In this document: positions 1-64,000 of the stretch, one piece after another
Position numbering within the stretch: position 1 is the first letter of the stretch
How the letters are laid out: every line of letters starts with the position of its first letter
Origin: Desulfosoma sp.
GTDB lineage: Bacteria; Desulfobacterota; Syntrophobacteria; Syntrophobacterales; DSM-9756
Assembly (NCBI GenBank): GCA_037481875.1
Contig: JBBFKY010000005.1
Coordinates: 62,001-126,000 of the forward strand
Reading direction: 5' to 3'
DNA length: 64,000 nt
The notes under the pieces: generated by a model
Seen by the model: the letters and a program-made list of their open reading frames with translations, nothing else
What the model was told of the DNA's origin: nothing
Database searches by the model: none
Translations under genes and position numbers: made by a program

Positions 1-1619
1 AGCAAGTGCTTGTTGGTGGTGAACTGAGCCGACACACCGGCGCAGTATTCATCCATGATCTTCTGGAGGCGGAACATGAACATCTTCGGCTTGATGAAGT
101 TCGGGTTGATGTCCGGGTCACTGGACAGAGCCGCGAATTCTTCAAACCGAGCCAACGGAGCCAGAATCTTGTCGCGCAGCGCCGCCACCTGGGCTTCGTC
201 CACAGCCGGAGCTTGATTGTGGTCCAGGATGTAGGCGATGGCGCCCTTGGCCGCGATACGGCCTTCGGCGTGGGAACCGGAGGAGAATTTGTGCGAGGAG
301 GCACCCGCACCGTCACCCGCCGTGAACAGCGCCGGAACCGTGGTCATATGGTTGTAGACACCGATGGGTTCCCATTGCTTGCGGTATTCCGCAGGCATCA
401 GGTCTTCGGGACCGCACACCCAGGCACCGGAAGCACCGGAGTGCGAACCGATGAAGTACGGTTCGGCGGCAGCGATTTCCGAAGGCTTTTCTTCCGGCTT
501 AATGTTCATACCGGCCCACAGAATGGCCTGGCTGATGGTCATGTCAAGGAAGTCTTCCCAAGCTTCGGCTTCCAATTCCTTCATTTTCTTCTTGAAGGCC
601 TTGGGATCGTCTTTGTACTTGGCAGCCAGGTTGGCGATGGCCTCTTCCGTCCTCATGTAGATCGGACCCTTACCGGCCATGACGTCTTCCATACCGAGCC
701 AGTTACGCAGGTTGGCCGGGATAGGCTTACCGGTGCCGTAAGGAGCCCACTTGGGCAGCTCGTTGGCGCGGGTCACCATGTACTCTTCACCCAGAGCGTT
801 GGTGGCGCGGGACTTGAACAGCAAGAACCACGCACCCACCGGGCCGTAACCGTCTTTGAAGCGCACGGGGATGAAGCGCACTTCCTGGCAGGTCATTTCG
901 GCGCCGGCACGAATGGTGAAGTAAGCCGTGGAACCACTATTCCAAGGCGGATACCACGCGCGGCCCAGACCTTCACCCACGGAACGCGGCCGGAACACAT
1001 GCACCGCACCACCCATGCAGGCGATGGTGGCCTTGGCCGTGAAGACATAGAACTTGTTTTCACGAACGCTGAAACCTACGGCACCCACACACTTGCCATT
1101 GTTCAGAAGCGGCTCAACGATAAAAACGCGCTCGAACAGCTGGCCCTTGTCGCCCATGGTGGCCAGTGCGTTCTTAGCGGCTTCGGCCACGACGACCTTG
1201 TAGGATTCGCCGTTGATCATGATCTGCCAACGTCCCTCATGGACGTATTCGCCGTTTTCATCTTTCCAAATGGGAAGACCCCATTTTTCGAAAAGATGCA
1301 CGGAGCTGTCCACGTGACGGGCGATGTCGTACACCAGGTCTTCACGGGAAATGCCCATGAGGTCCTGACGGACGTACTTGACATAATCTTCAACGGTGTT
1401 TTGGCCCTTGCCATAACCGATGTATTGGTTGATGGCGGAAAGCCCCATGGCCACGGCGCCGGAACGATCCATGGCGGCCTTGTCCACCACGGTGACCTTC
1501 AAGCCGTACTTCTTGGCCCAGTAGGACGCCTCGAAAGTGGCGCCACAGGCGGACATACCACCGCCCAGAATAAGAAGATCGGTATCGACTCGTACAGTTT
1601 CGAAATCGGAAGGCTTCAT
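1..1619 (-). CDS. aprA: Adenylylsulfate (APS) reductase subunit alpha, C-terminus cut by window start
   Basis: FAD subunit of dissimilatory APS reductase, which reduces adenosine 5'-phosphosulfate to sulfite and AMP in the cytoplasm. The window holds the first 539 codons; the family runs to about 650 residues, so the 3' end lies before base 1. The N-terminus shows the FAD dinucleotide-binding fold (DLLILGGGMSACGAT, then VVDKA about 20 residues on), as in the fumarate reductase/AprA flavoprotein superfamily. The ATG at 1619 is preceded by a perfect AGGAGGTGA ribosome site. It lies 18 bases downstream of aprB and is surely co-transcribed with it. The order sat, aprB, aprA is typical of sulfate reducers; qmoABC often follows but would lie outside the window. 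Identification is very secure. Confidence 0.97.
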   Translation of the reverse strand, partial: MKPSDFETVRVDTDLLILGGGMSACGATFEASYWAKKYGLKVTVVDKAAMDRSGAVAMGLSAINQYIGYGKGQNTVEDYVKYVRQDLMGISREDLVYDIARHVDSSVHLFEKWGLPIWKDENGEYVHEGRWQIMINGESYKVVVAEAAKNALATMGDKGQLFERVFIVEPLLNNGKCVGAVGFSVRENKFYVFTAKATIACMGGAVHVFRPRSVGEGLGRAWYPPWNSGSTAYFTIRAGAEMTCQEVRFIPVRFKDGYGPVGAWFLLFKSRATNALGEEYMVTRANELPKWAPYGTGKPIPANLRNWLGMEDVMAGKGPIYMRTEEAIANLAAKYKDDPKAFKKKMKELEAEAWEDFLDMTISQAILWAGMNIKPEEKPSEIAAAEPYFIGSHSGASGAWVCGPEDLMPAEYRKQWEPIGVYNHMTTVPALFTAGDGAGASSHKFSSGSHAEGRIAAKGAIAYILDHNQAPAVDEAQVAALRDKILAPLARFEEFAALSSDPDINPNFIKPKMFMFRLQKIMDEYCAGVSAQFTTNKHL

Positions 1620-1637
1620 GTGTTCACCTCCTTAAGG

Positions 1638-2084
1638 TTACTTCTTCAGGGTGGGAAGTTCTGCCGCCAGGGTGGACGCCGGTTCCGTGCAGAGCACAGG
1701 GCTCTTGATGTCATCGGAACCCGTTTGCCACTCATCGGGCCACGGCTTAGCCTGGCCTTCCGGGGTCGTCCGAATGGGGAACTTGAACCGTTTCACTTCG
1801 CCGTTGCGGAACTTCACGGTCCACATGATGTCTTCGGAACCGCGAAGCGGCACAACCGAGGCGCCCATGGGAACGAAGTCGGCATAACCACGGACATCCA
1901 CCGCCTGCTGCGGGCAGATCTTCACGCAGTTATAGCATTCCCAACACATTTCCGGAGCCCGGTTGAAGGCTTTCATCTTTTCCTTGTCCAGGACCATCAG
2001 GTCGTTGGGGCAGATGTACATGCACGCGGTCTTGTCCTGCCCCTTGCAGCCGTCGCATTTCTCGAGAATGACGTAACTAGGCAT
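1638..2084 (-). CDS. aprB: Adenylylsulfate reductase subunit beta
   Basis: Iron-sulfur subunit of APS reductase (148 residues) that passes electrons to the FAD of AprA. Eight cysteines form two ferredoxin-type [4Fe-4S] sites: C10, C13, C21, C25 and C47, C50, C53, C57 (the second followed by Pro). The remaining ~90 residues form the AprB-specific tail that wraps around AprA. The start has a strong AGGAGGTGA site. Neighbours are sat upstream and aprA 18 bases downstream. A possible 26-codon leader ORF ends inside this gene's ribosome site, so translation might be coupled (see separate entry). Confidence 0.97.
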   Translation of the reverse strand: MPSYVILEKCDGCKGQDKTACMYICPNDLMVLDKEKMKAFNRAPEMCWECYNCVKICPQQAVDVRGYADFVPMGASVVPLRGSEDIMWTVKFRNGEVKRFKFPIRTTPEGQAKPWPDEWQTGSDDIKSPVLCTEPASTLAAELPTLKK

Positions 2085-2088
2085 CTCT

Positions 2089-2169
2089 TCACCTCCTAAA
2101 GGTTGTCACGAAACCACTGACCTCTGCGAACCCTTTCCTGAGCTCGCCCCAAAGAAACAGCCGTTGCAC
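2089..2169 (-). CDS. Possible 26-codon leader ORF ahead of aprB
   Basis: A GTG at 2169-2167 has AAGGA six bases upstream and opens a 26-codon frame (begins MQRLFLWGEL) whose TGA at 2091-2089 lies within the AGGAGGTGA ribosome site of aprB. The geometry would allow translational coupling or leader control of aprBA. No homologue is recognised. The frame could be chance, since the spacing and site match are the only support. Confidence 0.22.
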   Translation of the reverse strand: MQRLFLWGELRKGFAEVSGFVTTFRR

Positions 2170-2206
2170 CTCCTTTCCTTGGATGCAAACACTCCGTTTC
2201 CCCCGT

Positions 2207-2233
2207 GGGAAGAGCCCCAGAAAGGGCTCCCCC
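2207..2233 (-). terminator. Stem-loop between sat and aprB, no T-tract
   Basis: Perfect 6-bp stem GAGCCC/GGGCTC (2212-2217 with 2224-2229), extended by further G-C pairs, lies 17 bases after the sat stop. No run of T follows on the minus strand, so it looks more like a partial terminator or RNA-processing stem between sat and aprBA than a full rho-independent terminator. Confidence 0.35.
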
Positions 2234-2249
2234 ACCAAAATGCGGTCTC

Positions 2250-3485
2250 TTACTTCTTGGCCGGAGCATCCCCTGTGGCCGCTCCGTGAAGCTTGATTTC
2301 CACCTTTTCTTCCAGGCTTGCGTAGTACTCCTTGAGAATCTCCAAAACTTCGGGCCGAGAGAAATGCGGATCCAGTTCCCCACCCTCGGACAAGGTCTTG
2401 CGTACCATGGTGCCCGAAAGAATGAGACGGTCGGCTTTACCGTGCGGGCAGGTCCTCATGGAAGCCATGCCATCACACTTGAAGCACCAGAAGGTCCAAT
2501 CGATCTTGAGCGGCTTGGTGATTAAGGCGTCTTGAGGGATTTCATCAAAAATCTTCTGAGCGTCAAACGGGCCGTAATAGTCACCCACACCCGCATGGTC
2601 ACGCCCTACGATCAGATGGCTGCAGCCGTAATTTTGGCGAAACACGGCATGAAGCAAGGCTTCTCGAGGACCCCCATAACGCATTTCAGCCGGATAACCG
2701 CCCACCACGATGGTGTCTTTCACAAAGTAATTGTCCACCAGAGCGTCAATGGCTTTCTTGCGAACATCGGCGGGAATATCCCCGGCTTTGAGCTTTCCAA
2801 GAAGCTGGTGAATATAGACGCCGTCCATGACTTCCACGGCAATCTTGCAAAGATATTCATGGCTGCGGTGCATGGGGTTGCGAGTCTGAAACGCAGCCAC
2901 TCGAGCCCAACCCTTTTCGTCAAAAATCCTGCGCGCTTCCGCCGGCGTTTGATAAGTACCTTTGAACACTTCCGGATAGAAGCTTTCACTCAAAACCTTC
3001 ACGGGACCGGCCAGGTTGAATTCCTTTTGGGCCATAACCTTCGCGACCCCCGGATGCCCGGCCGCGTCCGTGGTCCAGAATACGGACTTGCATTCGTGTT
3101 CTTTATCAATGGTATATTTTTCCGTCACCTTCATGGTGCCCAGGATCTGGTCGTTTTCCACATCCCACAGGGCCACTTCCTCATTGGGAGCCAAGCTGTC
3201 GGCAAGGTCTTTGTCCGCGGAAAGGGTGATGGGAATAGGCCAGAAAGTGCCGTCCGCCATCTTGTATTCATCACAAACACCCTTCCAGTCGTCATAGCCC
3301 ATGAAGCCCTCAAGAGGCGTGAAGGCACCGATGCCCAACATGACCAAGTCCGAAGCCTCCCGGCTCGTCATGGGGACCTTTTTCAGGGTCTTGGCTTTTT
3401 CCATTTCAGCTCTGCGAGCTTCACCTTCCAAAAGCAGGGGTTTGAGCTTTCTTTCTTTTCCATGGGGAGGAACCAACTTGGACAT
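2250..3485 (-). CDS. sat: Dissimilatory sulfate adenylyltransferase (ATP sulfurylase)
   Basis: Activates sulfate with ATP to give APS and pyrophosphate, the first step of sulfate reduction (411 residues, homo-oligomeric type without an APS kinase domain). Signature motifs are [10 protein letters not shown] at residues 200-209 (nucleotide binding) and GRDHAG at 294-299. A CxxC...C.H cluster (C334, C337, C346, H348) resembles the zinc site of bacterial and archaeal ATP sulfurylases. The gene heads the sat-aprB-aprA set and has its own near-consensus sigma70 promoter about 85 bases upstream. A weak Rex-like operator overlaps the predicted transcription start. Confidence 0.97.
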
Positions 3486-3547
3486 AATCCACTCTCCTCG
3501 TTTCGTTGTTAGCTCTACGCACCATCCGCAAGAGGCGGCATTCCAGC

Positions 3548-3565
3548 TTGTGCAATCCGGATCAA
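3548..3565. promoter_or_regulatory. Weak candidate Rex operator at sat
   Basis: The minus-strand sequence TTGATCCGGATTGCACAA keeps the outer TTG and the CACAA half of the Rex consensus TTGTGAAnnnnTTCACAA, about 9 of 14 fixed positions. It lies just downstream of the -10 and so overlaps the likely start of sat transcription. In Desulfovibrio vulgaris Rex is known to repress sat, which makes this weak match worth noting. Confidence 0.35.
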
Positions 3566-3569
3566 TCGC

Positions 3570-3597
3570 ATTATAAAGGGCAGCGTCACCATGTCAA
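3570..3597 (-). promoter_or_regulatory. Strong sigma70-type promoter of sat
   Basis: On the minus strand TTGACA (3597-3592) is followed after 16 bases by a perfect TATAAT (3575-3570). Transcription should begin near 3563, leaving a leader of about 78 bases before the sat ATG. The leader contains a small CCGC/GCGG stem. This is the closest match to consensus that I noticed in the window. Confidence 0.85.
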
Positions 3598-3651
3598 GTG
3601 AAAAAAGACGCAAAGAGACAGACAGGCATTTTCTAGAGAATGATCGGTCTC

Positions 3652-3834
3652 TTAGCTTTTGGCGCCTTCCAGAGCCCCTTTGAGCTGGTCTCGTTCTTTT
3701 TTGGTCTCTGCCAAAGCCTTTTCCAGTCCAGGCCTTTCGGGGTGATTCGGGGGCAGGGACGCCAATTTTTTCTCAAGCTCTTCAAGGCGTTTCATGCATT
3801 GGTACAGCTCTTGGGCAACAGCTCGAATGCTCAT
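3652..3834 (-). CDS. Small coiled-coil protein of unknown function
   Basis: A 60-residue protein (MSIRAVAQEL...), nearly all predicted helix with heptad-like spacing of Leu and charged residues (residues 14-30 and 42-58 around a central PNHPERPG turn). GGAGTG lies five bases before the ATG at 3834, which is preferred over an in-frame GTG at 3840. It sits between a lytic transglycosylase gene and the sat promoter on the same strand. I do not recognise the family; the shape suggests a small structural or regulatory helical hairpin. Confidence 0.6.
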   Translation of the reverse strand: MSIRAVAQELYQCMKRLEELEKKLASLPPNHPERPGLEKALAETKKERDQLKGALEGAKS

Positions 3835-3879
3835 GATCACTCCGCATCTTGAGTCCCCAAGAAAGCACGGAGACCCAGG

Positions 3880-4956
3880 TCAGCTTCTTTTGTTCATCAG
3901 CTTTTCATAGGCCAACAGAAAATCTTCCACCGCCGCGGGTGGAAGCCTCAGTTGGTAGCCCGTCCCTGAAGGAATTTGGTTTCGGCGCAGGGCTGGATTC
4001 AGTCGCTTCAAGACCTCCAGGGGAACACCGGTCCAAGCGGAAGCTTGGTTGAGCGACAAGGGGTGATGCACCCAAACGGTGGTGAAAGCCCATAATGGTT
4101 CATAATTGGGTTTTTCCAGCCCGTAGTCTTTAAAATTGTGAAGCACCTTGACGGCCGCCAAAACCTTGGGCACAAACTGCCGCGTCTGATAGGGCAGGGC
4201 CTTCATTCTGTAGAGCGTCCAAAAGTCCTCTGTACGATAGCGGCTCATGGCCTGACGCACCGCTCCGTCACCCACATTGTAGGCCGCCAAAGCCATTTCC
4301 CACGAACCGAACTGTTCGTAGAGGTCCATAAGATACACGGCCGCGGCTCGAGTGGATTTGATAGGATCGAAACGTTCATCCACCCAGCCGTCCACACGCA
4401 GACCGAGAGTGCGAGCCGTCCTTGGCATAAGTTGCCAGAACCCGGCGGCTCCAGCACCCGATCTCGCCTGGCCTCGAAAACGGCTTTCCACACAAACCAC
4501 AGCCAAAAGATCGGAAGGCGCCCCCACCACATCCAGGATTTCCTTCATGATAGGAAGGTACATCCAGGCCCGCTCCAACATCAGTTGGAACCCATCGGGG
4601 TCACGCACCACATGCTTTTGCACGAAGGCCGAGATGCTGGGATGTTCTTGAAAGGTTATGGACTGTTCTTGCAAAAGCGCTGGGGAATCAAGAGGGAAGG
4701 CTGAAGGAGAGCGGCCTCGAGTTCCCGGTTTCACGGGAACAGCCGCTAGAAGAGAGTCTCCTGACGGAAGGCTTACCCTCTGGTCGACGCCGAGGATCCG
4801 TTCCAGTGGATCGACCGAACCCGCCATGGCTTTTGTGGTCGTGAAAGCCGGGACGGTCATGAAAAGCACCAGCACGATGGAGAGAAAAAGTGAAGGTTGA
4901 GTCCCTGCGCGCTCTTCCTGGGGCCGGTAAAACCCATGCCGAAGGATCGTCGCCAT
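3880..4956 (-). CDS. Membrane-bound lytic murein transglycosylase (SLT domain)
   Basis: Cleaves peptidoglycan between MurNAc and GlcNAc with formation of anhydro-MurNAc; MltD-like layout. A hydrophobic segment at residues 21-45 ending in AMA is a signal peptide. The SLT catalytic domain starts near residue 125, with catalytic Glu147 in CVESRF, followed by GAAGFWQLMPRTA, and AAYNVGDGAV further on. The C-terminal ~55 residues (LSLNQASAWTGV... to LRLPPAA) resemble a degenerate LysM wall-binding repeat. 358 residues is somewhat short for MltD. It probably acts in wall remodelling; the exact Mlt class is not certain. Confidence 0.88.
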   Translation of the reverse strand: MATILRHGFYRPQEERAGTQPSLFLSIVLVLFMTVPAFTTTKAMAGSVDPLERILGVDQRVSLPSGDSLLAAVPVKPGTRGRSPSAFPLDSPALLQEQSITFQEHPSISAFVQKHVVRDPDGFQLMLERAWMYLPIMKEILDVVGAPSDLLAVVCVESRFRGQARSGAGAAGFWQLMPRTARTLGLRVDGWVDERFDPIKSTRAAAVYLMDLYEQFGSWEMALAAYNVGDGAVRQAMSRYRTEDFWTLYRMKALPYQTRQFVPKVLAAVKVLHNFKDYGLEKPNYEPLWAFTTVWVHHPLSLNQASAWTGVPLEVLKRLNPALRRNQIPSGTGYQLRLPPAAVEDFLLAYEKLMNKRS

Positions 4957-5317
4957 GATAACTCCTTGTTAAAGATCCTGCCAATGGCCTCGTGATCGCA
5001 GGCCGTTGGGTTACTGCAATCCTTTAGCCGCCAATGGGCTTTTGGGACAAACCGCGTGAAAGGACGTTTTCCAGGATTTGATCCCGAATTCCCTGATTCA
5101 GCTTTCAGGCCCGATCAGAAAAACCTTCTTTGTTCACAAATGTTCAAGGGCAATCTTTCCAGGAGTTTTTTCTGACGTATGCTTCCATTTCCGAGCAAAA
5201 ACTTTTTTTCACTCCCTCTGGACCAAAATTTTTTTGTATACAGAGCCCTTTTCTGGCACTTCTTTTGATTAGAGAATTCCTGTGCGAAGGCTGGGCGGGA
5301 ACGTTGAAAGGATGGGC
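4957..5317. other. Divergent intergenic region, transglycosylase / rimO
   Basis: Noncoding 361 bases between divergently transcribed genes. The half next to rimO is strikingly AT-rich for this GC-rich DNA, with several T-runs and a perfect small palindrome TTTGTTCACAAA near 5129. Promoters for both flanking genes should be here, but I see no convincing -35/-10 pair. Confidence 0.5.
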
Positions 5318-6688
5318 ATGGTTAAGAAAGCTGCGGTGGTGAGTCTAGGGTGCGCCAAGAATTTGGTGGACAGTGAGGTCCTGGCCGCTCAGATCCGTCA
5401 TATGGGCTACGAGATCGTCGACGATGCTTTGCAGGCGGAACTCATTGTGGTCAACACTTGTGGTTTCTTGGAATCGGCGGTGCAAGAAGCGGTGGACCAT
5501 ATCCTGGAAATGTCGCGATGCAAGGAGGAAGGAGCCTGCGCGCATCTGGTGGCGGTCGGGTGCATGGTACAGCGTTACGGCCGTAAGCTCGTTGCCTTGC
5601 TTCCTGAAGTGGATCTTTTCCTCGGCACATCCTACTACCATCGATTTGCAGAGGTTTTCACCGAATTTCTTCGAAAAGGTTCACCCACAATTCTTCTGGA
5701 TCGTCCCGGTTATTTTTATCATGGAGGAATTCAACGCCTGCCGTCCACACCGGCCCATTGGGCTTACGTGAAAATCGCTGAAGGTTGCAGCCATCGTTGT
5801 TCCTTTTGCCTGATTCCGGCTCTGCGCGGCCCGTGTCGCAGCCGCACCGTGGAGGACGTGGTTCAAGAGGTTCGTGATCTTGTGCAGGCCGGTGTGGTGG
5901 AAGTCAACCTGATTGCTCAGGACACCACCGCTTTTGGATCGGACCTCGGACAGTCCGGCGCTTTGTGCCGCCTTTTGGAAGCTCTCGAGGAAGTTTCGGG
6001 ACTGCGATGGGTGCGCTTGTTGTACACGTCTCCTTTCGGTATCCACGATGAACTTTTGCGTACCATGGCCGGCAGTTCCAAGGTGGTTCCTTACCTGGAC
6101 ATTCCCTTTCAGCATTGTGTCCCAAGGATTCTGGAAGCCATGCATCGGCGTGAAAAATGTCTTCACCCCATGGATCTTATCGATCGAGTACGCACCCTGT
6201 TGCCCGAGGTGTCTCTAAGGACGTCGCTCATGGTGGGATTTCCCGGAGAAACCGAAGACGATTTTCGCGAACTTTGCCGATTTGTGGAGGCAGTACGATT
6301 TGACCATATGGGTGTTTTTGCTTTTTCCGCCGAAAAGGGCTGTCGAGCTTCCCGCCTTTCGAATCCTGTTCCCGAAGAGGTGAAGTTGGCCAGGCGGGAT
6401 GCTCTCATGTCTCTTCAACAAGCCATATCACGAGCTAATCTTAAACGGCTGGTAGGGCGTCGTCTGCCGATCCTAGTGGAAGGGCTGCATTCGGAAACGG
6501 AATACTTGGCCGTCGGCCGGCTTCCCGGCCAAGCCCCTGAAGTGGACGGGTGTGTGCTGATTGTGGATGGAGAAGCCAAGGCCGGGGACATTGTGCTAGG
6601 AGAAATTCTTAAGGCTCACGCCTATGACTTGGAAGCCCGCCTTCTTCCTTCCTCGTCTCACGAACTCCAGAGGTTTCCGGAAATCTGA
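5318..6688 (+). CDS. rimO: Ribosomal protein S12 methylthiotransferase
   Basis: Radical-SAM methylthiotransferase that adds a methylthio group to the conserved Asp of ribosomal protein S12 (456 residues). The N-terminal MTTase domain carries the auxiliary [4Fe-4S] cysteines C12 (SLGCAKN), C48 (VNTCGF) and C82 (VGCM). The radical-SAM cluster is C157, C161, C164 (GCSHRCSFC). A C-terminal TRAM domain covers roughly the last 70 residues. The ATG at 5318 is chosen because GAAAGG lies six bases upstream; in-frame GTG 5282 and ATG 5312 are poorer. The SLGCAKN and CSHRCSFCLIP signatures favour RimO over MiaB. Confidence 0.95.
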   Translation: MVKKAAVVSLGCAKNLVDSEVLAAQIRHMGYEIVDDALQAELIVVNTCGFLESAVQEAVDHILEMSRCKEEGACAHLVAVGCMVQRYGRKLVALLPEVDLFLGTSYYHRFAEVFTEFLRKGSPTILLDRPGYFYHGGIQRLPSTPAHWAYVKIAEGCSHRCSFCLIPALRGPCRSRTVEDVVQEVRDLVQAGVVEVNLIAQDTTAFGSDLGQSGALCRLLEALEEVSGLRWVRLLYTSPFGIHDELLRTMAGSSKVVPYLDIPFQHCVPRILEAMHRREKCLHPMDLIDRVRTLLPEVSLRTSLMVGFPGETEDDFRELCRFVEAVRFDHMGVFAFSAEKGCRASRLSNPVPEEVKLARRDALMSLQQAISRANLKRLVGRRLPILVEGLHSETEYLAVGRLPGQAPEVDGCVLIVDGEAKAGDIVLGEILKAHAYDLEARLLPSSSHELQRFPEI

Positions 6689-6734
6689 AGACCACAAGAA
6701 CGTCCCCGGCAGCCTAAAGGCGGAAGAAAATTTT

Positions 6735-6763
6735 TTGACACCTTTAGGTTTTTTCGCTATGAA
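6735..6763 (+). promoter_or_regulatory. Promoter of polyprenyl synthase gene
   Basis: TTGACA at 6735-6740, a 17-base spacer, then TATGAA at 6758-6763. It lies between the rimO stop and the next gene, so transcription would start near 6770 and give a short leader. Perfect -35, four of six -10 matches. Confidence 0.65.
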
Positions 6764-6840
6764 CCGGGTCGTGTTTTTCGAAGCCGAAGCCTTGTGGACA
6801 GGCCGTCTTGTTAGGGCCTGTGAGGAGCGAAGCCGCTGTC

Positions 6841-7866
6841 GTGACTGTATCTGCCGTCCCCCATGCCATCCCCACCTCCACGAAAGGTGATCTACTCAAA
6901 GCTCGTATTTACGCGAGCATTCGTCCTGAATTGGAGCGCATTGAACAGGCCATTCGGCGGCATTTGAGTTCCAGTGTGCCGCTCATCGAGGTGGTAGGCC
7001 GATACATCATGGAGAGTGGGGGAAAACGCCTTCGTCCCCTTTTAATGGTACTATCTTCGAAGCTGTGCGGCTATGAAGGGGATAAGGACGCTGATCTTTC
7101 CGTGGTGTTTGAATTCCTTCATGCCGCCACCCTTTTGCATGACGATGTGGTGGACAATGCGGAAATACGACGCACAAAACCGGCCGCCAACACCCTTTGG
7201 GGCAATCCGGCGGTGGTTCTTGTGGGGGATTTTCTCTATTCCAAAGCCATCCTCATGACCGTCCTTTACAACAACCTACGCATCCTGGAAGTCCTTTCAG
7301 ACACCACCACACGCATGGCCGAGGGTGAAGTCCTGCAGCTGATTCATTCCGATGACTTGGAAACCGATGAACCGTCCTACATGGAAGTCATCATTCGAAA
7401 GACGGCCGTGCTGATGAGTGCGGCTTGTCGTATCGGAGCCATTTTTGCCCAGGCTTCCACGGTTCAGGAAAAGGCTTTGAGCGATTACGGGCTTCATTTA
7501 GGCATTGCCTTTCAGCTTATTGACGACGCATTGGACTATGTGGGAACCGTCGGAGAATTGGGAAAACCCGTTGGGAACGACCTTCAGGAAGGCAAGGCCA
7601 CACTTCCTTTGATTTACGCCATGGCCCAGGCCGATGCGGCTCGCCGCGACCTGATTCGAAAGGTCTTCACGGCGGAACACCAATCAATGCAGGAGATCCA
7701 GACCGTTCAGCGTCTGGTTCAGGAATTGGGCGGTGTGGATTACACGGTGCAACGCGCCGCTGAACACGTGGCCATGGCCAAGCAAAACCTCGATGCCTTC
7801 CCCCCCTGTCCCACCAAGTCTCTCCTGCAAGATATCGCCGACTACGTCCTTTGCCGGCGTTCCTAG
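6841..7866 (+). CDS. ispB: Trans-polyprenyl diphosphate synthase (IspB-like)
   Basis: Condenses isopentenyl diphosphate onto an allylic primer to build the long isoprenoid tail of the menaquinone pool (341 residues from the GTG chosen). Both aspartate-rich motifs are present: HDDVVD (D101, D102, D105) and LIDDALDY (D228, D229), plus GGKRLRP. The start is uncertain because there is no ATG before the catalytic core. GTG 6841 has GAGGAG 13 bases upstream, a rather long gap; TTG 6808 and GTG 6820 are in frame. The gene has its own promoter after rimO. Product chain length cannot be read from the sequence; octaprenyl or similar is likely. Confidence 0.9.
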   Translation: MTVSAVPHAIPTSTKGDLLKARIYASIRPELERIEQAIRRHLSSSVPLIEVVGRYIMESGGKRLRPLLMVLSSKLCGYEGDKDADLSVVFEFLHAATLLHDDVVDNAEIRRTKPAANTLWGNPAVVLVGDFLYSKAILMTVLYNNLRILEVLSDTTTRMAEGEVLQLIHSDDLETDEPSYMEVIIRKTAVLMSAACRIGAIFAQASTVQEKALSDYGLHLGIAFQLIDDALDYVGTVGELGKPVGNDLQEGKATLPLIYAMAQADAARRDLIRKVFTAEHQSMQEIQTVQRLVQELGGVDYTVQRAAEHVAMAKQNLDAFPPCPTKSLLQDIADYVLCRRS

Positions 7867-8343
7867 CAGCTCTTATCAGAGCATGCACCAGTCTTTTCAG
7901 GGTTTGCCGCACGCCTCGAGACCCTCAGTGGGCTGTCCGAGAACAGATTTTTCCGTGCAACCACGGGCGTCCTGCCCGCATCATGACCGGGCCGGAGGCC
8001 GGCCCTCTCACGAAAAGACATAGTTCGGGGCTGTCAGGGCGAGGTAATGCCTCGCCCCTACCATAAAACGGCATTCGATGCCACCCGCTGCACCGGTGTC
8101 GTGGCCGGCCCGATTCGGCCGCCTCGTCCTTACTTTTGGCATGGCTTTCGATGTAACGCTCACTATGCCTTGTCGGGCAAGCTTTTCGTGTCGGACGTCG
8201 GTGCTTGCCCTGGAATGCTCGCTCGTGTTAAACGGATCGCGTGTTTCGGCGAAAAAGCTTTGCCGAAAGCAAGATGGCTCGAGGGTCTTTTTCAGGAGAA
8301 GGCGCCTTTGTATAAGGTCGAGTCTTTACCCCAACATCCTCCC
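7867..8343 (+). repeat. Intergenic region with GC-rich palindromic repeats
   Basis: 477 bases without a convincing gene. It holds several small GC-rich inverted repeats: GGGCCGG/CCGGCCC near 7989-8004, and AGGGCGAGG/CCTCGCCCCT at 8036-8059 followed by TAC. The last one matches a motif found repeatedly in this window (12.1, 35.1, 44.5 and 48.0 kb). The sirC frame stays open through this region back to 8047, but that upstream part has no sirC-like sequence and is probably translated repeat. Confidence 0.6.
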
Positions 8344-9024
8344 ATGTACCCGCTTTTTCTCTCGCTCAAAGATCGAGTGTGCCTGGTTGTGGGAGGCGGG
8401 GCGGTCGGGGAAAGAAAGGTGCGAAAACTCTTGGCACACGGCGCCCTTGTGCGCCTCGTTGCTCGGGAACTCACCCCATGGTTGACGGATGCCAAGAACC
8501 GCCGCCTGCTTTCTTACCTCGGACCCGACTATGATCCGCAACAGTTGGACGGAGTCGATCTGGTTTTTGCGGCCACCAGTGACGAGGATCTCAACCGCCG
8601 TCTTGCCGAGGAGGCTCGAAACCGCCGTGTGTGGTGTAACATGGCTACGGCACCTCATCTGGGCACCTGCGTTGTGCCAGCATCCTTTCGACGTGGCCCC
8701 TTGACCATCGCAGTAGCCACGGAAGGCTTGAGTCCTGCCGTTGCTCGAAGGGTTCGTGAAAAGCTCGAGGAACAGTTCGGTCCTGAATGGGAACCCTGTC
8801 TACGGTTCCTGGGAGAATTGCGCCGGCGCATTCAGGGCCAAAGCCGAAACAGCGCCGCCAACCAGGAACTGTTTCGCAAGATTGCGGAACTTCCGTTGAC
8901 GGAATGGATTCGAACTCAAAGATTTTCCCAGATGATCGACGCCGTTTCCGAAGTTTGTCAGGGCATTGTCCCGCATGATCAAGTGGCATCTTTATGGAAC
9001 AAGGCATGGAACACCTCCTGCTGA
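8344..9024 (+). CDS. sirC: Precorrin-2 dehydrogenase (siroheme synthase N-terminal type)
   Basis: NAD-dependent oxidation of precorrin-2 to sirohydrochlorin, on the route to siroheme for dissimilatory sulfite reductase and, in sulfate reducers, to heme by the alternative pathway. 226 residues. The Rossmann loop GGGAVGERK is at residues 18-26, and the SirC/Met8p-type dimerisation region follows (TEGLSPAVARRVREKLE). The ATG at 8344 is where family similarity begins (MYPLFLSLKDRVCLVVGGG). The gene overlaps the next one by 31 bases and stands just before hemA, so this is a tetrapyrrole operon. Confidence 0.9.
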   Translation: MYPLFLSLKDRVCLVVGGGAVGERKVRKLLAHGALVRLVARELTPWLTDAKNRRLLSYLGPDYDPQQLDGVDLVFAATSDEDLNRRLAEEARNRRVWCNMATAPHLGTCVVPASFRRGPLTIAVATEGLSPAVARRVREKLEEQFGPEWEPCLRFLGELRRRIQGQSRNSAANQELFRKIAELPLTEWIRTQRFSQMIDAVSEVCQGIVPHDQVASLWNKAWNTSC

Positions 9025-9830
9025 TCCTTGCCGTATGCTGCTATTGTGTCGGCTCCGTGGGCTATTTCATTTTCCTTTTACGAAACGGGGAAAATGCGCA
9101 TCGGGCCGCTCTGTTCGTCCTGGTGGCCGGAATGCTTTCGCATGGCGCCGCCATCGTGCTGCGCTCCCTAGAGGCAGGTCATTTGGCGGTCACCAGCCTC
9201 TCGGAAGCCCTTTCTTTTTTCTCATTCCTTCTGGTGGGAGCCTACCTGATCCTACAAAACCGTTTACGTTTACGTATTCTGGGAGCCTTTGTGGCCCCTT
9301 TGGCCGCAGCTTTCATGTTCGCTTCGGCCATCTTGCCTTCCCACATGATTTCCGACTCACCCCTTATGAAAAGCGCGTGGGTGTGGATTCATGTGAGCAC
9401 GCTATTCGCCGCTAACGCCTTGTTTGCTGTGGCTTTTGCAGCCGGGGTGCTCTACCTTTACCAGGAACGGACGATTAAGAAAAAAAAGCGCGGGCCCTTT
9501 TCCGATCGCTTACCCGCCTTGGAACGGTTGGATAGGGTCAATCACGTGTGCCTGCTCACGGGATTTCCTCTAATGACAGTAGGTCTTTTGGCTGGGTTTC
9601 TCTATGCCAGCACCGTCTGGAAATCCCCATGGAATTGGGACCCTAAGGAAATTTTTGCTTTGATGACTTGGCTCATCTACGCCGTCCTGCTTCATGAGCG
9701 CCTCGCCGTAGGTTGGCGCGGTCGCAAGGCGGCCTGGTTGGCAATCTTTGGATTTTCCTTTGTTTTGCTGACTTTTTTGGGGGTTAACCTTTTTCTTAAA
9801 GGGCATCATACCCTGTTTTCCTCACAATGA
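8994..9830 (+). CDS. CcsA/HemX-like cytochrome c assembly membrane protein
   Basis: 278-residue integral membrane protein with about eight hydrophobic segments. The segment WDPKEIFALMTWLIYA near residues 216-231 matches the conserved tryptophan-aspartate signature of the CcmC/CcsA/HemX haem-handling family. In many bacteria a HemX-like gene sits beside hemA, where it may lower HemA level or handle haem. Here it lies between sirC and hemA, overlapping the former and ending 10 bases before the latter. The start at 8994 has only a weak ribosome site; ATG 9006 is an alternative. Confidence 0.85.
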   Translation: MEQGMEHLLLILAVCCYCVGSVGYFIFLLRNGENAHRAALFVLVAGMLSHGAAIVLRSLEAGHLAVTSLSEALSFFSFLLVGAYLILQNRLRLRILGAFVAPLAAAFMFASAILPSHMISDSPLMKSAWVWIHVSTLFAANALFAVAFAAGVLYLYQERTIKKKKRGPFSDRLPALERLDRVNHVCLLTGFPLMTVGLLAGFLYASTVWKSPWNWDPKEIFALMTWLIYAVLLHERLAVGWRGRKAAWLAIFGFSFVLLTFLGVNLFLKGHHTLFSSQ

Positions 9831-9840
9831 GGATGTGGCC

Positions 9841-11145
9841 ATGGATATCTATCTGGTCGGAATGAACCACAAGACAGCTCCTGTCGAAATCCGGGAACGC
9901 ATCGCCCAGGTCTGTCGTCTGACCGCCAGCCCTTTGGAGCATCGACCTCACTGTCGGGCTGTGGAAGAAATGTTCTTTTTGTCAACATGTAACCGAGTGG
10001 AGTTCCTTTTTACGACGCACAACGGCTCCGACGGAATCGAAGAAATCACAGACATCATGGTCCGGTTGGTGGGCCTTCCCAAAGAGATGGTCCTCAAGCA
10101 CCTCTACGTGCACAAGAACCTGGAAGCGGTACGGCATCTTTTTCGAGTGGCTTCCAGCTTGGATTCCATGGTCGTGGGTGAACCTCAGATTTTAGGTCAG
10201 ATCAAGGAAGCCTATCGAGAAGCCACTCATTACAGAACAGTGGGTGTGGTGTTGAACCGGCTGCTGCACAAGACCTTTTCCGTGGCCAAACGCGTGCGCA
10301 CGGAAACCAATATCGGTTGTCACGCCGTGTCCGTGAGCTACGCCGCTGTGGAACTGGCCAAGAAAATCTTTGGACAACTCCAGGGAAAACGGGTCATGCT
10401 GCTTGGGGCCGGCGAAATGGCGGAACTGGCCGCGGCACATTTTCGAGCGCACGGGGTTCGGGACATGGTGGTGGTCAATCGCACTCTGGAACGTGCTGTG
10501 GAGTTGGCTCGACGCTTCCAGGCCCAAACGATTCCGTTCGCTCATTTTTTGGACGCCTTGCTGGACGTGGACATCGTTCTGTGTTCCACAGCCGCCGCCC
10601 AACCCATTCTCTATGCCGATGACCTTAAACCTCGCATGCGTAAGCGCAAAAACCGCCCCTTGTTTTTCATCGATATCGCCATGCCCCGTAATGTGGATCC
10701 CAAGGTAAACGATCTGGACAATGTGTATCTCTACGATATCGACGATTTAAAGGGCATCGTGGACCTCAATCTTTCCGAAAGGCGTCACGAAGCGGAAAAG
10801 GCCCAGCTCATCATCGACACAGAAACTCTGCAGTTTCACCAATGGCTTCAAACACTGGATGTGGTGCCGACCATCATCGCTTTGCGTCGCAAGGCGGAAG
10901 AAATTCGACAAACGGAACTGCGCAAAACCCTTTCCCAACTTCCCGGATTGGGTGATAAGGAAAAGGAAGCCATCGGAGTGCTGACGGAGTCGATCATCAA
11001 GAAACTTCTGCACGACCCGATTATTTTCTTAAAGAAAAAATCGGTGAGGGATTCCAAGAACATGTACGTCAATTTCACGCAGCAACTCTTCAACCTTGAC
11101 AGGGAAGAGACGCCCGTAAGCTCGCTTGACTGCACCGATGGGTAA
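9841..11145 (+). CDS. hemA: Glutamyl-tRNA reductase
   Basis: Reduces glutamyl-tRNA(Glu) to glutamate-1-semialdehyde with NADPH, the committed step of the C5 tetrapyrrole pathway; hemL at 26-27 kb acts next. 434 residues. Catalytic Cys50 lies in FFLSTCNRVEF. Other features are GMNHKTAPVEIRE at the N-terminus, GEPQILGQIKEAY, the NADPH loop LLGAGEMAELAA, and a C-terminal dimerisation helix. ATG 9841 is chosen over GTG 9835 because GAGG lies eight bases before it. Follows sirC and the HemX-like gene in one operon. Confidence 0.97.
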   Translation: MDIYLVGMNHKTAPVEIRERIAQVCRLTASPLEHRPHCRAVEEMFFLSTCNRVEFLFTTHNGSDGIEEITDIMVRLVGLPKEMVLKHLYVHKNLEAVRHLFRVASSLDSMVVGEPQILGQIKEAYREATHYRTVGVVLNRLLHKTFSVAKRVRTETNIGCHAVSVSYAAVELAKKIFGQLQGKRVMLLGAGEMAELAAAHFRAHGVRDMVVVNRTLERAVELARRFQAQTIPFAHFLDALLDVDIVLCSTAAAQPILYADDLKPRMRKRKNRPLFFIDIAMPRNVDPKVNDLDNVYLYDIDDLKGIVDLNLSERRHEAEKAQLIIDTETLQFHQWLQTLDVVPTIIALRRKAEEIRQTELRKTLSQLPGLGDKEKEAIGVLTESIIKKLLHDPIIFLKKKSVRDSKNMYVNFTQQLFNLDREETPVSSLDCTDG

Positions 11146-11220
11146 TGTTAACGATTCCTGCCGTCATCCTGCTCGGAGATGCAATGGGTCGGAATGACAG
11201 CGAGAAAGACGAGGGGGGCT

Positions 11221-11622
11221 ATGGCGGAAATCATTGATTTCGGCAAGCGATGCGAAGGCTCCAGGGCCGAAAAGGATGCCGAAACCCGCCGTCGCAAGGT
11301 GGAGGCCCTGCGCAGTCTTTTCCAATGCAGTCGATGTGCTTTCAAGTGCGCGAAGTGCGGCACCCAACTGGACCCAGTGGAACGGTCGGGTGAAAGGTAT
11401 GCCAGCCCGTATCCTTTTTGCAGGCATTGTTATGAAGAGTATCAGGAATACCGAAAAAGAGTGGACCATCCGGAGAGCCCCGCCGCCCATTACTGGCATA
11501 ACGCTCTGTGGATGAAGGTCTGGGAAAGTTGGCTGGAACATCAACGTCGGCTTGACGAGTATCGGCGGTCTAAAGAATTTCTTCAATTGGTCCAAGAGGT
11601 GGAGCAACTTTTGGGAACTTAA
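11221..11622 (+). CDS. Zinc-ribbon protein of unknown function
   Basis: 133-residue soluble protein with three CxxC pairs, C36/C39, C43/C46 and C67/C70 (QCSRCAFKCAKCG and FCRHCYEEY), suggesting one structural zinc ribbon. The C-terminal half is helical and rich in Trp, Tyr and charged residues. A GAGGGGGG site precedes the ATG at 11221. tatA follows 21 bases downstream. I do not recognise a named family and no function is implied. Confidence 0.7.
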   Translation: MAEIIDFGKRCEGSRAEKDAETRRRKVEALRSLFQCSRCAFKCAKCGTQLDPVERSGERYASPYPFCRHCYEEYQEYRKRVDHPESPAAHYWHNALWMKVWESWLEHQRRLDEYRRSKEFLQLVQEVEQLLGT

Positions 11623-11643
11623 CCTCGAGGAAGGAGCCTTTTC

Positions 11644-11856
11644 ATGATTGGTGGCATCGGCATGCCCGAATTGTTGGTCATTTTGGTGATCGTGCTCATT
11701 ATCTTTGGAGCCGGAAAACTGCCTGAAATCGGTGCCGGACTCGGCAAGGGCATACGAAACTTCAAGAAAGCGACTCAGGAAGAACCTGAAATTACGGAAA
11801 AGAAAACGGAAAAGATCGAAGCTTCCACCGGCGGGTCTGAAAAACCCAGCAGCTGA
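11644..11856 (+). CDS. tatA: Sec-independent translocase subunit TatA
   Basis: 70-residue pore-forming component of twin-arginine export of folded proteins across the inner membrane. It has a short N-terminal transmembrane helix ([20 protein letters not shown]), the conserved Phe-Gly hinge, an amphipathic helix ([11 protein letters not shown]) and a polar, charged tail. AAGGAGCC precedes the ATG. No tatB or tatC is adjacent. TatE-type naming is possible. Confidence 0.93.
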
Positions 11857-12257
11857 TTTTCGATCAAAAACTTCGAGAAACAGAAGAATTTGCAGCGGCA
11901 CTCGAAGAATCCCTGCTATGTCGTCTTGATGTGCCAACACCCATGGGAGACCTGTGGAGGATTGTTTCTTTGCAGGATCCTGGATCTCCTGGTTACGAAG
12001 GCTTCCATCCCCGATAGGGGTCAAGGCACACTCCATGCGCAAGATCCTGCAGGGGCGCACCGGTGTGTGCGCCTCAAACCCGGGCCCCCATGGCATGTTT
12101 TGGGGCGGACACATGGCTCCGCCCCACAAGGTTTGTGACGAGGAAGGGGGAACGGGACCGCCCAATAGCAAAGAGGATCTTTGGCACGAGACCTCCCCTC
12201 GGCAGGGAGTTGAAGCTCTTTCACGGAGAGAGGTGAACCACCCCCCTCGAAGAAGGT
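11857..12257. repeat. Intergenic region with two palindromic repeat units
   Basis: 401 bases between convergent tatA and ssb. AGGGGCGCAC/GTGTGCGCCTC (12051-12075) and GGGGCGGA/TCCGCCCC (12102-12125) are members of the GC-rich palindrome family. The second has nearly the same core as the copies at 44.5 kb (GGGGCGGACACAT). No gene is supported; long open frames through here look like translated repeats. No clear T-tract terminator was seen. Confidence 0.6.
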
Positions 12258-12734
12258 TTAAAAAGGAAAATCATCCCCTTTGTTGCGAGGTTCAGGCATT
12301 TCCGGAAGAGAATCCGGAAAAGTTTCTTCGGGCTTTAGAGCCGGGGCGGGACCTCGTCGAAAAACCTCCTGGCTGGTTTCAGCCTGAACCGAAGCCTCTC
12401 GTCCGCTGTCCAGAAATCCCACATCCGTCGCATGAATTTCCGTTGTGGACCTTCGCGTACCCTGCGCATCTTCCCATTGATTGGTGCGAAGACGCCCCTC
12501 CACATACACCAATCGACCTTTGGAAAGGTAATTGGAACAGTTTTCGGCCAACTTGCCGAACACCACAATGCGATGCCACTCGGTGCGATCTTCCCAATTG
12601 CCTTCGCCTACAGGAACTCTTTCATTGGTTGCCAGACTGAAACGCACCACCGGCAAACCCGTCTGGCTGTAACGCACGTCCGGATCGCCACCCAAGCGCC
12701 CGATCAGGATGACTTTGTTCAATGTCCGTGCCAT
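12258..12734 (-). CDS. ssb: Single-stranded DNA-binding protein
   Basis: 158-residue SSB that coats single-stranded DNA in replication, repair and recombination. The OB fold spans residues 1-108 (NKVILIGRLGGDPDVRY, FSLATNE, TEWHRIVVFGKLAE). A flexible linker rich in Pro, Glu and Ser follows, and the acidic partner-binding tip ends DDFPF. Transcribed alone from a plausible promoter at 12.8 kb. Confidence 0.97.
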   Translation of the reverse strand: MARTLNKVILIGRLGGDPDVRYSQTGLPVVRFSLATNERVPVGEGNWEDRTEWHRIVVFGKLAENCSNYLSKGRLVYVEGRLRTNQWEDAQGTRRSTTEIHATDVGFLDSGREASVQAETSQEVFRRGPAPALKPEETFPDSLPEMPEPRNKGDDFPF

Positions 12735-12816
12735 GCTTTCCCTCGCTTTTCCAGGTTCTAAGGCCGTCGCCTCGTTGCCATGGTTCTCTTTTAAGTGAAA
12801 CGCGCATCCTTCTTTG

Positions 12817-12846
12817 CTTATAGCACGGAGGCTTTTTCCACAACAA
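12817..12846 (-). promoter_or_regulatory. Candidate ssb promoter
   Basis: On the minus strand TTGTTG (12846-12841), an 18-base spacer, and TATAAG (12822-12817). Five of six -10 matches, weaker -35. Correctly placed about 80 bases upstream of ssb. Confidence 0.45.
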
Positions 12847-12874
12847 GTCCGGTGTCGGGCCCTTTTGAAGGAAG

Positions 12875-12903
12875 TTGACTCTGGTGAGGAATACCTTTAG
12901 ACT
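12875..12903 (+). promoter_or_regulatory. Candidate promoter of the plsC-uvrA run
   Basis: TTGACT (12875-12880), a 17-base spacer, then TAGACT (12898-12903), about 58 bases before plsC. It is the only pair I see ahead of the long plus-strand operon. Confidence 0.45.
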
Positions 12904-12960
12904 GCCCGGCGCTTCAGGATTTTAATGCCTTTTTCCCTATAGTTAAACCGAGGTGTTCTC

Positions 12961-13728
12961 ATGAGGTGGGTTAGAACCGCCACATTTTATGCCATGCTTC
13001 TGGTCTCCACCGTCGTTTTGGGTCTTGCAGCCATTGGCATCGTGTTGCTGACCCGCCGCAGTGATTGGGCCCATTTGTGCGGCCGCCTCTGGGGTAATCT
13101 TAATTTATGGGCGGCTGGCGTGACTGTGGAGGTCCACGGCCAGGAACATCTGGATCCTCAAAAACCCGTGGTCTATGCCGCCAATCATCAGAGTTGGTTC
13201 GACATCTTTGCCATACTCGGCAAATTGCCGGTTCAGTTTCGATGGCTGGCCAAGGAAGAACTCTTTCGTATACCCATCTTTGGCCATGCCATGCGTCTCA
13301 TCGGCTACGTGCCCATCGATCGATCCGACCGCAAAAAGGCTTTTCAAAGCTTGGAGGAAGCCTCCCGTCGAGTTCGAGAAGGAACCTCCATCGTCATCTT
13401 TCCAGAAGGCACTCGAAGCCGCGACGGTGTTCTTCAACCCTTCAAGAAAGGGGGTATCATTTTGGCCATTCAGTCCGGGCAACCCATAGTGCCCATTGCC
13501 TTGAGCGGGTCCTATAAGATTTTACCTAAAGGAGCCCGCCTGGTTCGACCCGGGCGTCTTCGCATGACCATTTGCGAACCTATCGAGACGGCCAAGATGA
13601 CCATGGAGGACCGGGATCGAGTGATTGAAAAGGTTCGCGAAGCCATTCGGCGCCACCTCACTGAAAGGGAAGGAGGGAACCTGAACGCCGAGTCCCCAGC
13701 CGTGCAGGTTCGCTCTGCAGCTCTATGA
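12961..13728 (+). CDS. plsC: 1-acyl-sn-glycerol-3-phosphate acyltransferase
   Basis: Transfers an acyl chain to lysophosphatidic acid to make phosphatidic acid at the inner membrane. 255 residues. One N-terminal membrane helix (residues 8-31) is followed by the catalytic NHQSWFD box (H76, D81) and the FPEGTRS box (147-153). The stop overlaps the RNase J start by four bases (ATGA), so it is translationally coupled to the next gene. Confidence 0.94.
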   Translation: MRWVRTATFYAMLLVSTVVLGLAAIGIVLLTRRSDWAHLCGRLWGNLNLWAAGVTVEVHGQEHLDPQKPVVYAANHQSWFDIFAILGKLPVQFRWLAKEELFRIPIFGHAMRLIGYVPIDRSDRKKAFQSLEEASRRVREGTSIVIFPEGTRSRDGVLQPFKKGGIILAIQSGQPIVPIALSGSYKILPKGARLVRPGRLRMTICEPIETAKMTMEDRDRVIEKVREAIRRHLTEREGGNLNAESPAVQVRSAAL

Positions 13729-15404
13729 CCATGAATCATTCCGAAAAACCAGCTTTACGCCTGATTCCTCTCGGAGGCTGTGGTGAAATCGGCCTTAATA
13801 TGATGGTGATCGAATACGGCGAAACCATTGTGGTGGTGGATGCCGGCCTGATGTTTCCCGAAGAGGAAATGTTAGGGATCGACATTGTTATTCCCGATTT
13901 TTCGTACCTTCGTCAAAACAAGGATAAGGTTCGCGCTTTGGTGGTCACTCATGGGCATGAGGATCATATCGGGGCGATACCTTTCTTCATTCGTGAATTT
14001 CCCGTTCCCATTTACGGTACAGCGCTCACGCTTGCTCTAGTAGAAGAAAAACTTCGAGAACACAGACTGCTGGACCGCACGGTGCTGCATCGCACTCAAG
14101 CGCGGGAAAAGATAGACTTGGGGCCTTTACGCATTGAGTTTATTCAGGTCTGTCACAGCATTCCAGACGGTGTGGGCTTGGCTGTGGAAAGTCCTGAGGG
14201 TATCATCGTTCATTCCGGGGATTTCAAGATCGACCATACGCCTCTGGACGGCAGAAGGTTTGATACGGCCCGATTTGCCGCCTATGGAGAACGAGGTGTT
14301 CTGGCCCTTCTTTCGGATTCCACCAATGTGGAAAAAGAAGGTTACACCCTGTCAGAAAGGGACATCGGGCACACTTTTCGAGAAATTTTCAGGGAATGTT
14401 CCGGTCGCATCATCGTGGCGGTTTTTGCCAGTAACATTCATCGAATTCAGCAGGTGCTGGATCTGGCGGCGGAATTCGGCCGAAAGGTTTTTTTCAGCGG
14501 CAAGTCCATGGTCGCCAATGTGCGCATCGCTTCCCAGTTGGGCTACCTCCATTTTGATCCGGACCTTGAAACCACTCTGGTGGAACTGCAGCATCTGCCC
14601 GACAACAAGGTGCTCATGCTGACCACCGGCAGTCAGGGAGAACCCATGAGCGCCCTGACCCGCATGGCTTTCAACGTGCACAAGAAATTGTCCATCAAGC
14701 CGGGAGACACCGTGGTTTTTTCCTCCAAGTTCATCCCGGGAAACGAACGAGCCATTCACAACATCATCAATCATCTGTACCGTCACGGGGCTCAAGTCAT
14801 TTACGATCAGGTTAAGGAAATTCACGTCTCAGGACATGCCTACCGTGAAGAACTCAAGACCATGATCAATCTGGTGCGGCCCAGTTATTTCATTCCGATC
14901 CACGGGGAATATCGCCACCTGGTGCAGCACAAACAACTGGCCCAAAGATTGGGGATTTTGGAGGATCACTGTCTGGTGGTGGAAAACGGGGACGTTGTTT
15001 CCTTTAAAGAAGGTGCCGCTTCAGTCCACAAGCGCATTGAAACGGGAAGGGTTTTTGTGGACGGTAAAGGTGTCGGCGATGTCTGCGACTTGGTGCTTCG
15101 AGACCGAAAACACCTTTCGGAGGACGGCATGGTCCTGGTCTCTTTGGTGATCAGCAAAGAGACTCGCGAGATTCTCAGTGGTCCGGAAGTGGTCAGTCGC
15201 GGATTTATTCTGGAAGAGACAAAACCAGAGATTCTCGACAGCGCACGCTGCCTCATTTTGGACGTTCTCGAGCGGTTTCAGGCCGAGGGAGAGATGATGG
15301 ACTGCGGAGATTTTCAATTGGAGATTCGGCGGGAGCTTAAAAAATTCTTTCAAAAGGTTCTGGAAAGGCGACCGTTCATCCATCCCATGGTGGTGGAGGT
15401 CTAA
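13725..15404 (+). CDS. rnj: Ribonuclease J
   Basis: Metallo-beta-lactamase/beta-CASP nuclease with endo- and 5'-3' exoribonuclease activity in RNA maturation and decay. 559 residues, usual for the family. The zinc motif HGHEDH is at residues 76-81. Further ligands lie in HSGDFKID, SDSTNVE and near SGHAYREEL, and the PIHGEYRHL segment is in the C-terminal part of the catalytic core. A C-terminal domain follows. It overlaps plsC by four bases; ATG 13731 is an alternative start. The organism also encodes RNase G at 29-31 kb. Confidence 0.95.
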   Translation: MTMNHSEKPALRLIPLGGCGEIGLNMMVIEYGETIVVVDAGLMFPEEEMLGIDIVIPDFSYLRQNKDKVRALVVTHGHEDHIGAIPFFIREFPVPIYGTALTLALVEEKLREHRLLDRTVLHRTQAREKIDLGPLRIEFIQVCHSIPDGVGLAVESPEGIIVHSGDFKIDHTPLDGRRFDTARFAAYGERGVLALLSDSTNVEKEGYTLSERDIGHTFREIFRECSGRIIVAVFASNIHRIQQVLDLAAEFGRKVFFSGKSMVANVRIASQLGYLHFDPDLETTLVELQHLPDNKVLMLTTGSQGEPMSALTRMAFNVHKKLSIKPGDTVVFSSKFIPGNERAIHNIINHLYRHGAQVIYDQVKEIHVSGHAYREELKTMINLVRPSYFIPIHGEYRHLVQHKQLAQRLGILEDHCLVVENGDVVSFKEGAASVHKRIETGRVFVDGKGVGDVCDLVLRDRKHLSEDGMVLVSLVISKETREILSGPEVVSRGFILEETKPEILDSARCLILDVLERFQAEGEMMDCGDFQLEIRRELKKFFQKVLERRPFIHPMVVEV

Positions 15405-15416
15405 AGGGGGCGTTGC

Positions 15417-17669
15417 GTGGAACGCAAGAAACACGAAGCTTGGGCCCTGGCCGTGCTCACGGTCAGCATTCTCATCGCTGCAAGCCTTGTTTCTTATCAG
15501 AGCACCGATCCCACCTTTTTTGGGTCTTCGCCCTCGGGACGCCCCACCATGAACCGGGTGGGTGTGCTGGGCGCTCATGTCTCCTGGCTTTTGTTCTTTC
15601 TGGTCGGCATCGTGGCCTATGTCGTACCTGTTCTAGGTGTGTGGTGGAGCTGGCGCCTGCTTCGAGGTCTTCCCGTCTTCGCCTACGGCCGTATGCAACT
15701 TCCAGGTCTGTTTTTGATGCTCTGGGCCGCCATGAGCCTGGCGGCCTTTTCAGGCCCCACAATATCGATTTTCGGTCACGAGATTCCAGCAGGTGGAACA
15801 CTGGGAAGTCTTTCGGCTTCCTTTTTGGCCGCACGATTAAACAGCCTGGGAGCCTACGTTCTTTTAGGAGGTGTTTTTCTCATGGGGACGGTTATGGCCA
15901 CGCCCTTCACTTTAAGATCTTTAGGCCGAATGCTGCTGGTCGTTCCCCGCGCCATTTTGTCTGTGCTTACCAAGGCGTTAACGTCTCGTCCCGCCACCCG
16001 TTCAACTGCAAGGATCGAAAAGCCCACGGTAGAGCCTAAGACGCAGCCCTCGGCGCGTCGCCCTAAATCTTCGGCTGTTTCAGAACGCAAAGTCAAGGAT
16101 GCGGCTGAAATGGGCAGCTTCATGCCCATCGCCGATGAAGCGCCAAAGGCATCGACTCAGGACAAGTCTTTCATCCCGTCGTCTCGAATCAGCCCAAATC
16201 TTCCTTTGCCTCCTGTAGATCTCCTAGATTTTTACGCAGAGGAAGAAGCCTCCCCGAATCCCGAACTCTTGCAGCAAAAGGCGCGTACCCTGGAAGAAAA
16301 GCTGGCGGATTTCGGTGTTCAAGGCCAGGTGGTGGGCATCAATCCGGGACCGGTCATCACCATGTATGAATACAGCCCGGCACCAGGAATCAAGATCAGC
16401 CGCATTGTGGGACTGGCCGATGACCTGTCCATGGCTCTCAAAGCCGCCAGTGTTCGCGTGGTGGCCCCGATCCCTGGTAAGGCCGCCATCGGCATTGAAA
16501 TTCCCAATGAAAAAAGAGCCATGGTGTCTTTGCGTTCCATTATTGAATCCAAGGCCTTCGCCGCCTCCACGTCTCCCTTGACCATCGCCTTGGGCAAGGA
16601 CATCACCGGAAACCCAGTGATCACCCAATTGACCCGTATGCCTCATCTGCTCATCGCCGGAGCCACCGGCACAGGAAAGTCCGTCTGCATCAATGCGATT
16701 CTGCTGAGCCTTCTTTATCGCAACACACCAGAGAGCTTGAGATTTCTCTTGATCGATCCTAAACGGATTGAATTGAGCACCTACGAAAACATTCCGCACC
16801 TGCTTCATCCTGTGGTCACGGAACCTAAGATGGCAACGCGAGCCCTACGTTGGGCCGTTCAAGAAATGGAACTGCGCTATAAACTTTTGGCCGACAAGAA
16901 CGTGCGCAACATCGAATCCTACAATCGCGTTCTCAGCAAAGAAGATTCCCGCAAATCCCCGCAAACGTCTCCTCGAGAAACAGCCAACGGCACGGTCTTG
17001 GATCATCACACCTTGCCCTATATCGTGCTCATCATCGATGAACTGGCGGACCTTATGATGGTTGCTTCCCGAGAAGTGGAAGAATCTATCACGCGATTGG
17101 CCCAGATGGCTCGAGCGGCAGGCATTCACCTGATACTGGCCACCCAAAGGCCATCGGTGGATGTTCTAACCGGGATCATCAAAGCCAATATTCCCACGCG
17201 TATCTCCTTTCAGGTGTCGTCCAAAGTGGATTCTCGGACCGTCTTGGACACCAATGGCGCAGAAACTCTGCTGGGCGCAGGCGACATGCTGTTCCTGCCT
17301 CCGGGCACAGGAAAACTGCAGCGCATTCAAGGGGCTTTTGTCTCAGATGCAGAAGTGCAACGTGTCACCGATTTTTGGCGGGAACGCCAACCCGAGACGG
17401 ATCCGATTGCAGGAAGAGTTTCTTTTGCGGAGAAGGAAAATGTCTCCGAAACAGCCGATGAGGACATGGATGAAAAGTATCAAGAAGCCGTTCGCCTTGT
17501 GGTGGAAACACGTCAAGCTTCCATTTCCATGATTCAAAGGCGGCTGCGCATCGGGTACAACAGAGCTGCGCGCATGATTGAAATCATGGAACAACAGGGC
17601 ATCGTGAGCCCTTCCGATGGAAGCAAACCTCGAGAGGTTCTGGTTTCCAAGGACTCTTTGAACTCATAA
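15417..17669 (+). CDS. ftsK: DNA translocase FtsK
   Basis: Septum-located motor that pumps chromosome ends and activates XerCD/dif recombination at division. 750 residues, in the short-linker class. Four N-terminal membrane helices (about residues 10-165) are followed by a polar linker (180-260), the alpha/beta RecA motor with Walker A GATGTGKS at 415-422 and Walker B IVLIIDELADL, and a C-terminal gamma winged helix (ISMIQRRLRIGYNRAARMI) that reads KOPS sites. GTG start with AGGGGG upstream, 12 bases after RNase J. Confidence 0.95.
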   Translation: MERKKHEAWALAVLTVSILIAASLVSYQSTDPTFFGSSPSGRPTMNRVGVLGAHVSWLLFFLVGIVAYVVPVLGVWWSWRLLRGLPVFAYGRMQLPGLFLMLWAAMSLAAFSGPTISIFGHEIPAGGTLGSLSASFLAARLNSLGAYVLLGGVFLMGTVMATPFTLRSLGRMLLVVPRAILSVLTKALTSRPATRSTARIEKPTVEPKTQPSARRPKSSAVSERKVKDAAEMGSFMPIADEAPKASTQDKSFIPSSRISPNLPLPPVDLLDFYAEEEASPNPELLQQKARTLEEKLADFGVQGQVVGINPGPVITMYEYSPAPGIKISRIVGLADDLSMALKAASVRVVAPIPGKAAIGIEIPNEKRAMVSLRSIIESKAFAASTSPLTIALGKDITGNPVITQLTRMPHLLIAGATGTGKSVCINAILLSLLYRNTPESLRFLLIDPKRIELSTYENIPHLLHPVVTEPKMATRALRWAVQEMELRYKLLADKNVRNIESYNRVLSKEDSRKSPQTSPRETANGTVLDHHTLPYIVLIIDELADLMMVASREVEESITRLAQMARAAGIHLILATQRPSVDVLTGIIKANIPTRISFQVSSKVDSRTVLDTNGAETLLGAGDMLFLPPGTGKLQRIQGAFVSDAEVQRVTDFWRERQPETDPIAGRVSFAEKENVSETADEDMDEKYQEAVRLVVETRQASISMIQRRLRIGYNRAARMIEIMEQQGIVSPSDGSKPREVLVSKDSLNS

Positions 17670-17687
17670 AAAAGAAAAGGATACTCC

Positions 17688-18437
17688 GTGATGGTGACAA
17701 CTTTTGGCAAAGGCCTGGCATTTTTCCTGCTGGGAATCTTGACCGCCGCTCAAGGTTTTTCGCCTGAATTTTCGGAAGCCGGTCAGGCCGCGGAGATCAG
17801 TGTCCCTGAAATTCTTTCCAAGATGGAAAACACGTACAGGACCCTATCGGCCTATACGGCCGATTTTACGCAATGGACCACATCGGTGGCGAGTTCAGGA
17901 GCCACCACGAAAGCTCACGGGGTTTTTTACTATCAAAAACCTTACCGCATGCGCTGGGAATACGAAGCGCCAGATCGTCAGATCTTTGTCGCCTTTAAGG
18001 ACACAGCTTGGCTGTATATTCCTGAAGACCGCCAAATATCCCTGTTGGAAATGAAAGAACTGCTGCAATCCCCTGTGATGCGCACTTTCTTTGAGGGCGT
18101 GGTCCAACTGAAAGAAAATTTTCAGGCGACTCTGGACGCAGCCTCGGCCTCGGAAGAGACCGCCGTGTTACGCCTGACCCCCAAACAGGAAGATCCCAAT
18201 GTAAGGGATCTGCGCGTCTGGGTGGACACCACCGCATACACTATCACTGAAATCGAAGCCCATGATGCCTTGGGCAACATCAATCGCATTCAATTTCACA
18301 ATCAGAAATACGTTCCCAACCTGCCCAAGGAACTTTTTGCTTTTAATCCGGATGAGACCGTCGTTGTCTTGGATCCGTCCGGAAGAAAACTGCATCCCGA
18401 AGAGATCGGCGCCATCAAGCGTCGACTTGGAGATTAA
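17688..18437 (+). CDS. lolA: Outer-membrane lipoprotein carrier protein LolA
   Basis: Periplasmic chaperone that ferries lipoproteins from LolCDE to the outer membrane. 249 residues with an N-terminal signal peptide (hydrophobic residues 9-24). The mature part shows the LolA pattern: early YTADFTQ, GVFYYQKPYRMRWEYE, and a second LTPK block with an alternating beta-sheet pattern. AAAAGG precedes both GTG 17688 and ATG 17691, either of which may be the start. It follows ftsK, a common pairing in proteobacteria. Confidence 0.9.
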   Translation: MMVTTFGKGLAFFLLGILTAAQGFSPEFSEAGQAAEISVPEILSKMENTYRTLSAYTADFTQWTTSVASSGATTKAHGVFYYQKPYRMRWEYEAPDRQIFVAFKDTAWLYIPEDRQISLLEMKELLQSPVMRTFFEGVVQLKENFQATLDAASASEETAVLRLTPKQEDPNVRDLRVWVDTTAYTITEIEAHDALGNINRIQFHNQKYVPNLPKELFAFNPDETVVVLDPSGRKLHPEEIGAIKRRLGD

Positions 18438-18451
18438 AAGCGGAGAAACCC

Positions 18452-19363
18452 ATGTCCTTGAATAATCCTTTGGTTCAAGAGATTTTGGCCTTGAAAAAGG
18501 AAAGAAACGCCATCCTTTTGGCGCACAATTATCAGCCCGGCGTCATTCAGGACATTGCCGACCTTACCGGGGACTCCCTGGAACTGAGTCGCAAAGCTCA
18601 GGAAACGGATGCCGACGTCATCGTTTTTTGCGGGGTGCATTTCATGGCGGAAACAGCCGCCATTCTCAACCCCGAAAAAATTGTTTTGCTCCCTAACCCG
18701 TCAGCCGGCTGTGCCATGGCGGACATGATTACGGCAGAGGATGTACGCCGAATTCGGCAAGAGTTTCCCGAAGTCCCCATTGTGACCTATGTCAATTCAA
18801 CGGCGGAAGTGAAGGCAGAGAGCACGATCTGCTGCACGTCGGCCAATGTCACGCGCGTGGTGGCTTCCTTTTCCCAAGAAAAAGCCTTGTATTTCGTTCC
18901 CGACCAAAATTTGGCTCTTTATGCCGCCCGGTATACCGACAAGACGATCCATTTCTGGAAAGGCTACTGCCCTGTGCATCATCGGTTAACGGCCTCCATG
19001 GTTCAAGAGGCCAAAGCCGCCCACCCGGAGGCGCTCTTTCTCGCGCACCCGGAATGCCGGCCGGAAGTGCTGGATCTGGCCGATGAAATCACAAGCACAT
19101 CAGGCATGTTACGTTATGTTCGCCAAAGTTCTCATGACACCTTTCTCATCGGCACAGAAACGGGTATTTTGCACCCTATGCGGCGGGATAACCCGACCAA
19201 AACCTTTTACCCCGTCTCCTCCCACATGGTATGTCCGGATATGAAAAAAACGTCCCTTGATGACATTCTTCGTAGCCTGAAAACTCTAAGCCCCCAGGTC
19301 CGTGTCCCGGAAGACATTCGTGTGAAAGCCCTGCAGGCCGTCGAACGCATGCTGCTCATTTGA
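18452..19363 (+). CDS. nadA: Quinolinate synthase
   Basis: Condenses iminoaspartate with dihydroxyacetone phosphate to quinolinate in NAD synthesis, using an oxygen-sensitive [4Fe-4S] cluster. 303 residues. The three ligands are C87 (SAGCAMA), C173 (GYCPVHH) and C261 (VCPDM), with the spacing seen in structurally known NadA. The substrate loop LLAHNYQ is at residues 22-28. No nadB or nadC is adjacent. Lies 14 bases after lolA in the operon. Confidence 0.97.
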   Translation: MSLNNPLVQEILALKKERNAILLAHNYQPGVIQDIADLTGDSLELSRKAQETDADVIVFCGVHFMAETAAILNPEKIVLLPNPSAGCAMADMITAEDVRRIRQEFPEVPIVTYVNSTAEVKAESTICCTSANVTRVVASFSQEKALYFVPDQNLALYAARYTDKTIHFWKGYCPVHHRLTASMVQEAKAAHPEALFLAHPECRPEVLDLADEITSTSGMLRYVRQSSHDTFLIGTETGILHPMRRDNPTKTFYPVSSHMVCPDMKKTSLDDILRSLKTLSPQVRVPEDIRVKALQAVERMLLI

Positions 19364-19372
19364 GGTCGGTTC

Positions 19373-20404
19373 ATGGGTGGAAGAACCGAGTCGTATCGGC
19401 CCATTGTTGCCGTTACCATGGGAGATCCTTCCGGGGTAGGGCCGGAAGTGATCGTCAAGGCTCTGCAACACCCATGGGTTCAGGAAAGATGTCTGCCTGT
19501 GATTATCGGGGATGTGACGGCACTTCAAAGGGCCATGGATCTTGTTAGAGCCGAGCTTCCTTTTAAGGTGATTCGCGAAGTTGGTCACATCACCCAAGAC
19601 AAGCAGCCCGAAGATGTTTACATCCTGTGCCGAACGCCACTGTCCATTAGGGACATACCTTACGGCAACCCCTCAGCGGCGGCTTGCCGCGAAACCATCG
19701 GTTTCATTCGTACCGCCGTGCATCTGGCGCTGAACGGCGTCGTGGATGCCGTGGTCACAGGTCCTATTCATAAAGATGTCCTCCAGCGACAGGGATTTTC
19801 CTTTCCCGGGCATACGGAATTTCTTCAGCATCTTACGGGGGCTTCGCACGTAGTCATGATGCTTGCAGGCCCGAAACTGAAGGTGGCTCTAGCCACCATT
19901 CACTGTGCCTTGCGCGATGTTCCAAAACGCATCACACAGGAAAATCTTTTCCACACCCTGGAAGTCCTTACAAGTTCGCTCAAAAGGGATTTCGGTATTG
20001 CATGTCCCAAAGTGGCCGTCTCGGGTCTGAACCCGCACGCAGGAGAAGCGGGTCGGTTCGGGCGCGAGGAACTGGACGTCATCGCTCCAGCGGTGAACCA
20101 GTTTCGCCACTCCCATCCTTCATGCGACGTTTCGGGCCCTTACCCCCCTGACACGGTTTTTTTTCGAGCCTTTCAAGGTGAATTTGATGCGGTCTTGGCC
20201 TTGTACCATGACCAAGGGCTTATCCCTTTGAAACTGGTGCACTTCTACGAAGCCACCAATGTGACCTTGGGGCTTCCCATCGTAAGAACTTCCGTGGATC
20301 ACGGCACGGGGTATGACATCGCCGGAAAAGGCATCGCCCACTGCGGAAGCCTTCTTTATGCCATGCAGACCGCCGTGACCATGGTTCGCCACCGAAAAAG
20401 CTGA
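19373..20404 (+). CDS. pdxA: 4-hydroxythreonine-4-phosphate dehydrogenase
   Basis: NAD-dependent oxidation of 4-phosphohydroxy-L-threonine in the DXP-dependent pyridoxal phosphate pathway; dimeric, metal-dependent. 343 residues. Signatures are TMGDPSGVGPEV (residues 15-26), GPIHKDV, the metal histidine in PGHTEFLQ, GLNPHAGE and YHDQGLIPLK. GAGGT lies six bases before the ATG. Ten bases separate it from nadA. Confidence 0.96.
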   Translation: MGGRTESYRPIVAVTMGDPSGVGPEVIVKALQHPWVQERCLPVIIGDVTALQRAMDLVRAELPFKVIREVGHITQDKQPEDVYILCRTPLSIRDIPYGNPSAAACRETIGFIRTAVHLALNGVVDAVVTGPIHKDVLQRQGFSFPGHTEFLQHLTGASHVVMMLAGPKLKVALATIHCALRDVPKRITQENLFHTLEVLTSSLKRDFGIACPKVAVSGLNPHAGEAGRFGREELDVIAPAVNQFRHSHPSCDVSGPYPPDTVFFRAFQGEFDAVLALYHDQGLIPLKLVHFYEATNVTLGLPIVRTSVDHGTGYDIAGKGIAHCGSLLYAMQTAVTMVRHRKS

Positions 20405-20416
20405 GCGCACCAGAAC

Positions 20417-22978
20417 ATGCAAAAGACCTTCGAAAAGGCATCTCGTGAATGGATTCGCATTCGAGGAGCCCGGCAAAACAATTTGCAAGACCTTGATGTG
20501 GATATTCCCAAACAGGCCTTTGTGGTGGTCACAGGGGTAAGCGGTTCCGGAAAGTCGACGCTCCTTTTCGATGTGCTGCACGCCGAGACGCAACGACGCT
20601 ATTTCAGCACTTTTTTGCCTTCTTCCAGCATGGCTCTTGTGCCTGCCTTTCGGTGGGAAAAGCCTGAGGTGGACTCCATTGAAGGCCTGAGTCCCACCAT
20701 CGCATTGGAGCAGGGCCGTTTTCCCGCTCATCCTCGGTCCACCGTAGGGACCTTCACGGACATTTACGATCTTCTGAGGCTGCTTTTTACAAGACTGGGG
20801 ACACCTACATGCCCTACCTGTCGTCTTCCCATTCGATCCTACACCATTGGGCAGATGGCTGAGCAGCTTTTGCAAAGTCCTGAAGGTTCCCGAGTGATGA
20901 TTCTGGCTCCCTTGGAACCGGTTCCTGAAAGAAAGCTTTCCGGCGTTTTGACTTCTTTGAAAATGGACGGCTTTTTACGCATTCGCTGGGAAAACCAGGT
21001 TTATTCCCTGGATCCCTTGCCGGTTCTTCCTAGGCGTCCTCAGTATTTTCTGGAACTGGTCGTGGATCGTCTGAGCCTGAAACCTGATGCTCTGGGACGC
21101 CTTTCTGGTTCCCTGGAACTGGCCGCACGACACGGCCAAGGCACCGTCAAGGCCTTGCTGGAGACAGGGGAAAGCTTCACTTTTTCCCAGATTCCCGTTT
21201 GCCCTCAGTGTGGCTATCGCGCCGAGGCGCCTTCGATGGCCTTGTTCTCCTTTTTTCATCCGAAAGGGATGTGTCCGCGGTGTGAAGGCACGGGACTAGA
21301 GCGAACCCTAAAAGCCAACAAGAGCTCGAAGCAGGAGGGAGAGGAACAGACTTGGACAGAGGGAATTCCCTGCGCGGCATGTGAGGGTATGCGTCTCAAC
21401 AAGCAGGCCCTCTCGATCATCGTTGGGGAACAATCCATTGGAGCCGTCAATGCCATGACGCTTAAGGAATTGAGTGCCTGGCTTACGCAGCTGGATTTTC
21501 ATTCCCATGAAAAGGAAATCCTGACAAGAATCCGCCAGGAAATTCTCCCTCGACTGAACGCCTTACAAAACCTCGGCCTCGGCTACCTCAGCCTCGACCG
21601 ATCTATGGCCTCCCTTTCTTCCGGCGAAACCCAACGCCTTCGATTGGCTCAGCAGCTGACAGCACCTTTTTCAGGCACCGTCTACATCTTTGACGAGCCC
21701 AGTGTGGGGCTTCATCCCCAGGATAGAAACCGATTGAGGGGGGTGCTTCGAGACCTTCGGCACCTTGGAAACACGGTCCTTGTGGTGGAACACGACCTGG
21801 ATACTTTGCGCAAGGCGGATTATGTTCTCGAATTAGGTCCTGGAGCAGGACCCGCGGGTGGACGTCTCGTTTTTGAAGGCACTCCCGAAGAATTGGTCCA
21901 ATGCGCGCACTCGACCACAGCCCCGTATCTTCGCCGAATTCCCGGAACCGAGGGGCCGCGACCCCTTTCCAGGAAACACTTTTTTCACTTTCTGGAAATT
22001 CACGGCGCTAAGGGGCACAACTTGAAAAACATCAAAGCCCGTTTCCCGCTCAGGGCCCTAACCTGTGTGACGGGGGTTTCCGGGTCGGGAAAGAGTTCTC
22101 TGGTGATCCAAACCCTCTATCCAGCTTTGCTTCGAGCCTTGCGAAAAACCGACGCTCCGTCTTTGCCTTTCGAAAACCTTACGGGTTGGGAGATGATTCA
22201 TCACGTCCATGTCATGGATCAGTCTCCCGTGGGGCGTCTTCCCAAGTCCATTCCCGCTACCTACTGCGGCGTCTTCGATCCGCTGCGTGCCCTTTTTGCC
22301 GGGCTGCCGGAAGCGAAGGCTCGAGGCTATTCGGCAGAAAGATTTTCCTTTAACAATCCAGGTGGGCGCTGTGAGTTCTGTCGAGGGGATGGACGTTTGC
22401 GCGTGGAGATGCTCTTTCTTCCCGATTTTTACGTGACATGCCCCTATTGCGACGGTTCTCGTTACGAACCCAACACTTTGTCCGTTCGATTCAAGGGCCT
22501 GTCCATGGCGGATGTACTGCGATTAACCGTTTCGGAAGCCCTGGATGTGTTTCGACATCTGCCCGCCATCTCCCGAAAACTTTCGGTCCTGGAAGAGGTG
22601 GGGCTCGGTTATCTTCAGCTCGGCCAGCCAAGCTACACGCTTTCCGGAGGCGAATCCCAGCGCATGAAACTGGCCAGGGCACTGGCTCGTTCCTCGGCCA
22701 AGCCATCCCTTTATCTTCTGGATGAACCCACAACAGGGTTGCACCCTCAAGACGTGGAACGCCTTGTCAACCTTCTTCAGCGGCTGGTGTCTAAAGGGCA
22801 TACCGTGATCGTTATTGAACACAATCTTCAATTTGTGCGATCGGCCGACTATCTGTTGGACTTGGGACCCGGAGCCGGGCCTGATGGAGGATGGATCGTA
22901 GCCGAAGGGCCTCTGGAAGAAGTCCTCACCCGCTTCGACACCCCAACCATAAAAGCTTTGCGCGCTTCATCTTTCTAA
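20417..22978 (+). CDS. UvrA-family excinuclease ATPase, shortened
   Basis: ABC-type DNA damage sensor of the UvrA family with two ATPase heads. Walker A GVSGSGKST occurs at residues 40-48 and again near 552-559; ABC signatures are LSSGETQRLRLA and LSGGESQRMKLA; Walker B segments are YIFDEPSVGLHP and YLLDEPTTGLHP. Zinc-type CxxC pairs include CPRCEGTG and CEFCRGDG...CPYCDGSRY. It has 853 residues against about 940 for standard UvrA. Most of the loss is after the first CxxCxG, where the canonical segment leading to the LERRY motif is missing. The N-terminal head also has unusual TFLPSSSM in place of the SxYARQF element. A UvrB-interaction-like region (residues 130-240) seems to be kept. It may be a paralogue or a diverged UvrA; no uvrB is nearby. 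Confidence 0.85.
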   Translation: MQKTFEKASREWIRIRGARQNNLQDLDVDIPKQAFVVVTGVSGSGKSTLLFDVLHAETQRRYFSTFLPSSSMALVPAFRWEKPEVDSIEGLSPTIALEQGRFPAHPRSTVGTFTDIYDLLRLLFTRLGTPTCPTCRLPIRSYTIGQMAEQLLQSPEGSRVMILAPLEPVPERKLSGVLTSLKMDGFLRIRWENQVYSLDPLPVLPRRPQYFLELVVDRLSLKPDALGRLSGSLELAARHGQGTVKALLETGESFTFSQIPVCPQCGYRAEAPSMALFSFFHPKGMCPRCEGTGLERTLKANKSSKQEGEEQTWTEGIPCAACEGMRLNKQALSIIVGEQSIGAVNAMTLKELSAWLTQLDFHSHEKEILTRIRQEILPRLNALQNLGLGYLSLDRSMASLSSGETQRLRLAQQLTAPFSGTVYIFDEPSVGLHPQDRNRLRGVLRDLRHLGNTVLVVEHDLDTLRKADYVLELGPGAGPAGGRLVFEGTPEELVQCAHSTTAPYLRRIPGTEGPRPLSRKHFFHFLEIHGAKGHNLKNIKARFPLRALTCVTGVSGSGKSSLVIQTLYPALLRALRKTDAPSLPFENLTGWEMIHHVHVMDQSPVGRLPKSIPATYCGVFDPLRALFAGLPEAKARGYSAERFSFNNPGGRCEFCRGDGRLRVEMLFLPDFYVTCPYCDGSRYEPNTLSVRFKGLSMADVLRLTVSEALDVFRHLPAISRKLSVLEEVGLGYLQLGQPSYTLSGGESQRMKLARALARSSAKPSLYLLDEPTTGLHPQDVERLVNLLQRLVSKGHTVIVIEHNLQFVRSADYLLDLGPGAGPDGGWIVAEGPLEEVLTRFDTPTIKALRASSF

Positions 22979-23044
22979 GAACCTGGTCCAACAGGCGCGG
23001 CTCGTTTTTCGGGGTCATCCGCTTCATGCCCCCCCTGTTCGGCT

Positions 23045-23063
23045 AAGCGGCACCGCTTTTTTG
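23045..23063 (+). terminator. Terminator after the uvrA-like gene
   Basis: AAGCGG/CCGCTT hairpin with a very small loop, followed by a run of T, 66 bases after the stop. Outer CGGC/GCCG pairs could lengthen the stem. It lies between convergent genes, so it probably ends the long plus-strand operon. Confidence 0.45.
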
Positions 23064-23188
23064 CCGATTTCGCTTCGCTTCTTCCCTAACGGGGATATCC
23101 TTCCGCCACCAACCCTTTGGAGATCCTTGACCCGGCCACATGCCGGTCTATCGGCGAGCGGGCCGCGAGAGCGCTGTGCGTGGTCCTG

Positions 23189-23821
23189 TTAAACACCCGA
23201 GGATAAATGGTAGGCGATACAGTCCAGCTTGATGGTGAAGTCCACGTTTTCCACGTGGCAGCAATCCGGCACCTGGATCTGTACCGGAGCGAAATTGAGG
23301 ATGCCGTTGATCCCTGCAAGAATGAGTTGATTGGCAACACTTTGGGCTGCACTGGCCGGTGTCGCGATGACCCCGATGTGGACGTCCCTTTCCCGCACCA
23401 CTTCTTCCAGTTCGTCCACATGATTCACGATCAGTCCGTTGGGAAGCTTCTTTCCCACCTTCTGAGGATCCACGTCAAAGGCTGCCGTAAAAATGTAGCC
23501 ATGCTTGACAAAATTGCCGTGACGAACCATGGATGAGCCGATGTTGCCCAAACCCACCATGGCCAGATTCCACGTACGGTTGAGCCCTAAAATCTCCTTG
23601 ATTTGATTGACCAGATCCGCCACGTGGTAACCGACGCCTCGAACCCCAAATTCTCCAAAGTAAGCCAGGTCCTTTCGAATCTGCGCAGGATTGACTCCGC
23701 ACTGCTTGGCCAATCGCTCTGAAGAGATCACGTCCACATCTTCTTCAAGAAGCTCTTGTAACGTGCGAACATAAATGGACAGGCGGTTAATGGTCGCCAT
23801 GGGGATTTTGGCAAATTTCAT
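23189..23821 (-). CDS. rex: Redox-sensing transcriptional repressor Rex
   Basis: Repressor that leaves DNA when the NADH/NAD+ ratio is high. 210 residues. An N-terminal winged helix (residues 1-80: INRLSIYVRTLQEL, CGVNPAQIRKDLAYFGEFG) precedes a Rossmann domain with GLGNIGSSM and the GINGILNFAPV segment, then a C-terminal swapped helix. The ATG at 23821 has GAGGGG six bases upstream; the open frame extends further but lacks Rex similarity. In Desulfovibrio Rex controls sat and energy genes. Candidate Rex boxes occur upstream of this gene, at the atp promoter and at sat. Confidence 0.95.
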   Translation of the reverse strand: MKFAKIPMATINRLSIYVRTLQELLEEDVDVISSERLAKQCGVNPAQIRKDLAYFGEFGVRGVGYHVADLVNQIKEILGLNRTWNLAMVGLGNIGSSMVRHGNFVKHGYIFTAAFDVDPQKVGKKLPNGLIVNHVDELEEVVRERDVHIGVIATPASAAQSVANQLILAGINGILNFAPVQIQVPDCCHVENVDFTIKLDCIAYHLSSGV

Positions 23822-23905
23822 CCTCTGCCCCTCATGCAGCCGTTGGTGCCGCGCCGGAACGCGCCTTAAAAGCCCTTGTGCATGCAGCCATGCCACGGAT
23901 CCGTG

Positions 23906-23923
23906 TTGTGCTGCTCTTCACAT
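23906..23923. promoter_or_regulatory. Candidate Rex box upstream of rex
   Basis: TTGTGCTGCTCTTCACAT matches the Rex consensus TTGTGAAnnnnTTCACAA at 11 of 14 fixed positions, with both GTG/CAC cores intact. It lies about 85 bases before the rex ATG, suggesting autoregulation. Confidence 0.5.
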
Positions 23924-24036
23924 GGCCAGGTTTAAAAGAAGGCCAAACCACCCGCTTACGGGGCATGGGGACCGAGGGCGATTTCCCTCGATCCCCACGG
24001 AGATTCAGCCTTCGTCGGAGCGCCTTCGCCTCGTCT

Positions 24037-24408
24037 TTAGTGCGCCAGGCCCACGAAGCCCTGGATGAGCTTGGAGACCGGGTTGGCGTAGATGAGGATG
24101 AGGGCGATGACCAGAGCGTAGATACACAGGGACTCGATCATGGCCAGACCGATCATCATGGTCACCGTGATCTTGCCGGAGGCTTCCGGGTTGCGGGCCA
24201 CACCTTCCACGGAGCTCTTGATGGCCATGCCCTGGCCCAAGCCCGTCCCGAAGGCGGCGATGGCGATCCCGAATCCTGCGGCCACGGCCGAATACATGAA
24301 GAACCGAAGGCCTTCGACCTTTTCGGCCGATCCCGCGTCCGCAGCCATGGCCAACGTGGTCAACCCGAGAACCAACAGCGTCGTGAAGAACCCAACTTTC
24401 CTAGACAT
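24037..24408 (-). CDS. atpE: F1Fo ATP synthase subunit c
   Basis: Rotor-ring subunit of the Fo motor. 123 residues, longer than the usual 75-90 because of a signal-like N-terminal extension (residues 1-22, ending LAMAADAG). Two transmembrane helices follow, with the polar loop ARNPEA (71-76). The ion-carrying acid is E92 (MIESLCIY). Q59 (GLGQG), S93 and Y97 resemble part of the sodium-binding set of Na+-type c-rings, but Leu replaces the usual Ser/Thr after ES, so ion choice cannot be settled. A strong AAGGAGG site precedes the ATG. It follows atpB in the Fo operon, and rex comes next. Confidence 0.95.
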
Positions 24409-24479
24409 CGATACAACCTCCTTGGATTGAGAATTAAGTTTATGCGGCCTTTCCTCCAACCGAAACCGCCTTGGGAAGC

Positions 24480-25202
24480 CTAGTGCGCCTCTTCAATGGC
24501 GCCTGCGAAATACATGGACGACAGCAGACAAAAGATGAACGCCTGCACAAACCCGGTGAAAAGCCCCAAGAACATGATGGGCAGAGGAGCCAGATACAGA
24601 CCCGCAAGGAAGAACAAAATGGCCAGCACCAGCTCTTCACCGAAAATGTTTCCAAAGAGACGGATGGACAGGCTGAGCACGCGCGCCGTATGGCCGATGA
24701 GTTCGATCGGGAAAATCAGAGGGGTCAACCACCAGATGGGACCCATAAAATGTTTGATGTATTTGACGCCGTGAAACCTGATGCCAATGACATGCGTAAA
24801 CGTCACCACGATAAGGGCGCAGGCCGCCGTGGTGTTGATGTTGGCCGTAGGTGCGAAAAAGCCTGGAATCATCCCCATGTAATTGCTCAAGAGAATGAAA
24901 AAGCCCAAAGTGGCGATAAGCGGAAAGGCGAAGCGTCCTTCCTCTCCCGTAATCCCCACCATGAAATCTTCAATCCCTGTGAGGACCATTTCAAAAAAGT
25001 TCTGGCCGCCCGACGGCACCAATTCCAGGCGGCTTACGGCCAGCTTGGCCAGAATGAGCAGCACAGCGGCCACCACCCAGGTGTACACCACATGGGGTAG
25101 AAGCAGCTTTTGCAAAAAGGTGTGAGCTTCATCAGCGCTGTGGACGATGGGAAGTCCCAGCTTCTCCAAAAGAATGCTGAGAAACAAGACCGGATGTTCC
25201 AT
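24480..25202 (-). CDS. atpB: F1Fo ATP synthase subunit a
   Basis: Stator subunit that forms the two ion half-channels against the c-ring. 240 residues, five to six membrane helices. The essential arginine is R181 in [18 protein letters not shown] and the C-terminal [14 protein letters not shown] are typical. Three bases separate it from the upstream atpI-type gene; atpE follows 71 bases later. The remaining ATP synthase genes (b, delta, alpha, gamma, beta, epsilon) are not in this window, which is the usual split in this group. Confidence 0.96.
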
Positions 25203-25205
25203 AAC

Positions 25206-25604
25206 CTACCTCTCTCCCCTCATGACCATTTTCGCCGCTTCGTGTATGGCCACCAACACAATGCTAACCATCACCACCGACAACCCCACAAGGAACGCCG
25301 GCGGATCCACCCATCCTTCATAGAGCACCGTAAAGACCACGAACACGGTGCCAAGGAATCGCAGGTAGTACTTGACAAAGAGCGCCCCTTTGGACGGGGG
25401 TTGCCCGGGGTATCGAAAAGCCCGGCGCATCTGCCACTTCATCACATGAAAACTTGCCGTGACCGTCGCCCCTCCCAGAAGCACTCCCAGAGCTTCCCTT
25501 GCGGAAAACAGGATCGCGGCACTTAGCACGGCAAAAAAGAGAAGAATCACATTCACAAGCTGAATGCGCCGAACCAGCTTATCGTCACTCAGCAGGGTAA
25601 CCAC
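25206..25604 (-). CDS. atpI: ATP synthase subunit I (AtpI-like)
   Basis: 132-residue membrane protein with four hydrophobic helices (about 18-34, 37-53, 83-98, 102-120). Its position directly before atpB and its Arg-rich N-terminus match the ATP synthase I family, thought to assist c-ring assembly or Mg2+ supply. It is not a catalytic part of the enzyme. Seven bases follow the upstream atpZ-like gene. Confidence 0.8.
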   Translation of the reverse strand: MVTLLSDDKLVRRIQLVNVILLFFAVLSAAILFSAREALGVLLGGATVTASFHVMKWQMRRAFRYPGQPPSKGALFVKYYLRFLGTVFVVFTVLYEGWVDPPAFLVGLSVVMVSIVLVAIHEAAKMVMRGER

Positions 25605-25611
25605 GAGCCCC

Positions 25612-25845
25612 TTACGGCCTTCGCTGATCCTCGCGCTGCTGCTTTCGCATGAACCGAACGTAGTTGCGAAAGCCCGCGATGATCCCCATGACCAAAAAAA
25701 TCAGTGTGAGCCATGGGAAAGTTCCAAAACTGGCATCCAGCCAGTACCCGATCGCTACGCCGATGAAAATGGCGAAAGCCACCGAGAATCCCAGGGTGCT
25801 CGCTAAACCCACCTGCTTCAGGTACTTCTTCGTCTCTTCTTTCAT
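25612..25845 (-). CDS. atpZ: AtpZ/AtpI-type small membrane protein
   Basis: 77 residues with two membrane helices (about 12-33 and 40-60) joined by a short loop containing GYWLDASFGTFPW, typical of the AtpZ family (putative F1Fo-ATPase accessory, PF09527-like). First gene of the Fo operon. ATG 25845 is preferred; an in-frame GTG at 25869 lies inside the proposed Rex box. Function is inferred from position and shape. Confidence 0.8.
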   Translation of the reverse strand: MKEETKKYLKQVGLASTLGFSVAFAIFIGVAIGYWLDASFGTFPWLTLIFLVMGIIAGFRNYVRFMRKQQREDQRRP

Positions 25846-25853
25846 CGGCCACT

Positions 25854-25871
25854 TCGTGTAAATTATCACAG
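25854..25871. promoter_or_regulatory. Candidate Rex box at the ATP synthase operon
   Basis: TCGTGTAAATTATCACAG is a near-palindrome with the GTG-N8-CAC core of Rex operators, matching 10 of 14 fixed consensus positions. It starts nine bases before atpZ and overlaps the predicted transcription start of the promoter at 25874-25902, so a bound repressor would block initiation. Confidence 0.5.
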
Positions 25872-25873
25872 AC

Positions 25874-25902
25874 TACCTAGCATAGGGCCCCTACCAAGTC
25901 AA
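25874..25902 (-). promoter_or_regulatory. Candidate promoter of atpZIBE
   Basis: TTGACT (25902-25897), a 17-base spacer, and TAGGTA (25879-25874) on the minus strand. Good -35, poor -10. Transcription would start near 25867. Confidence 0.4.
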
Positions 25903-26031
25903 CGCAATTTTTCCAATCGAGGCTTTCCATGTCCTCGGGGGTCAAGTGTCAAATTTGGATCCTTTTTCCCATAACTTATACATTCAGCCCATGTGCCTGC
26001 ACTCGCCCCGAAAAACGCCTCAAGGCACCCT

Positions 26032-27336
26032 TCAGCGCGCCAACATCTCTTTGACCACCCTTAGTGACTCCAGAGCGGCTTGCGCCGTACGGTGCAGATC
26101 CTCTTCCTCATGGGCGGTGCTCACGAAAAAGCTTTCAAACTGAGACGGCGCCAGGTAGATACCTCGATCCAGCATTTCCCTATAAAAAACCGCGTAAGCG
26201 GCCGTGTCGGATTTTAAAGCCGTGGCAAAATCCGTGACGTCTTCCTGGGTGAAAAAGCCGGTGCCCATGGATCCGATGCGGTTGATGGTCACCGGCACAT
26301 CGGCGATGCGGGCGGCTTCACGAAGCCCCGCCTCCAGGGCTGATGCTTTTTGTTCTAGAGATTCGTAGACCCCCGGTTCCGAGAGCACTTGGAGTGTGGC
26401 GAGGCCGGCGGCCATGGCCAAAGGATTTCCCGACAGAGTTCCAGCCTGGTACACTTGACCCAAAGGAGCCACCTTTTCCATAATGTCCCGTCGGCCCCCG
26501 TAGGCCCCTACGGGAAGGCCGCCCCCGATGATTTTCCCAAGGCAGGTAAGGTCCGGTCGCACCGAGAATCGCTCCTGAGCCCCTCCGGGACCCAGCCTAA
26601 ACCCGGTGATCACCTCATCGAAGATAAGCAGACTGCCGTAAGCGTCACATAAGCGGCGCAGCTCCGGAAGAAAATCTGGTTTTGGAATCACGGTCCCCAT
26701 GTTTCCGGCCACCGGTTCCACGATGATGCATGCGACGGTTTCCCCATGGGCTTGCATGGCAGCTTCCACTGATGCCACATCGTTGTAGGGCAAGGACAAA
26801 GTATGAGCCACCACCTCCGAAGGTACCCCGGGACTTCCGGGAATGCCCAGCGTCGCCAGTCCGGATCCTCCTTTGACCAGAAGGCAATCGCTGTGGCCGT
26901 GATAACAACCGTCAAACTTGATGATTTTCGGCCGTCCCGTATAACCTCGCGCCAATCGAATGGCGCTCATGGTGGCTTCCGTGCCCGAATTCACCATGCG
27001 CACCATGTCCATGGAGGGGACCATGGAGACAACCTTTTCGGCCAATTCCACTTCCAGCCGGCATGGAACACCGTATGAGGTACCCTGGGTTGCCGCAAAA
27101 CGCACGGCCTCAACCACCCGAGGATGCGCATGCCCGATGATCAAAGGTCCCCAGGATCCCACATAGTCGATGTAAATCCGTCCGTCTTCGTCTTCCAATC
27201 GACACCCCGACGCCCTTTTCACAAAGAAGGGAGAAGCCCCCACGGAACGGCAGGACCGCACCGGACTGTTCACCCCTCCAGGAATGACCGCCTGAGCTCG
27301 ACGGAAAAGCTCGTCCGAAATCCTGTTGTGTGCCAT
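26032..27336 (-). CDS. hemL: Glutamate-1-semialdehyde 2,1-aminomutase
   Basis: PLP enzyme that turns glutamate-1-semialdehyde into 5-aminolevulinate, directly after HemA. 434 residues. The PLP lysine is K268 in [26 protein letters not shown] and FDEVITGFR are also present. The ATG at 27336 has AGGGG six bases upstream; an upstream in-frame ATG is less likely. It is not linked to hemA (15 kb away) and sits between the ClC gene and the ATP synthase genes. Confidence 0.97.
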
Positions 27337-27396
27337 ACATACCCCTTCATTTGTAAACTTCACGAATCAAAACCAAAGGTCTTTTAAACCCCGCAC

Positions 27397-29280
27397 TCAA
27401 TCTTCCTTTAGTCTCTGAATCTCTTGATGATAGGCGTGCATCAATTCTTCCAGCCGAAGCATTCCTACAACCCCCAAATCGTTTTCTTCCACGGGAATCT
27501 GGCCGTATCCTGAAGCCAGGAATTTCATCAGGGCTTCGTATAGGCTCTCATCCGGGCGCACGCTGATGGGAGGAGATGCCAATTCGCCGACAACGAGAAG
27601 TTCCGCCACCGAGTCTTCAAAGAGCACGGAACGCACATCATGAAGCGACAAGATTCCCTTGAGACGAAACCGGTCATCCACCACCGGAAAAAAGGACTCA
27701 CGCGTGTGGACCATGAATCTTTTGAGCTCTCGAAATGTCATGTCCTGGGGAAGGCTGGTCACAGGCAAGGCAGGATCATAGGCATCTCGCACTTGGAGGT
27801 TTTCCAGAACGTTCATCACCATGTCGGTGCGGTGAGCCGGAGAATGAAATTTGTTCAGCACCTGTTTTTCGTACAAGGACCAGCCCTGGGAGCACAGCAC
27901 GGCAATCACAGACGCAAACATCAAGGGCACGACGAGACCGTAACCCCCTGTCATCTCGCAAACCATGAGCAGCGCCCCGATGGGAGCTTTGGCCACGCCG
28001 CCGAAAAACGCCCCCATGCCAACCAAAGCAAAAGCCCCCGAATCCGTCACCCACTGGGGAAAAAGGCCGCACGAAATCTGGCCGACAGCCCCTCCTAACA
28101 TGGCCCCGATAAAAAGAGACGGCCCAAAGACACCTCCGCTGCCGCCTGAAGATATGGTGCATGAAGTGGCCAGAATCTTCAACACGGCAAGGCCGAGCAT
28201 CAAAGAAACGGGCAAGGCGCCGAATAGGGCTTGTTGAATCGTGCCGTACCCGCTGCTCATGACTTCGGGTCGCCAGTAGGCGATGATTCCCACCATCAAG
28301 CCTCCAATGGTGGGAATGAGCATTTTTTTTAAGGGAATCCGTCGAAAGAAATAATCGCGCATGCCGTAAAAGACTTTAACATAGGCGAATCCGAACGGCA
28401 CACACACCAGGCCCAAAACGGCATAAAAGAGTAGTTCCACGGGATTGGCAAAATGAATGGGAGGAATGTCAAAAATGGGGCGCTGCCCAAAGATGCTGAT
28501 AAAAATGGCATTGGCGATCACGGAAGACATGATGCAAAGAATAATGCCTTCCGTTTCGAAGTCCTCCCGGTAAAGCACTTCAACAGCCGTCAGGGCTCCT
28601 CCCAAGGGAGCCCGAAAGATAGCCCCGAGACCGGCGGCGCATCCCGCCAACAGCATCAAGCGCCGTTCCCGAACATTCATGCGCAATAAGCGCGCCACCC
28701 AGGAACCAAAGCCGGCGCCAATCTGGGCAATGGGCCCTTCTCGACCCGCACTTCCCCCGGTCGCCAGAGTGATAATGGAAGCCAGGCCCTTAATGTAAGG
28801 TACTCGGGTTCGAATCATGCCGTTTTTGTTGTGAAAAGCGTCGATGAGAGCATCTGTGCCGTGCCCTTCGGCTTCCGGAGCGTATCGATAAACCAAAAAG
28901 CCTGAAAGAAGTCCTCCAAAGGCGGGGAGCACCAGAAGCATCCATCTGCGAAAGACCGGGGAAGGTTCCAGAGTGACCAGGCGTTCACCACCGGGTTTAC
29001 TTAAAGGATAACCGGCCAGGTGTTCTTGAAAGAAATAGGTTCCCCATTCCAAAAGAACAAAGAAAAGGCACGCCCCCAGTCCGCTGACCACTCCGATGAT
29101 CACGCTGTAGACAACGTAGCGTAAGGTTTTGTTGCGTTCCAGGGAGGCTCGAATTTCGGTAAAACGGTTCACCGATCGCTCATCCTTAACGGGCGAAACG
29201 GCTGGACCAAACCGTGACCCTCGTAACCTTGCTTCAAACGAAGGCATTCTTGAAGGTTTCGACTCTCGGGCCGAAGCCAT
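27397..29280 (-). CDS. ClC-family chloride channel/antiporter with CBS domains
   Basis: 627-residue anion channel or Cl-/H+ exchanger. The membrane part (about residues 55-470) carries GSAGREGPIAQIG with gating Glu171, and GSGGVFGPSLFIGA near residue 378. The first selectivity element, usually GSGIP, reads GHGTD (129-133), as in one bacterial subgroup. Two CBS domains fill the C-terminus (about 495-620) and may bind adenine nucleotides. No good ribosome site precedes ATG 29280; Met12 could be the start. It follows rng by 48 bases. Ion specificity is not predictable here. Confidence 0.9.
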   Translation of the reverse strand: MASARESKPSRMPSFEARLRGSRFGPAVSPVKDERSVNRFTEIRASLERNKTLRYVVYSVIIGVVSGLGACLFFVLLEWGTYFFQEHLAGYPLSKPGGERLVTLEPSPVFRRWMLLVLPAFGGLLSGFLVYRYAPEAEGHGTDALIDAFHNKNGMIRTRVPYIKGLASIITLATGGSAGREGPIAQIGAGFGSWVARLLRMNVRERRLMLLAGCAAGLGAIFRAPLGGALTAVEVLYREDFETEGIILCIMSSVIANAIFISIFGQRPIFDIPPIHFANPVELLFYAVLGLVCVPFGFAYVKVFYGMRDYFFRRIPLKKMLIPTIGGLMVGIIAYWRPEVMSSGYGTIQQALFGALPVSLMLGLAVLKILATSCTISSGGSGGVFGPSLFIGAMLGGAVGQISCGLFPQWVTDSGAFALVGMGAFFGGVAKAPIGALLMVCEMTGGYGLVVPLMFASVIAVLCSQGWSLYEKQVLNKFHSPAHRTDMVMNVLENLQVRDAYDPALPVTSLPQDMTFRELKRFMVHTRESFFPVVDDRFRLKGILSLHDVRSVLFEDSVAELLVVGELASPPISVRPDESLYEALMKFLASGYGQIPVEENDLGVVGMLRLEELMHAYHQEIQRLKED

Positions 29281-29328
29281 GAAATAATAAGAGTCGACAT
29301 AGTGTGAAAGCTTGGCCTTGCAAGCCCT

Positions 29329-30885
29329 TCAATTCTCTTCCACAGTGATTTCATACTGCTCCACATGAAAGTTACGTTCCCCCTGAACATGAAAACAGGC
29401 GTGCAGGGCTTCTTCCAGCCTTTCTAAAGAGGCGCGTTCTTCGTCCAGAAGTCTGGCCGCCACACGCGGGTGCACTTGAATCAGCACATTGCGACCGAAA
29501 AGGTCCCTTTGTTCTCTTTGAATTTCTCGCAAGATTTCATAGCACAAGGTCTGGGTGGACTTGAGCTGCCCGTGCCCTTCACAATAGAAACAGGGCTCGC
29601 AGAGTGTTCGTCCGATGCTTTCCCGGGTTCGTTTTCGGGTCATTTCAATAAGGCCCAGCTCCGACATGCGCAAGATGTTGGTTTTGCTCTTGTCTTTGCG
29701 CACAGCTTCCTTCAAGGCGTTAAAAACCTTTTCGCGATTAGCCTCCTTTTCCATGTCGATAAAATCAATGATGATGATACCTCCGATATTTCGAAGCCTC
29801 AGCTGGCAGGCGATTTCCTTGACGGCTTCCAGATTGGTTTTGAGAATGGTTTCTTCCAGGTTCCGCTTGCCCACGTAACGACCGGTATTGACATCAATGG
29901 CTGTAAGAGCTTCCGTGGTTTCTATGACGATATAGCCCCCGGACTTCAGCCAGATCTTCTTGCTGAGCGCCCTTTGCACCTCCATCTCGATTCCGTAGGC
30001 GTCAAAGATGGGTTCGGAACCTTCGTAAAGCTCGATGCCGTTTTTCAAGGAAGGCAAAAAGGTTTCCGTAAACTGCAACACTTTCTTGTACTCTTGGGGG
30101 TTATCAATGACAAGGCGGTCCACTTCCTTGGTGAAAAGATCTCGAACGGCTCTCAGGGTGATATCCAAATCCCGGTACACCAGGGACGGGACCGGAGCGT
30201 TTTCGGAGCGGCGCTGAATGTTTTGCCACAGCTTGAGCAGGAACTCCATTTCCGCCTGAATCTTTTCAGCGTCTTCACCTTCGGCCGCCGTCCGCACGAT
30301 GAAGCCGCAATGAGCCGGCTTGATGTCAAGGACCAGGTCCCTCAGGCGCTTGCGTTCCTTTTCGTCTTCGATACGGCGAGAAACCCCCACATGGTCCATG
30401 AGGGGCATGAGCACCAGGTTTCTTCCCGGTAATGTCACATGGGTGGTGATTCTCGCCCCTTTGTTTCCCAAGGGTTCCTTGGCCACCTGCACAAGAATTT
30501 CCTGACCTTCCCGTAATCTGTCTTCAATGGGAAGATCCGGAAGTTGTCTTTCTTCCAGCGGTGTCTCGGAATCCCCTGTGACTTGGTAAGGTTCCGGCTC
30601 TTGGGGTTCTTCCCGTTCGGGTGTGGCATCCTGAAAAATCTGATCCATTTCCATTAAAGGATGGTGGACATCACTCACATACAAGAAAGCTGCCTTCTCC
30701 AGGCCGATATCCACAAAGGCTGCCTGCATTCCGGGAAGGACACGAACCACACGTCCCTTATAGATATTGCCGGCAATGCCTGCATCGGACGCTCTTTCGA
30801 TGTAAAGTTCAGCCACCTGGCCGTTTTCTACAAGAGCGACCCGAGTCTCATAAAAATCGGCGTTGATGATCAATTCCGCAGCCAT
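29329..30885 (-). CDS. rng: Ribonuclease G
   Basis: RNase E/G endoribonuclease in rRNA 5'-end maturation and mRNA decay. 518 residues, with no long RNase E-type C-terminal scaffold. S1 RNA-binding domain at residues 35-120 (GNIYKGRVVRVLPGMQAAFVDIG). The catalytic Mg2+ aspartates lie in AIDVNTGRY and IIIDFIDME. The zinc-link is CEPC near residue 430. GAGGAA precedes the ATG, and the upstream radical-SAM gene ends three bases away, implying coupled expression. Confidence 0.94.
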   Translation of the reverse strand: MAAELIINADFYETRVALVENGQVAELYIERASDAGIAGNIYKGRVVRVLPGMQAAFVDIGLEKAAFLYVSDVHHPLMEMDQIFQDATPEREEPQEPEPYQVTGDSETPLEERQLPDLPIEDRLREGQEILVQVAKEPLGNKGARITTHVTLPGRNLVLMPLMDHVGVSRRIEDEKERKRLRDLVLDIKPAHCGFIVRTAAEGEDAEKIQAEMEFLLKLWQNIQRRSENAPVPSLVYRDLDITLRAVRDLFTKEVDRLVIDNPQEYKKVLQFTETFLPSLKNGIELYEGSEPIFDAYGIEMEVQRALSKKIWLKSGGYIVIETTEALTAIDVNTGRYVGKRNLEETILKTNLEAVKEIACQLRLRNIGGIIIIDFIDMEKEANREKVFNALKEAVRKDKSKTNILRMSELGLIEMTRKRTRESIGRTLCEPCFYCEGHGQLKSTQTLCYEILREIQREQRDLFGRNVLIQVHPRVAARLLDEERASLERLEEALHACFHVQGERNFHVEQYEITVEEN

Positions 30886-30888
30886 CGT

Positions 30889-33408
30889 TCATTCCTCTAA
30901 GGGCGCCACGGAGACTTTGCACAATCGGCACGCCTTGAAAAGGTCGCCGGCTTCCGGCAACAACACTTCAAGAAAGCTCTGCGGCCGAAAACGTGCCGTG
31001 GCTCGTTCCACAAGTTCCATGGCCACGGTGGTTGCATCGAGGCGACGTATGGAAAGTAAGACATCGGCGCATCGAACCTCAACGTGCCCTCTTTTGGTCT
31101 TTTTGCTAACCAAGTGATCCGCGCATGCGGCATAGCGAGTTATGATAGCTTCCGCCAGTTCTTCGGTCAAACCGGAAAGACGATAGGTCACTCGAAACGC
31201 TGTGGCTTTTCGAGGGGTTTCGTCAGAACGGGTCGCGTGGAGCACACGAAAACCTTGCGGTAAAACCGCGTTGAGACGCTTTACGATTTCCGTTTCGGCC
31301 ACAGGCTCTCGCAACTGAATGGTCGCTTCCTCCACTTCGCTTTCCATCCCCACCGGCAGAGCTTCTCGAAAGGAAACCTTGGCATGGGGATGATACCCTT
31401 GGGTATAAGTCACCGGAAGCCCGGAGCGGCGCAGGGCCCTTTCCATGATGCGGTTCATTTCCAACTGGCCGTAGAAACGGGCTTGGTCCTTTTTAGCGAA
31501 CCGCAGCGTGTACGCATAAAGAATCTTGGGGGCTTCAGCGGGCACAGCGACCCGTGGCACAATCTCGGGCTTGAAGTCCTCAATGAGCTGTGGTTTCACA
31601 TGGACTCCGTCACAGGCACCGCATCCGAAGCAGGATTCCCAACGACAATCCCCCGTTCGCTCATAGGCCAGGGCTTTTTCCCATTCCCTCCACAGATAGC
31701 TCTTGAGCACCCCGGCACTGAGATGGTCCCATGGCAGAGGATTCGAGGCGCCAAGGGAGCGCTGCGCTTCAACGTCGGCGTTCAGACCCGCTTCGGCAAA
31801 AGCCTTGTCCCAGATGTTCCGCTGAAAGAGCTCGTCCCAAGCATCAAAGCGGGCACCTTTGCGCCAGGCAGCCTCCACCACCCTTGCGAAACGCCGATCC
31901 CCTCGGGCCAAAGCCGCCTCTAGAACACTCAGGTCGGGATGGTGCCATTTCAATCGTAGACCTGGACGTTTCAACCGCTCCTTAAGAAAATCCAGTCGAC
32001 GGTTTATTTCCCCTCTGGCGATCTGCCCCGTCCATTGAAAGGGTGTCATGGGCTTTGGCACAAAGGTCGAAACCGCCACGTGCACTCCGGCTCGATATGG
32101 TTTTCCCAACTGCCAAACTCGAAGGCTCAAACGGACGATTTCGTCGAGGTCTTCCAAGGTTTCTGTAGGAAGGCCCATCATGAAGTAGAGCTTGATGCCT
32201 TTCCAGCCCAGACGGTAGGCATCCTTGACGGTCTCGTAGAGATCCTCTTCTTCGATGTTCTTGTTGATAAGGCATCGAAGACGACGACTCCCTGCTTCCG
32301 GAGCCACCGTAAATCCCGTTTTGCGTACGCGGCGAATGCACTCCATGAAGTCCTGGGAAAGGGTCCCGACCCGCATGGAAGGAAAAGAGAGAGCCACACG
32401 ACGTCCTTCCATTTCCTGCATGACAGCGTGAAGCAACCAGCCAAGCTGGCAGTAGTCCCCTGTACTTAAAGAGAGCAAGGACACCTCTTCAAAGCCGGTT
32501 TCAGTAACAGCCCGACAGGCCTTTTCCAAAAGATTCTTTGGATGGCGCTCCCGAACAGGGCGATACACGAAACCCGCCTGGCAAAACCGGCAGCCTCGAG
32601 TGCATCCTCGAGCGATCTCCAGTCCTAAGCGGTCATGCACAATCTCCACCAAGGGAACCAAAGGACGTTCCGGCAGAGGGCTTTCCAGGTCCAAATCCGT
32701 AACGACCCTCTTTCTGACAGAGGTGTAATCGGCAAACTGGGGTTGGAGCCCCATGAATCGGCCCGCAGTGTCATAATGCGGTTCAAAAAAACAAGGGACA
32801 TAAATACCGGGGAGACGACGTATCCCTTCAAGAAATTCGCGTCGAGTCCCCCGGGACGCTTTCCAATCTCGGTAAGCCTGCGTCAGATCCGTCAGGACCT
32901 GTTCGCCTTCCCCTAGAACGATGAGATCGAAAAAAGGCGCCAAAGGTTCCGGATTGTATGCACAAGGGCCTCCGGCAATGACAAAGGGATGCGAAAGATC
33001 TCGATCTTCACTGTGAAGGGGAATGCCGGCCAAATCCAGAATCGTCAAAATGTTCGTGTAGCTTAGTTCGTACTGAAGACTGAAACCGAGGAAATCAAAG
33101 TCCTTGAGCGGACGTCGGCTTTCTAAGGCATAGAGAAGCTTGCGGGTTTCTTTAAGGCGCTTTTCAAAGTCGGGCCAGGGAGCATACACGCGGTCCGCCA
33201 GGACGCCTTCCATGTCATTCAAGCGATGGTAAAGGAGTTGTATGCCGAGGTGGCTCATGCCCACTTCATACACATCGGGAAAGGCTAAGACGTAGCGGAC
33301 ATCAGCCTCTTCAAATCTCTTGGCGCGGGCATGAATTTCACCGCCCAGATACCGCCCGGGGCGTTGAATTTCCAGAAGAAGCCGGTCCAAAAGATCACTC
33401 GACAACAT
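30889..33408 (-). CDS. Radical-SAM fusion protein with C-terminal DUF2344 domain
   Basis: 839-residue protein of the rSAM fusion type (TIGR03960 plus TIGR03936/DUF2344). An N-terminal B12-binding-like region (FPDVYEVGMSHLGIQLLY, GGPCAYNPEPLAPFFD) precedes a radical-SAM domain with C269, C273, C276 (RGCTRGCRFCQAG). A short cysteine cluster SCFGCGACDG follows near residue 600, then the DUF2344 domain (about 640-839). Its function is unknown. It often adjoins rng, suggesting a role in RNA or ribosome modification, but this is only association. ATG 33408 is preferred because AGGGG lies eight bases upstream and family similarity starts there. Confidence 0.88.
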   Translation of the reverse strand: MLSSDLLDRLLLEIQRPGRYLGGEIHARAKRFEEADVRYVLAFPDVYEVGMSHLGIQLLYHRLNDMEGVLADRVYAPWPDFEKRLKETRKLLYALESRRPLKDFDFLGFSLQYELSYTNILTILDLAGIPLHSEDRDLSHPFVIAGGPCAYNPEPLAPFFDLIVLGEGEQVLTDLTQAYRDWKASRGTRREFLEGIRRLPGIYVPCFFEPHYDTAGRFMGLQPQFADYTSVRKRVVTDLDLESPLPERPLVPLVEIVHDRLGLEIARGCTRGCRFCQAGFVYRPVRERHPKNLLEKACRAVTETGFEEVSLLSLSTGDYCQLGWLLHAVMQEMEGRRVALSFPSMRVGTLSQDFMECIRRVRKTGFTVAPEAGSRRLRCLINKNIEEEDLYETVKDAYRLGWKGIKLYFMMGLPTETLEDLDEIVRLSLRVWQLGKPYRAGVHVAVSTFVPKPMTPFQWTGQIARGEINRRLDFLKERLKRPGLRLKWHHPDLSVLEAALARGDRRFARVVEAAWRKGARFDAWDELFQRNIWDKAFAEAGLNADVEAQRSLGASNPLPWDHLSAGVLKSYLWREWEKALAYERTGDCRWESCFGCGACDGVHVKPQLIEDFKPEIVPRVAVPAEAPKILYAYTLRFAKKDQARFYGQLEMNRIMERALRRSGLPVTYTQGYHPHAKVSFREALPVGMESEVEEATIQLREPVAETEIVKRLNAVLPQGFRVLHATRSDETPRKATAFRVTYRLSGLTEELAEAIITRYAACADHLVSKKTKRGHVEVRCADVLLSIRRLDATTVAMELVERATARFRPQSFLEVLLPEAGDLFKACRLCKVSVAPLEE

Positions 33409-33744
33409 TCCCTTGTCCCCTGAAATTTCTTCAACCATCTCTTGAGTATGTCCGTCAATCAATACGTGACGGCTTCCATGGTCGAAGCAGTATGTCCGTC
33501 TTCGAGCCTACCAATGCCTGGGAAACCTTCACTCCTCTATGGGCTTTCCCTGCCTGATGGACTCCAGGCTGCCAGTGCCGGGGAAGCCTCATGACCACCC
33601 TGGAGGAGCGGACCTCCGTGTCCGCCTCAACTTTTCGGGAAACGTCGTCATTTGCGAACAAGCACTTGGAGATTTCCGGTCAGACTTCATGAACCTATCC
33701 CGGCCACTGCGACACACGACGACCGACTCCCGACCCGCTGTGTT
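33409..33744. repeat. Intergenic region with GC-rich palindrome
   Basis: 336 bases between the radical-SAM gene and the IscS-like gene. GCGGAC/GTCCGC (33608-33625) with flanking GGAG/CCTC belongs to the scattered palindrome family. No gene or clear promoter is seen. Confidence 0.5.
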
Positions 33745-34923
33745 TCAGGCAGAGACTCGAGCGCTGTACAAAGGCGACATGGAACGCAGTCGGGACACCA
33801 CCGTAGCGAGCGTTTCCGCAGCTTGATGCACTTCGTCTTCGGTGTTTTCCTCGTCCAAAGTAAACAGCAGTGTTCCGTAGGCTCCGTCCCCCAAAAGCCC
33901 CATGGCCTCCAGCACATGAGACGCCTTGGCCGTGATGGACATGCACGCCGAGGCTCCGGCCACGCAAATACCTCTTAAATCCATGTGTAACAGCAGGGCT
34001 TCCCCTTCCACATAGCGAATGGACACATTGACCAAACCGGGAAGATGTCTTTCCGGGTGCCCATTGAAACGCACTTCATCGATCAGGCCCGAGATACGTT
34101 CCCGTAAAAGCTTTTCCAGCCGAATACACCGTTCCATTTTGGCCGAAAGCCTTAACCGCACGCGCTCCGCAGCAGCCCCCAATCCCACAATGCCGGCGAC
34201 ATTTTCGGTTCCGGTTCGGCGCCCGTCTTCTTGACCTCCGCCATGAAAAAGGGGCCACAAAGAGGTTCCTTTCCGGCAGTAAAGCGCTCCGGCGCCTTTG
34301 GGACCGTTGAACTGGTTCGCTGCAAGGCTAAGCAGATCCACACCCAAAGCATTCACGTCGACGGGAATGCGACCAACCGAGGCGATGGCGTCCGTGTGCA
34401 ACAGGGCTCCATGCTCATGGACCACAGCGGCAATATCCGCCAGAGATTGAATGGTGCCCACTTCATTGTTGGCGTGCATAATGGACACGAGCACGGTATC
34501 CGGCCGCATGGCTCTTTTGACATCTTTCGGGTCCACCCAACCATAGTGGTCCACAGGAACCAAGGTGACGGTAAAGCCGAACCTTTCCAAGGCCTTGGCG
34601 GCATAAAGGACGGAATAGTGTTCGATGGCCGAAACCACCAGATGCCGCCCCTCGTGCATGCGTTGAAAGGCGACGCCCTTGACGGCGAGGTTGTTCGCTT
34701 CGGTACCTCCGGACGTAAAGATGATTTCCTCGGGTTCCGCTCCGATAAGCGCCGCCGTCTGGGATCGCGCCTTAAAGATGGCATCCTGAGGCGCCTCGCC
34801 CAGATGATGAATACTGGCGGGATTCCCGAAATGTTCCACCAGAAAAGGTTTCATAGCTTCAAAAACTTCCATCGCCAAAGGCGTTCCCGCAATATGATCC
34901 ATATAGATTCTTCGACCGTCCAT
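33745..34923 (-). CDS. IscS/NifS-like protein lacking the PLP lysine
   Basis: 392-residue fold-type I aminotransferase-like protein of the cysteine desulfurase family, but with a disabled cofactor site. The PLP lysine of the SGHK..GPKG motif is Gln204 (AANQFNGPKG), the preceding His is Asn203, and the Gln that contacts PLP (+3 after Asp178) is Ala181. His102 and the sulfur-carrying loop cysteine C327 (GASACMS) are kept, as is HANNEVGT. The pattern closely resembles Archaeoglobus fulgidus IscS2, which has Asp in place of the lysine, binds no PLP and still scaffolds Fe-S assembly with IscU; the C-terminal RLRSMSPLY is shared with my recollection of that protein. Likely a sulfide-fed Fe-S scaffold. 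No iscU adjoins. Confidence 0.88.
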   Translation of the reverse strand: MDGRRIYMDHIAGTPLAMEVFEAMKPFLVEHFGNPASIHHLGEAPQDAIFKARSQTAALIGAEPEEIIFTSGGTEANNLAVKGVAFQRMHEGRHLVVSAIEHYSVLYAAKALERFGFTVTLVPVDHYGWVDPKDVKRAMRPDTVLVSIMHANNEVGTIQSLADIAAVVHEHGALLHTDAIASVGRIPVDVNALGVDLLSLAANQFNGPKGAGALYCRKGTSLWPLFHGGGQEDGRRTGTENVAGIVGLGAAAERVRLRLSAKMERCIRLEKLLRERISGLIDEVRFNGHPERHLPGLVNVSIRYVEGEALLLHMDLRGICVAGASACMSITAKASHVLEAMGLLGDGAYGTLLFTLDEENTEDEVHQAAETLATVVSRLRSMSPLYSARVSA

Positions 34924-35502
34924 ACCGTTGCACCCCCCTATGACACTTCTCTCGTTTCTTAGGAGCTTGTCCGACTATGCCCTTTTTGGCAGCTTTGGGA
35001 ACGCTAAGTACCTGAAATTGCCTATCCCCAAATGGAGCATTCTGAGTTCTGAGACAGCGCTCGAAAAGCTGTCCAAAAACGGGAAAGACCACGGCATCGA
35101 ATGCCATTGCATAGCAGCGCTGAGGCGCCGCCTCGCCCCTACACAAACTTGAAACCGAGCTATTCCCTGGGAGCGCGCAGGCATCTGATCCGTTCCTTGT
35201 GCAGGCGACAGATCCTCGTTCCCAGGAGAAAATCCGGTCTCAGACACGCCCTCAGATCCCCGGCCCGAAAAGCATGTATCTATACGTTCGCCACCAGGCC
35301 AACGTCAACCCCAAAGCCTCCCGTCGTTTCAAGGACATGCGGGTGACTTTCTCCTTGCAAAACCCTCTGGGCCGTGCTACAGGGTGCGTGAAATCTTTAT
35401 CATGCCAGGGGCTGCCGATGAGGCGGTTCGTTTCAGGGGTTTTCACCGTAGGGATCAGCGACGCGTGACAAGTCTAAGGAAGAAGCAGAAGGAGGCAAAA
35501 CG
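34924..35502. other. Intergenic region, divergent, with repeat unit
   Basis: 579 bases between divergent genes. TGAGGCGCCGCCTCGCCCCT at 35121-35140, followed by ACA, is a member of the palindrome family. No gene, RNA or clear promoter pair was recognised. Confidence 0.5.
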
Positions 35503-35814
35503 ATGAAGGTTTTTCTGGGCGGCTTGGCCGCAGCTTTTTTCGGCATCATCGGTATTTTCATTTGGTTCAAGCCTTTTCTTAACCTCCTGGCGGGCGCAAT
35601 TCCTTTGGCGCTTCTGCTAGGCGGCGCCATGGCGGCCTATCTGGGCTACGATGAAGTCAAGGATCAGCTCCCCTTCGGCAAGAAAAAAGGGGAAGAAGCC
35701 GCTCCGGAAGCCGCCGTCGATGATCTGTCCAAGTACAAAGAAGAAGCCGAAAAATATAAACAGGAAGTGGAAAAACTCAAAGCTGAACTGGAAAAGACCA
35801 AGTCCGCATCCTAG
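35503..35814 (+). CDS. Small membrane protein with coiled-coil tail
   Basis: 103 residues: two closely spaced hydrophobic helices (about 4-22 and 26-48), then a Lys/Glu-rich, Ala-rich helix (72-100) with heptad pattern. AAGGAGG lies before the ATG, so it should be well translated. It is a single-gene unit ending at a strong terminator. I do not recognise a named family; the layout suggests a membrane-anchored helical oligomer. Confidence 0.75.
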   Translation: MKVFLGGLAAAFFGIIGIFIWFKPFLNLLAGAIPLALLLGGAMAAYLGYDEVKDQLPFGKKKGEEAAPEAAVDDLSKYKEEAEKYKQEVEKLKAELEKTKSAS

Positions 35815-35840
35815 AGGAATGCAGGTCCCTGTGTCAGCCG

Positions 35841-35867
35841 ACGCCTCCCCCGAGGGGAGGCGTTTTT
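35841..35867 (+). terminator. Rho-independent terminator
   Basis: ACGCCTCCCC/GGGGAGGCGT with a 3-base loop (CGA), followed by TTTTT. It closes the small membrane-protein gene and may also work for the convergent reductase gene, whose stop lies at its edge. Confidence 0.88.
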
Positions 35868-37579
35868 CATTTTGGCACAAGATTGTCTGAGGGCTTGGAG
35901 AGGTGAGACGTCGCCAGCCTCCACAGGGTGTAGGTGCGAAAGCCCCCGCTGAGATTTTTAGCCTGATACCCGTATTGGCGCAGCGCTCGAGCGGCCAGGT
36001 AAGAACGCTGGCCCACATAGCAATAGACCCAGATTTCCCGGTCCTTTGGCAGTTCCGCCATACGCTGCCGTAATCGCCCCAGAGGAATGTGCACCGCTCC
36101 CTCAATGTGCCCGCGTCGGTATTCAAACGCCTCACGCACATCGAGCACAAAGACGTTCTCAGGGCGTTGATCCATCTCGTCGGCATGAATCACTTCCACA
36201 TCTCCTCGAACCACATTGGCAGCGATCATGCCGGCAAGGTTCACGGGATCCTTGGCGGATCCAAACTGTGGAGCGTAGCACAGCTCAGCCTCTTCCAGGT
36301 CAAAAACGGTGCCGCCTTTCTGAACGGCCATGGCAATAACGTCTGTGCGCCGCACGGCTCCCTTTTTGCCCACCGCCTGAAATCCTAGAATTTTTCCATC
36401 CTTCTTGGAAAAAATGAGCTTCATGGCAATGGTTTCGGCGCCTGGGTAATAACTGGCGTGATGACCTGGATGAAGATAGATTTTTTCGCACCGGTAGGGT
36501 TCATCCCATAAGTTGAGGGATTTCAGAACCTTTTCGCTGGGCCCCGTCATGGCCAGGACCTGATCGAAAAGGCCGACCACGGCTGTCCCCTGAACGCCTC
36601 GAAAACGGACATCTCTTCCACATATGGCGTCGGCGGCAAGCCGCCCCTGTCTATTGGCAGGACCCGCTAAGGGAAGAAGGGTTTGTCGGCCCGTGATCAC
36701 GTGAAGCACCTCCACGGCGTCTCCTACGGCCCAAATGGATGGATCACTGGTCTGCATCTTTTCATTCACCAGAATGCCGCCAAGATGCCCCAAGGCAAGC
36801 CCGGCGTCTCGAGCCAACTGAACCTCAGGTCGCACACCCACGGCCACAATGACCAGTTGTGCCGATAGCTCCTCGCCGGAGCGAAGCCTTACCCTGAGTT
36901 CTTCATTTGATCCTCTCTCAATTTTTTCCACCTGGTTTCCCAAACGCAGATCCACCCCTTTTTCCCACAGTGTTTCCTGAAGCGGCCATACCATTTCGGG
37001 ATCACACAGAGGCATGATCTGGGGTTGCATTTCCACCAAAGTCACGTGCAACCCCCGTCGCACCAGATTTTCGGTCATCTCGAGCCCGATATAGCCGCCT
37101 CCTACGACAACAGCTTTCTGCGCATGTCTTTGATCGATCATGCGCCGAATTTCGCGACTGTCCGGAATGCTGCGTACAAAAAAGACACCGTGAAGATCGA
37201 GCCCAGGAATCGGCGGCCTTATTGGCGAGGCACCAGGCGATAGCACCAAGACATCATAGGGTTCCTCATACTCCCGACCCGCTTGATGATCTCGAATGAG
37301 AAGACGTCGGTTTTCTCGATCGATGCGCAGCACTTCCGAATGAAGGCGCACTTCGATACGGAACCTTTGTTGAAACATTTCGGGCGTCGCCACCAAAAGG
37401 TGTTCCTCACGACGAATCACGTCTCCCACGTAATAGGGAAGGCCGCAATTGGCGAAGGAGACAAAGGGTCCTTTTTCGAGAATGATGATTTCCGCCTTTT
37501 CATCGAGCCGGCGTGCCCGTGCCGCACTGGAAGCTCCTCCAGCAACACCTCCGACGATGCAAATACGCTTTCCCGCCAT
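35867..37579 (-). CDS. CoA-disulfide / NADH-dependent persulfide reductase with rhodanese domain
   Basis: 570-residue flavoprotein. FAD domain from IVGGVAGGASSAARARR; the redox Cys45 in FANCGLPYY is the single active cysteine typical of CoA-disulfide reductases; NAD(P)H domain VVVGGGYIGLEM. A C-terminal rhodanese domain (about 465-555) has its catalytic loop at Cys520 (YCYVGQRSY). This fusion matches CoADR-Rhd/Npsr enzymes that reduce polysulfide- or sulfur-derived persulfides with NADH. In a sulfidogen it probably deals with zero-valent sulfur. Monocistronic on the minus strand. Confidence 0.9.
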   Translation of the reverse strand: MAGKRICIVGGVAGGASSAARARRLDEKAEIIILEKGPFVSFANCGLPYYVGDVIRREEHLLVATPEMFQQRFRIEVRLHSEVLRIDRENRRLLIRDHQAGREYEEPYDVLVLSPGASPIRPPIPGLDLHGVFFVRSIPDSREIRRMIDQRHAQKAVVVGGGYIGLEMTENLVRRGLHVTLVEMQPQIMPLCDPEMVWPLQETLWEKGVDLRLGNQVEKIERGSNEELRVRLRSGEELSAQLVIVAVGVRPEVQLARDAGLALGHLGGILVNEKMQTSDPSIWAVGDAVEVLHVITGRQTLLPLAGPANRQGRLAADAICGRDVRFRGVQGTAVVGLFDQVLAMTGPSEKVLKSLNLWDEPYRCEKIYLHPGHHASYYPGAETIAMKLIFSKKDGKILGFQAVGKKGAVRRTDVIAMAVQKGGTVFDLEEAELCYAPQFGSAKDPVNLAGMIAANVVRGDVEVIHADEMDQRPENVFVLDVREAFEYRRGHIEGAVHIPLGRLRQRMAELPKDREIWVYCYVGQRSYLAARALRQYGYQAKNLSGGFRTYTLWRLATSHLSKPSDNLVPK

Positions 37580-37716
37580 AGCCCGTCATCCTCCACGGTT
37601 AATAAACAAGGATCTTCGCCCTTTGCATTTTGCCTCAATAAAACTACAATCCCTTTTCAAGACACGCAAAAGAAAACGGCTCCTCACATTGAAGATTCGA
37701 AATAGTGGAGCGGCAA

Positions 37717-39525
37717 GTGGGGCGGCGATCCGCAAAACGGCGTCAAGACCTATGGACCGTCTTTTGGGTTGTTCTTACGGTCGGGGTTTTTGGAATTCAT
37801 AACGTCTCAAGCTTTGCGGGTTCCATTTCCTATGCCGTGCAGTTCGAAGAAAGCGTCGAGGAAGATTGGCAACGACGCCTAAAACCCCTTTCCGAAACCT
37901 TCGGTCGAAAACAGGAAGGCGCCGCGTCCCTCAACCAACTCAGACGTCGTTTGGAAAAAGATCAAAATATCTTTCGAACTTTTCTTCGATCCGAAGGCTT
38001 TTATGGCTCAGAGGTCACTTATCGAATCGATCGAGACAAAGACACGGTGACAGTGTCATTTTCCGTGAACCCAGGCCCACTGTATCTTTTGAATGAAACG
38101 AAGCTGAACATCTCCCAGGTCCCTTCATCCATTTTTGAACTGTTAAGTCAAACGGCTCGATCTTCCCTGCCCGCGGGTTCGCCGGCTCTCGCAAGCCGAA
38201 TCCAGGACACGGACCAAAAGATTCTGACCGTTCTTGCCGAAAACGGTTATCCCCTGGCTCGCATTGGAGAGAGAAAAGTCATCGTTCGCCATGAGGAGCG
38301 AACCGTAGAGGTTCATTATGACATCGTTTCGGGACCCAAATGTTTTTTTGGTCCGGCCACCGTCACCGGATTGCAAACCGTGCGGGAAGACATCGTCCGT
38401 GCTCGACTCCCTTGGAAGGAAGGCGACGTTTTTGATTCACGGCTCATCACGAAAGCGCAGAACAACCTCATCCTTATGGATCTCTTTTCCGTGGTGCGTA
38501 TCAACCATGCCTCCTCAGCGGATCCCCAGGGACGACTTCCCATGGAAATCACGGTCACGGAAAGAAAGCCTCGCACATTCAAAGGAGGGCTTTTTTACAC
38601 CACGGACGTCGGTCCAGAACTGGACGTTTCGTGGGAAAGTAGGAACCTTTTTAAGGGTAAGGCAAAGGTAGGTGCTGAAACCCAGTTGTCGTCCCAAAAG
38701 AAGGTTTTGGACGGCATGGGATTATGGCGGGATTTTCTGCGCCCGGACCAATTTTTGCAATTCGAGGGCCGAGTGGCTGAAGAAGATTGGGATGCGTACT
38801 GGAGCCGCAGCCTTGGGACCTCCATTTCCCTGGCGCGGGACATCACACCCACGATCAGAGCGGGTGCGGGAGCAGGCTTTCGGCTCTCCAGCGTGGAACA
38901 GATTTCCCATCGGGAAACTTACGGCCTTTTCTTTCTCCCCGCCTTCGTGCGCCTGGATACCACCAACAACCCTCTGGATCCCACTGGAGGATTTCGCTGC
39001 CAGATCCAGACCTCCCCCTATTGGGACGTAACGGACGTCTCCCTGTTTTTTTGGAAGACATCGACAACCGTCAGCACTTACTATGACTGGGCGGGCGACG
39101 GTCGGCTTGTGCTGGCTTCCATCTTTTCCGGAGGGACCATAATCGGGGCCGCTCAGAAGAGCGTCCCTCCGGATGTGCGTTTTTACGTGGGAGGCGGTGG
39201 CAGTGTGCGAGGCTATCCTTATCAAAGTTTGGGGCCTCGAGATGGAAATGACCCCTTGGGTGGTCGGTCCTTTCTTGTCTGGAACGGAGAAATGCGCTGG
39301 CGTTTTCGAGAAAGATACGGTTTTGCGGCCTTCTTGGACGGAGGCACGACTTACGAGAGCACCCTGCCGAACTTTGGAAGAAGTTTTCGATGGGGCACAG
39401 GGCTTGGCTTCCGGTATTATTCCCCTTTGGGGCCTTTTCGTATCGATGTGGCTTTCCCGCTGAACCGTCGCACAGGCATTGACGATGTCTTTCAAATCTA
39501 TGTAAGTTTGGGACAAGCGTTTTAA
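37717..39525 (+). CDS. tamA: Outer-membrane assembly factor TamA (Omp85 family)
   Basis: Omp85-family beta-barrel with N-terminal POTRA domains that works with TamB in outer-membrane assembly. 602 residues. A basic N-terminus and a hydrophobic signal (about residues 13-33) precede POTRA repeats (40-310) and a 16-strand-type barrel (310-602). The Omp85 signature VRGYPYQS appears in the lid loop, and the C-terminal residue is Phe. The GTG at 37717 has GGAG seven bases upstream; GTG 37705 is in frame. tamB lies two genes downstream, with pagL between. Confidence 0.92.
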   Translation: MGRRSAKRRQDLWTVFWVVLTVGVFGIHNVSSFAGSISYAVQFEESVEEDWQRRLKPLSETFGRKQEGAASLNQLRRRLEKDQNIFRTFLRSEGFYGSEVTYRIDRDKDTVTVSFSVNPGPLYLLNETKLNISQVPSSIFELLSQTARSSLPAGSPALASRIQDTDQKILTVLAENGYPLARIGERKVIVRHEERTVEVHYDIVSGPKCFFGPATVTGLQTVREDIVRARLPWKEGDVFDSRLITKAQNNLILMDLFSVVRINHASSADPQGRLPMEITVTERKPRTFKGGLFYTTDVGPELDVSWESRNLFKGKAKVGAETQLSSQKKVLDGMGLWRDFLRPDQFLQFEGRVAEEDWDAYWSRSLGTSISLARDITPTIRAGAGAGFRLSSVEQISHRETYGLFFLPAFVRLDTTNNPLDPTGGFRCQIQTSPYWDVTDVSLFFWKTSTTVSTYYDWAGDGRLVLASIFSGGTIIGAAQKSVPPDVRFYVGGGGSVRGYPYQSLGPRDGNDPLGGRSFLVWNGEMRWRFRERYGFAAFLDGGTTYESTLPNFGRSFRWGTGLGFRYYSPLGPFRIDVAFPLNRRTGIDDVFQIYVSLGQAF

Positions 39526-39549
39526 CGTTGAAGGCCCAAGGAGAAGAGC

Positions 39550-40089
39550 ATGCGCCTGAAGAACTGGATGTTACTCACAGCCTTTGCCCTTGTTTTAGGG
39601 GAATCGACGGCATGGGCTGCGGAAAAATTAGTTTTCGGCATTGGTGTTCGATCCGCCTTCACCGCTATCGAAAAAAAGGAAACCTTTCATCTTCACGAGC
39701 TCATCGCCTACCACACTCTGCCATGGGATTGGCAGTGGAAAGGCGGCTGGGTGGTGGATACTTTCTGGGAAATCCATTTCGGACTTCTGAGCGCCGCCGA
39801 TGAAGAATCTGTTCTGATTTCCACTGGTCCCATGGTAACGCTTCAAACCCCCTGGAAATGGTTGGCTTTCATGGCAGCCTTTCGCCCTGCGTTCCTGGAA
39901 CAACACACCTTTGGTAAAGAAAACCTGGGCGGAGAAATCCAATTCACCGAAGAAATCGGTTTCAATGTAACCCTTACCAAGTACCTTTCCATCGGGTATC
40001 GCTTTCAGCATCTTTCCAACGCCAACCTCTACAAAAACAATCCAGGGTTGGACTTCCATGCCGTTGAACTAAGATGCCTTCTGCCATGA
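39550..40089 (+). CDS. pagL: Lipid A 3-O-deacylase PagL-like outer-membrane enzyme
   Basis: Outer-membrane beta-barrel hydrolase that removes the 3-linked acyl chain of lipid A. 179 residues with a signal peptide ending near AWAAE. The catalytic His154 and Ser156 lie in RFQHLSNAN; the third residue, normally Glu at +14 from the His, is Asp168 (NPGLDF), a conservative swap. It lies 24 bases after tamA and 28 before tamB, an unusual insertion that suggests co-expressed outer-membrane remodelling. Confidence 0.87.
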   Translation: MRLKNWMLLTAFALVLGESTAWAAEKLVFGIGVRSAFTAIEKKETFHLHELIAYHTLPWDWQWKGGWVVDTFWEIHFGLLSAADEESVLISTGPMVTLQTPWKWLAFMAAFRPAFLEQHTFGKENLGGEIQFTEEIGFNVTLTKYLSIGYRFQHLSNANLYKNNPGLDFHAVELRCLLP

Positions 40090-40117
40090 TTTCCCATGAG
40101 ATTCATGGGTATGTAAC

Positions 40118-43100
40118 ATGAGAGGCGTTCTTCGCATTGTAGCGATCGTCGTGGGTGCGTTGGTGCTCTTTGCGGCTGCCCTCTGGGGAGCCATGCAAAG
40201 CCCGGCGGTGAAGCGATGGCTTGCTCACAAACTTTCCAACAAACTTTCCGGGCCTCAGACCACGGTTCGTATAGGAACAATAACCGGCTGGATTCCTTTC
40301 GAGATGGGGATCAGCGAGGTGGAAATCGCCGACGGCCATGGTGCGTGGCTGAGAGCTCAGGACATGTACCTCAAATGGCGTCCCACGCAACTACTTCAAG
40401 GTCGAGTACATATCCAGTTTGTGAGCGTTCGAGAAGCCCGTGTGGCTCGTGGGCCTTTTTCGAATCGCTCTTCCCAGGACGTTCAAGAGCCTACCCCGTG
40501 GACCTTGCCTGTTCTTCCTTTACCTATTCTAGTGGATAAGCTTTTCCTGCATCAGGTGATTTTCGACACGCCGGTCTTAGGCATGTCTCTCGTGGCAGCC
40601 CTTGAAGGTTTCCTCACCTATGATCCTAAGGACGGGATTCAAAAAGTCTTTCTCAAGCTCGTGGCCAACCACGCTCAGCGGGAATCGTTTCTCATCGTGC
40701 AAGCGCTTCTGCAACCCAAGTCGCCTCGATTCCATGGATCTCTTATTTTTTCGGAACAAGAAAACGGTTGGGTCGCCACACGGTTGGCCTTAAAAAACTT
40801 CGGCCCTCTTCACCTCCAAACGCGGCTTCATGGGGACACCGTTGCAAATGTCATCGACACTTTATGGATTGAATCCTTAAACATTGAGTCTCGCCCTTTT
40901 CTTCTTTCAGCCTCGGGAGGCTATCAGCCAGGACCGGCCGTCCTCAAACCCACCTCGTATACCTTGGTAGCCAAAGATCTGGAGCCCTTCGGCGTTCTTG
41001 CGGGTTATCCCATTCGAGGTCAGGCCGAGGGGAAAGGTTTTGTGGAAGGCCCAGTACGACGTCTGCACGGGGAACTTAATCTGCGGCTGAAAAATCTTGA
41101 AAATCCCTCCTGGAGACTTTCCAACGGGGAAACACGATGGATTTGGACCTTTACCCGCGAAGCCTCCCACGAGTCTCCCCAGGTTTCGCTGAACGTGCAT
41201 GGTAAAGCCGAGTCCGTGACAATTCAGGGGAGCTCTCTACCTTCCCTGCAGGATGTGACCGTGGAAACCTCGGTACGCCTCACCCATGACAAAAAAGTGG
41301 ACATGGAAAAGATCCTGCTCAACCTACCCGATCTGGGAACGATGGAGCTGAGCGGGCGTGTCGATCTTCGACAACGGAGCGCCAACGGCCGAATTACCGT
41401 CGCTCTTCCCGATATTTCTTATTTGTCTCTCGCGACACCGAGGCCCGTGGAAGGCGATGGGCTCGGACAGTTGGACTTTTCCGGAACATGGGACAACATG
41501 ACCGTCCTGACAAACCTGCAAGGCAGCCGTCTTGCCTACGGGGAGGCGTTCTGGACCGACTGGCATGTGCAGTTTTCCGTCATGGGCCTTCCTCAAAATC
41601 CAAAGGGAAAGATCACCTCGCGAGCTCTTTACGGCAAAGGTCCTTGGCGTTTGGATCTGGACTTTGCCAAAGAAGGCCCCAGACTGGATCTACCTCGAAT
41701 ATTCTTTCGGTGTTATGACGCTTCACTTAAGGGCTCGTTGCAAACCCACCTGGAAAGCTACCGGACATCAGGTTTGCTGGACCTCACCATCCCCAGGCTG
41801 GACATTTTTCAACCCTTGTTTCCTCAGGACCTTCGTGGAAGCATCAAGGGCACTCTTTCCCTCTCAGAGAAAGGTGATCACCAAGCCATGAATGGGAGCG
41901 TGACGGCACGGTCCCTGACTTTTGCCGATATTTTCATAGAAAACGCGAACCTTTCCGCCCAACTGACATCCCTCTTTCCGGCACCTCAAGGCACCATGAC
42001 CTTGACCGTCAAAAAGCTTGAAAAACCTCCTCTCTCAATAACCCAGGCTCAGGCAAAGGCCGACGGGAATCTTGAAAGGGTGGCTTTCTCCACGCATCTT
42101 CAAGGAACCTTTCACGAACCCTTTTCACTAAAAACAACTGGAACGGCCCGCGTGCATTCCTCCACGAAGGAAATTCAACTTGATACCTTTTCGGCCCGCA
42201 CAGGTCCTGTGGTCCTGCTGTTGGAAAGCCCTTCGAACCTTGTGGTAGATACACAAGGCTGGACTTTGTCTCCTACGGCTTTGCGAGTCGGAGAAGGACG
42301 CGTGGTCGCAGGAGCGCAATGGAACGGTGAAAAACATTCGGTGTCCTTGAAAATGGAAAACCTGCCATTGGAACTTATGGAGCCTTGGGGAGGTCCATCT
42401 TTGCAAGGACGTCTCAACGGCCAGGCTTTTCTACACGGGCCCCAAAACAACCCCCAAGCCACGATGACACTGCACATCGATTCTTTGCGCCGTCCCGGTT
42501 GGCCTGCTCAAGAATCCCTTGCCTTGAAGGCCTCAGCGTGGGCCGTTTCCCGGCAACTGCGTCTGGAAGCGGACATTTTCGGTTTAGGTTCCGAACCCAG
42601 CCGAGTGAATTTGACGCTGCCTATGCGATTTCAATTGAAGCCTATTGATCTGAGCCTTTTCAAGGACGAACCTTTATCGGGAACCCTTTCCCTTGCCGTA
42701 GCGCTGGAACGAATCGCAACCCTTCTCGAGCTGGAAGAACACAAAATCCAAGGGAACATGCAGGGTCGCTTGACCTTGGACGGCACCTTGAACCGCCCCC
42801 TTCTTGGCGGCGAAGTGTTACTCACCAAGGGGCGGTACGAACACGAAGATTTTGGACTTCATCTTCAAGATGTCACAGCCCTTTTGGAAGGCACGGGCAA
42901 CGGTGTGAGATTGCGGGAATTGAAGGCTTTCGATGGAAAGAAAGGTTTTCTTCGAGGCCACGGTCAATGTCGGTTGGATCCCGGCGCTGGTTTTCCTTAT
43001 CAGACACGTCTCATATTTGAAGATCTCTCCCCCTTGCATCGCGACGATATCTCTGGAAATCTCGACGGCTTTCTTTCCGTTCAAGGAAGCCTGCGAGAAA

Positions 43101-43969
43101 CGGCATTGGAAGGGACAGTGAGGGTGCGCCCTTTGAGAATCGAACTTCCCAAACGGCTTCCAGCAAATGTGGTGGATTTGGATGTGATCGAAATCCCCCC
43201 TTCGCCAGCATTGAAGTCCTCATCGGCCCGAAAGAACTCGACCTCTTCAGCTCATGGCGTTTTCCTGAATCTTACCCTGGAGTTTCCTGGGATGACGACC
43301 GTGTCCGGTTGGGGTTTGGATTCGGAATGGAAAGGAGCCTTAAAAATCGTCGGTCCCTCCTCAGAGCCGCAACTCACCGGACAGTTGAACATCCTTCGAG
43401 GCCAACTGCTGTTTCTCGATAAACGCTTTCGGCTCACAGAGGGTCATGTCATTTTTGTCGGCGAAACACCTCCGGATCCTGTGATTCACGTTGTAGGAGA
43501 GACGGCCCTTCGTGACATGACCGCATCGGTACGGCTTTCAGGCCGAGCTTCCAGGCCTGAATTGGCTTTGGAATCCTCGCCCCAAAGGCCGCAGGAAGAA
43601 ATTCTGGCTCAGATTCTCTTCGGTCGAAGCGCCACCACTTTGAGCCCTTTCCAGGCCATTCGTCTTGCCAGAACGCTTCAAGCCCTGAGCACCCGAGGTA
43701 ACAGCCATTTCGACGTTCTGGGGAAAGCACGTGACCTCTTGGGGCTGGATCAGTTGGAACTTCTGGGAAGCGGCCTGGGAGAAAGCCTTGGAATCGGTCT
43801 ACGGAAATACCTTGGGGAAAATGTTCGCGTGGACGTGGATCAACGCCTGGAAGAAGGTGACATCGCCGTGAGAGTGGAAGTGGAAATCACCCCAAACATC
43901 ACCCTGGAAAGCCAAGCAGGAACTCAGTCCCGCAGCCGAGCGGGTGTTTTCTGGAAATACGACTACTAA
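40118..43969 (+). CDS. tamB: Translocation and assembly module protein TamB
   Basis: Inner-membrane-anchored, periplasm-spanning AsmA-like protein, partner of TamA and implicated in lipid or protein transport to the outer membrane. 1283 residues. One N-terminal membrane helix (about 5-25) is followed by a long alternating beta-taco repeat region and the C-terminal TamB (DUF490) domain from about residue 950, ending in the typical aromatic GVFWKYDY. In line with tamA and pagL. Confidence 0.92.
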   Translation: MRGVLRIVAIVVGALVLFAAALWGAMQSPAVKRWLAHKLSNKLSGPQTTVRIGTITGWIPFEMGISEVEIADGHGAWLRAQDMYLKWRPTQLLQGRVHIQFVSVREARVARGPFSNRSSQDVQEPTPWTLPVLPLPILVDKLFLHQVIFDTPVLGMSLVAALEGFLTYDPKDGIQKVFLKLVANHAQRESFLIVQALLQPKSPRFHGSLIFSEQENGWVATRLALKNFGPLHLQTRLHGDTVANVIDTLWIESLNIESRPFLLSASGGYQPGPAVLKPTSYTLVAKDLEPFGVLAGYPIRGQAEGKGFVEGPVRRLHGELNLRLKNLENPSWRLSNGETRWIWTFTREASHESPQVSLNVHGKAESVTIQGSSLPSLQDVTVETSVRLTHDKKVDMEKILLNLPDLGTMELSGRVDLRQRSANGRITVALPDISYLSLATPRPVEGDGLGQLDFSGTWDNMTVLTNLQGSRLAYGEAFWTDWHVQFSVMGLPQNPKGKITSRALYGKGPWRLDLDFAKEGPRLDLPRIFFRCYDASLKGSLQTHLESYRTSGLLDLTIPRLDIFQPLFPQDLRGSIKGTLSLSEKGDHQAMNGSVTARSLTFADIFIENANLSAQLTSLFPAPQGTMTLTVKKLEKPPLSITQAQAKADGNLERVAFSTHLQGTFHEPFSLKTTGTARVHSSTKEIQLDTFSARTGPVVLLLESPSNLVVDTQGWTLSPTALRVGEGRVVAGAQWNGEKHSVSLKMENLPLELMEPWGGPSLQGRLNGQAFLHGPQNNPQATMTLHIDSLRRPGWPAQESLALKASAWAVSRQLRLEADIFGLGSEPSRVNLTLPMRFQLKPIDLSLFKDEPLSGTLSLAVALERIATLLELEEHKIQGNMQGRLTLDGTLNRPLLGGEVLLTKGRYEHEDFGLHLQDVTALLEGTGNGVRLRELKAFDGKKGFLRGHGQCRLDPGAGFPYQTRLIFEDLSPLHRDDISGNLDGFLSVQGSLRETALEGTVRVRPLRIELPKRLPANVVDLDVIEIPPSPALKSSSARKNSTSSAHGVFLNLTLEFPGMTTVSGWGLDSEWKGALKIVGPSSEPQLTGQLNILRGQLLFLDKRFRLTEGHVIFVGETPPDPVIHVVGETALRDMTASVRLSGRASRPELALESSPQRPQEEILAQILFGRSATTLSPFQAIRLARTLQALSTRGNSHFDVLGKARDLLGLDQLELLGSGLGESLGIGLRKYLGENVRVDVDQRLEEGDIAVRVEVEITPNITLESQAGTQSRSRAGVFWKYDY

Positions 43970-44072
43970 CAAGACACAGAAACTCTTCCGATCGCGAGCA
44001 AACTCATGTATAAAAATTCACGTGGACGGTTTTCCATCACATAATCTCATAACACAAAAAAAAGGAGTGCTT

Positions 44073-44477
44073 ATGCGACGGTTGCTTTGTGTTTTCATGG
44101 TCCTGGGTCTCATGGTGTCTTTCGGCTGCGCCAAAAAAGAACCTCCGGATGCGGCCAAAGCTTATGTGCAGGAGCAGATCGCCAAGCACAAGGGATTTCA
44201 GATGGACACCTCCAAGCTGAAATACCAGGTGGTGGAGCAGAAGGCGGACACTGCAAAGGTTTCGGTGACGGGAACCATTGAAGTCAACATGGTGTTGCCT
44301 TTGGTCAAGAAGGGCAATGACTGGGTCGTCGAGGAAAAAGCCGAACCGGCTAAGCCCAAGGCAAGTGTTCCACCTCCTGCCGTGAAACAAACCCAGGCTC
44401 CGGCTCCTACCAAAGCCGCTCCTGCAGCCCATGCTCCGCAAGCCAAGCCCGAATCCAAGGCGGAGAAAGCCCATTAA
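44073..44477 (+). CDS. Small lipoprotein of unknown function
   Basis: 134 residues. Signal sequence with lipobox VSFGC (lipidated Cys19). The mature part has a globular stretch (about 25-90) and a low-complexity Pro/Ala/Lys tail that may span the envelope. AAAGGAG lies before the ATG at 44073; an earlier start inside the tamB frame is unlikely. No family recognised. Position suggests an outer-membrane role, but this is only context. Confidence 0.75.
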   Translation: MRRLLCVFMVLGLMVSFGCAKKEPPDAAKAYVQEQIAKHKGFQMDTSKLKYQVVEQKADTAKVSVTGTIEVNMVLPLVKKGNDWVVEEKAEPAKPKASVPPPAVKQTQAPAPTKAAPAAHAPQAKPESKAEKAH

Positions 44478-44759
44478 AAGCTTTTCCCGAAGTACCTTTG
44501 CTGTCCAAAATTTGGGGGCGGACACATAGGTCCGCCCCTACATGTTTGCGCTTCAGAGCGAATGCCGTGGTTACACTGCGCCGGATTTTTCTCGATGAGC
44601 GAACACCTGCCATGCCGATTTTTTATGGGGGCCGACAACATAGGTCCGCCCCTACATGTTTGCGCTTCAGAGCGAATGCCGTTGATGCGATTCAACGAAT
44701 TTTTCACCGGCTGGGCACGGTGGAGAGATTTAGAGCGATTCTTGCTCCAAGGAGAAGCG
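44478..44759. repeat. Two copies of a 45-base repeat with palindromic core
   Basis: Identical 45-base segments at 44524-44568 and 44638-44682 (starting ACATAGGTCCGCCCCTAC, ending GAATGCCGT) lie 114 bases apart. Each ends the right arm of a GC-rich palindrome; the first is GGGGCGGA/TCCGCCCC (44515-44538). The inverted tail ACGGCATTCG also follows the palindrome near 8.07 kb. Between a plus and a minus gene, with no coding signal. Confidence 0.8.
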
Positions 44760-45275
44760 TCACTCTTTGAGGTTTGCTCGACGCCTTGCGCGCTCTTCGC
44801 GCATTTTTTGACGTGCCCGATCCAGTTGTCCTTTAACCCGAACCCGATAGCGTGTCACGGCCCACAGCGCCAACCAATAGCCGGCACATGCCAAAGGCGC
44901 TCCCAAAACCATGCCCCCCACAATTAAAGAAGCCATCACATGCGGTGTCTTTTGCAAAATGAGTCCCACGCGACTGAGGACGGCCTCCGCATGCGCTGTC
45001 GCTTCCGGCAAGAACCAGTGGATCATCCGTGAGCCCACCCAGTAGTTCACAGAATAGATAAAAGGTGCCGTGATCGGATTGGTGATCCAAACACCTGCGA
45101 CAGCGCTCCATTTGTTCCAACCCAGCAACGCGGCACAAAAGGCCGCTACAGGCATCTGAAATCCCATGGTGGGAGACATGCCGATGAAAATCCCCAGAGC
45201 AAACCCCAGAGCGATTTCCTTTGGGTTTCCTCTCATTCGCACAAGCCGATCATAAAATCGACGCAGTTTCTCCAT
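44760..45275 (-). CDS. DUF2062-family membrane protein
   Basis: 171 residues with the DUF2062 pattern: basic N-terminus, NPKEIALGFALGIFIGMSP, GWNKWSAVAGVWITNPITAPFIY, three to four membrane helices, and a strongly basic C-terminal tail. The family is common in Gram-negative bacteria but has no established function. It lies 23 bases after the mechanosensitive-channel gene on the same strand, so co-transcription is likely. Confidence 0.85.
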   Translation of the reverse strand: MEKLRRFYDRLVRMRGNPKEIALGFALGIFIGMSPTMGFQMPVAAFCAALLGWNKWSAVAGVWITNPITAPFIYSVNYWVGSRMIHWFLPEATAHAEAVLSRVGLILQKTPHVMASLIVGGMVLGAPLACAGYWLALWAVTRYRVRVKGQLDRARQKMREERARRRANLKE

Positions 45276-45298
45276 GACCTCACAGATTGAAAAAAGTC

Positions 45299-47917
45299 TT
45301 ATTTCCTAGACGAGCCGCTCTCGCAAAAAGCTACCGTCTGCCCATTCGATGTAGAGCTTGCATGCGGGCTGTCGGTTGAAAGCTTTGCATTTTGGGATCC
45401 CGACACAGGAGTACTTTTCAGATGCACGTCCAATTGCGGAAAAGCGATCTCAATGCCTCTTTCTTGAAACAGCCTGTTGATTTCGAAACGGATGTCGGTT
45501 TCGACCTGCAGGCACACGGGAACGGTGGTCCACACTCGCAGTCGAAAAATGAGGGCGCTATCGCCGAAATCCACAAAAAGCACGCTGGGTTCCGGCTGCT
45601 TATAGACAAGAGGATGGTTTTGGGCCACTTCCAAAAGGGTCTGCCGCACCAGTTCCACATTAGACCCGTAAGCCACACCCACATTGACATTGCGCCGAAC
45701 CCTTAAGTCTTTAAAACTCCAATTAATCACACGTCCACTAATAAATTCCGAATTGGGGATAATCATGGTCGCATTATCCACAGTTTGAATAATGGTGGAG
45801 CGCACGTTGATTTTGCGCACTTCCCCCCATGTGCCGTCGATTTCGATGGAATCCCCCACTTGGATCGGCCTTTCAAAAAGCAGAATCAAACCGCTGACGA
45901 AGTTATTGAAAATATTTTGAAGCCCAAAGCCCAACCCTACACCCAGGGCTCCGAAAGCCACAGTAAGGGAAGTGCCGGAAAAGCCAAGGGCGTTGAGGGC
46001 GGCAAGGATGCCGATAAACCATAGGACATAGCCTGAGATGGACACAATGGATTCCTGGAGACCTAGTTCGAGGCCACTGTGGCGGAAAATGCGGTGTTTG
46101 ATGAGACGCCTGAGCCCTCGGGTTCCCAAGTGCGTTAAGGCGAGAATCACGCTGGCATGAATAAGTCCCAGAAGTCGAAAATTCAAATTCCCCAAAGGAA
46201 GTGGCGTGTTGAGAAGGTTAAAGAAGGCTACGATAAGAGCTTGTCTCGCGCCCCAGGCCACCATGAGGCCGACGGATCCCGCAAAAAGCCAGAGGACCCA
46301 AAGGCTTTTGACCGTCAACCATCTCAGGGAGCTCTTGGTGTCCTCCTCCGTATCGGGTGCGAAGGCTGCAGCGGTTCCTATGGCCTGTTCCCATTCCATG
46401 AGGCTCTTGTAAAGGAGAAAGAGCCAGAGCCCCATGATCAGGCTACGTCCCCAGCCCACGTACCAAAAAGTGGCCAACAAAGCGTAACCGGCCAGTTCCA
46501 AGAGCACGCCTACCAGAGCGACGGCGTATCCCCATCCCATGAAGAGATGGAGGGTCCACAATTTGCCGGTCATCCAAAACGGGGGACCACCGGTGACAAC
46601 TTCCCGTTTCAAACCCCTCCAAAACGTTGCATTCCAGGCCAAAAAGGCCATTTCGAGACCAAACCTATAGAGGAGCAACAGAGCGCTGGAACGCCCTAAG
46701 CTTTCTTGAAGGATGACATAGGCAATAAGCAGCCAGCGTCCAAAGGTCACCAACACGCGAAGCCTTCGTAAGACAAAAGCAAACCGACCGGGTCGAAAAA
46801 CTTCCTTAACGTCTTGAATAAAATGAATACCCCAAGAACTCAGCAACAAGAGGAACAGAATCTGGCAAAGGGTTCTCAGAAAAATAGACGTATCGTAAAG
46901 ATTCCGTGCCGAGGTGTAGGCGAAGACAAAAAAGGTAGCCCCAAGAAGAGGAAGAGAACGGTTGAAGAGCACCAGGGTCAGGAAGAACCAAGGCTTTTCC
47001 TGAGCATCCCGACGTGACAGCAAAGCACCGCACACGCTTCGAAGCCGGAGGCAAAGCCACTGCACCACACCCAAAACCAGAAGCGAGGTGATCAGAAGCA
47101 GTCCTCCGACCTTCCAGAGCCCTTGCGCTTGTTCCACCCAAAAGGTCGGTTGAAGTGCCAGGGTAAGCAAGGCCGCCACCGTGTCCAGGTCTCGTCGAAA
47201 TTCGGAAAGTCCCACGCCCAGAAGAGGGGTTCGTGTTCGACGAAACAGGTCTTCCCGCTTTCTTTCGGCGATACGCTTGTTCAATCGATCCAGAAGCGCG
47301 CTGCCTTCATCCCTGAGAGCACTCCAATCGTCCACGAGCTTTTGATATATTTCTAGAGATTCCTTAAGGCGTTTTTCTTTCTGTTTGGAAAGTTCTTCGG
47401 CTTCCTTGAGCTGGGCCGTCAAGGTGCGGATGGTGGGAAGATCGTCCCGACGGGCCTTCAGGGTTTCCATTCGGCTCTGGTTGGCGGCTCTTTGTTCCGC
47501 CAGGGCACTCAATTGTGTAGCAATATTGGTCTGTTTGTTTTGATAATCTTTCACACGAGCCGCCGCATCATCCACCGTTTGCTTTAAAGGCCCTAAGGCC
47601 TTATCCAAATCCTCCAAGGAAGGGGAGGCAAGGGAGATGAGGTTTCCCACGGCGGAAAACTGCAAACGAGCGGCATTAAGTTCCTTTGACCAGGTAGCCA
47701 GAGACTGCTTGAGTCCGTCGATGTCTTGAATGAGTTTTTCCAGATCCAACTTTTCCGCCTGAATAGCCTTTTCCAAGGAAGACGAAAGTTCGGCATATTG
47801 GTCTTGAGGCTCAGAAGGTCCTCCTTCAGGGCTTTGAGCTCCAAACACGCATGGTGTTATCACGACTGCCAGCCACAGAATTCCAATTAAAAGCCATCCG
47901 CGTGCTTTGCAAAACAT
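45299..47917 (-). CDS. Large MscS-family mechanosensitive channel (MscK/MscM-like)
   Basis: 872 residues. Signal peptide (1-26), long periplasmic coiled coil (about 40-230), about 11 membrane helices, then the MscS core (about 620-850): pore-lining TM3 with Gly/Ala-rich ALGVGLGFGLQNIFNNFVSG, the beta-domain FERPIQVGDSIEIDG, and the SEFISGRVINWSF region. It should open under osmotic down-shock. The size and periplasmic domain fit the MscK/YbiO/YjeP group; the exact subtype is unresolved. Confidence 0.92.
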   Translation of the reverse strand: MFCKARGWLLIGILWLAVVITPCVFGAQSPEGGPSEPQDQYAELSSSLEKAIQAEKLDLEKLIQDIDGLKQSLATWSKELNAARLQFSAVGNLISLASPSLEDLDKALGPLKQTVDDAAARVKDYQNKQTNIATQLSALAEQRAANQSRMETLKARRDDLPTIRTLTAQLKEAEELSKQKEKRLKESLEIYQKLVDDWSALRDEGSALLDRLNKRIAERKREDLFRRTRTPLLGVGLSEFRRDLDTVAALLTLALQPTFWVEQAQGLWKVGGLLLITSLLVLGVVQWLCLRLRSVCGALLSRRDAQEKPWFFLTLVLFNRSLPLLGATFFVFAYTSARNLYDTSIFLRTLCQILFLLLLSSWGIHFIQDVKEVFRPGRFAFVLRRLRVLVTFGRWLLIAYVILQESLGRSSALLLLYRFGLEMAFLAWNATFWRGLKREVVTGGPPFWMTGKLWTLHLFMGWGYAVALVGVLLELAGYALLATFWYVGWGRSLIMGLWLFLLYKSLMEWEQAIGTAAAFAPDTEEDTKSSLRWLTVKSLWVLWLFAGSVGLMVAWGARQALIVAFFNLLNTPLPLGNLNFRLLGLIHASVILALTHLGTRGLRRLIKHRIFRHSGLELGLQESIVSISGYVLWFIGILAALNALGFSGTSLTVAFGALGVGLGFGLQNIFNNFVSGLILLFERPIQVGDSIEIDGTWGEVRKINVRSTIIQTVDNATMIIPNSEFISGRVINWSFKDLRVRRNVNVGVAYGSNVELVRQTLLEVAQNHPLVYKQPEPSVLFVDFGDSALIFRLRVWTTVPVCLQVETDIRFEINRLFQERGIEIAFPQLDVHLKSTPVSGSQNAKLSTDSPHASSTSNGQTVAFCESGSSRK

Positions 47918-48267
47918 CGCCTCTCACACCTCAAGAGTCTGGAATTTGTGCATTGAAGCTTCAAAAGCGGCTTTGTCTGATGGGCTTAGCCGCGTGTTCG
48001 AGAACTCACAATAGCAAGGTCTTTCATGCTATTTCAATGAAGGGGCGAGTTGGCGCTCGCCCCTGCAACCCTGAAACTGTGTTTTTTCTTGGGGCGGGGA
48101 CCTTCGGCCCGTCATTTGTGCGGCCGGGACGCCTGCGGTCCCAGGCAAAAATTCAATTTTGGTCAAGCTCCCATGTAAGCAGCCCGGAACGCTCAAAAGC
48201 GAACCGCGGGTTTACGTTCCTAGAAAAACCAGCGTGTTTTCGCAATGGGTGTGCCCTTCGAGGGCCG
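47918..48267. repeat. Intergenic region with palindromic repeats
   Basis: 350 bases. AGGGGCGAG/CTCGCCCCT (48041-48064) is a perfect 9-bp inverted repeat of the scattered family, followed by GGGAC/GTCCC (48126-48142). No gene or terminator with T-tract was found. Confidence 0.6.
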
Positions 48268-48990
48268 TCACCCATGATGCGCCTGCTTTCGCACCCTGAG
48301 GTTCAGGACCTCAACAAATACTGAAAAGCCCATAGCGAAATAGATATAGCCTCTTTCGATATGTTTGCCGCACCCCTCGGCCACCAGCATGACGCCGATA
48401 AGGAGGAGGAAACTGAGAGCCAGCATCTTCAAGGTGGGGTGTCGATCAATGAAAGCGCTGACGAATCCGGCGAAAAGGATCATCGCGGCCACGGCAAGAA
48501 TGATCGCCAGGATCATGATGGCCACATGGCGGGCCATGCCGACGGCGGTGATGATAGAATCCAGGGAAAAAACGATGTCCAGCAAAAGGATTTGAATCAG
48601 GACTGAACCGAAATCGGCATGAGTTCGGGTCGTCTTAGTGTGAGGCTTGGACGGCGCTTCCAGTTTATTGTGGATTTCGTGGGTCGCCTTGCCGATGAGA
48701 AAGAGGCCGCCTCCCAAAAGGATAAGGTCTCGACCCGATACGGGATGGGAAAACACTTCAAAGACAGGTTTCGTCAGCCGCATGATGACCGTGATGGCCA
48801 GAAGCAAGGCAATGCGCAAAAACATGGCCAGAAAAAGGCCGAGTCGACGTGCCTTTTCTTGACTTTCTATTGGCAGCCGTCCCGTGATGATAGCGATGAA
48901 GACGATGTTATCGATCCCCAATACCAGTTCCATGGCCGTCAGAGTGATCAGCGCCGCGGCATTTTCCAATGTCACCAAGTTTTCCAACAT
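48268..48990 (-). CDS. TerC-family membrane protein
   Basis: 240 residues with seven to eight helices. The TerC signatures ELVLGIDNIVFIAIITG (residues 21-37) and LLDIVFSLDSIITAVGM (about 135-151) carry the acidic residues thought to bind metal. TerC homologues are linked to tellurium resistance and more generally to metal (Mn2+) loading or export. No other ter genes are present, so a general metal role is more likely than tellurite resistance. Confidence 0.88.
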   Translation of the reverse strand: MLENLVTLENAAALITLTAMELVLGIDNIVFIAIITGRLPIESQEKARRLGLFLAMFLRIALLLAITVIMRLTKPVFEVFSHPVSGRDLILLGGGLFLIGKATHEIHNKLEAPSKPHTKTTRTHADFGSVLIQILLLDIVFSLDSIITAVGMARHVAIMILAIILAVAAMILFAGFVSAFIDRHPTLKMLALSFLLLIGVMLVAEGCGKHIERGYIYFAMGFSVFVEVLNLRVRKQAHHG

Positions 48991-49044
48991 GTTAGATTCT
49001 CTCGAAACCTCCCTTTACGTTTCCTTTCGTTCTCGACCATACGG

Positions 49045-49932
49045 TCAATAAGTTTTAAGCCGACCGTGTCTTTTACCAAGAACTTCCAGAGTATCGTTAA
49101 TGATCACAAAAGCGTTGGGATCCATGCGAAAAACCGCTTCCTTAAGCTTAGGCAGTTCCGTGAGGGTAATGATCGTAAGAATCACCTCTCGATCCTCTCC
49201 GGAATAGCCTCCCATGCCCTTGAGAAAAGTGACTCCCCGCCCAATACTGTTCAAAATGAAGTCGGCAACCTTCTGCACCTGGGAGGTAATGATCAAAACC
49301 ATCTTTCGACGATTAAACCCCACCAGGACAGCATCGACCACACGACTGCTCGCATAGACGTAGACCACGGACAATAGAGCTTTTTCCAGCCCGAAAAAGA
49401 AACCTCCCACCCCGAGGATCATGACGTTTGCAGCCATGTAGGTCACTCCCACACGAATGCCCCAGCGTGTGTTCAAATAAATGGCCAAAATGTCCAAGCC
49501 TCCGGCGGATCCCAAAGATCGTAACATGATGCCTCCTCCCAGACCGCACCACACGCCTGCCAGCACGGCCGCAAGAAGAGGATCGGAAAGGGGCACCGCG
49601 GGAACTTTGATCCAAGAAGCCGCCAGGGAAAAAAACACCATGCCGAATAGGGTGTATCCCATAAAACGTCGGCTGATGGAGAACCATCCCAGGACCATAA
49701 GCGGAATGTTGCCCAGCAGGTAAAAATGCCCCACATCCACGGAGGGATAAAGGTAATGCAGAATGACGGCGACACCGACAACCCCGCCACTGAGCAATTT
49801 TTGGGGAACGAGCACGGCGTTGACACCGAGCACGAAAATCAAGCTTCCCGTCACAATCAGACCCAGGTTGATGGCAAGAGACTTCCAATCCGGAGCCGAC
49901 CATCGAGAAAGAGTGAGCCTTTTTTTGATCAC
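49045..49932 (-). CDS. YitT-family membrane protein with DUF2179 domain
   Basis: About 295 residues. Five to six N-terminal helices with GGVVGVAVILHYLY and GGGIMLRSLGSAGGLDILA typical of YitT, then a soluble C-terminal DUF2179 domain (VLIITSQVQKVADFIL to the end), a possible ligand-sensing module. Function unknown. The GTG at 49932 has GGAG six bases upstream; ATG 49944 and GTG 49953 are in-frame alternatives. Confidence 0.85.
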   Translation of the reverse strand: MIKKRLTLSRWSAPDWKSLAINLGLIVTGSLIFVLGVNAVLVPQKLLSGGVVGVAVILHYLYPSVDVGHFYLLGNIPLMVLGWFSISRRFMGYTLFGMVFFSLAASWIKVPAVPLSDPLLAAVLAGVWCGLGGGIMLRSLGSAGGLDILAIYLNTRWGIRVGVTYMAANVMILGVGGFFFGLEKALLSVVYVYASSRVVDAVLVGFNRRKMVLIITSQVQKVADFILNSIGRGVTFLKGMGGYSGEDREVILTIITLTELPKLKEAVFRMDPNAFVIINDTLEVLGKRHGRLKTY

Positions 49933-50134
49933 GTGGCACTCCATGCACGGCACGGCGATTGTCCCCGATGTCGCTTAAACCCCAAGGAAGAGCATTCTGT
50001 TTGTGAAAGCCATAAACCTTGGATTCCAGCATGAAAGGAGGGGGCACGGCGCACCGTACCCCCTCTTCCAGATCATGAGCCCTGCACGCTCCCCATGGAA
50101 AACCCATTTGACAATTTTTCCATAGGACTCGAGT

Positions 50135-52066
50135 TCAGGAGAGCTCCTTGGCATAAATGATCTTGTGATCCTCTGGACCGTAAAAATCAGGATGCAAAGC
50201 CACAAAGGCATATCCGGCCCGAACATAAAACCGTCGGGTCGGTTCATAGGTGTCCCGGGATGAAGTTTCCACATACACGCGTTGCCCCCCGGCTCTTCCA
50301 ATCGCCGATTCGGTCTCTTGAAGAAGCTTTCGTCCGATCCCTTGTCCCTGAAACGCCGGATCCACCACAATCCAGTAGAGCTCATATCGACCGGCGGTTC
50401 CCAAAATAGGTCCATAACAGGTGTAACCCACCACACGCCCTGCATATTCAGAAAGGACAAAGAAATAGCCGGACTCCGCGCCTGTTCCGAGGCTTTGACG
50501 GGCCAGGTCCCGAGCTACAGAAAGTTCTTCTTCGTTAAAGAAACCTGTTTGCGCCGTGATCCGATCCAGCGTCTCCAAGTCTGACGGCACAAGGTAATTT
50601 CTGAAGCTTAGATCGGCTTCGTCAACCTCTGTCCGTGACGAAAAAAACACAGGTCTAGAATCGTGTCCGGGAACGATTGTGACCCTAGGAGCCCGGTCGT
50701 CCCACGCGCACAAATGGCGGGCCAGAGGCCCGCGCTTCCGGGAAAGGTATCGCCTTTTCTTGTCTTCGGGCAGACTCCTAGGAAATCGCCGAGCTTTGAA
50801 CGCATCATCGATGAGCCGCTGCACCACGTCGTCCACATTCAGACCCGCTTGATCTGCCGCCGCCATGAATCCAGCATCAGGTGCAAGACAAGGATTCGCG
50901 TTGATTTCCAAAATCCAGGGGCGCCCTTGCCAATCCACTCGAAAATCGATTCTTGCATAGCCTCGAAGCCCGAAAATGTTCCAACATCGTTGAGCCAGTC
51001 CGCACAGGCGATCGAGAAGCGGGGCGTCTTCTTCAGAAAAGGAAAAGGAGCGCATCGTGTTCCTTTCGGCAAAGGAGCCTGCAACCCACTTGGCTTCATA
51101 GTCCACGATGCGATGTTTTTGCGAGCTGAAACCCACAAAACACATTTCGGCCGGCGGAAGCACCTGAACTCCATCAGGGCTTGAGAGCAGCGAGAGATTG
51201 AATTCTCGACCGTCAATGAAATGTTCCACGAAAAATCCGTCCGGGCCGAACCGGTGTCGGGCTCGCGTCATGGCCCGGTCCAAGGTTTTCAGGTCATGAA
51301 GGGACACGACAGCTTCCTGATCGATCCCTACCGAGGCATCTTCCCATAGGGGCTTTACAATGGCAAAGCTTTCGGTTCCAAGGCTTCGCATCCAATCTTG
51401 AAGGCTACCGAGAAGCTTGTCCCAGAGCGCATTTTCCCATGGAAGCTGGGACGTTTCGCCGCCCCAAAGGTCGGGCGGAAAGCCTGCGCTCCCAGAAAAA
51501 CACCCGGTTTCAGTTTTGTAGGGGTGAGGCGCCGCCTCGGCGCTACCGGGAACTGGCATGAGATGCTTGGCCTTGCGAGTTTTCGAAGAGGCCTCCAGAC
51601 TCGTGTTGCTTGAACCCGGCGTTGAAACGAAAGGCACGGCCTTTCCAAGGTCACCCTGATCACAATCATTCCCAAGACCGAGAGCCTTGTTCGGCTCAAA
51701 CCATGCCGGTGTGGGAAGCCCGTACGCCGTCAACCAATATTTGGTGAGCACTTTATGAGACGTCACAAAAACGGCCTCTGTGGAACACCCCGTATAAGGA
51801 AAGCCTTCCACATCCAGCAGCCCGGGCGCCACATGAATCAAGCGCCCGGTCCCTTCAACCGTTTCCACTAGGTTGAAAACCAGGTCCGGGCGGAGATCTC
51901 GAAGCGCCCAACGTCCGGCTTCAAGATGTGAGGAGAAGGGAAGAAAAATCACATCGTGTCCTAAACGTGTGAGCGCTTCTCCCAAGAAACCGGCTTGGAC
52001 CAACACATCCTCTTCATCAGGCAGCGCCTTTGAGGGTACGGCAGAATGTAGAATCACAACCCGCAT
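50135..52066 (-). CDS. ATP-grasp ligase (Ddl-like) fused to GNAT acetyltransferase
   Basis: 643 residues. The ATP-grasp part (about 1-435) resembles D-Ala-D-Ala ligase: PDLVFNLVE, FAIVKPLWEDASVGI, FFVEHFIDGREFN, ARIDFRVDWQGRPWILEINANPC. A GNAT domain fills the end (about 480-643) with acetyl-CoA loop FQGQGIGRKLL. It overlaps the upstream ATP-grasp gene by 13 bases and is third in a kamA cassette. Around residues 145-225 and again near 452-460 the protein contains sequence translated from GC-rich palindromic repeats. The insert separates the N-terminal and ATP-binding parts. Likely joins an amino group to a carboxylate and acetylates a product; substrates unknown. Confidence 0.85.
   Translation of the reverse strand: MRVVILHSAVPSKALPDEEDVLVQAGFLGEALTRLGHDVIFLPFSSHLEAGRWALRDLRPDLVFNLVETVEGTGRLIHVAPGLLDVEGFPYTGCSTEAVFVTSHKVLTKYWLTAYGLPTPAWFEPNKALGLGNDCDQGDLGKAVPFVSTPGSSNTSLEASSKTRKAKHLMPVPGSAEAAPHPYKTETGCFSGSAGFPPDLWGGETSQLPWENALWDKLLGSLQDWMRSLGTESFAIVKPLWEDASVGIDQEAVVSLHDLKTLDRAMTRARHRFGPDGFFVEHFIDGREFNLSLLSSPDGVQVLPPAEMCFVGFSSQKHRIVDYEAKWVAGSFAERNTMRSFSFSEEDAPLLDRLCGLAQRCWNIFGLRGYARIDFRVDWQGRPWILEINANPCLAPDAGFMAAADQAGLNVDDVVQRLIDDAFKARRFPRSLPEDKKRRYLSRKRGPLARHLCAWDDRAPRVTIVPGHDSRPVFFSSRTEVDEADLSFRNYLVPSDLETLDRITAQTGFFNEEELSVARDLARQSLGTGAESGYFFVLSEYAGRVVGYTCYGPILGTAGRYELYWIVVDPAFQGQGIGRKLLQETESAIGRAGGQRVYVETSSRDTYEPTRRFYVRAGYAFVALHPDFYGPEDHKIIYAKELS
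50717..50733. repeat. Palindromic repeat inside the ATP-grasp-GNAT gene
   Basis: GCGGGCC/GGCCCGC with a 3-base loop, followed by GCTTCCGGG, which resembles the GCGCTCCCAG tail of units near 51.49 and 62.79 kb. It lies in frame in the linker between ligase and acetyltransferase domains. Confidence 0.6.
51459..51546. repeat. Tandem palindromic repeats inside the ATP-grasp-GNAT gene
   Basis: CCGCCC/GGGCGG (51459-51478) followed by CTGCGCTCCCAG, then GTAGGGG...GAGGCGCCGCCTC...GCGCTAC (51518-51546). Both match the intergenic palindrome family (compare 35121-35143), yet the reading frame stays open through them. Confidence 0.7.
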
Positions 52067-53115
52067 GAGAGCCGCCCCTCGTGGATTGACCTTGAATCAA
52101 GGGCCTCTCTGTGAAGAGATTTTTCCGGAGCTTTGCCGCCTCTAACCATTCTTTGTATGGCTTCATTCAAAACGGCACCGATAAGATCCCGATACGGAAT
52201 ACCAAGAAGCGTGCACAAAATGGGCAAATCCGAATGCTCAGGATGCAACCCTGCCAGGGGATTTGCTTCGAGAAAATGGGGGCGTCCTCGACCATCAGAA
52301 CGAAGGTCGATACGACCGGCGTCTCGACATCCAAGCACTTTCCAGGACTCCACGGCCACACGGGCCGCCTGCCGTGCTTCTTCGTCATCCGCCAGACGGT
52401 ACAGCACACGTTCCTCGCACCATTCCTTGTTGGCGTAGGAATAGACTTCGGCATCCGCATTCTCTCGAAGAACCACTTCCATGACGCCGAGGGCTCGAGT
52501 CGATTTTCCCGAACCCAAAAGACCCACGGTAAATTCACGACCGGGTAAAAATGTTTCCACCAGCACGGGCTGGTCATACGTTTCCAAGAGAAACACGCAC
52601 ACTCTCTCCAATTGCTCCAAAGACTGAATTTTCGATGCCGTCGTTATGCCTTTACCCGTCCCTTCGCGAACGGGTTTGGCAAAAAGAGGCATAGGAAGAT
52701 CCACGCGCCCGACATCTTCAAGATCGCCGACCACAACGAAAGGCGCCGTAGGAAGCCCGGCATCCCGCACCAGGCGTTTCGCCACCGACTTGTCCAACGT
52801 GACACACAAACTCAACGGATCGGAAAACGTGTAAGGTATTCCATAGGCATCCAAAAGGGCGGGAACTTGAGCTTCTCGGCCTGATCCCAGAAGTCCTTCG
52901 GCGATATTGAACACGAGATCCCAGCGGTCTCCAGAGACCAGGCGCTGCATTAAATCCTTAAGACGTCCGATGCGATCGGTTTCATGACCCAAGGCACGAA
53001 TGACGGTTTCCAAGGCTTCGATGGTATCCGGGCGGTCAAATTCAGCCGTTTCTTCCTCCGAAAACCCTTCCGCAAGATAGACGTCCCGAAGGTCGTACGT
53101 CAGCCCGATCTTCAT
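52054..53115 (-). CDS. ATP-grasp ligase, D-alanine-D-alanine ligase-like
   Basis: 353 residues from the ATG at 53115 (GAGGC eight bases upstream). Ddl-like layout: N-terminal domain with WDLVFNIAEGLLGSGREAQVP; ATP-binding LFAKPVREGTGKGI; VLVETFLPGREFTVGLLG; Mg2+ site GRIDLRSDGRGRPHFLEANPLAG. The standard Ddl EINTIPG loop is EANPLAG. It lies 13 bases after kamA and overlaps the next ATP-grasp gene. Probably not the housekeeping Ddl; the context suggests a ligase acting on beta-lysine or a related amino acid. Confidence 0.85.
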   Translation of the reverse strand: MKIGLTYDLRDVYLAEGFSEEETAEFDRPDTIEALETVIRALGHETDRIGRLKDLMQRLVSGDRWDLVFNIAEGLLGSGREAQVPALLDAYGIPYTFSDPLSLCVTLDKSVAKRLVRDAGLPTAPFVVVGDLEDVGRVDLPMPLFAKPVREGTGKGITTASKIQSLEQLERVCVFLLETYDQPVLVETFLPGREFTVGLLGSGKSTRALGVMEVVLRENADAEVYSYANKEWCEERVLYRLADDEEARQAARVAVESWKVLGCRDAGRIDLRSDGRGRPHFLEANPLAGLHPEHSDLPILCTLLGIPYRDLIGAVLNEAIQRMVRGGKAPEKSLHREALDSRSIHEGRLSCGL

Positions 53116-53128
53116 TGGTTTTGCCTCT

Positions 53129-54466
53129 TCAAAACACTTCATGGACCACCCGGCATGATCCGGAGGGAACCTCGAAAGCCTTGGGGTACCGAAACAGGCG
53201 ATGTTCATAGTTACGAAGGATCAGATCGTTGCCGTCCACTCCCTGCACATAGTCGGGAAGAAGAGGAATCTTGCCACCGCCTCCTGGAGCATCCACCACG
53301 TAGGACGGCACTGCATACCCAGAGGTATGTCCTCGAAGACCGTCCATGATGTGGAGCCCTCGAGCGATGCTGGTTCGAAAGTGGGCCGATCCGCAAATGG
53401 GATCGCATTGGTACAGGTAGTAAGGGCGTACTCGAAGACGCATGAGGCCTTGAAAAAGAGCCTTTAAGGTAGCCACGTCGTCGTTGATGCCTTTCAGAAG
53501 CACCGTCTGGCTGCCTAGGGGAATGCCGACATCCGCCAGCCGTGCGCAAGCTTCCGTCGTTTCCGGTGTCAATTCCTCCGGATGCGTGAAATGCAAGCTC
53601 ATCCACAATGGGTGATATCGACGCAGAAGCCGGACCAGATCCCGCGTGATCCGTTGAGGCAAAACAGCCGGGACTTTGGTCCCTATCCGTATGATTTCCA
53701 CATGCCGAATGGCCCGAAGCCGATCCAGAAGCCAGCCCAAGGCTTCATCGGCCAGGGTGAGGGGATCGCCGCCGGATAGAAGCACATCGCGAACGGTGGG
53801 CGTCGCTTGAATATAGGCCAGAGCCTTTTCCCAAACACGACGACTGGCATGCCCTCCAGTGCCATGACGTCCCACAAGCCGGGATCGCGTGCAATAGCGG
53901 CAATAGGTCGAACAAAAGCCTGTCACCAAAAAAAGCACTCGGTCCGGATAGCGATGGACCAGTCCGGGCACCGGTGCGTTCCGGTCTTCTCCTAAGGGAT
54001 CCACGGATTCTTCAGGACTGCGAAGCCATTCTTCAGGAAGAGGCACCACGGAACGACGCAACGGATGCTCGGCATTCCTTGGGTCCAAAAGGCTTGCATA
54101 ATACGGTGTGATTGCTACGGGAAAACGGGCGGAAGGGTTTTGCAAAGCGCTTTGTTCCGCGGCACTGAGATGGACGATTCGGCTCAGCCCGTTCAATGAA
54201 CGAAATCGATGCTGCACCTGCCAATGCCAGTCATTCCACAAAGCAGGACTCACATTGGGAAAATACTTCTTTTTGAATTCGCAGGCTTGTTCGCTCAGGG
54301 GCATGGAGGCGGATCGGCGGGAGGAGAGTCGAGGGATCCGCCGATAGGAAGGTGAGGCATCGGTTGGGTCTGCGCCCGGAGGTTCGCTTGGAGGCTCCTC
54401 CGCCTCGGACGACTCTTCAAAAACAGCTGAAGACTCCTGCCGCCATTGTCGATCGGTTATTTCCAT
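53129..54466 (-). CDS. kamA: Lysine 2,3-aminomutase (KamA family)
   Basis: Radical-SAM/PLP enzyme interconverting L-lysine and beta-lysine. 445 residues from ATG 54466 (AAGGGTG six bases upstream). Radical-SAM cysteines are C185, C189, C192 (GFCSTYCRYC); the PLP lysine is K399 in DAPGGGGKIP. The two aspartates that bind the lysine side chain, D355 (YQCD) and D392 (VVDAPG), are both kept, favouring lysine over glutamate as substrate. The C-terminal cysteines of the clostridial enzyme are absent, and a low-complexity extension of about 55 residues precedes the core. First gene of a three-gene cassette with two ATP-grasp ligases. Confidence 0.93.
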   Translation of the reverse strand: MEITDRQWRQESSAVFEESSEAEEPPSEPPGADPTDASPSYRRIPRLSSRRSASMPLSEQACEFKKKYFPNVSPALWNDWHWQVQHRFRSLNGLSRIVHLSAAEQSALQNPSARFPVAITPYYASLLDPRNAEHPLRRSVVPLPEEWLRSPEESVDPLGEDRNAPVPGLVHRYPDRVLFLVTGFCSTYCRYCTRSRLVGRHGTGGHASRRVWEKALAYIQATPTVRDVLLSGGDPLTLADEALGWLLDRLRAIRHVEIIRIGTKVPAVLPQRITRDLVRLLRRYHPLWMSLHFTHPEELTPETTEACARLADVGIPLGSQTVLLKGINDDVATLKALFQGLMRLRVRPYYLYQCDPICGSAHFRTSIARGLHIMDGLRGHTSGYAVPSYVVDAPGGGGKIPLLPDYVQGVDGNDLILRNYEHRLFRYPKAFEVPSGSCRVVHEVF

Positions 54467-54574
54467 GTAGGCACCCTTTCTTGTTCTTCCAAAGTGATCT
54501 GAAACTCTTGCCGTGCACTGCGTCGCAGGCACCATTTACACGAAAAACGTAGAAAGAAAAAATTTTTTTTGGGA

Positions 54575-57289
54575 TCAGGGGTGAGCTTCAGCCCAGTTTT
54601 TTCCCCAACCCATGTCCACCACCAGAGGGACACGCAGCGAAAGCACCCCTTCCATGCGATCCTTGACCATCTTCTGAATCCAGTCCAATTCCTCCTCAGC
54701 CACTTCAAAAACCAGTTCATCGTGTACCTGTAGCAGCATGGCACTTCGGCAACGACGAGCTTGCATCTCTCCATGGATGTCGATCATGGCCTTTTTGATC
54801 ACATCCGCCGCAGATCCCTGAATGGTGGTATTGACGGCCAATCTTTCCCCTTGCTGGCGTACCGTCCGATTGCGGCTCTTAAGTTCTGGAATGAAACGAC
54901 GCCGCCCAAGAAGGGTTTCCGCGTACCCTCTCTTGTCCGCTTCCGCGATCACCTGTTCAATCCAGCGCTTGACCCCTTGGTACCTTTCGAAATAACGATC
55001 GATAGCGGCTTTGGCACTGGTTTGACTGATCTTGAGCTGTTTGGCCAAACCATAAGGGCCCATGCCGTATATAATGCCGAAATTGATGGTCTTGGCGTGG
55101 CGACGCATCTCCGGGGTCACCTCCTGCGGAGTCACCCCGAACATTTCCGCAGCCGTCCTGCGATGAATGTCGTCTCCAGCTTCAAAGGCGGCCAAAAGCC
55201 GTTCATCCCCGCTGTAATGGGCAAAGATGCGGAGTTCAATCTGAGAATAATCCGCCGCCAAAAGCACATGGCCTGGATCGGCCACAAAGGCTTCACGAAT
55301 ACGGCGCCCTTCTTCAGTGCGCACCGGAATGTTTTGCAGATTGGGCTCCGAACTGCTCAGACGTCCCGTGGCCGTGACTGTTTGGTTGTAGCTTGTGTGA
55401 ATGCGTCCTGTTCGGGGATGCACCATGGAAGGTAAAGCATCCACGTAAGTGTTTTTCAACTTGGCCAGGCTACGGTAAGCTACGATGTGTTCGGCGATGG
55501 GATGATGCGCCGCCAACTCTTCTAGAACACTCATGTCCGTGGAAGGTCCCGTTTTGGTTTTCTTGATCACAGGAAGTTGCAGCTTGCCAAAGAGAATATC
55601 CCGAAGCTGCACGGGCGATTGAATGTTGAAAGGGCCTCCAGCAATCTCGTAAATGGCTTGCTCTTCCTTAAGCATGCCCTCTTCAAAGCTTCTGGACAAG
55701 ACCTTGAGCTTCTCCGTATCCACCCGCACTCCGCGCAGCTCCATGCGCGCCAAGACTTCGATGAGCGGCCGTTCCAAGGAGTCCATAAGGTTCAAAAGGC
55801 CGGCATCGTCCAGTTTCTTTCGCAAAATGGGAACAAGCCTCAAGGTGGTTTCGGCATCACTGCATGCATAAGCGGCCGCTTTTTCAATGGGGACTCGACT
55901 AAAAGGGATTTCCTTGGCACCGAATCCGGCCACGTCTGCATACGCCGCTTTGGGTTCTCCGAGATGTTCCGCCACAATGCGTTCCAGCCGATGAGACGGG
56001 TTACCCGGATCCAGAAGGTAACTGGCCACCATGGTATCGAAATCAATGCCGCGAAGTTCAATCCCATGCCGTTTCAGAACCACCCATTCGTACTTGATAT
56101 TTTGCCCCACTTTTTTTGGTGTTTCCGCTTCCAGGATGGGCCGAAGCCTGTCTAGAACGACGGAAAGAGGAAGCTGAGGGCCCTGATTCTCCATTTCATG
56201 GCCAATGGGAACATAGGCCGCTTCCTGGTCGCGCCAGCTCAAGGCTACCCCCACAATGTCGGCCTGCATGGCATCCTGGGACGTGGTTTCCAAGTCAATG
56301 GAAAGGACGTTTTCCCGCTGAATTTCTTTCAGGGTTTCTTCAAAGGCTGCTTCATCCCTAAGGATTCGATCCTGCCGCAATCCGCTTGCTTCCGTAGGCA
56401 AAGCCGGGGTCTGTACCGAAAGATCCTTGGTAAGATCAGTTAAAAAGCGACGTAAACCCAGCTTTTCGTACAATTCCTGAAGAGCATGGACGTTGGCAGG
56501 GCGCCTTCGGTACCGTGCCACAGGTGTCTCCAGGGGAGCGTCGTCCCGCAAGCGAACCAACTCCCTGGAAAGCAAAGCCGCTTCTTTGGCCTCTTCCACT
56601 TTTTTTCGCAGACTTGCCTTTGGAATTTCATCAACCCTTCGCAACACTTCGTCCAGGCTTCCAAAAAGGCGAATCAGGTCTTCAGCTGTTTTTTTTCCCA
56701 CGCCGGGGACACCGGGAATGTTGTCCGTACTGTCCCCCATGAGCGCCAAGAGATCCTGGACTTGGTTCGGAAGCACACCGAGTTTCTGCCGCACGGCTTC
56801 TGCCGTATACAGTTCGTCTTTTTGAGGATCCCATTGAAGGACCAGAGGTTCATTCACCAACTGATGAAGGTCCTTGTCTCCGGAGACAATCACCACAGGG
56901 CAGCCTTCCCGTAGGGCGTGACGGACCAAGGTGGCCATGACATCGTCGGCTTCGTACCCTGGAATCTCCAGGGACGGTATCCCCAAAAGCTCCACCATCT
57001 TCTTGATGATAGGCACTTGAACCACCAAATCTTCCGGCATGCGATCCCGCGTGGCCTTGTATTCCGGATATATGTCATGGCGAAAAGTGGGACCCGGTGG
57101 GTCATAAACCACGCATATGAGCTCGGGCTGTTTTTCCTTGAGGACTTTGTGAAGCATTTGATGGAAACCAAAAACCGCTTGCGTCGGTGTGCCGTCGGGA
57201 GCCGTCAGGCGTCGGCCCATGCCGTAAAAGGCTCGATACATGTACGAACTGGCATCGATAAGGAAAAGGGGCGACTTTTTTTCCGTCAT
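54575..57289 (-). CDS. polA: DNA polymerase I
   Basis: 904 residues: 5'-3' nuclease (1-290), 3'-5' exonuclease (about 320-500) and polymerase (about 520-904) domains. Polymerase motifs: A ADYSQIELRIFAH, B RRHAKTINFGIIYGMG, C QVHDELVFEV. The exonuclease keeps DLE (motif I) and YACSDAE (motif III), but motif II reads GQNIKYEWV, with Glu in place of the usual Asp. It acts in Okazaki-fragment processing and repair. Thirteen bases follow ttcA; kamA starts 108 bases after the stop. Confidence 0.96.
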   Translation of the reverse strand: MTEKKSPLFLIDASSYMYRAFYGMGRRLTAPDGTPTQAVFGFHQMLHKVLKEKQPELICVVYDPPGPTFRHDIYPEYKATRDRMPEDLVVQVPIIKKMVELLGIPSLEIPGYEADDVMATLVRHALREGCPVVIVSGDKDLHQLVNEPLVLQWDPQKDELYTAEAVRQKLGVLPNQVQDLLALMGDSTDNIPGVPGVGKKTAEDLIRLFGSLDEVLRRVDEIPKASLRKKVEEAKEAALLSRELVRLRDDAPLETPVARYRRRPANVHALQELYEKLGLRRFLTDLTKDLSVQTPALPTEASGLRQDRILRDEAAFEETLKEIQRENVLSIDLETTSQDAMQADIVGVALSWRDQEAAYVPIGHEMENQGPQLPLSVVLDRLRPILEAETPKKVGQNIKYEWVVLKRHGIELRGIDFDTMVASYLLDPGNPSHRLERIVAEHLGEPKAAYADVAGFGAKEIPFSRVPIEKAAAYACSDAETTLRLVPILRKKLDDAGLLNLMDSLERPLIEVLARMELRGVRVDTEKLKVLSRSFEEGMLKEEQAIYEIAGGPFNIQSPVQLRDILFGKLQLPVIKKTKTGPSTDMSVLEELAAHHPIAEHIVAYRSLAKLKNTYVDALPSMVHPRTGRIHTSYNQTVTATGRLSSSEPNLQNIPVRTEEGRRIREAFVADPGHVLLAADYSQIELRIFAHYSGDERLLAAFEAGDDIHRRTAAEMFGVTPQEVTPEMRRHAKTINFGIIYGMGPYGLAKQLKISQTSAKAAIDRYFERYQGVKRWIEQVIAEADKRGYAETLLGRRRFIPELKSRNRTVRQQGERLAVNTTIQGSAADVIKKAMIDIHGEMQARRCRSAMLLQVHDELVFEVAEEELDWIQKMVKDRMEGVLSLRVPLVVDMGWGKNWAEAHP

Positions 57290-57302
57290 CTTAGGCGGCT
57301 CC

Positions 57303-58064
57303 TCATTCCATGCCGCGGCTGGAATCCGGTCGTTGTTTCAGAGGCGGCGGCAGATATTCCAGGTTGACATGGCTCATGGCATGAAAAATGTTCCCTCGAA
57401 TCTTTCGATTGGACCGATACAGGCCGAAAAGGAACTCTCGAATCTGGGTGCGGGCGTTTCGTCCCACCGAAGGGCATGGATTCTCCACGGTGGGCAATCC
57501 CAGACGTCGCACCATGCGGTCCACCTTTTGGCTGTCCACCAGGGCCAAAGGCCGTATGACCGTCAAAGAACCCCCGAAAAAGCTTTGGCGCGGCACAATA
57601 CTGGCCGTCTGGGCTCCGTAAAGAATGTTGATGAAAAACGTCTCGATAAAATCGTCTTGATTGTGCGCCAAAGCCACTTTGGAACATCCCAGAGCTTTCG
57701 CTTCACGAAATATAGCCGCACGTCGTCTTCGGGCACAGAGGAAACAAGGGTTTTCTCGATTCTCGGAGCTGTGCGCCTGCAAACCGTAATCGGTACGAAG
57801 AATCCGGTATTCGAATCCTTCCGAACGAAAAAAGTCTTCCAATGGTTCGGCCGTGCCGGGCTTAAACCCCAAATCCACGTGAACGGCCACGAGATCATAA
57901 TGGATGGGCACGCGTCGAAGCCTTTCTCGAAGCAGCCACAAGAGCAGCACGCTGTCCTTGCCTCCCGAGACGGCGACCGCGATTCGATCTTTGGGGTCGA
58001 TCAGACCGTAGTGGTGGACGGCTTTGCCCACCAACTTTCGCACTTCCTGATCAATGTAAGCCAC
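57303..58064 (-). CDS. ttcA: tRNA 2-thiocytidine biosynthesis protein TtcA
   Basis: PP-loop ATPase that thiolates C32 of some tRNAs through a [4Fe-4S] cluster. 253 residues. PP-loop SGGKDS at 33-38; cluster cysteines C107 and C110 (PCFLCARRRR) and C197 (ENPCPSVGRN). Overall layout fits group I TtcA, with no extra C-terminal zinc domain. It starts two bases after the CoxE-like gene and precedes polA. Confidence 0.88.
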   Translation of the reverse strand: MAYIDQEVRKLVGKAVHHYGLIDPKDRIAVAVSGGKDSVLLLWLLRERLRRVPIHYDLVAVHVDLGFKPGTAEPLEDFFRSEGFEYRILRTDYGLQAHSSENRENPCFLCARRRRAAIFREAKALGCSKVALAHNQDDFIETFFINILYGAQTASIVPRQSFFGGSLTVIRPLALVDSQKVDRMVRRLGLPTVENPCPSVGRNARTQIREFLFGLYRSNRKIRGNIFHAMSHVNLEYLPPPLKQRPDSSRGME

Positions 58065-58066
58065 AC

Positions 58067-59266
58067 CTATGCCGCCTGATCCGCCGCTTGGCCCTGAATG
58101 TTAAGATAAGACGTCGCGCTCTTGATCCCTCCCAGGGTCAGATCTTCCATCTGAAAGATCTGGCCGATACGAGCGATCGTGGAACTGTTCCAGACCCAAT
58201 GGTCTCGAGGAATGGGATTCAACCAGACACTTACAGGAAAAGCTTCTCTAAGTTCCCTTAGCCACACATAACCCGGTTTACGAATAGCGGTCGTCGGATC
58301 AATAGACCCGTAGGAAGCCATCAGTTCCGCCGGCGCCATGTTGGCGTCGCCGATGATGATCAGGCGCGTTTTCTTACCCGCCGAAAGAAGCTTGTCCCAT
58401 GTTACGGGTTGACGTCGCTGGGGATCCGCGTACACGGTACCGTAGATACAGTTATGAAAGTAAAAGAAGCGCACATCTCGAAAACAATCGCGAATTTGAC
58501 TAAACACGGTCTTGACCAGATCCATGTAAGGGAGCATGGAATAACCGCCGTTGTCTACAAGGACAATAAGTTCCACGCGGTTCCTCAGTTCCCTTTGAAA
58601 CACCAATTCGATCTCACCACCATTTTTGGCCGTCCGCTCAATGGTGCTGTCCACATCCAGCTCCGTCTCAGGACCTACAGGACGAAGACTTTTCAAGGTG
58701 GAAAGCACTTGCCTCAGGTTCTCACTTCGAAGCGGCGTCTCATCACTGTAATGAATATAACGACGGGCTCCAATGACCTTTTGCGCCGTCCCATGCACAC
58801 TTTCTCCATAGACACGCAACCCTCCTCCGTGACGGCCGCTATGCCCGAAAGGGGATCGCCCTCCCGTGCCCACCCAGGTGTTTCCACCATGGTGTTGGCC
58901 GTCTTGAGCCATCACAGTGCGCCAGAACCGCTCCAAAAGCTCTTCGTTGTCAAACTGGCGCAGGGCTTCCGGAGGAAGCCGGCCACTTTCCACTTCGCGC
59001 CGCAACCATTCCTCAAACGGCTTTCCCTTCAGAAGGTTTTCCCAATCCTCTGGCAAAACCGAGGGATCTCCCAAGAAGGTTTGACGAAAAACCTGTTCAA
59101 AAGCATCGTAGTGTTCCACTTTCTTCACAAACACCAGGCGTGCGAAAAGAAAGAGGCGATCCAGGTCTCGAGCGATTCCGGCACGCAAGCCACGGTAGAA
59201 TTCCAGAATGTAATGGACACTGACTGGGATTCCCGCGCGCCTAAGCCCATAAATGAAATCCACCAT
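58067..59266 (-). CDS. CoxE-like VWA-domain protein
   Basis: 399 residues. An N-terminal helical CoxE-type region (GLRRAGIPVSVHYILEFYRGL) and a Gly/His-rich linker (about 122-160) precede a von Willebrand A domain (about 225-390). The metal site is non-standard: IVLVDNGGYSM instead of DxSxS. Such proteins pair with MoxR ATPases to insert metals or mature enzymes; a MoxR gene lies 73 bases upstream. The client is not evident, as no carbon-monoxide dehydrogenase genes are in the window. Confidence 0.85.
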   Translation of the reverse strand: MVDFIYGLRRAGIPVSVHYILEFYRGLRAGIARDLDRLFLFARLVFVKKVEHYDAFEQVFRQTFLGDPSVLPEDWENLLKGKPFEEWLRREVESGRLPPEALRQFDNEELLERFWRTVMAQDGQHHGGNTWVGTGGRSPFGHSGRHGGGLRVYGESVHGTAQKVIGARRYIHYSDETPLRSENLRQVLSTLKSLRPVGPETELDVDSTIERTAKNGGEIELVFQRELRNRVELIVLVDNGGYSMLPYMDLVKTVFSQIRDCFRDVRFFYFHNCIYGTVYADPQRRQPVTWDKLLSAGKKTRLIIIGDANMAPAELMASYGSIDPTTAIRKPGYVWLRELREAFPVSVWLNPIPRDHWVWNSSTIARIGQIFQMEDLTLGGIKSATSYLNIQGQAADQAA

Positions 59267-59339
59267 GCCTTTTCCTTTCCGGCTTTACGGCGCCCATGAG
59301 TCTTGTTGTCCGAAAGCATGGGATCTTCCCAGGGACCTT

Positions 59340-60194
59340 TTAAAAACGAAGGGTTTTACGAAGACCTTTGAATTTCAAAATGTCCTGGGTTCTCTTGAGC
59401 AGCGTGCCGATATGAGCCACGTCTTTCCCGGCCCCGGGACCTCGAACGCCGCTCGCTCTCATGGCTCCGATCCAGTCCAAGAGTTCGGCCGTAGCGGGAG
59501 GTTTCTCAAATCCCTCTTCGCGAAGACGATAAAAGGTTTCCAACGATGCATGTAAAAAGGCATCGGGAATGTCCGGGTAATGCAGTCGCACGATTTTGAC
59601 CATTTCCTCGGGTCCTGGAAAAGGAATGTAATGGCAAAAACAACGGCGCAGAAAAGGATCCGAAAGTTCGCGCTTGGCATTGCTTGTAATGATGATGATC
59701 GGACGCTGCCTGGCTCGAATCTTATGGTTGATTTCGCGAATGATAAAGGCGCCGTCTTCCAACACATCCAAGAGATTGTCCTGAGTGTCGGAATCCGTCT
59801 TGTCGATTTCATCCAGAAGGAGCACACGACGGTCTTCGCAGGTAAAAGCTCTGCCGATGGGACCGAAACGAATATAGTCCCAGATATTGTTCACGTCGCG
59901 GCCTGTGTTCCCTGTGCCGAAACGGGAATCGTTCAGGCGCAGCACCGTGTCATAAACGTAACACAGCTCTTCCCCCTTGAAGGTGGACTTGCACCGGGCT
60001 TCCTCCATGTGCAGCTGAAGGGCTCGAGCGATTTCAAAGGCGAGCTGGGTCTTTCCTGTACCCGCTTCTCCGCTCAGCAACAACGGCTTTTCCATGGCTA
60101 TGGCAATATTGACAATCTCTCGAAGTTCCGGGTTCAGATAGTAGCGCTCGGTGCCTTCGAAGCGAAGGGAAATGGACTGAGAAGCCTTTTGCAC
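59340..60194 (-). CDS. MoxR-family AAA+ ATPase
   Basis: 284 residues. Walker A GEAGTGKT at 42-49, Walker B VLLLDEID at 124-131, sensor-1 ITSNAKREL, and an arginine-finger region (DPFLRRCFCHY). MoxR-type chaperones work with VWA proteins in enzyme maturation; the CoxE-like gene is next. Good ribosome site (AGGAGG) before the ATG. Confidence 0.92.
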   Translation of the reverse strand: MQKASQSISLRFEGTERYYLNPELREIVNIAIAMEKPLLLSGEAGTGKTQLAFEIARALQLHMEEARCKSTFKGEELCYVYDTVLRLNDSRFGTGNTGRDVNNIWDYIRFGPIGRAFTCEDRRVLLLDEIDKTDSDTQDNLLDVLEDGAFIIREINHKIRARQRPIIIITSNAKRELSDPFLRRCFCHYIPFPGPEEMVKIVRLHYPDIPDAFLHASLETFYRLREEGFEKPPATAELLDWIGAMRASGVRGPGAGKDVAHIGTLLKRTQDILKFKGLRKTLRF

Positions 60195-60619
60195 GATGAA
60201 CCTCCTTGTGTCAGGGACCGCCTTTTAGAATCCCCGTCTTGTAACCCTCGCCGACGTGGGCATCATAGAGTATTTTGGAAGACTCTTGAAGCCTCCATAC
60301 GTGGAAAAGAAGAACCAAAGCATAGCCTTTGCAAACAGGTCTTCCGGAAAATGATCGGGTGGGCTTTGCCGTTACCCATGCCAGGAAAAGGAAACGGGAT
60401 TGTTTGGCCGGATTTGGCATTCCAACGGCAAAGCATACGCCTGGCTTCGTGCTCTTCAAAACAAGAACTTGGTCCCCCGAAAGCCTTTCGAAGCCGACCT
60501 TGGTGTGCTATAGGCTTTCCATGGGCTAAGGTGACAACAAGACGGGGCCAGAAGAATGGGGCGGCACAAGTGTCCACTAAACCCGGGCCGTTAAGAGCCT
60601 AACGGAGGCAAACCCTGCG
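60195..60619. other. Divergent intergenic region, moxR / MFS
   Basis: 425 bases. On the minus strand TTCAAG (60290-60285), a 17-base spacer and TATGAT (60267-60262) form a plausible promoter for the moxR operon, about 65 bases upstream. Nothing clear for the MFS gene. No RNA gene recognised. Confidence 0.35.
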
Positions 60620-61837
60620 GTGAGACGGGCTTTTGCACGATCTTTTAATGTATGGGCCGGAAGACCGGAACCGTCCTTTCGCATGAGCCTTTTTCTTGCC
60701 TGTGCTCTCACCTTTGGATTCTACACCGCTTCCTACATGCGTATTCCTGTAGTGCCCCTGTATGCCAAGAGTCTTGGAGCCGACACGGCCACCGTGGGCT
60801 GGATCAATTCCGTGTTTTTCCTCACCGCCGGATGCCTTTCCCTGCCTGTGGGACTTTTGGCGGATCGATGGGGAAGAAAACGGTTGGCCCTAGGGGGCAT
60901 CTTCATCGTCAGTCTGACCTGTTTTGCCTTGGCTTGGGCAAGATCTTCGCCTCAGCTCATGGCCATCTATTTCTTGTTCGGGATCGGTCTTTCGGCCTAC
61001 GGCCCTACCATGATGAGCTATGTTGCAGACGTTTCGCCGGTGACCCACCTGGGTCGCTCCTACGGGTGGTACACCACGTCGCTTTACGTGGGGATGAGCG
61101 TTGGGCCGGCCATTGGAGCTTGGATTGCGCAGCGGTTCAGTTTTCAGGATGTGTTCGTGGTTTCGGGTGTGCTGACCGTTGGATTGTTGATTGTGCTGGG
61201 TGTTTTCTTACCAACACCGCAAACGGGCGGCAAAACCGGAACCAACCCGCCTCTTGGGCAACTGGCCGTGACGGTTCTTCAGTCACGCCCTCTCTGGGGC
61301 TGCTGGCTGATCACTTTAGGGCTCTGCTTCGGCTTGGGAATGTTTGTCACCTTCATTCCTTTGCATGCTCGACAAAGTGCTATCCCCGTGGCTTCCATCG
61401 GGTTGATCTTTATGATCCAGGGTGTTTCCAACGCTGTGTTTCGCATTCCTTTTGGCCATTGGAGTGACCGGACGGGGGATCGCAGACGCTTGGTGGCCCT
61501 GGGATCCCTGGCAACAGCAGGGGCCATGGTCGGCTTTGGGGCCGCTCATCTTTTGTGGCAGTTTCTGATGTGGGCCGCCTTTCTAGGGGCGGGCTTAGCC
61601 CTGGCTTTCACTTCCATTGGAACGCTCATCGCGGCTGTGGCCGATCCCCGCTCTCGAGGACTGGCCATGGGTGGATATAACACGGCGATTTATATGGGCA
61701 TTATGGCCGCCTCAGCCGCCATGGGAACGGTGATCACCCTCAAAGGCTACTTTTTTGCTTTTTCGAGCACAGCCGCGCTCACGGCACTTTGTCTTCTGCT
61801 CTTCGGCCTCCTCATGAAACCCTATCATCCATCATAG
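60620..61837 (+). CDS. Major facilitator superfamily transporter
   Basis: 405 residues, about 12 membrane helices. The loop after TM2 has the MFS motif GLLADRWGRKRLALGG (near residues 78-93), and a related GHWSDRTGDRRRLVALG occurs in the second half. GTG start, with GGAGG 11 bases upstream, a long gap; ATG 60683 is possible. Drug or metabolite exporter of unknown substrate. Confidence 0.87.
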   Translation: MRRAFARSFNVWAGRPEPSFRMSLFLACALTFGFYTASYMRIPVVPLYAKSLGADTATVGWINSVFFLTAGCLSLPVGLLADRWGRKRLALGGIFIVSLTCFALAWARSSPQLMAIYFLFGIGLSAYGPTMMSYVADVSPVTHLGRSYGWYTTSLYVGMSVGPAIGAWIAQRFSFQDVFVVSGVLTVGLLIVLGVFLPTPQTGGKTGTNPPLGQLAVTVLQSRPLWGCWLITLGLCFGLGMFVTFIPLHARQSAIPVASIGLIFMIQGVSNAVFRIPFGHWSDRTGDRRRLVALGSLATAGAMVGFGAAHLLWQFLMWAAFLGAGLALAFTSIGTLIAAVADPRSRGLAMGGYNTAIYMGIMAASAAMGTVITLKGYFFAFSSTAALTALCLLLFGLLMKPYHPS

Positions 61838-62274
61838 GGTCAGACCTTCCAAGCCACCTAACCCCACACCGCAAAGAATTCATACCCTCCGCTCCGCCTG
61901 AAATCCCTTCCTGTCAAGCCTCCATGACCAACAAAAAAAACCGTAACCAGACCCCATCATCCGACCTAATCTTTACATGGCCGGCCCCAAAACCTATTCA
62001 ACCTCTTTACCGAACTCATGACCCTTATCAACGCCATGAGGTCAGAAGGCTCCGTACGAACGGACATGTCCACCCAAATACTCCCGCCGCGAAATCATCC
62101 CGGGCGCACACACCGGTACCCCACAACGATGCCTCCTTGTGGCAACGATTTCTCAGGCACGGGACCAAACCTTCGTCACACAAAATCCCCTACGCAGGGA
62201 CGGAACGACGGGTCCACTTTGTTCACTTTCCTCGGCCACAAGCAAAGTTTTTCCCACACATCCTCAGCACAACA
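61838..62274. other. C-rich noncoding region before tRNA cluster
   Basis: 437 bases with a strong strand bias: the plus strand is rich in C and A and poor in G. A long plus-strand open frame (to 62277) has no recognisable protein features or ribosome site. No known RNA motif was found on either strand. Confidence 0.4.
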
Positions 62275-62309
62275 TAAAAAAAAGGCTTCGGGAAATCTTA
62301 CCCGAGCCC
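62275..62309 (-). terminator. Terminator after the tRNA pair
   Basis: On the minus strand a hairpin with arms GGCTCGGG and CCCGAAGCC (one mismatch) is followed by eight T, 15 bases beyond the end of tRNA-Lys. It ends the tRNA-Arg/tRNA-Lys transcript. Confidence 0.8.
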
Positions 62310-62323
62310 TTTATTGTCTCTGG

Positions 62324-62396
62324 TGGGCCGTCAGGGACTCGAACCCCGAACCTCCTGATTAAGAGTCAGCTGCTCTACCCATTGAGCTAACGGCCC
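62324..62396 (-). tRNA. tRNA-Lys (CTT)
   Basis: 73 bases plus encoded CCA (62321-62323). Acceptor GGGCCGT/ACGGCCC, anticodon loop ACTCTTAA with CTT, T-arm GGTTCGAGTCC variant. Lies 14 bases from tRNA-Arg in one transcript. Confidence 0.97.
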
Positions 62397-62410
62397 ACGT
62401 GCATTTCTGG

Positions 62411-62484
<74 letters not shown>

Positions 62485-62913
62485 ATGATCGTTGCCACGA
62501 ACGGGGCTTTTTACTAGCCCAGGGGCACGAGAGTGTCAAGCAACTTTTTGCAAAATTCGAGGAGTAGGGGCGTGAGGATTTCCTGGATTTTTGCTAAAAA
62601 ATACGCATAACGTCGAGTTGCTCAGATTGTGCCGTCATGCTGGGAGCATGTATGAAGACGCTTAATGGCTGTTGCGTTAAATCCCAATTCAAGATAGGGG
62701 CAAGGCGGCGTCTGCTCCTAAAAAAACTGATACGAAGCCATTCGCTGTGGACGGAGGCTTCATGCCGGCTCATTTTCCGGACGGGACCCCCGCGCTCCCA
62801 GAAAAAAATGGACATGGTGTTTTCAATGCATCTGGTGGCCGGCAAACTTCACCATTGACAAGGTCCGGCTTAGGCTCAATCTCTTTTTTAGCCTATGAGG
62901 AGGTTTCTTTCTC
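62485..62913. other. Intergenic region with decayed repeat units
   Basis: 429 bases between the tRNAs and the amidase gene. Fragments of the palindrome family occur (TAGGGGCAAGGCGGCG near 62695; CCCGCGCTCCCAGAAAAA near 62789). TTGACA at 62855 may be a -35 for the downstream gene, but no good -10 follows. Confidence 0.4.
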
Positions 62914-63708
62914 ATGGATGTGACACTCACCATAGCCTTAGCCCAGGTGCAAGGGAGCAGCGATCCGTTCCAGAATCTGGAAAAGGCGCACCATCTTGCA
63001 GCAAGGGCTGCGCAATCCGGCACGAAGCTTTTGGTGTTTCCCGAGATGTTTATGGGGCTTCCTAAAGGAGATCAGACGCCCGTATCTTTGGCGCGGCACG
63101 GATATGCGAATTTCTTGAAACATTTAAGCAGCATCGCGATAGACTCCGGCCTCAATATTCTTGCCGGGATTTGGGAACCATCGCCGGATTCCCATAGGGC
63201 TTACAACACCGCCGTCCTTGTCGATACTCAAGGAAAATTGCTGGCCACATACCGAAAGCTACACCTTTTCGACGCCCTGAACGTTCGGGAATCCGACACC
63301 ATGAAGCCTGGGGACGCTCCACCTTTTGTGGTTTCCGTCGAAGGATTTCGTGTGGGTGTGGCCATATGTTATGATCTTCGTTTTCCTGAAGTGTTTCGCT
63401 ACCTTGCCGATCAAGGTGCCCAGCTTATTGTAGTGCCTGCAGGCTGGTACCAAGGTTCGGTTAAGGAAGAGCTTTGGCTCACTTTACTTCAAGCCCGCGC
63501 CGTCGAAAACACGGTTTACATTGCCGGGTGCAACCTGATCGGCCACGCCTTTTGTGGCCGAAGCACCGTTTTCGACCCCTTTGGAATCCCCATTGCGACA
63601 GCCATTGAAGGAGAAGATTGCATCATCGCCGTTGTTTCCTCGGCGCGTCTCAGAGCCGTTCGAGAAAAGCTCCCATGTCTCGAAAACCGTAGAAGGGACC
63701 TTTTCTAA
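62914..63708 (+). CDS. Nitrilase-superfamily carbon-nitrogen hydrolase (omega-amidase-like)
   Basis: 264 residues. Catalytic triad E44 (VFPEMF), K115 (YRKLHLFD) and C152 (ICYDLRFPE). Closest in pattern to Nit2/YafV-type omega-amidases that hydrolyse alpha-ketoglutaramate and similar amides, repairing metabolic by-products. GAGG lies upstream. Substrate assignment is by family only. Confidence 0.9.
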   Translation: MDVTLTIALAQVQGSSDPFQNLEKAHHLAARAAQSGTKLLVFPEMFMGLPKGDQTPVSLARHGYANFLKHLSSIAIDSGLNILAGIWEPSPDSHRAYNTAVLVDTQGKLLATYRKLHLFDALNVRESDTMKPGDAPPFVVSVEGFRVGVAICYDLRFPEVFRYLADQGAQLIVVPAGWYQGSVKEELWLTLLQARAVENTVYIAGCNLIGHAFCGRSTVFDPFGIPIATAIEGEDCIIAVVSSARLRAVREKLPCLENRRRDLF

Positions 63709-63940
63709 GTCGCAGATTCCGGAATTTCCACATCATCGACCCACCGTTGGTGCTTTTGGTTGCGCCTCATGGGATGTCTTGTTTACACCCAGCCGGCAGA
63801 CGCCTTCAAAACGAATCCCCTTGAAACAACCTCTCGAACACGTCCCTAAATGGACGGGATTCAAAACGCTTCGCGCAGGTGTCGGTTATAAAGTGTCTCC
63901 TTCGGAACCATGGGATTTCCATTTTAGGGGGACGGCAAGC

Positions 63941-64000
63941 ATGGTAAGAAAAACAGTGAGCTCTCATGAGGGGAAAAGCTCAGAAGAAGTTCCTTGGGAT
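63941..64000 (+). CDS. Possible start of a gene running off the window
   Basis: ATG at 63941 preceded by AGGGGGAC, open for 20 codons to the window end (MVRKTVSSHEG...). Too short to identify. The 232 bases between the amidase gene and this start show nothing else recognisable. Confidence 0.4.
   Translation, partial: MVRKTVSSHEGKSSEEVPWD

Follow-up and report, generated by a model that had tools for sequence, protein, structure and literature searches.

An IscS-like protein without the residues for cysteine desulfuration

How sulfur is fed into Fe-S clusters in sulfide-rich anaerobes is an open question. The analysed stretch of 64,000 nucleotides (the window) carries on its minus strand an intact open reading frame (33745..34923) for a NifS/IscS homologue of 392 residues, designated P0001 in our comparisons. 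The nearest named record is a metagenome-assembled genome (MAG) labelled uncultured Desulfosoma sp., from which we infer that the host is probably a sulfate reducer of the Desulfosoma group. The protein matched the Pfam family Aminotran_5, and its scores were under the equivalog cut-offs of the NCBIfam models for NifS (TIGR03402, 440.5 bits against 530.75) and for TIGR02006 (354 against 643.2). Its AlphaFold2 model (pLDDT 90) has the complete cysteine desulfurase fold and matched human Nfs1 (Z 54.0), Escherichia coli IscS (51.8) and Archaeoglobus fulgidus IscS (51.3-51.4).

Alignment located the changes in the active site, all encoded on the minus strand. In the motif SLAANQFNGPKG (AANQFNGPKG), the PLP Schiff-base lysine (Lys206 of E. 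coli IscS) is replaced by Gln204 (34312..34314) and the PLP-phosphate histidine (His205) by Asn203 (34315..34317), while Ala201 occupies the position of Ser203. Gln183, which contacts PLP and substrate, is replaced by Ala181 (34381..34383), and the arginine that binds the substrate carboxylate (Arg354 of IscS, Arg379 of SufS) by Leu353 (33865..33867). In cysteine desulfurases, Arg379, Asn175 and a nearby Gln have been proposed to bind the carboxylate (PMC3343029). The sulfur-accepting loop cysteine is kept as Cys327 (33943..33945), corresponding to Cys328 in E. coli and Cys321 in A. fulgidus IscS2 (AfIscS2). The AfIscS2 reference sequence was verified against PDB 4eb5. The E. coli IscS and SufS sequences used agree with the established residue numbers, K206/C328 and K226/C364/R379.

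The preliminary description had given the substitutions at residues 181, 203 and 204 and the retention of Cys327 exactly, residue numbers included. It had missed the change from Ser203 to Ala201, the replacement of the substrate arginine by Leu353 and the conserved C-terminal tail discussed below. The protein thus resembles the NifS/IscS cysteine desulfurases (E. coli IscS, TIGR03402, TIGR02006) in fold, loop cysteine and IscU-docking tail, and differs from them by the replacement of Lys206, His205, Gln183 and Arg354 and by its scores under the equivalog cut-offs. With Gln204 for the Schiff-base lysine and with Leu353 and Ala181 for the substrate arginine and glutamine, two defining features are unmet, and, judged from its sequence, the protein is not a cysteine desulfurase in the functional sense.

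Whether PLP is absent as well is a separate matter. It had been suggested that loss of the lysine removes the cofactor; the lysine is indeed lost, but this does not imply that PLP is absent, as PLP is drawn in the A. fulgidus IscS-IscU complex (PMC9769115). Asp178, His102, Thr74 and Thr239 are still present in the PLP site (three of them being Asp180, His104 and Thr243 in E. coli numbering), and on this basis non-covalent binding of PLP cannot be excluded. One may go further and suppose that the protein is still a PLP-dependent cysteine desulfurase, acting through non-covalent PLP or another lysine, for which Lys82 would be the candidate since it is invariant in the bacterial clade described below. 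However, Lys82 is no dedicated replacement, being 50% conserved in ordinary NifS proteins as well; the substrate arginine and glutamine were lost along with the lysine; and A. fulgidus IscS has no desulfurase activity (PMC7585200). We therefore regard retained desulfurase activity as very improbable.

The IscU-docking tail is kept

The C-terminal motif RLRSMSPLY (residues 378-386; 33766..33792) is identical to that of AfIscS2 and close to RLRDLSPLW in E. coli IscS. The IscU contact of E. coli IscS comprises Arg379-Lys391, and deletion of residues 376-404 abolishes binding (PMC2854127). The proposed check for a Lys-bearing homologue elsewhere in the genome did turn one up (L002, 46% identity), which lacks the docking tail. 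Since L002 is without the motif, the sole close IscS-like protein with a docking motif in this 99.6%-complete genome is the one predicted to be inactive.

The Lys-bearing type (L002, L097) has GAACHS at the loop cysteine and is conserved, without the tail, across the class. Two further class-V homologues of the genome have the lysine, one of which is a desulfurase-like gene directly adjoining an FdhD-like gene (L098, L003).

The gene is maintained by purifying selection

Orthologues of the window protein were found at 87-89% identity in the same genus, 76% in the sister genus and 63-73% in other Syntrophobacteria. Ala181, Cys327 and Leu353 were retained in the orthologues checked, and the lysine position was mostly Gln, with Ile in two proteins from another family. 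The dN/dS values of Desulfosoma-group orthologues against P0001 were 0.066-0.11, indicating strong purifying selection. The intact reading frame and low dN/dS rule out a pseudogene or frameshift, and a single-genome oddity or sequencing error is ruled out by the recurrence of the same residues in congeneric and confamilial genomes and in the bacterial clade.

A bacterial clade with coupled loss of lysine and arginine

The same residues are shared with a clade of 51-60 bacterial homologues. Across 206 homologues, lysine and arginine were absent together in 113 and present together in 93, without a single mixed case; this co-loss in all 113 rules out homoplasy at one variable site. In a tree from which the lysine and glutamine motif columns had been excluded, all 43 sampled bacterial Lys-less proteins were monophyletic (bootstrap 99, SH-aLRT 90; the bootstrap had not fully settled). 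A wider set with the arginine columns also excluded placed 51 bacterial Lys-less proteins in one clade (SH-aLRT 99). Because the clade is recovered even without the motif columns, independent lysine losses within the bacterial group need not be invoked.

Members belong to the Desulfobacterota and the Chloroflexota, the latter mostly Dehalococcoidia. Among the best Desulfobacterota matches outside the window's class, 22 of the 23 that were read lacked both lysine and arginine. The exact motif A[AG]NQFxGP occurred in 36 of 395 Desulfobacterota genomes, which is a lower bound since other residue pairs exist; the reversed control pattern gave one match among those listed. The lysine site is occupied by Q, E, I, A, P, S, T or R, and this variation means that no substitute catalyst is conserved in the clade. 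The loop cysteine is invariant.

A second Lys-less type (L102, L103, L308), from the same family and class, has Pro-Ala at the His-Lys site and lies in an operon tusA - nifS-like - rrf2 - iscU. Some Chloroflexota (L019, L020, L031, L234, L250, L259) keep both types, the Lys-less gene being located 0.7-2.0 kb from a Lys-bearing nifS.

The alignments and trees thus confirmed a large bacterial branch of Lys-less proteins, as had been suggested, while its PLP-free state and scaffold function are inferred. The proposed kinship with A. fulgidus IscS2 also held up at the level of the residues. AfIscS2 (PDB 4eb5, 4eb7, 4hvk; D199K mutant 4r5f) shares the fold (Z 51.3) at 46% identity across 376 residues and has likewise lost the lysine and the substrate arginine, with His changed to Asn and Gln to Ala, while keeping the loop cysteine and the SPLY tail. 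It differs in having Asp at the lysine site where the window protein has Gln. Its archaeal clade is always Asn-Asp (support 100/100) and stands beside the bacterial clade with a joint support of just 70/81, a grouping that quick trees left unresolved. One or two origins of the lysine loss are therefore both possible.

Gene neighbours of the relatives

We then compared the surroundings of Lys-less and Lys-bearing genes. Of 66 Lys-less loci, 47 had an iscU gene on the same strand, usually overlapping or touching, and iscU also adjoined the Lys-less gene in 18 of 22 additional Desulfobacterota loci. The link is not specific to Lys-less genes, since 56 of 72 Lys-bearing nifS genes also adjoin iscU. 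The sulfur-carrier genes behaved differently. Within 2.5 kb, tusA was found at 39 and dsrE at 33 of the 54 Lys-less loci outside the window's sub-clade, against none of the 72 Lys-bearing loci in either case (Fisher P-values 1.6e-20 and 2.2e-16, which overstate independence because the loci are related by descent). A sensitivity check, in which E. coli TusA and further TusA sequences were searched at E 0.01, matched 40 Lys-less loci and none of the control loci. A. fulgidus itself has the arrangement tusA-dsrE-iscS-iscU (L263, L264), so that the pairing with tusA and dsrE spans both domains. The two A. fulgidus IscS copies are 87% identical, each by dsrE and iscU, with tusA 0.4 kb or about 6 kb upstream.

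These neighbours bear on the source of sulfur. External sulfide, as put forward in the preliminary description, has not been demonstrated as the source, and the TusA/DsrE genes beside many relatives make carrier-bound persulfide at least as good a candidate. They also make it possible, if unlikely, that the window protein acts as a sulfurtransferase and does not merely donate a ligand, in a relay that reverses the E. coli direction: TusA, DsrE or a rhodanese would hand persulfide to the loop cysteine of the inactive IscS, which would pass it to IscU. The presence of both carrier genes at many Lys-less and none of the Lys-bearing loci compared, their recurrence around A. fulgidus IscS and the invariant loop cysteine all fit such a relay. 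Against it, neither tusA nor dsrE was found beside the gene in the window or its sub-clade, and a genome with a Lys-less NifS-IscU pair (G014) gave no TusA match. The tusA genes of the window's genome lie elsewhere, one of them flanked by a selD-like gene and by the gene of a YeeE-like transporter (L329:5203-8999), which suggests a selenium or sulfur donor route.

The window locus and the separate IscU operon

Also unlike A. fulgidus, where iscU, dsrE and tusA are adjacent, the window locus has no iscU beside the Lys-less gene, and none was found in its 12-locus sub-clade. The next gene downstream (minus strand, 30889..33462) encodes a B12-binding radical SAM protein (TIGR03960 with TIGR03936/DUF2344) and is directly adjacent in 10 of the 12 sub-clade loci, followed in 9 by the gene for RNase G (minus strand, 29329..30885). 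These stable neighbours, in place of iscU, weaken the case for an IscU partner and raise the possibility that the protein serves RNase G or the radical SAM protein and not the general Fe-S scaffold. We consider such a dedicated service improbable, as members of this family are paired with iscU in other lineages and the docking tail has been kept.

Upstream (minus strand, 35867..37579) lies a gene that joins a pyridine-nucleotide disulfide oxidoreductase and a rhodanese domain in one protein and is found in the same place in two congeners (L104, L017). The fusion protein is a possible sulfur-handling neighbour that could supply sulfide or persulfide, a link that has not been shown.

The iscU gene of the window's genome is located in an operon encoding a NIL-ferredoxin, IscU, MnmA and MtaB, with SufCB near (L121:9979-13316, contig C2 of G000); this IscU met the cut-off of TIGR03419 (NifU_clost; 191.7 against 187.9 bits). 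Within the window's class, the operon was present in 13 of 13 genomes with an orthologue of the window protein and in 1 of 42 without (Fisher P-value 1e-11), or by genus in 8/8 and 0/17 (9e-7); these P-values, too, overstate independence, the genomes being related. The single genome with the operon and without an orthologue (G037) is a MAG of 87% completeness from the same genus as a positive. The other genomes checked have a longer NifU; wherever its neighbour was read, this was a Lys-bearing NifS. The composition of the NIL-ferredoxin operon suggests that sulfide feeds tRNA thiolation and Fe-S assembly with no dedicated desulfurase involved. Because IscU adjoins MnmA and MtaB, tRNA thiolation, and not Fe-S assembly in general, could be the pathway served.

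A proposed PLP-independent partner of IscU

Taken together, we favor the view, at a probability of roughly 0.7, that the window protein works with the genome's IscU, independently of PLP, in sulfide- or persulfide-fed Fe-S assembly. This rests on the replacement of Lys, His, Gln, Ser and the substrate Arg while the cysteine and the docking tail stay, and equally on the coupled Lys/Arg loss, the single clade, the low dN/dS, the iscU linkage of relatives and the co-occurrence with the IscU operon. The protein would have lost cysteine desulfuration and kept the desulfurase fold, the mobile-loop Cys327 and the C-terminal docking helix. Its dimer would dock the IscU, and sulfur would enter as sulfide or persulfide, with Cys327 serving either as a temporary ligand of Fe or of the cluster or as the thiol through which sulfur is handed over. 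Sulfide is the likelier source in the Desulfosoma group, while for the TusA/DsrE-linked relatives a carrier relay suggests itself. There are no biochemical data for the loss of activity, the IscU binding, the source of sulfur or the ligand role of Cys327, all of which are inferred.

Known systems offer precedents for the single steps. A. fulgidus IscS provides a cysteine ligand rather than sulfur (PMC7585200), and in its complex with IscU this ligand is Cys321 (PMC9769115). In E. coli lacking iscS, clusters on IscU are built from H2S (PMC13015791). Methanosarcina acetivorans IscS1 is likewise an IscS homologue that lacks the catalytic lysine and has an IscU1 partner of its own (PMC7585200); it differs from the window protein in being archaeal, and it is insoluble when expressed alone. 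The minimal ISC system (MIS), consisting of a desulfurase and a scaffold, resembles the stand-alone pair of IscS-like protein and IscU, without other ISC parts, seen in most relatives. However, MIS is described as relying on a cysteine desulfurase (PMC12192291), whereas the window-type component is predicted to be inactive.

The Lys-less IscS proteins already known, AfIscS2 and M. acetivorans IscS1, are both archaeal. We found no bacterial Lys-less branch in the open-access literature searched, nor the coupled loss of lysine and arginine, the TusA/DsrE linkage or the co-occurrence with the NIL-ferredoxin/IscU/MnmA operon. An earlier mention is possible, since this search did not extend to the main papers on A. 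fulgidus or to the phylogeny of the MIS and SMS systems. More tentatively, the systems may form one cross-domain Fe-S module of sulfate-reducing and sulfide-habitat bacteria and Archaeoglobi, in which TusA/DsrE carriers deliver sulfur to a dead IscS, whose cysteine passes it to IscU in place of cysteine desulfuration, the Desulfosoma group being carrier-free and sulfide-fed; we think this reading less likely than not.

A whole bacterial clade thus keeps, under purifying selection where measured, an IscS predicted to be inactive, beside IscU or co-inherited with it. The automatic label "cysteine desulfurase" is probably wrong for many genes of Desulfobacterota and Chloroflexota, and the TusA/DsrE linkage in two domains provides a genomic argument for the role of the inactive A. 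fulgidus IscS. The bacterial Lys-less systems are test cases for sulfide- or carrier-fed ISC assembly, in which a large bacterial family of inactive lookalikes probably aids the building of Fe-S clusters from sulfide or carrier-bound sulfur.

Follow-up and report, generated by a model that had tools for sequence, protein, structure and literature searches.

What does a lysine 2,3-aminomutase supply when its gene is followed by two ATP-grasp amide ligases (AG1 and AG2), the second of them fused to a GNAT acetyltransferase? Such a cassette lies in the window, the whole 64,000-nucleotide stretch of Desulfosoma sp. DNA analysed here, and an earlier note, made from the letters alone, had read it as a candidate pathway for a beta-lysine conjugate. 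Our analyses reproduced the coordinates, the gap and the overlap of 13 nt each, and the domain make-up that the note had described (Table 1). Pfam assigned Radical_SAM (PF04055) and LAM_C (PF12544) to KamA, Dala_Dala_lig_C to AG1, and Dala_Dala_lig_C together with Acetyltransf_1 to the AG2 fusion. The yield of a promoter and terminator scan was not above chance expectation. A role in anti-phage defence was rejected, PADLOC having returned no defence match.

Table 1. Features of the cassette, in positions of the window.
Feature	Positions	Strand	Details
KamA: KamA-family radical SAM/PLP lysine 2,3-aminomutase	53129..54466	-	445 aa, ATG at 54466
kamA-AG1 spacer	53116..53128	-	13 nt, from sequence
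AG1: Ddl-fold ATP-grasp amide ligase	52054..53115	-	353 aa, PF07478
AG1 stop region/AG2 start overlap	52054..52066	-	13 nt, from sequence
AG2-GNAT fusion ORF	50135..52066	-	643 aa
AG2 ligase domain, fusion residues 1 to ~428	50783..52066	-	PF07478, AF2 model, Foldseek
In-frame insert in AG2, residues ~130-222	51401..51679	-	dispersed genomic repeat copy
GNAT N-acetyltransferase domain, residues ~482-643	50135..50623	-	PF00583

The nearest solved structure to the window KamA is 2A5H, the enzyme of C. subterminale (E 3.8e-127), in which D293 and D330 are the aspartates that hold the epsilon-amine of lysine. D355 and D392 align to this pair, as expected from the earlier identification of both as lysine-selecting residues, and the equivalent pair is kept in all 75 KamAs aligned. 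The window protein carries its CxxxCxxC motif at C185, C189 and C192 and its PLP lysine at K399; the motif and the equivalent of K337 are invariant among the 75 homologues in the alignment. Against the NCBIfam AblA model the protein scored 467.9 bits, under the 525-bit cut-off, and in the tree it groups apart from the AblA of the phylum's ablAB loci. Judged by its sequence, KamA is a family member with lysine-binding residues that stands outside the curated AblA set. Its identification as EpmB was rejected, because TIGR03821 gave 250 bits where 369 are required.

This last score bears on the idea that the ligases load beta-lysine onto a macromolecule (a protein, a lipid or the cell wall) in the style of EF-P beta-lysylation. 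EpmA and EpmB use beta-lysine for the modification of EF-P, and protein modification is known for ATP-grasp ligases of other clades. However, KamA is of the AblA type and misses the EpmB threshold, no recurrence of efp, epmA or a target gene beside the block was noticed, and Ddl-fold ligases are, to our knowledge, small-molecule enzymes; we regard attachment to a macromolecule as very improbable.

Our structural comparisons place both ligases in the Ddl fold. The AF2 model of AG1 (pLDDT 92.6) matches DdlB 8evy with a Z of 33, and that of the AG2-GNAT fusion (pLDDT 83.0, with a disordered insert) relates AG2 to Ddl by Foldseek (E 1.2e-19). The matches listed by VIA-align for AG1 are Ddl-type ligases only, a list that leaves room for other families. 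In the alignment, the AG1 and AG2 families both retain the ATP/Mg residues E270 and N272. AG1 and AG2 thus share with Ddl the fold, the ATP/Mg residues and the nearest solved structures, and their chemistry should be the same, namely an acyl-phosphate and then an amide.

The likeness does not extend to the first substrate. In Ddl, the first D-Ala site contains Glu15 of the EREVSL motif and H63. The former is mostly Ala in AG1 and Asp in AG2, and the latter is replaced by Glu in nearly all members of both families, with an N-terminal register that is less sure for these two positions. Moreover, every NCBIfam Ddl model falls far under its cut-off for AG1 and AG2, and elsewhere the same genome has a canonical ddl that carries the EREVSL motif. 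Because E15 and H63 are lost and the genome has its own ddl, the substrate pockets of AG1 and AG2 probably differ from that of Ddl. The fold and the best database matches would fit ordinary or specialised ligases of the D-Ala-D-Ala type for the cell wall, placed next to KamA by accident. Given the lost residues, the sub-threshold scores, the separate ddl and the tight co-conservation with KamA described below, we hold this to be the least probable of the explanations considered here. The identification of AG1 and AG2 as ordinary Ddl, an outcome that the earlier note had itself named as fatal to its reading, was rejected on the residues, the separate ddl and the linkage to KamA, and is at least disfavoured by sequence.

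Residues ~130-222 of the window AG2 are missing from the AG2 of the sister species and have 43 DNA matches within their own genome. The segment keeps the reading frame, and the AF2 pLDDT is below 50 across residues 133-208. The window AG2 is therefore a ligase interrupted in frame by a copy of a dispersed genomic repeat that is predicted to be disordered. The earlier description of two Ddl-like ligases, the second fused to a GNAT, stands by Pfam except for these ~90 residues, which are repeat and not ligase.

The strongest evidence for a common pathway is the conservation of the block. We searched 395 genomes of the phylum, probably Desulfobacterota, with AG1 and obtained 139 matches with E values of 1e-40 or lower, of which about 75 scored more than 300 bits; the AG2-GNAT fusion gave 20 matches in 59 relatives. 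Some 80 loci were re-annotated by one script, with orthology taken from BLAST and a simple ORF caller, and loci were counted where AG1 reached at least 300 bits with enough flank on both sides (n=56). In 54 of these 56 loci AG1 is linked either to KamA (46 loci) or to the arginine decarboxylase PdaD instead (8), and never to both; AG2 is present in 54 and GNAT in 50. Full-length orthologues exist for every part of the window cassette, and many families share the block, whereas its flanks vary: a generic sigma-54 response-regulator family occurs at 16 loci and every other flanking family at 8 or fewer. Members of the block are also found fused to each other, KamA with AG1 in L049, GNAT-HDAC with GNAT in L038, L099 and L115, and AG2 with GNAT in the window and several other loci, GNAT being usually a separate gene in the relatives.

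At the level of genomes, AG1 occurs in 70 of 198, so that the block is present in about a third of those sampled. An AblA-type KamA of at least 440 bits is found in 66 of the 70 genomes with AG1, compared with 14 of the 128 lacking it (Fisher p about 3e-33 over the 198 genomes, with shared ancestry ignored and some members inferred). The cassette forms a genuine pathway unit, far beyond chance. The recurrence of KamA with the ligases in other genomes, on which the earlier proposal hung, is thereby borne out, and this strong co-conservation supports a pathway for a beta-lysine conjugate.

Spread of the block within the phylum appears to be largely vertical. Outside it, the sole match of a contig scan reaching only close relatives was one locus in Ruegeria sediminis, and its nesting inside the phylum's tree suggests, as far as sequence can tell, acquisition by transfer. 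A plasmid search returned remote ATP-grasps only, and a Bradyrhizobium plasmid locus (KamA-like, GGT, RloB-like 7TM, ATP-grasp) was set aside as a different system. The KamAs of L221-L223 form a small clade of their own, with lysine 5,6-aminomutase beta beside KamA in L222; unlike L222, the window block has no lysine 5,6-aminomutase neighbour, and lysine fermentation was rejected. The open literature searched held no paper on this block. Iyer et al., in their 2009 survey of amidoligase neighbourhoods, reportedly predicted pathways combining an ATP-grasp, a GNAT and a modified-amino-acid enzyme, with small peptides or amides as products.

The breadth and the apparently vertical descent of the block are unlike those of typical antibiotic clusters. 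Streptothricin-type antibiotics contain beta-lysine as a building block, and the GNAT bears a weak similarity to streptothricin and aminoglycoside acetyltransferases, which would suit an antibiotic-like or signalling peptide, a secondary metabolite containing beta-lysine. Yet the genes that recur around the block include no exporter, carrier protein, NRPS or resistance gene, and we think such a product quite unlikely.

The GNAT domain itself has as its nearest solved structure 2r7h (DDE_3044 of Desulfovibrio; TM 0.98 over the target), whose deposition label goes no further than putative D-alanine N-acetyltransferase. Like the AblA-AblB pathway for the osmolyte N-epsilon-acetyl-beta-lysine, the cassette encodes a lysine 2,3-aminomutase together with a GNAT acetyltransferase. 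However, ablAB contains no ligases, and the AblB model TIGR03827 found no match in the window GNAT at E up to 0.01, although in the same search it scored the AblB of L218 and L219, two genuine ablAB loci that occur separately in the phylum, at 326 and 303 bits. An identity of the GNAT with AblB was accordingly rejected, and the suggestion that it fills AblB's role finds no homology support by sequence. The difference that the earlier note had drawn between the cassette and ablA-ablB loci holds for the phylum's real ablAB loci, with the position of KamA under the AblA cut-off and apart from their AblA in the tree as a further distinction.

A second precedent is the synthesis of N-acetylglutaminylglutamine amide (NAGGN), in which an ATP-grasp ligase fused to a GNAT, as is AG2 in the window, yields an acetylated dipeptide osmolyte. 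The NAGGN genes differ from the cassette in the type of ligase and the order of domains, and their partner is an asparagine-synthase-like gene and not KamA. Among the genes around the cassette in the window, none looked asparagine-synthase-like, and the NAGGN synthetase model was not among the best 25 of the 32 NCBIfam matches for the AG2-GNAT fusion. These precedents raise the possibility of an acetylated beta-lysyl di- or tripeptide that serves as a compatible solute, either elaborated from N-epsilon-acetyl-beta-lysine or analogous to NAGGN. The combination of KamA and GNAT resembles ablAB, the window ligase is fused to its GNAT, and beta-lysine and acetylated peptides are known as osmolytes in other organisms (PMC12776343, PMC1224877). 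On the opposite side stand the missing AblB match, the phylum's genuine ablAB loci apart from the block, the lack of any recurrent osmoregulatory gene beside it, and a recurrent company that consists of polyamine genes and a domain like acetylpolyamine amidohydrolase (APAH). The osmolyte product that the note had put forward has no specific support here; the context indicates polyamine chemistry instead, and we judge a compatible solute unlikely.

This context comes from two sides. Operons lacking KamA carry PdaD, over its cut-off, and often agmatinase (above cut-off in L126; slightly below in L128, which is truncated). In several families, AG1-AG2-GNAT also has a deoxyhypusine-synthase-family gene next to it. 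In addition, 13 of 67 loci have a GNAT-HDAC gene close to AG1, either 3' of AG2 or between KamA and AG1. The best of all solved chains for its HDAC-family domain, as judged by sequence in L054, is the acetylpolyamine amidohydrolase 6phr (E 1e-70), which together with 3q9b marks the nearest solved relatives of this domain. It differs from these enzymes in that it is fused behind a GNAT, is in some cases joined to the operon GNAT as well, and is encoded with KamA and the ligases. The polyamine genes and the APAH-like domain are two independent hints of polyamine chemistry.

Several points could weaken this reading. PdaD, agmatinase and the deoxyhypusine-synthase-like gene could belong to ordinary polyamine metabolism and be co-transcribed by chance, the unlinked KamA of PdaD-linked genomes could serve another purpose, and the APAH-like gene is confined to the minority of loci counted above and is absent from the window. 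In the window's own genome, family searches found neither PdaD nor an OKR-type decarboxylase, and no fold-III decarboxylases beyond LysA and one more; with these enzymes missing or few, an amine partner made by the PdaD, OKR or fold-III routes is not evident there. The genome does have spermidine-synthase-family genes.

Another possibility would be acylation of a 1,4-diamine by the ligases, at an amine of beta-lysine (a carboxymethyl-substituted putrescine) or of putrescine, with PdaD and agmatinase taking the place of KamA. The mutually exclusive linkage of KamA and PdaD fits this exchange, as do the linked supplier switching at least twice on the tree within the AG1b clade and the sole role open to putrescine, that of an amine acceptor. 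However, an unlinked KamA is kept in 11 of the 11 PdaD-linked genomes checked in the 198-genome sample, and the 7 of these 11 KamAs that were placed in the tree all group with the operon KamAs and not with the AblA of ablAB. Because a KamA persists, beta-lysine is probably needed in both types of operon, with agmatine or putrescine as an extra input, and beta-lysine plus putrescine is favoured over replacement. These sequence relationships argue that arginine-derived agmatine or putrescine would add to beta-lysine and not substitute for it; the notion of PdaD as a mere substitute for KamA is weakened, and we find the exchange of diamines improbable.

We therefore return to a polyamine-like beta-lysine amide as the preferred reading, which builds on the observed gene content, co-conservation, retained catalytic residues and folds. 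KamA would convert L-lysine to beta-lysine (3,6-diaminohexanoate). AG1 and AG2 would each form an acyl-phosphate and then an amide bond, joining beta-lysine, as carboxyl donor or as amine acceptor, to one more amino acid or amine, or to two; in PdaD-linked loci the best guess for the partner is agmatine, putrescine or a polyamine. The GNAT would N-acetylate a free amine on beta-lysine or on the conjugate, and in operons with GNAT-HDAC the APAH-like domain may take the acetyl group off again, making the acetylation reversible. The product would most likely be a cytosolic cation resembling a polyamine, or the same molecule neutralised by acetylation. We assign a probability of about 0.5 to this route from lysine through beta-lysine and its amide or amides to an N-acetylated, polyamine-like product. 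The class of chemistry encoded by the operon is well supported, and we infer from there the product, the partner, the physiology, each reaction and the order of the steps. It is likely that beta-lysine feeds both ligases, and the product of the cassette is very probably one acetylated beta-lysine compound, perhaps a polyamine-like one. More tentatively, the phylum may possess polyamine-type metabolites of its own: two Ddl-fold ligases would couple beta-lysine to an amine such as agmatine or putrescine, and a paired acetyltransferase and acetylpolyamine-type deacetylase would switch the charge of the resulting amides.

To conclude, a four-gene pathway carried by roughly one in three of the genomes sampled from the phylum implies a common metabolite. 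The database label 'D-alanine--D-alanine ligase' is probably wrong for its ligases and can mislead annotation of cell-wall synthesis and resistance. The product is within direct experimental reach, since KamA has invariant residues, a GNAT structure (2r7h) has been solved and some relatives are genetically tractable. Should the product prove polyamine-like, beta-lysine would join the building blocks of bacterial polyamine chemistry.

The coding sequence of AG2, the Ddl-fold ATP-grasp ligase fused to a GNAT domain, carries an in-frame copy of a dispersed repeat, from which the protein gains approximately 90 residues that are predicted to be disordered. Queried against its own genome, this repeat gave 43 DNA matches, with identities of 68–100% over parts of the query, and two further copies lie in the window. 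The in-frame insertion in AG2 resembles the palindromic elements known within Rickettsia genes.

Copies of the AG2 dispersed repeat in the window
Feature	Position	Length	Strand	Remark
Copy in AG2 coding sequence	51401-51679	~280 bp		in frame
Further copy	35076-35249		opposite to AG2 copy	
Further copy	47997-48118		opposite to AG2 copy	

The window's genome encodes a second, shorter KamA paralogue (L064, G000:C3, 5341-6393; 48% identity), which scores 355 bits against the AblA model and lies in an unrelated gene context. On a Bradyrhizobium plasmid (L138, 2198-6963), a KamA-family enzyme and an ATP-grasp protein are clustered with a gamma-glutamyltransferase and an RloB-like 7TM protein; this is a second association of KamA with an ATP-grasp, apparently unrelated to the window block. 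At two loci (L122, 4269-6299; L165, 4218-6248), one ORF comprises two tandem AG1-like ATP-grasp domains, and KamA is absent nearby.

PdaD-type operons were found at L139 (2554-8800) and the similar loci L142, L145, L153 and L155. Their upstream flank holds an agmatinase or deoxyhypusine-synthase-family gene, and in L139 also, as judged by eye, a third ATP-grasp-like protein; the downstream side carries a gene resembling phospholipid methyltransferases, together with another GNAT.

A gene of the sigma-54 (NtrC-type) response-regulator family lies in the flank of the operon at 16 loci, including L041, L043, L049, L054, L101, L102, L115 and L131. This neighbour may merely reflect a common family, or it may have a regulatory role.
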